18,707 bases of DNA, taken from Chrysochromulina parva. Lineage: Eukaryota > Haptophyta > Prymnesiales > Chrysochromulinaceae. Where the stretch lies: assembly GCA_002887195.1 (NCBI GenBank), contig PJAB01000963.1, positions 1-18,707 on the forward strand. The letters run 5' to 3'. The translations under genes and the position numbers were made by a program. Of the stretch, positions 1 through 18,707 are shown piece after piece; within the stretch, counting starts at the first letter, position 1; every line of letters starts with the position of its first letter. A model generated the notes under the pieces. The model saw only the letters and a program-made list of their open reading frames with translations. It did not search any database and was not told where the DNA came from.

Positions 1-38
1 GACGAGGAGAGCTTCGGATCTGAGTGGACGGGCAGTGA

Positions 39-338
39 GGCCAGGCGCACCATGTGGAGCATCGTAAGGAGGACCTGGAGGAGGCGCCTCTCTCGCCAGC
101 GAGGCACGATGAGAACCCATGGGCCGATGACAATCGCAAGCTCCTGCTCACAGCTGTTTCACACCAGAGCCTGTGGACGGCTCCCAAGTTCCATGTTGCG
201 CCGATTAGTGGTGCGCCGACAGCGGCCGCTGATCCACGGCCTCGGCCGCACGTCGGCCCATCGCCACTTCCGCGCCGTGGTTGCACGGTCGGCCAAAGAG
301 GCGGGCGACGGGCCGACCGCGCAGCTCCTCAACTTTGA
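39..338 (+). other. Coding-like segment at the left edge, possibly the last exon of an upstream gene
   Basis: The reading frame starting at position 39 is open to a TGA at 336-338. From about 45 to 225 it uses codons such as GAG, AAG, CTG, CTC, GCC and GAC, the G/C-ending style of the confirmed genes here. It reads as a mixed-charge peptide (for example HRKEDLEEAPLSP). The frame used by the downstream reductase is instead full of AGG, AGA and CGA codons over the same bases. A possible splice acceptor, CCAG, ends at 44. I see no domain. It could be the 3' end of a preceding gene overlapping the reductase start, or a sign of an unmodelled intron or frame error. There is no homology evidence, so confidence is low. 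Confidence 0.25.
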
Positions 339-1439
339 CTCTGTCCGCGATCTTCCCCGCCAGGACCCGAAGGCAGACGTCGAGGTGGCCGTGACGCACT
401 CGGACCTCAATTTCAAGGACGGCATGATCCTGCTCGGCCAAAAGGGCGTCGTGCCGCAGTGGCCGATCGTCGCAGGCATCGACTATGCCGGGCACGTGGT
501 GCACTCCTCGTCGACATTGTGGAAGGCGGGCGACCGTGTGGTGCTGACAGGCAACAAGGCGGGGCAGCACTTTGACGGCGGCTACTCGGAGCGTGCAACG
601 TGCCGAGCCGAGTGGCTCATCGCACCTCCGATGGGCCGTTTCGAGCTCGCAGAGACCATGGCCATCGGCACCGCCGGCGTCACAGCAGCTATGTGCGTTC
701 ACCACCTCGAGTGTGCTGGCGAGGTGAAGCCTAGCCACGGGCCGGTGCTTGTGACGGGCGCCGCGGGCGGGCTGGGCCAGGTGGCCATCGCACTGCTCGC
801 CGCGCGTGGCTTCGAGGTCATCGCCTCGACGGGCCGACAGGCTGCGCTCGAGACCCACTTGCGCGCCCTTGGCGCGGCGGAAGTGATCGGCCGGCTAGAA
901 CCGGACACGAAACCACTCTCAAAGCAGCGGTGGGCGGGTGTGATCGACGCGGTGGGCGGCAGCACGCTCGCCGCGGCCATCGCGCAGACGGCCTACCGAG
1001 GCGCCATCGCGAGCACGGGCGTTGCCTCGGGAGGTGAGCTGCTCTCCACAGTCTACCCCTTCATCCTCCTTTACAGTCTCCTTCCAGCTCTCCACAGTCT
1101 ACCCCTTCATCTCTGAGTGCATCTCGATTGCCTCCCTCATCAGGTGAGCTGCTCTCCACAGTCTACCCCTTCATCCTCCGCGGCGTGCGCCTGCTTGGCG
1201 TCGATTCGACCCTGCCATGGGACTTGGAAGGGTACCCGATGGAAAGGGAGCGCTGGGTCGAGTGGCAGCGCGAGCGGCGCATTGTTTGGGAGTTGCTCGC
1301 TGAGTCGCTCTCGCCGCAGGCTCTCGCGCTGGTCACCGCCGAGACGATCGGGCTCGAGCACGTCATCAGCTACGCACCGCGCATCCTAAAGGGTGAGACG
1401 GCGGGCCGCGTGGTCGTCGACGTGAGCGGAGGGGCTTGA
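193..1439 (+). CDS. acuI: Acrylyl-CoA reductase-like zinc-independent MDR oxidoreductase (AcuI/YhdH family), one intron
   Basis: Exons are 193-1033 and 1144-1439, with a phase-1 GT-AG intron, giving 378 residues. The family consists of NADPH-dependent medium-chain reductases without catalytic zinc; bacterial AcuI reduces acryloyl-CoA to propionyl-CoA. Family landmarks are visible: SDLNFKDGMILLG, then PIVAGIDYAG, the Rossmann loop VLVTGAAGGLGQVA near residues 184-197 followed by a STGR nucleotide-binding segment, WAGVIDAVGG, and across the splice GG|ELLSTVYPFILRGVRL then GVDS, which aligns without a gap to bacterial YhdH. Bacterial members have about 324 residues. The extra N-terminus from ATG 193 (MLRRLVVRRQRPLIHGLGR) is Arg-rich and free of acidic residues, like a mitochondrial presequence. 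An ATG at 52 is in frame and would add 47 residues, but its codon use is poor, so 193 is preferred. The substrate is inferred from the family. Confidence 0.9.
1032..1179 (+). repeat. Direct repeats around AG|GT in the reductase gene
   Basis: Copy A is 1032-1069 and copy B is 1142-1179, offset 110 bases, 38 identical bases beginning AGGTGAGCTGCTCTCCACAG. A third, partial copy at 1088-1111 matches 1042-1065 base for base. Copy A supplies the splice donor. Copy B supplies the last two intron bases and the beginning of exon 2. Confidence 0.9.
1034..1143 (+). other. Intron of the reductase gene carrying copies of the downstream exon start
   Basis: The intron is 110 bases, donor G|GTGAG at 1034 and acceptor CATCAG ending at 1143. 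Splicing restores the reductase frame exactly and joins conserved family sequence. Bases 1032-1069, including the donor, are identical to 1142-1179, which span the acceptor and the start of exon 2 (38 of 38 bases). A further 24-base identical copy (CTCTCCACAG onward) lies at 1088-1111, and a degenerate copy at about 1066-1083. Unspliced reading meets a stop at 1114-1116. Confidence 0.85.
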
Positions 1440-1454
1440 CGCTTGACGCTTGAC
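1434..1454 (+). repeat. Heptamer tandem repeat GCTTGAC x3
   Basis: Three perfect GCTTGAC units in tandem; the first overlaps the TGA stop codon of the reductase gene. No function is evident. Confidence 0.8.
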
Positions 1455-1554
1455 GATCGGGCCCGTATCGTGGCGCTCGTGGAACGGTTCGGCTCTTCAT
1501 GATTCTCGCATGTCCTACGCACCATCCGCGCCGAGGCGCCATCCCCACGAACGG

Positions 1555-1585
1555 TTAGCTGACCTTATTTTTCTTAGCTGACCTT
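1555..1585 (+). promoter_or_regulatory. Possible promoter-proximal direct repeat and TATA-like box before the permease gene
   Basis: TTAGCTGACCTT occurs at 1555-1566 and again at 1574-1585, a 19-base spacing, 29 bases before the permease ATG. A TATAATA string lies just after it, at about 1603-1609. The whole gap between the reductase stop and the permease start is 174 bases, so any promoter must be here or overlap the reductase gene. Regulatory function is a guess from position. Confidence 0.3.
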
Positions 1586-1613
1586 TTCGCTCATCATGAT
1601 TCTATAATACATC

Positions 1614-2795
1614 ATGTCGAGTGCCGCGGCGCTCACCTCTGGTCTCGCGGTGACCGCATTCTTCGCTGAACTCCTCTTCGGCTTGACGACATTTGGAGCC
1701 GGCATCACCTTCAACGTTGCGATTCATCTTCTCTCGCTCTTGGGTCTCGTCGACGGCACTTCCAAGAGTGCCGTGCTAGCTCTGGCGCTGCCCGAGGCGG
1801 TCGTGGGTGTGGTGCAAGCAGCGCTTTTCTTTCGCGGACTCAACGTCGGACTGCTGGCGCTGGGCATCGTCTGCTTTGGTGTCTCCTTCCTTCCTTTCAC
1901 TCAGGTGCTGTTTCTGCTGAATGAGACTGCGCTCGTCTGGGTGACGCGAGGTCTTGGGCTGCTGCTGCTGCTACTGGCGATCGAAAGCGGCGTCTCTCAG
2001 CATCGCATGCATCGTGGTCACCCATCATGGCCACCGGTGGAGCCACCAGTCGGCACGGTGCCGGACTTGGTGCACGACCGGCGAGCCTTGCTATGTGCCG
2101 TCGGATGCTTCTGTGGCGCGGGCGGGCTCGGCGGCCTCACTGGTGTCGCCGGCCCACCACTCATGCTCTACGTGCGCTGGAGCGGCCGCAGCCTGAGCAA
2201 GCAGACATGGCGCAGCACATCCTCCGTCTTTCAATGCCTGCTCTCGATTGCGCGTTTGACTTACCTGCTGGCGGTCCGCGCGCTCGTGATCGCGACCTCG
2301 GCGGACGTGGCGTCGCATGTGGCGGTGGTGGCGGCGGCACTTGCGGGCCTTGCGCTGGGCAACAAGTATAACCGCGCGCTCGACACGGCCACCCTGCACC
2401 GGCTGGTCCTTTGCATGCTAGTTGCAGGCAGCCTAATGCTCGCCACGACCGGCGTTCACCCGCTTGATGAAATCGCTGTGATCTCACTCGTGGTGGCGGT
2501 GCTGCTGGGATGCCCCGCGTGGCTCGCACAGCGTTGGCTGGCGCGCCGGCGCGACTCACAGCTGCTATCCTCGAGCTTCGCCACGCCCAGCCGGCAGCTG
2601 AACTCGAGCCTACTCAACTCGCAATTCGAAGGAATTCCTCTCGACTTTTCTCCGCTGGCGCTGCCGCCGCCGCCGCCGCCGCCGCCCACGACGTCGCAGA
2701 GCATGCCGCTCCATCACAGCGCGACGACCCTGCCGCTATCGGCAGTGCCGTTGGAGACTACGCCCCCCGTGCCGGACAACGCTGAGCATCGGTGA
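1614..2795 (+). CDS. TauE/SafE-family membrane permease (putative anion or sulfonate/sulfite exporter)
   Basis: A single exon of 393 residues. The family consists of small multi-spanning permeases, some of which export sulfite, sulfoacetate or other organic anions. Hydrophobic segments cover about residues 5-30, 35-65, 72-95, 100-125, 160-190, 205-230, 235-250, 265-285 and 288-305. The glycine-rich segment GGLGGLTGVAGPPLMLYVRW opens the second half, matching the G-rich repeat motif of TauE proteins. After about residue 310 comes a long soluble tail with Arg-rich, Ser-rich and poly-Pro (eight prolines) parts, absent from typical bacterial members of about 250-270 residues. The ATG at 1614 immediately precedes the first hydrophobic stretch. 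It lies 174 bases downstream of the reductase gene in the same orientation. The substrate cannot be told from sequence. Confidence 0.8.
   Translation: MSSAAALTSGLAVTAFFAELLFGLTTFGAGITFNVAIHLLSLLGLVDGTSKSAVLALALPEAVVGVVQAALFFRGLNVGLLALGIVCFGVSFLPFTQVLFLLNETALVWVTRGLGLLLLLLAIESGVSQHRMHRGHPSWPPVEPPVGTVPDLVHDRRALLCAVGCFCGAGGLGGLTGVAGPPLMLYVRWSGRSLSKQTWRSTSSVFQCLLSIARLTYLLAVRALVIATSADVASHVAVVAAALAGLALGNKYNRALDTATLHRLVLCMLVAGSLMLATTGVHPLDEIAVISLVVAVLLGCPAWLAQRWLARRRDSQLLSSSFATPSRQLNSSLLNSQFEGIPLDFSPLALPPPPPPPPTTSQSMPLHHSATTLPLSAVPLETTPPVPDNAEHR
2660..2688 (+). repeat. CCG trinucleotide run coding poly-proline
   Basis: A pure (GCC/CCG)n run in the C-terminal tail of the permease gene encodes eight consecutive prolines. 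It is a length-variable microsatellite candidate. Confidence 0.85.
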
Positions 2796-3370
2796 CACTG
2801 GCGCCCAGCTGTTTGGGCGTGCGAGTACTCCTGCGTTCGTTGCGACTCTGCAGACAATCGAGTCACCGGATCACTTTCGAGCGGAGTCCGGACGCACCGG
2901 GGAGTCTCTCAGAGGACGCCGTCGAGGTCTCAACTTAAGTCTCATTCTCTCAGACGTCATTTCGAACGGCCCAGCTGTGTGGAAATCGTCGGAGAGGCGT
3001 GTTTGCTTATAGTAAGCTTATAGCTTTTTGGAAGTATGAAGTCTCACGTTCTTGCGCCGCGCCGGAGCGGCCGGTCTATGGGGCGTGGGCGTCCTGCAGC
3101 TGTGCACGGACCCCACACCCGGGCTAACTTGAGTTGACCGAGTCGTGTGGTGTGCGCAGCTTGCTGGTTGCTCCCCCACTGTTGAGTTGAGGAAACCGCT
3201 CCCCGCTGTACCTCACTGCACCCCAAACGGCGCCACAGACGCGAGGCGACCTTGGTGCGCGCCCACGTGGCACGTTGTCCGCGTGTTCGTACCCCTGCAC
3301 TTACATGTACCCCGCCTCAAGCTCACTGCCTCAAGAGAGGGTGTGCATGGCCGGCTGCCTCGAGAGCGCC
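2796..3370. other. Intergenic region between two convergent 3' ends
   Basis: This 575-base stretch lies between the permease stop and the stop of the EF-hand gene on the other strand, so it should hold both 3' untranslated regions. I see no convincing gene, tRNA or canonical AATAAA signal. A short duplicated GCTTATAG occurs near 3005 and 3016. Small open frames here lack coding-like composition. Confidence 0.6.
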
Positions 3371-4248
3371 TTACGTCGTACGGCCGTCGTCAAAGTCGAC
3401 CCAAGAGCCGCCCTCCATCATCATCTGCACCTCCTCCTCGAGGTCCTCCTGCGAGTACCCATTGGCGGCCACATTCTTCCAAAAGTCGAGGAACTCGACC
3501 CATGTGATGGTGCCGTTTCCGTCCTCGTCGACCTCTGCGAAGCCGGGGTGCAGAGGCGTCGTTGCGAGAGCTCAGATGGAGAGCGCGGCGCGCGCTCTGA
3601 TGGGCGGCGCGACGCGACGCGGGCAGAGGCAGCGTGGGTCGCGCGCGAGACACACCGTTGAACATCGACTGCGCATTCAATTTGGCAAAGTTCTTGCCCC
3701 AGAACTTTTCAGCCTCCTCCTTGGAAACCTCGCCGTTGCTGTCCAAATCCATCTTGTCGAAAAACGACTTGAGCTTCGCCTGCAGGACGTCGGTAAGCGT
3801 GCCCTCGCTCTTGGTGAAGGTGTGCGTCAGCCCTGCCTCGTCAATCTCCTGTCCACGGCCGCCGCCGATGACGACCGCCTCGGGCGCGAACGCAGGCCTC
3901 TTCACGGGACTCTCCTTCACGGCGCCGTCGAGGGAGACCCGAGTGCCACTCTTGGCCTCGCCCACCTCCTCGCTCTTCTTGAGAAGGATCTGTGCAATGT
4001 GCCAGAACGGGTTCTGCGCGCGAGAGAGAGGCAGAGCGACGGCGATAGGGCGTCAAAGCGAAGAATCGGTACTCTCCGTGCGGAGCAGGAATGTTTCACG
4101 AGGCTGGCCTGCGTGGCCGCTGCGCTTGTGGCCATCTCACCTTGACCTGCTTCAGCACGGCGTCGTTTACGGCATCCTCGATTACAGGTTCGAGCTTGTG
4201 CGCGGCAAGGTAGGCCGTCACCTCTTCCGAGGTGGGCACGCCGGGCAT
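3371..4248 (-). CDS. Two-EF-hand calcium-binding protein, three exons
   Basis: Exons on the minus strand are 4248-4141, 4013-3656 and 3534-3371, with GT-AG introns of 127 and 121 bases, giving 209 residues. EF-hand loop 1 is DLDSNGEVSKEE, about residues 125-136. Loop 2 is DEDGNGTITWVE, about residues 158-169; its leading FNEV is rebuilt by the second splice (phase 1), which strongly supports the model. Both loops have acidic residues at positions 1, 3 and 12 and glycine at 6, so calcium binding is likely. Residues 1-120 show no known domain; they begin MPGVPTSEEV and contain a GGGRGQE stretch. There is no signal peptide or membrane segment. The C-terminus is acidic and ends DFDDGRTT. It is convergent with the permease gene and divergent from the UDP-glucose pyrophosphorylase gene. 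The specific role is unknown. Confidence 0.85.
3535..3655 (-). other. Intron 2 of the EF-hand gene
   Basis: Donor ACG|GTGTGT at 3655 and acceptor TTCGCAG at 3535, phase 1, 121 bases. Splicing recreates a continuous EF-hand loop. It has no exon-derived repeat. Confidence 0.85.
4014..4140 (-). other. Intron 1 of the EF-hand gene
   Basis: Donor AAG|GTGAG at 4140 and acceptor CGCGCAG at 4014 on the minus strand, phase 0, 127 bases. It has no copies of flanking exon sequence. Confidence 0.8.
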
Positions 4249-4448
4249 GTTGGTTTTCAAGTTATTTCAAGTTTCGTCACGTGTCGTGAGGCTTCACAGA
4301 GGGTCTTCGAGCAGAGGGCGTCAAGGCGTGCGCTCCCGAACCATGTACATGTAACAAAGTGAACATAGAAGTTTCCAGAAGCGAAATCTCCGAGGATCCC
4401 AGACTTTTCAGGAATCTTTTTGATCTTTTTTCTATCTTCGCAGCGTGC
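4249..4448. promoter_or_regulatory. Divergent promoter region with a CACGTG palindrome
   Basis: The EF-hand start codon (4248, minus) and the proposed UDP-glucose pyrophosphorylase start codon (4449, plus) point away from each other across 200 bases. A perfect CACGTG (G-box/E-box core) sits at 4278-4283, 30 bases from the EF-hand ATG. A T-rich stretch at 4417-4435 precedes the pyrophosphorylase ATG. Binding by a bZIP or bHLH factor is only a possibility. Confidence 0.35.
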
Positions 4449-6236
4449 ATGGTACGACTTGACGCCCGATGCGCTGTCGCGGACCGTTGGCTCACTTCAG
4501 CCGATAGACGCCAGTCTTAGCGCCCTACTGCTGCTGCCGGCATCGCTTTTCTCCGCTCACCGCCCTCTTCCGTCGCGCTCTGCAGGCTGAGTCGAACATC
4601 GCATATCTGCAGCGTTTCGATCTCGAGAAGAAGATCGCTGAGGTGAGAGGGTGCCTCCCTTGCGGCCAGCTCCGGTCACGGCGCCGACTGCCACCGCCAC
4701 GCGATGCCTCGACCTTCACGCGCGCCCTCCTAAACCCTACCGCAGGTCGTTGCTGCGACACTCAAGGAGCGTCCCGCTGATCCCTTCACCTTCATCGCCA
4801 ACTACCTCCTCAAAGCTTCGAAGATGGAAACCCCCGAGAACGAGAAGTTCACAGCGCTCTGGCCCTCGTATGAGCAGAAGATGACGGCCGACGGCATGAA
4901 CAGCGCCGCCCAAAACGCCTTCAAGTACAACTTCAAGGTGCTCACGTCGGGCGCCGACCTTATGATCCCTGAGTCGAGCATCGAGCCGGTGGATAGCCTT
5001 CCTGACTACGCGGCGCTCACCGCCGAGAACCCCGCGCTGCTCGAGAGCTGCGTCATGGTGAAGCTCAACGGCGGTCTGGGCACGGGCATGGGCCTTGAGA
5101 AGGCCAAATCGCTACTTGATCTGAAGCAGGGCAAGACCTTCCTAGACTTCATTGCCCTCCAAGTCGAGCAGATGCGCGACGTGTACAAGAAGCCGCTCGC
5201 GTTCATGCTCATGAACTCGTTCGCCACCTCGGCGGACACGCTCGAGTACCTGGCCAAGTACCCGACGCTCCAGTCCGAGGGTCTGCCCCTCGAGTTCCAG
5301 CAGAACAAGGCGCCCAAGATCACCAAGGACGACCTGACGCCCGCCTCGTGGCCCGCAAAGCCAGAGTGCGAGTGGTGCCCGCCCGGCCACGGCGACCTGT
5401 ACCCGGCGATGGTGGGCACGGGCACGCTCGATGCGCTGCTCGCCAAGGGATACAAGTATATGTTCGTCTCCAACTCGGACAACCTAGGCGCTACGATGGA
5501 TCTCAAGCTCCTCACCTGGTTCGCAGCGTCCGGCTCGCCCTTTGCGATGGAGTGCGCCGAGCGCACCGACGCGGATAAGAAGGGCGGCCACCTGGCCAAG
5601 GCCAAGGGCGGTGGCCTGCTGCTGCGCGAGGCTGCGCAGTGCCCCGACGCGGACGAAAAGGAGTTCCAAAACGTGGGCAAGTACAAGTTCTTCAACACGA
5701 ACAACCTGTGGGTCAACCTCGAGGAACTTAAGGCGGCGTTCACCAAATTCGACGGCGCGCTCCCTCTGCCGGTCATCAAGAACGGCAAGACGGTCGACCC
5801 GCGCGACAAGGCGTCCACCAAGGTGCTGCAGCTCGAGACGGCGATGGGTTCGGCCATCTCGGCCTTCCCGACGGCGGCCGCGATCCTTATCCCGCGCACG
5901 CGCTTCGCACCGGTCAAGACGACAGCCGACATGCTCGCGCTCATGTCGGACGCGTATGAGGTCACCACCGACCTGCGCATGGTGCTCAGGGAGGAGTGCA
6001 AGGGCGTGCCGCCGACGATCAAGCTCGACGACGCATACAAGTTCGTCGACCAGCTGAAGAAACTCGTCCCCGGCGCGCCGCCCTCCCTGATCAAGTGCAA
6101 GAAGCTCACCGTTGAGGGCGCGAACATCGAGATGGAGGACGGCGTGGTCATCGAGGGCTCCGTCAAGATTACCAATGCGTCGGGTGAGCCCAAGAAGCTG
6201 ACTGCGGGCACCTACTCCTCCGACGTCGCCCTCTGA
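4449..6236 (+). CDS. UGP1: UTP-glucose-1-phosphate uridylyltransferase with N-terminal Dpy-30 motif
   Basis: Proposed exons are 4449-4451 (ATG only), 4586-4642 and 4746-6236, giving 516 residues. The enzyme makes UDP-glucose from UTP and glucose-1-phosphate for storage glucan, cell-surface polysaccharide and glycolipid synthesis. The nucleotide-binding loop KLNGGLGTGMGLEKAK is at about 126-141; GHGDLYPAMVGTG and VSNSDNLGATMD (about 235-272) form the sugar-phosphate and uridine site; NTNNLWV follows. The GMGLEKAK variant resembles the short trypanosomatid/bacterial type more than the plant/animal type. Residues about 5-46 (IAYLQRFDLEKKIAE joined to ERPADPFTFIANYLLK) are a Dpy-30 motif, a docking/dimerisation helix pair. 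The two downstream exons are well supported. The single-codon first exon is my best guess because no in-frame ATG exists between an upstream stop and 4586. An internal ATG at 4824 with good context could also yield a plain 470-residue enzyme. Confidence 0.88.
4452..4585 (+). other. Proposed intron 1 of the UDP-glucose pyrophosphorylase gene
   Basis: ATG|GTACGA at 4452 and a pyrimidine-rich acceptor GCTCTGCAG ending at 4585, 134 bases. The acceptor is strong. The donor directly after the start codon is inferred from the lack of any other in-frame ATG. Confidence 0.45.
4643..4745 (+). other. Intron 2 of the UDP-glucose pyrophosphorylase gene, inside the Dpy-30 motif
   Basis: GAG|GTGAGAGG at 4643 and CTACCGCAG ending at 4745, phase 0, 103 bases. 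Removing it joins the two halves of the Dpy-30 motif in frame. It has no exon-derived repeat. Confidence 0.8.
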
Positions 6237-6828
6237 GCACACGCCGTCTTGAGCACGCCGACTGCATGCATGCCACAACGCTGGAGCAGGCCCGGGCTGC
6301 ATGATGGGCTGCCAGTGCACATAGGCCGGCCGCACGGCTCGAAACGGCGCGTGCGCCCCCACGGAGAGGGGGGTGAGGAGGGGAAATATTCGAAGGAAAT
6401 AAGGAGGGAGGGTGAGCAAGATGGCCGTCGATCGTGCACACTCATGGGCATGGGCCATGGCCGACGTGAAGGTGTCTCTGCCGCTCTGCCCCGCACGCAT
6501 GCTAAACGCAAGCGGCATTTGTGCCAAGCTTGAGCTCATCTGCGTGCGTCTGGTACTACGTATGTGTGTGCGCGTTTCGGGCAGGACGGCGATTGCATGA
6601 TCGATGATGTCGGGGGGGTTTGGGTTATATCGTTATCGCGCGCGACGACGTCCGGCGCGCGGCGGTGCCGACATCTCGAACCGGATACTGCCGAACTCAT
6701 CCGCCGAACTGCCGGCACGCTGTTGCCTGTTCGGTTCCACTACGAACCGAATACGGTCGACCCGCGGTGCAACTACACGCTGTCGCGGGGGCGCGGGACG
6801 CCGCGGCGGTGTACCGTACGGCTACGGG

Positions 6829-6848
6829 TACGCGCGCGGGCGCGCGCA
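6829..6848. other. Alternating CG tract
   Basis: A nearly pure alternating purine-pyrimidine run, ACGCGCGCGGGCGCGCGC, is interrupted only by the central GGG. It is palindromic and of the type that can adopt Z-DNA or a stable hairpin. Function unknown. Confidence 0.6.
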
Positions 6849-6968
6849 CCAGGCCGCACTGGCCACCCGGCAGTCCGCACCTCCGAGCTCCGTACGTCCG
6901 TAGTTAGTCCGTGTAGTCCCCAGTCCACGTTCGCCGTACCAGAGCAACCACACCGCCACGCGTTCGGT

Positions 6969-6974
6969 TTTATT
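6969..6974 (-). promoter_or_regulatory. Possible AATAAA polyadenylation signal of the ABCA gene
   Basis: TTTATT on the plus strand reads AATAAA on the minus strand, about 122 bases past the ABCA stop codon, a reasonable 3'-UTR distance. Whether this organism uses AATAAA is unknown. Confidence 0.3.
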
Positions 6975-7003
6975 TCGTAGTAGGTTCGCGTCGCCACCGT
7001 TAT

Positions 7004-7032
7004 CACCACCGCTATACGGTACAGCCGTGGTG
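7004..7032. other. Hairpin-forming inverted repeat
   Basis: CACCACCGCT at 7004-7013 pairs with AGCCGTGGTG at 7023-7032 with one mismatch and a 9-base loop. It lies 63-92 bases past the ABCA stop, so it would be in that transcript's 3' region. Confidence 0.5.
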
Positions 7033-7095
7033 GGTGGTGCGTAAGCACTAAGCTCAAAGCTGTAACTCGACAACTAACATCTTGCCCCTTTCCCT

Positions 7096-10000
7096 TCATG
7101 TCGATGAGTCGGATTGCACCGCGGCGGGCGCGGGCGCCGCACCAAATCTGATGGACAGGGGGGGTCCTTGGATTTCCAAGCCGCCGTACGCGAGCCGATA
7201 CGATGGCTCACCCTCGGTGGGGGCGGCCACCGAAGGCGAGTCGGGATGGGTGCGGCTGCTGGTGGCGGGCGAGCGCATCCAGTCGTACCCCGAGCGTTCG
7301 GTCTCAGACGAGTCCTCCTGCTTGCCGACGGCGGCCGCGCGCTGCGGCATCGCGTGGAGCTCGAGTGATGGCGGCACGCTGTCCTTCCGTGCAGGCACGT
7401 TGGTGGCGCGGGCGACATCATCCTCGCGATTGATGTCCTCGCGGGGCTTCCGATTGATGTCCTTATCAGCGATGGCGAGGAAGATGGACTCGAGAGAGGG
7501 CTGGGAGGCAGAGTAGTCCAGGATCCCTAGTGCATCCTTGTGTCGTTCCATGGTCTCGAAGACCTCAGCGAGGCTCTTGCCGCCCGTCGCCTCGAACTTG
7601 GGCAGCTCGTACGTGAGCTTGCCGGCGTGCGACTGGTCGAGCCGAGCTCCCGGGAAGAGGCGCGCCATGCGTGCGGGCAGCGCCTCCGCCTTTGCATCGG
7701 CCACACGCATTTCGAGCGTGTACCCGCCCCCATACTTGGACTTGAGGTGCTGCTGGCCGCCGAGGCACTGTAGCCGTCCAGCCGTCATGATGCCGATGCG
7801 CGTGCAGAGCGCTTCGCACTCTTCCATAGAGTGGGTGGTCAGCACAATCGAGCGCTGCTTGCGCTCTCGCATGATGATGTCCCACATGTGGCGTCGTGAG
7901 ACAGGATCCATCCCACTCGACGGCTCGTCGAGGAAGACCACGGCGGGTGAGCCTACGAGGGCAATGGCGAGCGAGAGCTTGCGCTTGTTGCCGCCAGAGT
8001 AGGTGCCACACACGCGGTCGGCGTACGGCGTGAGTGTCACCTTGTGCAGCAGCTGCTGCACGAGCGATGGGATGCGATCCTCGGGCAAGTTCTTAAGGCG
8101 CGCGAACATGGTGAGAGTCTCTCGCGCCGTCATGAGCTCGAGCAGCGGATCGCTCTGCGGACAGTACCCCATGCGCTCGCGCACGCGTCGGATGCCATGG
8201 ACCACGTGGTAGCCTCCCAGCCACGCGCCGCCGCGAGATGGCAGATAGTCGCCCGTGAGGATCGAGAGAGTCGTCGTCTTGCCCGCGCCGTTGACGCCAA
8301 GGAAGCCGAAGCATTCTGTCGGATGGATGCCCAGCGAGAGGTCGACGACGGCCACTTTCGGCGCCGCCAGACCACGGCCGGGGAACACCTTTCGCAGGCC
8401 CGAGATGAGGACGGCCTCCTCGACGCCCGTGAGCCTCCGAGAGTGCTCGTCGTGCGACTTGACGAGCTCGGCGACTCGCGCCCGCTCAGCTGCCACGTCA
8501 CTCTCTTCATCGAAGGCTGTGCCGCCCTCGCGCTTGGTGAGCTCCGCGGAGGCGTGCGCTTCGGCCGTGCCCCCGGTGCGCCGCAGCCGGCGCTCATACC
8601 AGAGCACTCCGGCTGCGGTGCTCAGCACGATCGCGGCGAGAAGCAGCCCTCCACCCGGTTGTGTGATATTGCTGGAAAGCACGACTACGATCAAGATGAG
8701 CGCCGCGTAAATGGCGAAGCGCGAGCGGCGCGAGAGGTCGATAGAAGGCTCGCGCACGCCGCAGAGCAGCGCGAGGCACGGCTCAAGCTTGGCGTATGTC
8801 TGCGCGGAAGCCTCGATGCGCAGGAGCAGCAGAAAGTAGCCCACGGCCTCGAAGGACATGAGGAGGAGGGGTCGGCCGATCACCTTCCAGGAGAAGGGAG
8901 GTTCGGCGCTGCCGAGCAGCAGGCCCTGATAGTAGTTAGTGGTCAGGTTGATGACGGCCTCACCAAAATTGTAGCCGGGCAGGAAGCGGTAGAGCCAGAC
9001 GAGCGCCGCGTCAGCGGCTTGCGTGTTCGGGAGCTCCTTCATGATCTGGTGAGCGATGACCATCGCAAAAGCGGCGACGAAATTGAAGATGATGATCGAG
9101 ATTTGCGCCGTCGTGGGTGAGTCGAAGAGGAACGAGTAGCAGTAGACGAGCGGCAGCACCGCGATGCCGTACAGCATGAGCACGCAGAAGATGGCGGCGC
9201 CCTGCTGAAACGTTCCAATGAGCGAGGGCTCGTTGAACACCCGGAAGACGACCATGCACAGCGAGACCACGAGCAGGTACACGAGAAGGTCCCACATGAA
9301 CGTCGCGAGCCAGTAGAGCCGGGGGTTCGCGCCGGAGACGAGCTGCAGGTGCTTGGACTTGGAGATGCGCTCCATCACGACGAAGACGGCCGCCGATGCC
9401 GGGATGTAACAAAAGGGCACGAGCATGAAGATCGACGAGAGCAAGGCCAGGATCAGCCGTACCTGTGGGGAGAGGGCGCCGCGGTGAGCGCTCGCATGCA
9501 CTGGCTTGAGAGCAAGGCCAGGGTCCGCCGTACCTCAAGGGCGGACGGAGGCGCAATCAGTCGCAATCAGTCGCAATCAGTCGTTATCAGTCACAATCAG
9601 TCGCAATCAGATCAGTCGCAATCAGTCGCAATCAGTCGCATTCAGTCGCAATCAGTCGCAATCAGGGTCCGCCATACCTCAAGGGCTGCGCGGCGCGTGA
9701 GCGGCAGCGGCGCATTGAAGACCTCGTACTTGACTGGGCCGATCGGCGCACGGGCGTCGCCAACCACACCCAAATGCGGCGGTGGCGGCGGGTGCATCGC
9801 TGCGTGTGCCTCGTACCACGCCGACTGGCTCGCCTCGCCGAGGAAGACGGCCATCGCGTGCGCCGACGAGGTGTTGTGCAGCACCGTGAGCTGCACTGGA
9901 AGAGAGACATTGAGCCAGGGTGCCGTGTAGATGCTCGGCACGACACGCGCGTCGTACGTGAAGCCCGCGGCGGAGCCCGAGGTGCGAGTGTCCGCATAGC

Positions 10001-13000
10001 TCAGATTCACATAGGCGATCACGCTGTCCGAGAGCTCCAGGTGGCCGATGGTCAGGCGCATTGGGCCGGGCGGCGGCGGCGGCGGTGGCGACGGCGGCGA
10101 GGATAGCGAGGAAGAAGCCTGAAAGGTGCCAACGGCGGTCAGCTCCAAGTGGTTGACCTTGAGGCTCGCAGGGCCAAGCCAGACCATCCCGAGTCGAAGC
10201 GTGAGCTGGCGCAGGTTGAGCTGTTCACGGTCGCCTAATGTGGAGTTCTGGCCCGCCGCGTCGGCCGCCACGCCGGCCGCGGCCTCTGCGGTGGTCGGGA
10301 TGGTGAGGGGAGCGCCGTCGGCAGCCCAGCCGTCGAGGACGGGGCGGAGCGCCGTGAACGGGCCCGTCGGGTTGACGTCGGCGATCAGCGCGACAAGCTC
10401 GGCGAGGTCGGCGAGGGGGAGCGGGAAGTTCTCGATCGAGTGCAGTCGCACCTCGTTGCCCCGACGAACCCCCTCGAGCTCTGTGACGAGGTTGTTGAAG
10501 ACGCGGATGTACGGGAGCGAGCGTCGTATGCGATCCACGGTGATCAGGCTACTTGCCTCGGCTGAAGTCCAGCCGCCCACCACCACGAGCGCCGCGCGCA
10601 GTGCGAGTGTGAGCGCCTGCTCGTTGGCTGGCCGAACTAGCGAGCACGGGTAGGTGCTGCATGAGAGAGCGACTAGTAGGGGCGTGATGGGGTTGAGCGC
10701 GGCGCGCAGCTGCGGCAGCCACGGGTCGTACGTGATCGAGTCGAAGATGAAGCCGACCCCCACAGTCGCGGCGCGCCCAGCGCTGTCCTCGAGCAGCTCA
10801 AGCGCCGCCTCACGCAAAGGCTGCCCATTGACCAGTGCGCTGCCGAGGGAGTCGGCTGGATTCGCGGTCGCAAAGCCGTCGGCGCGGGCGGCGACAGGGA
10901 CGCCTGCAGCGCTCAGTTCGGCGTCAAGCACACTGACCTGGCCGAGCCCCGCGCAGATCAGATCTCCCGCTGGCCCAGTCCCGACGCCCGCACCGACGGC
11001 AGCGACCGAGGCGTTGTTGACGACCGCAGCGCCGAGGGCGAGGCCGGCGCTGACAGCGGGGCCGATCACCGTAGCGAGCGCGTCCGTGATCAGATTGGTG
11101 ATCAGATTGGTCGGAGCCGTGCCCACGACGACGCTGCTGTTGAAGCCACTGCTGCTATTCGATACGCTGCTATTGGACAGGTAGATGGAGCCTGCAAGCG
11201 CACCCGCCGCCAGGCCAGCGAGCCCCGAGGCTGACACGTTGAGGCCAGCGAGGGTGCCGTTGGCGCCCCGCACGAGCGACATCACGAGTGCTTCAGTGGA
11301 GGCGCTCAGGTTGAGGCTGGGAAGGAGCGCTTGCGCGACGATGCCCGGGGTCCAACCGACCAAACCGACACCGCCCGGCTGCCAGCGCGAGCACGTGAGC
11401 AACGCGACCGCGACGCCGCCCGAAAGGGCAGCGAGGTCCTCAGGATCTACGGCCGACGAGTTGCCGTTGCCCAGGAGCACGCCCTCCAACCCGCCGCCTC
11501 CAAAGTACAAGTTGAAGTGGACCATATCGCCCGCGAACGCGCCGCCCAGGCGAGTGGCACGACTCTGGTGATCGTTGTACGTCTCGAGCAGGTACTGGCT
11601 CAGGTTGTACGAATCGGCCGCGCCAATTTCTTGCCAGTCGAGGGAGTACGTCGAGTAGTGCCGAAAGAGCTCAGTGTCGCGCGCGCGGTTGGCCACGTGG
11701 AGCGTGGGCGGCTCCGGCTGCTCGCCCCCCCAGCGCGTGCGCCGATAGATGGATGCATGCATGCGGAGTGGCGGGCCGACGCGCGGGTCTTCCAAAGTGA
11801 GGATGAGCAAGATCACGGCGACGAGCCCCACAGGAAGGATCTGCTGCGTGAAGAAGCCCTTCTTGTTGCGCTTGAGGCAGGTCCACCGCTTGAGCAGCAT
11901 CACGAAGAGCTGCTTGCGCATCGGAGGCACTGACGGGGCTGCGTGCAGCTCGTCGTCTGTCACAAGGCCTGTGGGCCCGTCGGCGTTCTGGATGGCTTGG
12001 CGCGTCGACGATCCCTTCGGCGAACCTCTCAAATGGCTGAGCAGATTGAGGCTGGAACTCGAGGGGCGGGCGCGGCGGCTCTGTGCGCCCTTCGGGGGGG
12101 GCGAGATATCAATCCCGCCCTTCGGGGGGGGCGAGATATCAATCTCGGCCGGCTGCGGCGCCACCACATGCGACGGGGGCGAGGGAGGCGGCGTGGACGT
12201 TTCGCTCCCGACGGTGAGCTTCTCCACCGAAGTGAACTCGACGCCTTCGGGAAGCATCCGCGCCATTTCGTCGTCCGGGCCAGGGAAGGCGGTACCTTGC
12301 AGCCGCCTGACCGTTGGCCTGAAGCTCTTCGAGCGTCGCCAGCGGCGCAGCAGCACCACGTGCGTCTTGTAGCTCCGCAACTTGCGCCAGTACTTGCCCT
12401 CGGGGCTTTTAGCGGCTCCCCTGATCGCCGTACCGAGCACGGGCGGGACCTCGAGTGCGTCCAGGTCCTGCTTTAACATCGTGTACGTGTCCGTCGTCGT
12501 CGTCGTCATGGCCTTCCTGGCCGACACCATTGCAAGAGCCTCGTCGCCCTGCGCGAGCCGAAGGAAGACCTCCTCCATCGAAGTGACCGACATGCCGTAA
12601 GAGCCGATCCCGAGCGCCGCGCGAGATCGCTCGAGCTCAGCCAGCAAGGCGGCGAAGCGCGGAGAGTCCGAAAAGGGCAGACGGAACGAGAGCTCGTCGC
12701 CCGCGGCCGAGAGCACTTGCGCCTCGGGCACGTGCCGGCGGAGCGTCGCGTGCACGGCTCGCGTGATCGCGTCGGACGCCTTGCCATCGGCGACCACCAT
12801 CGAGAGGGTGTACCCAAGGCCAAAGCGCGACTTGAGAAAGAGCGACGAGCCACAGCACTGCAGCTTGCCCAGGTTCATGACGGCAATACGATCAGCGAGA
12901 AGGTCCGCCTCGTCCATGTAATGGGTAGTGAGCACGAGCACTCGCCCGGGCTTGGAGCGCTTGAGCAACTCCCACATTGAACGGCGCGAGGAGGGATCCA

Positions 13001-15266
13001 TGCCTGACGAAGGCTCATCGAGCAGCACTGCCTTCGAGCCGCCGATGAGTGCACAGCCAACAGAGAGCTTTCGCTTCATCCCGCCGCTCAGGGCATGCGC
13101 GCGCACATGTGCCTTCTCAGGGATACCCACCTCGGCAGCCATCGCACGTGCGGCGACGCGTGCGTGCTTCGAGGGCACTCCCTTGAGGGTCGCATACAGC
13201 TCGAGGTGCTCTTGCACCGTCAGAACAGGCCAGAGCACGTCGTGCTGGGGGCAGATGCCCAGCATGTTGTACACAACGGCGCGCGCTCGCGTGATCGAGT
13301 AGCCGAAGACGTAGCAGTCCCCCGTGGTGGGCGGGTACAGCCCGGTGAGCACTGAGAGGGTGGTGGTCTTGCCCGCGCCGTTGTGGCCGAGCAAGCACGT
13401 GATTTGGCCCGAGTAGAACGAGAGGTCGAGTCCCGAGACGGCGACCTTTTTGAGTGAGGTCCAATCCCCATACACCTTGCCCAGCCCGACGATCTCAATC
13501 GAGTCCGAGTTGCGGAGAGCCTCAGATGGCGGCTCGAAGGCGGGGGAGGTCGGCAGTGGCGCGCGCAGCCGCGACGGGCCGGGCGTGGCGCACGCCCACC
13601 ACGACGGGCGCACGAAGAAGAGCGGGTGCTCGCGAGTGCCGTAGCGCGAGGGCAGCACGCGTTCAAGGTATAAGCCGAGCACCATGTAGAGGAATGTGTC
13701 GACGAGCATCATACCGAGCGAGGTTAGGAAGCTGTAGTCATCCTGCGCCCAGTTGCTGCGATTGATGCCGATCTCGGCCAGCTCGTACTCGGCGAGGATG
13801 TCCGCGCCAAAGGCGAAGGCCGTCGGCAGCGAGAGTGAGGCCCATAACTTCGCAGTTGTGCGCTCGTAACGGTTGGAGCCGAAGAACAGGTAGCGGGGGA
13901 GGAGGCAGCCGAAGAAGGCGATCGGCCCGACGACGGCTGAGAGGACGGCATTCGAGAAGAATACGGAGAGCAGGAAGGCAAACGAGATCGCGCCCAGGCA
14001 GAAGAAGCCGACGAAGACGAAGACGATCACGAAGGACGTCTTAACGACGAAAAGCTTGATGACGAATGTCGACAGGAGGGCGATGATCAAGAACTGAGAA
14101 AAGGCGGTGATCCACCATGAGGCGTACAAGATCGGGTCGCGCAGCCCCATGATGCGCATCGTCTGCTTGAGTCGCTGCTCCTTTTCGACCACGACTGCCT
14201 TCGTGAGCAGCGCCACGGGGAAGAGCTGGCACATGGTCAGCACCAGAGAGAGCATGAAGCTCACCGCGAGATAGAATTCGTTCTGGCTGTACGCGGCGGT
14301 GGGCATGGGCGCGGCGAAGGCGTACGAGGTGGGCGGCGCGTAGGGAATCGCGTAGCCCTCCCGCGCTGCCACATCGAAGGCGTACTCGTCCACGAGCGCT
14401 TGCAGCGTCAGGAAGCCCGAAGTAATGTACTGCTGATAGTCGGTGTCGAGCCCTCGGGCGACCCAGTTGTTGAGACGGTTCGTATTTGGTACGGTGGTGT
14501 AGTTGAGCCGGATGGAGACGCTCAGGTTGGCTGGATCGAGCTCGAGGAACGCGAGCAGCGCCCACGTGCGCTGCCCTGACGTGCCCTCGGAAATAGTTTG
14601 CAGTGCCGTCCGCTCATCGGGATGGAGGATCATGTCGATCGAGTTCAGTGTCGGGTGAGCCGCGCGCGATCGTGCGACAAAGTCGCGTGTGCGGTTGGTA
14701 TCGGGCGAGATGTGGATGTTCCCCGGAGTGAGGATGTTGCCAAAGAGCTGCAAGTACTCCTCAGCTTCGTTGAGGCGCTTTAGGTTCTTCGAGCCGAGCG
14801 CGTTGCGCACGCTAAGCCCTATTGAGAGGAATGTGTCAATGTTGAGCACGGGCAGCGGCCCGTTTATGATGGACGTGAGCGAGCCGCGCAGGCCAAACAG
14901 GTCAACGTTCTCGGTATTTTCGATCCCGCACTGTGTCAAGTTGGTGTTTAAGCTCGTCACCTCACATTCGCTTTGGGTGCCAGCCACCCCTGCCACCGTG
15001 GGCACAGCGACCCGCGCACTTCCGCTGACGAGTGGGCCGAGCGTGGAGATGAGACTGGCCACGTTGACCTCTGTCGAAGCATAGATACCCACGCCGTATA
15101 CCTCGGTCTCCGAGAGGAAGTAGCCGAGCACCAAGATGGATAGGAAGAGGGGCGGCGATAGGACCTCAGCGCACGTCGTTTTCGGCGCACGGCGCTTGAG
15201 CAACAGGTTCTTGCGCAGAATGGCGCCCAATTGCGAGTTGCCTCGCGCCCGTGTCGGTGACGACAT
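7096..15266 (-). CDS. ABCA-type full ABC transporter, two exons, 2651 residues
   Basis: Minus-strand exons are 15266-9678 (5589 bases) and 9462-7096, joined in phase 0. ABCA proteins move lipids or related amphiphiles across membranes. Order: membrane helix 1 at about 38-55, lumenal loop 1 at about 56-327, a helix group at about 328-545, nucleotide-binding domain 1 (Walker A GHNGAGKTTT about 625, signature LSGGMKRKLS about 725, Walker B AVLLDEPSSGMDP about 744), a linker with a repeated IDISPPPKG, helix 7 at about 1140-1160, a very large lumenal loop 2 to about 1863 rich in Ala, Ser and N-glycosylation sequons plus a poly-Pro run, a second helix group in exon 2 at about 1864-2130, and domain 2 (Walker A GVNGAGKTTT about 2250, signature YSGGNKRKLS about 2348, Walker B VVFLDEPSSGMDP about 2369). 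Both ATP sites look intact. The ATG at 15266 is chosen because the frame codon two upstream is GTG. Substrate unknown. Confidence 0.93.
9463..9677 (-). other. Intron of the ABCA gene with duplicated junction sequence and a minisatellite
   Basis: Donor CTTGAG|GTATGG at 9677 and acceptor CTCTCCCCACAG ending at 9463, phase 0, 215 bases. Reading through gives a stop soon after the donor. Splicing joins residues AALE to VRLILALLSS, the start of a membrane helix expected after lumenal loop 2. The intron contains a further copy of the exon1-exon2 junction and the decamer array. Confidence 0.88.
9551..9665. repeat. Decamer minisatellite inside the ABCA intron
   Basis: Eleven near-perfect units of TCGCAATCAG (ATTGCGACTG on the transcribed strand), with one extra half-unit ATCAG at 9611-9615. 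Variant units are at 9581 (TCGTTATCAG), 9591 (TCACAATCAG) and 9636 (TCGCATTCAG). There are no spacers, so this is not a CRISPR array. Confidence 0.95.
11086..11109 (-). repeat. In-frame 12-base duplication in the ABCA lumenal loop
   Basis: GTGATCAGATTG is repeated twice in tandem. On the coding strand it gives a doubled four-residue unit (NLITNLITD). It is a small length-polymorphism candidate in low-complexity loop 2. Confidence 0.85.
12086..12144 (-). repeat. 30-base in-frame tandem repeat coding IDISPPPKG
   Basis: 28 identical bases at 12087-12114 and 12117-12144, offset 30. The coding strand gives two ten-residue units, IDISPPPKGG and IDISPPPKGA, in the cytoplasmic linker after nucleotide-binding domain 1, preceded by AEID. 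Each unit contains a Ser-Pro that a proline-directed kinase could modify; that is speculation. Confidence 0.9.
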
Positions 15267-15619
15267 ACGCACAGCGGCTGCGCGCTCGCGCTCACGTTCT
15301 GCTTAGTTGCAGTCTGGTTTCACCTCAGAGTCTGCAAGCACGTCCACGCCATTGCCCGGAACTCGACCGGTATTCATACTTTCATAAGTTTGAAACTCAG
15401 AATGAAGATGTCTTTCCCCATCAGTGGGGCAGCGTCATGTGCACCATGTAGGTCGCGCGCCGGCGATTGCTGCGCGTACACACTCTGGGAGGGCCGGGGC
15501 TCTCACGGTGATGTTGGGAAGCGTGGGCTGCATGCTTCGGTGAGCGTTAGCGGTCTTCTTCACCACCCACTCATGCTCTCATGGTCAACATCGAACATGC
15601 GATCCTTTTCCCTCAAAAG
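15267..15619. other. Intergenic region: ABCA upstream region and DUF1823 3' end
   Basis: 353 bases between two minus-strand genes. It should hold the DUF1823 3' UTR and the ABCA promoter and 5' UTR. An AT-richer patch with AGTTTGAAACT (palindromic about its centre) lies around 15388-15398. No gene is supported. Confidence 0.5.
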
Positions 15620-16447
15620 TCAAATGACACTCTGCGCCGCAGTGCCTGTCGGGGCCATCACCTCGCCAGCGGCCTTCCGTGCCGCCTCCTCCGCTGCTCG
15701 CACCTCGCGCCTGCGGCGCAGCTCCTCCACGGGCACGCCGTGCAGCGCCTCGCGGTAGTAGAGCAGCCAGTTGGCAACCTGGGCGCGGCGCGTCATATTG
15801 GGCGTGAGCCCGTCCATCTTGTACCCATTCCAGCCGAGCGGCTTGAGGAAGGCGCGCAGGTTGTTCTTGTGCTCCTTGGCGACCGACTGCTGCAGCGACT
15901 GCACCGCGCGAAGCACCGGCTCGTCGATCTCGCGCTCGTACTTTCTCGTGACGCCGACGAGGTCGGGTGGCTGTGGGAACTTTTGCCGCCAGTTCGGGAA
16001 GACGGCGCTTGTGTCCCACGTGCCGGTCGCCTCCTGGAAATGGTAGCCCAAGTACTTCCAAGCGAGCGCGTTCACCTCCGTGTCCGTCATCTCCTGCATC
16101 ACGATCCGCAGCATCACCTCATCCGCGAGGTCATCGGGCGGCGGCAAAGACGCCGTGCGTGGACCCGCAACGCGCTCGATTGCAGGTGCAGCATCGGGCG
16201 ATCTCGCCAACGGCTGCGACGTGATCGCCTTCGGCACTCTCGCCATGCGCGGTGGCGCGTCCTTGTCGCACGCCGTCTCGCACTTTTCGGGGGCGCAGGG
16301 TAGCGGGCTGGCCACGCTGTCGGCGGCGAAATCGATCGCGACGGGCACGGCACAGCGAGTCCGCAGAGCTGCAGGGGCTGCGGTTGGGCGTAGCAGCAGC
16401 GAGCCGGTCGGATGCAGGAGCAGGCTTAAGACGGCGGCAAACAGCAT
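15620..16447 (-). CDS. DUF1823 protein with likely plastid-targeting presequence
   Basis: A single exon of 275 residues. DUF1823 is a family of unknown function found mainly in cyanobacteria and plastid-bearing eukaryotes. Matching features lie at about residues 105-231: TDTEVNALAWKYLGYHF, then TWDTSAVFPNWRQKFPQPPD, KEHKNNLRAFLKPLGWNGYK, and MTRRAQVANWLLYY, which is the typical end of the domain. An insertion of about 20 residues around KYEREIDEPVLRAVQS seems longer than in cyanobacterial members. The first residues, MLFAAVLSLLLHPTG, form a signal-peptide-like hydrophobic stretch followed by an Ala/Arg-rich, acid-poor segment, the bipartite layout of secondary-plastid import. The ATG at 16447 is the first in frame; upstream extension uses only TTG. 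The C-terminus is a charged Arg/Glu/Ala helix. Family assignment is from recalled motif pattern. Confidence 0.75.
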   Translation of the reverse strand: MLFAAVLSLLLHPTGSLLLRPTAAPAALRTRCAVPVAIDFAADSVASPLPCAPEKCETACDKDAPPRMARVPKAITSQPLARSPDAAPAIERVAGPRTASLPPPDDLADEVMLRIVMQEMTDTEVNALAWKYLGYHFQEATGTWDTSAVFPNWRQKFPQPPDLVGVTRKYEREIDEPVLRAVQSLQQSVAKEHKNNLRAFLKPLGWNGYKMDGLTPNMTRRAQVANWLLYYREALHGVPVEELRRRREVRAAEEAARKAAGEVMAPTGTAAQSVI

Positions 16448-17081
16448 CGACGCTTCGACACCACACGGGTGCCCAACCCTGGAGGTACAACCATGACTGA
16501 GGGTGGCAGGCAGGCGCAATTACATCCCTCATCAAGGGGCGCAGCTCGCGGCATCTCGTGTGGGGAAACGAAAAGGTCTTCGAGCTAGGGGAGGAAGAGA
16601 GACTCGCACTCCCCCAAGTGACGGTTCAAAAACACGGTGGCCGGGTCTCTTTTTACTTAGACCACGGGCGGGGCGCTCTCCCCGCCTCTCCCCCACCATC
16701 GCGCGGCTGCGGCCGTCAGGCAGGACACAACAACCGTACTTCTCGCCCCACCCGCCATGAGCTTCAAGCTCACCATGGGCATGTCGCCCTTCCATACCGC
16801 CACATGGTGTGAATTCAAGGTGTGAATGTGTATCGAGAATGTGTACATCGGTGCACACACCCGACACCGAGTGCCGGCGTACAAGGTACGGGCGGAAGTC
16901 TCGACGGGGCTAGGCGTGTGATAACAACAAGAAGGTTATCATATCCGCTTTGGGAATAGTATTGATAACATTAATGTGTACATAAGTAGAGTCGCGGTTT
17001 CTTGGAAAATCCGAATCCTTGTTTCCGCTTTCACCTTGTCCAGTATCTTGAATCGTTCTGCATCGTGCCGTCCACGCCCAG
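16448..17081. other. Intergenic region between the PH-protein gene and the DUF1823 gene
   Basis: 634 bases, upstream of the DUF1823 gene and downstream of the PH-protein gene, both on the minus strand. Short open frames here lack domains and good codon use. A cluster of TGATAAC motifs is listed separately. Otherwise I see nothing convincing. Confidence 0.5.
16919..16969. promoter_or_regulatory. TGATAAC motif cluster with inverted repeat
   Basis: TGATAAC at 16919-16925 and GTTATCA at 16935-16941 form a 7-base stem with a 9-base loop, and a third direct TGATAAC lies at 16963-16969. The core resembles GATA-type or MYB-like sites, or could be a structured 3' UTR of the PH-protein gene, whose stop is about 110 bases away. 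Confidence 0.3.
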
Positions 17082-18314
17082 CTACAACTGCTGGATCCGT
17101 CGGCGAGAAACTTTTGTATCCGATCCCCTCGAGACGCTCCGTCCCAGCGGTCGATCGTCTCTGCGGGGGGCTACGCGCGTGTCCTGTAGCGGCGAAATAA
17201 CGAGCTGGCTGCCTGCAAGTCGACGCTTCACTTTTGTCCCCCTGCCGCTACGCGGTGTCTTATTCGGGGAATGCTGCTCGTGTGCGCGCGACTCTTGCCA
17301 AGTGTGCGACCCAGTCTGGGCTTCCCGATCGTGTGTCTGCTTGAAGTCCTTCGAGACCGCGAGCGAGGCGCTCTCGATGGCCATCATCCATCGCGAGAGT
17401 TCCTCGGCCGAGTCGCACGCGAACTCGATGGTGGCAAGGATCGAGTCGGAGACGAAGAACTCATGGACAGTCAGTTCAAAGCAGTACTTGAACGGCTTGT
17501 CTTCCATGCCTCTATCAAAGATTGTCTTGCTCACAACCGATTGGCGCAGCGTAGCGCCTAGGACAGGCCACGCTCCGAGCAAGGGTGCAATGAGCGACGA
17601 GTCCGTAAATTCGTGCAGGATGCCCTCGCACAGGACGTAGTGGCCCTTGCGCCAATTCCACGTCGCAATCTGCCCGCGCTTATACATCTTCGCCGCGTAT
17701 TGCAGCCTGTGGTCCCACGCTGTGTCGAGGCGTCCAAACTTGAGCTTTTCGCCGTCGGCCTGCGTGAGCAAGTTGTTGTTGAGAGTTTTCTCGCAATTCT
17801 CCATGCGCTCAACGTCGTCGTCGAACTTGCGCAGCTGCGCATCGCGCAACAGGTGTTGGATGTTCTTCTTGGTAACTCGTTCACCGAGCGCCCGCAAGAT
17901 ATTGTTGTCGCCGTGCTTGTGAGGGAACGCGCGGCTCCCATCCGCCCGGCCGCCCATGAACGTTTTCACCGCAAACGCAAAGGTGCCATCAGCCTTGCCC
18001 TCCGTCGAGGTCTTCCGTTCGCGCACGTTGCCCTGGCTATCGCTTTCGGACGAGCCGGACTCTGCGGCTCTTCCGCCGTCGCCACCGAGTGGTCCTGTTC
18101 TATTGAGGACCATGACGACCGCTCCAAGACCCTTGAGCTTGCGCCGTTTCAGGAGTGCCAGCTTCGCACGGGCCTCGCTGGCCTCCTCCTGGGCAAGGTC
18201 TTGTTTGGCCTGCTCAATCACTGCATCGAGAGGAGGCGCACATTGTCGCAGCAACTCCCGCACACGGGCCTCGGTATACGAGACGACTTGCATACCAGCA
18301 CCCTCCTGCACCAT
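17082..18314 (-). CDS. PH-domain protein of unknown function
   Basis: A single exon of 410 residues starting at ATG 18314. Residues about 25-60 (Glu/Ala/Lys-rich) probably form a helix or coiled coil. Residues 70-110 are Ser/Gly-rich and probably disordered. Residues about 130-205 hold a charged helical region with no family I recognise. Residues about 211-316 look like a pleckstrin-homology domain: KGHYVLCEGILHEFTDSS begins the beta strands, and ACDSAEELSRWMMAIESAS is the closing helix with the invariant Trp near 308. PH domains bind phosphoinositides or proteins, so membrane or scaffold recruitment is likely. The tail after 320 is strongly basic with Ser/Arg pairs. There is no signal peptide or membrane segment. 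The partner and role are unknown. Confidence 0.75.
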   Translation of the reverse strand: MVQEGAGMQVVSYTEARVRELLRQCAPPLDAVIEQAKQDLAQEEASEARAKLALLKRRKLKGLGAVVMVLNRTGPLGGDGGRAAESGSSESDSQGNVRERKTSTEGKADGTFAFAVKTFMGGRADGSRAFPHKHGDNNILRALGERVTKKNIQHLLRDAQLRKFDDDVERMENCEKTLNNNLLTQADGEKLKFGRLDTAWDHRLQYAAKMYKRGQIATWNWRKGHYVLCEGILHEFTDSSLIAPLLGAWPVLGATLRQSVVSKTIFDRGMEDKPFKYCFELTVHEFFVSDSILATIEFACDSAEELSRWMMAIESASLAVSKDFKQTHDREAQTGSHTWQESRAHEQHSPNKTPRSGRGTKVKRRLAGSQLVISPLQDTRVAPRRDDRPLGRSVSRGSDTKVSRRRIQQL

Positions 18315-18707
18315 GACTATCGTGCTTACCAGAAACTAGGACTGGATCGTGGTTGGCCCGGCGCCAGCTCCGTACATTTCTTGGCGGCTCGGACGATTGG
18401 ACGGCTCGTGCGGGTAGACGGTTTCATCGAACCCCGTGTGAGTGTGCGAGCGCCGCCGTGTCTGTACATAAGAATCGTGAAACCTCTGACACCTCTCTCT
18501 GCAACCAGGGACCAAATAGGTATCCTATAAACTAGGAATTGAAGAGAATTGGACGATACGAATGTGCGCCGGCGGACGCGCTCCAGATTGGCGTTAGATT
18601 GGTTGTCTTCTGGGGCGAGCAACGCAATATTGGGCGGAGGCGCGCTAGGCTCAACGAGCAAGGCGCGCCGGCGGGCGGGCATACACATGCATGAGATACG
18701 CTCGCAT
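18315..18707. other. Right-edge region upstream of the PH-protein gene
   Basis: 393 bases that should include the PH-gene promoter. On the minus strand a TTTATAGGA string lies near 18525-18533, about 210 bases before the ATG, a possible TATA-like element if the 5' UTR is long. A 120-codon minus-strand open frame at 18326-18688 has no domain and poor coding character. No gene is supported. Confidence 0.45.

Follow-up and report, generated by a model that had tools for sequence, protein, structure and literature searches.

The intron that interrupts the ABCA gene on the minus strand of the window (the whole 18,707-nt stretch of Chrysochromulina parva DNA analysed here) is, with high confidence, the product of two nested insertions into a once continuous exon, a 3' splice-site cassette followed by a minisatellite element, each of which duplicated its target. 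That this anatomy holds and that the cassette was also copied from an existing intron and inserted is, taken jointly, still likely. Other introns of the same genome, which was surveyed as 45 Mb in 2199 contigs, look as if they were built in the same way. The anatomy, the membership of its parts in repeat families and the protein homology obtained after the predicted excision are all readings of the DNA itself, and we set them out below before turning to how the cassette may have moved.

The ABCA intron contains three copies of its exon junction

The ABCA gene was read as two open frames separated by an intron (Table 1). When nucleotides 9677-9463 were removed, the alignment of the predicted protein was uninterrupted at ALE|VRLIL for 11 of 12 homologues, hand-picked from 120 listed in the protein search; the twelfth, a fish protein, showed a 3-residue gap three residues downstream of the junction. 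Named organisms high in the protein listings included Prymnesium, Diacronema, Calcidiscus (taxid 127549) and Haptolina, which suits a prymnesiophyte haptophyte. From this homology we infer splicing at 9678/9462. Exon 1 also contains a perfect 30-bp in-frame tandem repeat at 12086-12144.

Table 1. Features of the ABCA and reductase introns in the window
Feature	Position	Strand	Basis or remark
ABCA exon 1 (from open frame)	9678..15272	-	listed start GTG at 15272 is putative; last codon GAG ends at 9678
ABCA intron, 215 nt, GT-AG	9463..9677	-	homologue protein alignment after excision, and coordinates
ABCA exon 2 (from open frame)	7096..9462	-	open frame and protein alignment
Copy A: end of exon 1 plus GTATGGCGGACCCTG	9663..9686	-	left duplicate of second insertion; inferred donor inside
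Minisatellite, 10-bp unit CTGATTGCGA, 11.9 copies	9552..9665	-	TRF
Copy B: ancestral junction GCCCTTGAG|GTACGG...CTCTC	9508..9542	-	right duplicate of second insertion and left duplicate of first
43-nt insert of the first event, between B and C	9465..9507	-	coordinates; exon sequence not continued
Family-2 3' splice-site cassette, 37 nt including AG, GCATGCGAGCGC...CTCTCCCCACAG	9463..9499	-	family matches
Copy C: AG plus first 26 nt of exon 2	9437..9464	-	right duplicate of first insertion
Intron of AcuI/YhdH-type (acrylyl-CoA-reductase-like) gene, 3' end CCCTCATCAG	1034..1143	+	spliced protein alignment
38-nt exact duplicate, left copy, starting at AG|GT	1032..1069	+	direct repeat
38-nt exact duplicate, right copy	1142..1179	+	direct repeat
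36 nt at reductase intron 3' end	1108..1143	+	shared exactly with contig C1881, where they end an intron-like stretch

A sequence-only reading of this DNA had reported that the middle of the intron holds a third copy of the gene's own exon-exon junction. The copy is real, lies on the minus strand and stands where that reading had placed it; recomputation returned the same identities that it had given, 23/24 between copies A and B and 26/28 between B and C. When the 211 nt remaining after removal of the minisatellite were dinucleotide-shuffled 500 times, the best 24-nt match did not exceed 19 and the best 28-nt match did not exceed 21, as compared with 23 and 27 observed. Our results also support two further proposals of the reading: that the middle copy, B, is a relic of the uninterrupted exon, and that the outer AG|GT pair was recruited from the duplicated segment as donor and acceptor, the spliced protein being restored.

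The mechanism it had suggested, a chain of tandem duplications of the exon, held only in part. An AG|GT segment is indeed duplicated, but the DNA between the duplicates, on which that reading was silent, consists of two genome-wide repeat families and does not continue the exon. Plain tandem duplication was therefore rejected for ABCA and, for the same reason, we take the copies to be target-site duplications left by two nested insertions. There is no need to invoke a cDNA copy of ABCA itself, the alternative offered earlier. A and B have two bases in common that differ in C (CGGACC, CTGATC), and A/B thus looks like the younger pair; these two shared bases lead us to infer that the insertion between C and B came first and that between A and B later. 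As speculation, the AG|GT of copy B at 9534/9533 might act as a recursive splice site.

The cassette between copies B and C belongs to a repeat family often accompanied by a copy of the downstream exon start

The part of the ABCA intron that runs from B to C fits the family pattern set out below: it is 71 nt long and comprises the 26-nt duplicate from the junction, the 43-nt insert and AG. The 3' end of the cassette, GGCGCCCTCTCCCCACAG, was found with at most 2 mismatches at 109 places in the genome, as compared with 4 for the reversed control. We examined 52 core sites, a subset of the family rather than all 109 places, drawn from 20 regions of the 109-place list, from the best matches of whole-intron searches and from loci chosen otherwise. 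Five of them, in which another core follows, were dropped, leaving 47 non-tandem sites.

At 34 of these 47 sites, a copy of the exon-2 start stood at the beginning of the intron, above the 99% level of a locus-swap null under which about 0.5 of 47 would be expected. The duplicates had a median length of 28.5 nt (IQR 21-35, range 9-50), the introns had a median length of 80 nt, and the donors were GT in 29, GC in 3, GA in 1 and AA in 1. Where the duplicate is clear, its first nucleotide lies at the junction, next to the CAG end of the cassette; the fixed 3' end of the cassette is itself partly built into the search motifs. Across the sites listed, what the introns share is their 3' part alone, the 5' part being the target duplicate. 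L091 and L092 hold apparent GC-AG introns in which the exon likewise starts with GC, from the duplicated target, which is what one would expect of a donor provided by the target. The exon-2 copy was absent from 13 of the 47 cassette sites; three of these (L075, L084 and L085) contain two cassettes or partial cassettes, an arrangement for which the simple model does not account.

The minisatellite between copies A and B is also flanked by duplicates elsewhere

A three-unit CTGATTGCGA pattern, allowing at most 3 mismatches, gave 557 overlapping matches in the genome and none for the reversed control. A comparison of unmasked array flanks, in which 21 of 95 arrays lay above the null, mostly reflected residual repeats; we therefore rely on a test of the 70 arrays that had at least 4 unit matches and sufficiently long flanks. 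A flanking duplicate above the 99% null, with a median length of 23 nt, was present in 29 of these 70 CTGATTGCGA-like arrays, 0.7 being expected; the 70 sit in 36 loci, several to a locus, and are thus partly non-independent. The ABCA array is one of the 29, among which AGG[TC] lay in or at the right copy in 19.

CURAY is a branch-point consensus, and CTGAT, which fits it, occurs inside the minisatellite units, both at 9552-9665 and in the arrays of L010-L045. Four loci (L013, L035, L014 and L017) have a mirror-like arrangement, with a GTGCGA-like start followed by a CTGATTGCGA array and the acceptor inside a copy of the exon 1 end.

A second intron in the window and a second cassette family

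The reductase-like gene on the plus strand contains an intron bounded by a long exact duplicate (Table 1), and its spliced protein was gap-free at the junction in the two alignments shown, to 1xa0 and 5gxe. The end of this intron, CCCTCATCAG, defines family 1: as a 10-mer it was found at 2360 places in the genome as compared with 28 for the reversed control and, when followed by GT, at 1469 as compared with 2. Within the intron, at 1087-1112, part of the duplicated exon stretch occurs a third time, perhaps through a later internal duplication.

Several tests weigh against the reading preferred here. A looser test covering both families found a junction-anchored copy in 57 of 151 motif sites (family 2, 14/26; family 1, 43/125), and in 77 of 996 other AGG[TC] sites sampled. 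Of 20 loci taken from CCCTCATCAG places without a following GT, only 3 had such a copy. AGGT was hardly enriched in the full set of local direct repeats (44 observed, 41 expected), which indicates that tandem duplication is common in this genome, whether intron-making or not. Near-exact tandem whole-intron units, spaced 65-80 nt apart with AG|GT boundaries, were seen in L046, L047 and L048 (contigs C43, C42 and C93); they may be chains of zero-length exons. Reading frames did not discriminate in this GC-rich genome, being open in 24 of 33 cases when spliced, 20 of 33 when unspliced, and 22 and 23 of 33 when the acceptor was shifted by 1 or 2.

The viral contigs scanned contained no family-1 cassette end. 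One of them, IMGVR_UViG_3300027760_000958 (L134), contained the family-2 end; its positions 4350-4554, at the contig end, align closely with the algal locus L024 and its open frames look phage-like. It is probably a mis-joined contig.

Some copies of introns carry exon sequence from their source genes

We searched the genome with five introns or parts of introns: those of L086, L082, L090 and the reductase gene, and the inner 71 nt of the ABCA intron. L086 and L082 had been selected after matches to L074 and L015 were noticed, and the other three without such a hint. For three of the five, the two preselected ones included, copies elsewhere contained exon sequence from the gene of origin; the other two queries, from the reductase and ABCA genes, showed no carry-over in the genome-wide search.

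The first 42 nt of the L086 intron match its downstream exon at 98%, and on this sequence evidence we take the intron to have been born in its own gene. Its complete 81 nt recur with 4 differences in the unrelated gene L074, between unrelated flanks; this copy starts at the 5' splice site of the source, the one case in which that was seen, and no target duplicate above the null was found at L074. L082 gave rise to two truncated copies: of the L082 exon, 19 nt are retained in L015, which also has an 18-nt duplicate of its own, and 12 nt in L115. L135 contains 16 nt derived from L090, which match the copy in the L090 intron and not the exon where these two differ, and has its own 20-nt duplicate (19 matching, by eye). 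In all four copies the match extends to the last nucleotide of the intron. Truncation at the 5' side with a fixed 3' end is thus present in the L082 copies L015 and L115 and in the L090 copy L135, outside ABCA; a whole-intron copy without a target duplicate is known from one pair, L086 and L074, and ABCA is not of that kind. Because the copies carry exon sequence of the source gene, the cassettes look as though they were copied from existing introns.

A proposed origin of the ABCA intron, and its rivals

We propose the following course of events. The ancestral ABCA exon would have run uninterrupted through GAGGTACGG. In a first step, a cassette of about 40 nt, with a branch-point-like motif, a pyrimidine tract and CAG, would have entered this exon right before GTACGG, duplicating about 26-28 nt of it (now B and C). 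With its 5' splice site provided by the left duplicate, the new intron would be removed as the cassette together with one duplicate, leaving the protein the same. In a second step, the CTGATTGCGA minisatellite element would have entered near the donor of this older intron, duplicating 24 nt (A and B).

As the route by which the cassette moved, we favour an RNA-derived copy of another intron, although we hold this only tentatively. The 3' part, or rarely the whole, of an existing intron would be copied, by way of the excised intron, into a new exon, with the copy's end fixed at the intron's last nucleotide, its 5' end variable and its target duplication variable. Splice sites as the limits of the copied unit point to excised intron RNA, and a fixed 3' end combined with a variable 5' end and a variable target duplicate resembles target-primed reverse transcription. 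A broader suggestion, which we make with still more reserve, is that the spliceosomal introns of this haptophyte are retro-mobile, their excised RNAs being written, whole or 5'-truncated, into exon DNA before G(T/C) with a duplication of about 28 nt. If so, the target would give the new donor, the 3' end of the intron would give the branch point, pyrimidine tract and acceptor, and fragments of former host exons on intron ends would record the jumps.

The carry-over cases that bear on the route are few, and one-ended DNA transposition is possible. The cassette might be a non-autonomous DNA introner, mobilized by a putative transposase that makes long staggered cuts, with one-ended copying taking host exon along. 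One-ended transposition can also yield flank carry-over, and the carry-over seen here is explicable in this way. DNA transposons usually give target duplicates of fixed length, whereas those observed here vary (IQR 21-35); moreover, the L074 copy begins at the 5' splice site of its source, although this is one case. Among the introner families described so far, the majority bear one or more signs of DNA transposition (PMC9860276), but we found no inverted repeat between 9300 and 9900. We regard this explanation as unlikely, though it is the strongest of the rivals.

A distinctly less probable account starts from a tandem duplication of the exon at AGGT, as described by Rogers, with filler DNA captured at the break and a minisatellite grown by slippage. 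AG|GT is duplicated at ABCA, local direct repeats of all kinds are plentiful, and the near-exact tandem units of L046, L047 and L048, at 65-80 nt spacing, would fit. Against it, the filler is one and the same cassette at dozens of places (109 matches, 47 examined), and the clear duplicates begin at the CAG end of that cassette. An assembly artefact, in which collapsed or mis-joined repeats created the apparent third copy, would suit an assembly of 2199 contigs with repeats at the site but is highly improbable, as A, B and C differ from one another and a JGI metagenome protein, P0001 (98% identical and perhaps from the same species), enters the 5' part of the same intron with the variant proper to copy A, ALEVWRTLIATDCD.

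Comparison with known systems

How new spliceosomal introns arise is a long-standing question that is still open, and traceable cases are few. The DNA described here reveals an intron's birthplace, the direction of copying and sometimes the previous host gene, which can be read because the mobile piece carries a fragment of the old exon. LINEs and SINEs, which insert by target-primed reverse transcription, leave copies in which the 3' end is fixed while both the 5' end and the length of the target duplicate vary. The copies described here share these three features. They differ in that they have no A-tail and that the cassette is the end of a spliceosomal intron; nor was a clear reverse transcriptase found, the sole such signal being five low-scoring RVT_1 matches, all barely above the curated cut-off.

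Many aquatic eukaryotes, a Chrysochromulina MAG among them, are known to contain introners (Gozashti et al. 2022, PMC9860276); the parts of that study drawn on here describe target duplications of 3-9 bp, a search for similarity near both splice boundaries and the filtering of low-complexity families. As with those introners, a repeat family makes introns in unrelated genes and a splice site is co-opted from the target duplication. Unlike them, the duplicates here are long (median 28.5 nt in 34 sites; 24 and 26-28 nt at ABCA), and the introns have just their 3' part in common, rather than sequence near both splice boundaries. A whole-intron screen of the type described in those parts would probably miss such a 3'-half class. 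Terminal inverted repeats, as in introners of the DNA-transposon type, were not found in 9300-9900. The introner elements of Amoebophrya, in the portion of the report used here, have 3-5 nt direct repeats together with inverted repeats 8-20 nt in length (PMC7789003); direct repeats at the exon/intron borders are shared with ABCA, but an inverted repeat was not found in that same interval. In the portions of the literature surveyed, we came across no introner for which target duplicates close to 28 nt in length are described.

Three other lines of work come close, again as far as the portions of these sources used here extend. Tandem duplication of AGGT gives introns, and a 24-bp AGGT repeat is described in fission yeasts (PMC4974935). 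As in that mechanism, proposed by Rogers, a duplicated AG|GT would serve at ABCA as donor and acceptor with the protein unchanged, but a foreign cassette or minisatellite, and not the duplicated exon alone, separates the duplicates. For 213 introns of several kinds, direct repeats 4-30 bp long, with a mean of 11.4 bp, have been reported at or near the exon/intron borders (PMC11782384); we likewise see direct repeats at intron borders, long ones included, together with a cassette family and carry-over, neither of which is found in the part of that report used here. Intron transposition by reverse splicing (PMC3443670, PMC3879977) is matched by the L086/L074 pair, in which an entire intron occupies a new site and no target duplicate is seen, whereas the other cases, being 5'-truncated and flanked by a target duplicate, differ from reverse splicing followed by recombination. 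On this evidence AGGT duplication and intron transposition each explain part, and not all, of the observations. Because each known mechanism accounts only for part, we class the ABCA element as a 3'-half introner with long target duplicates.
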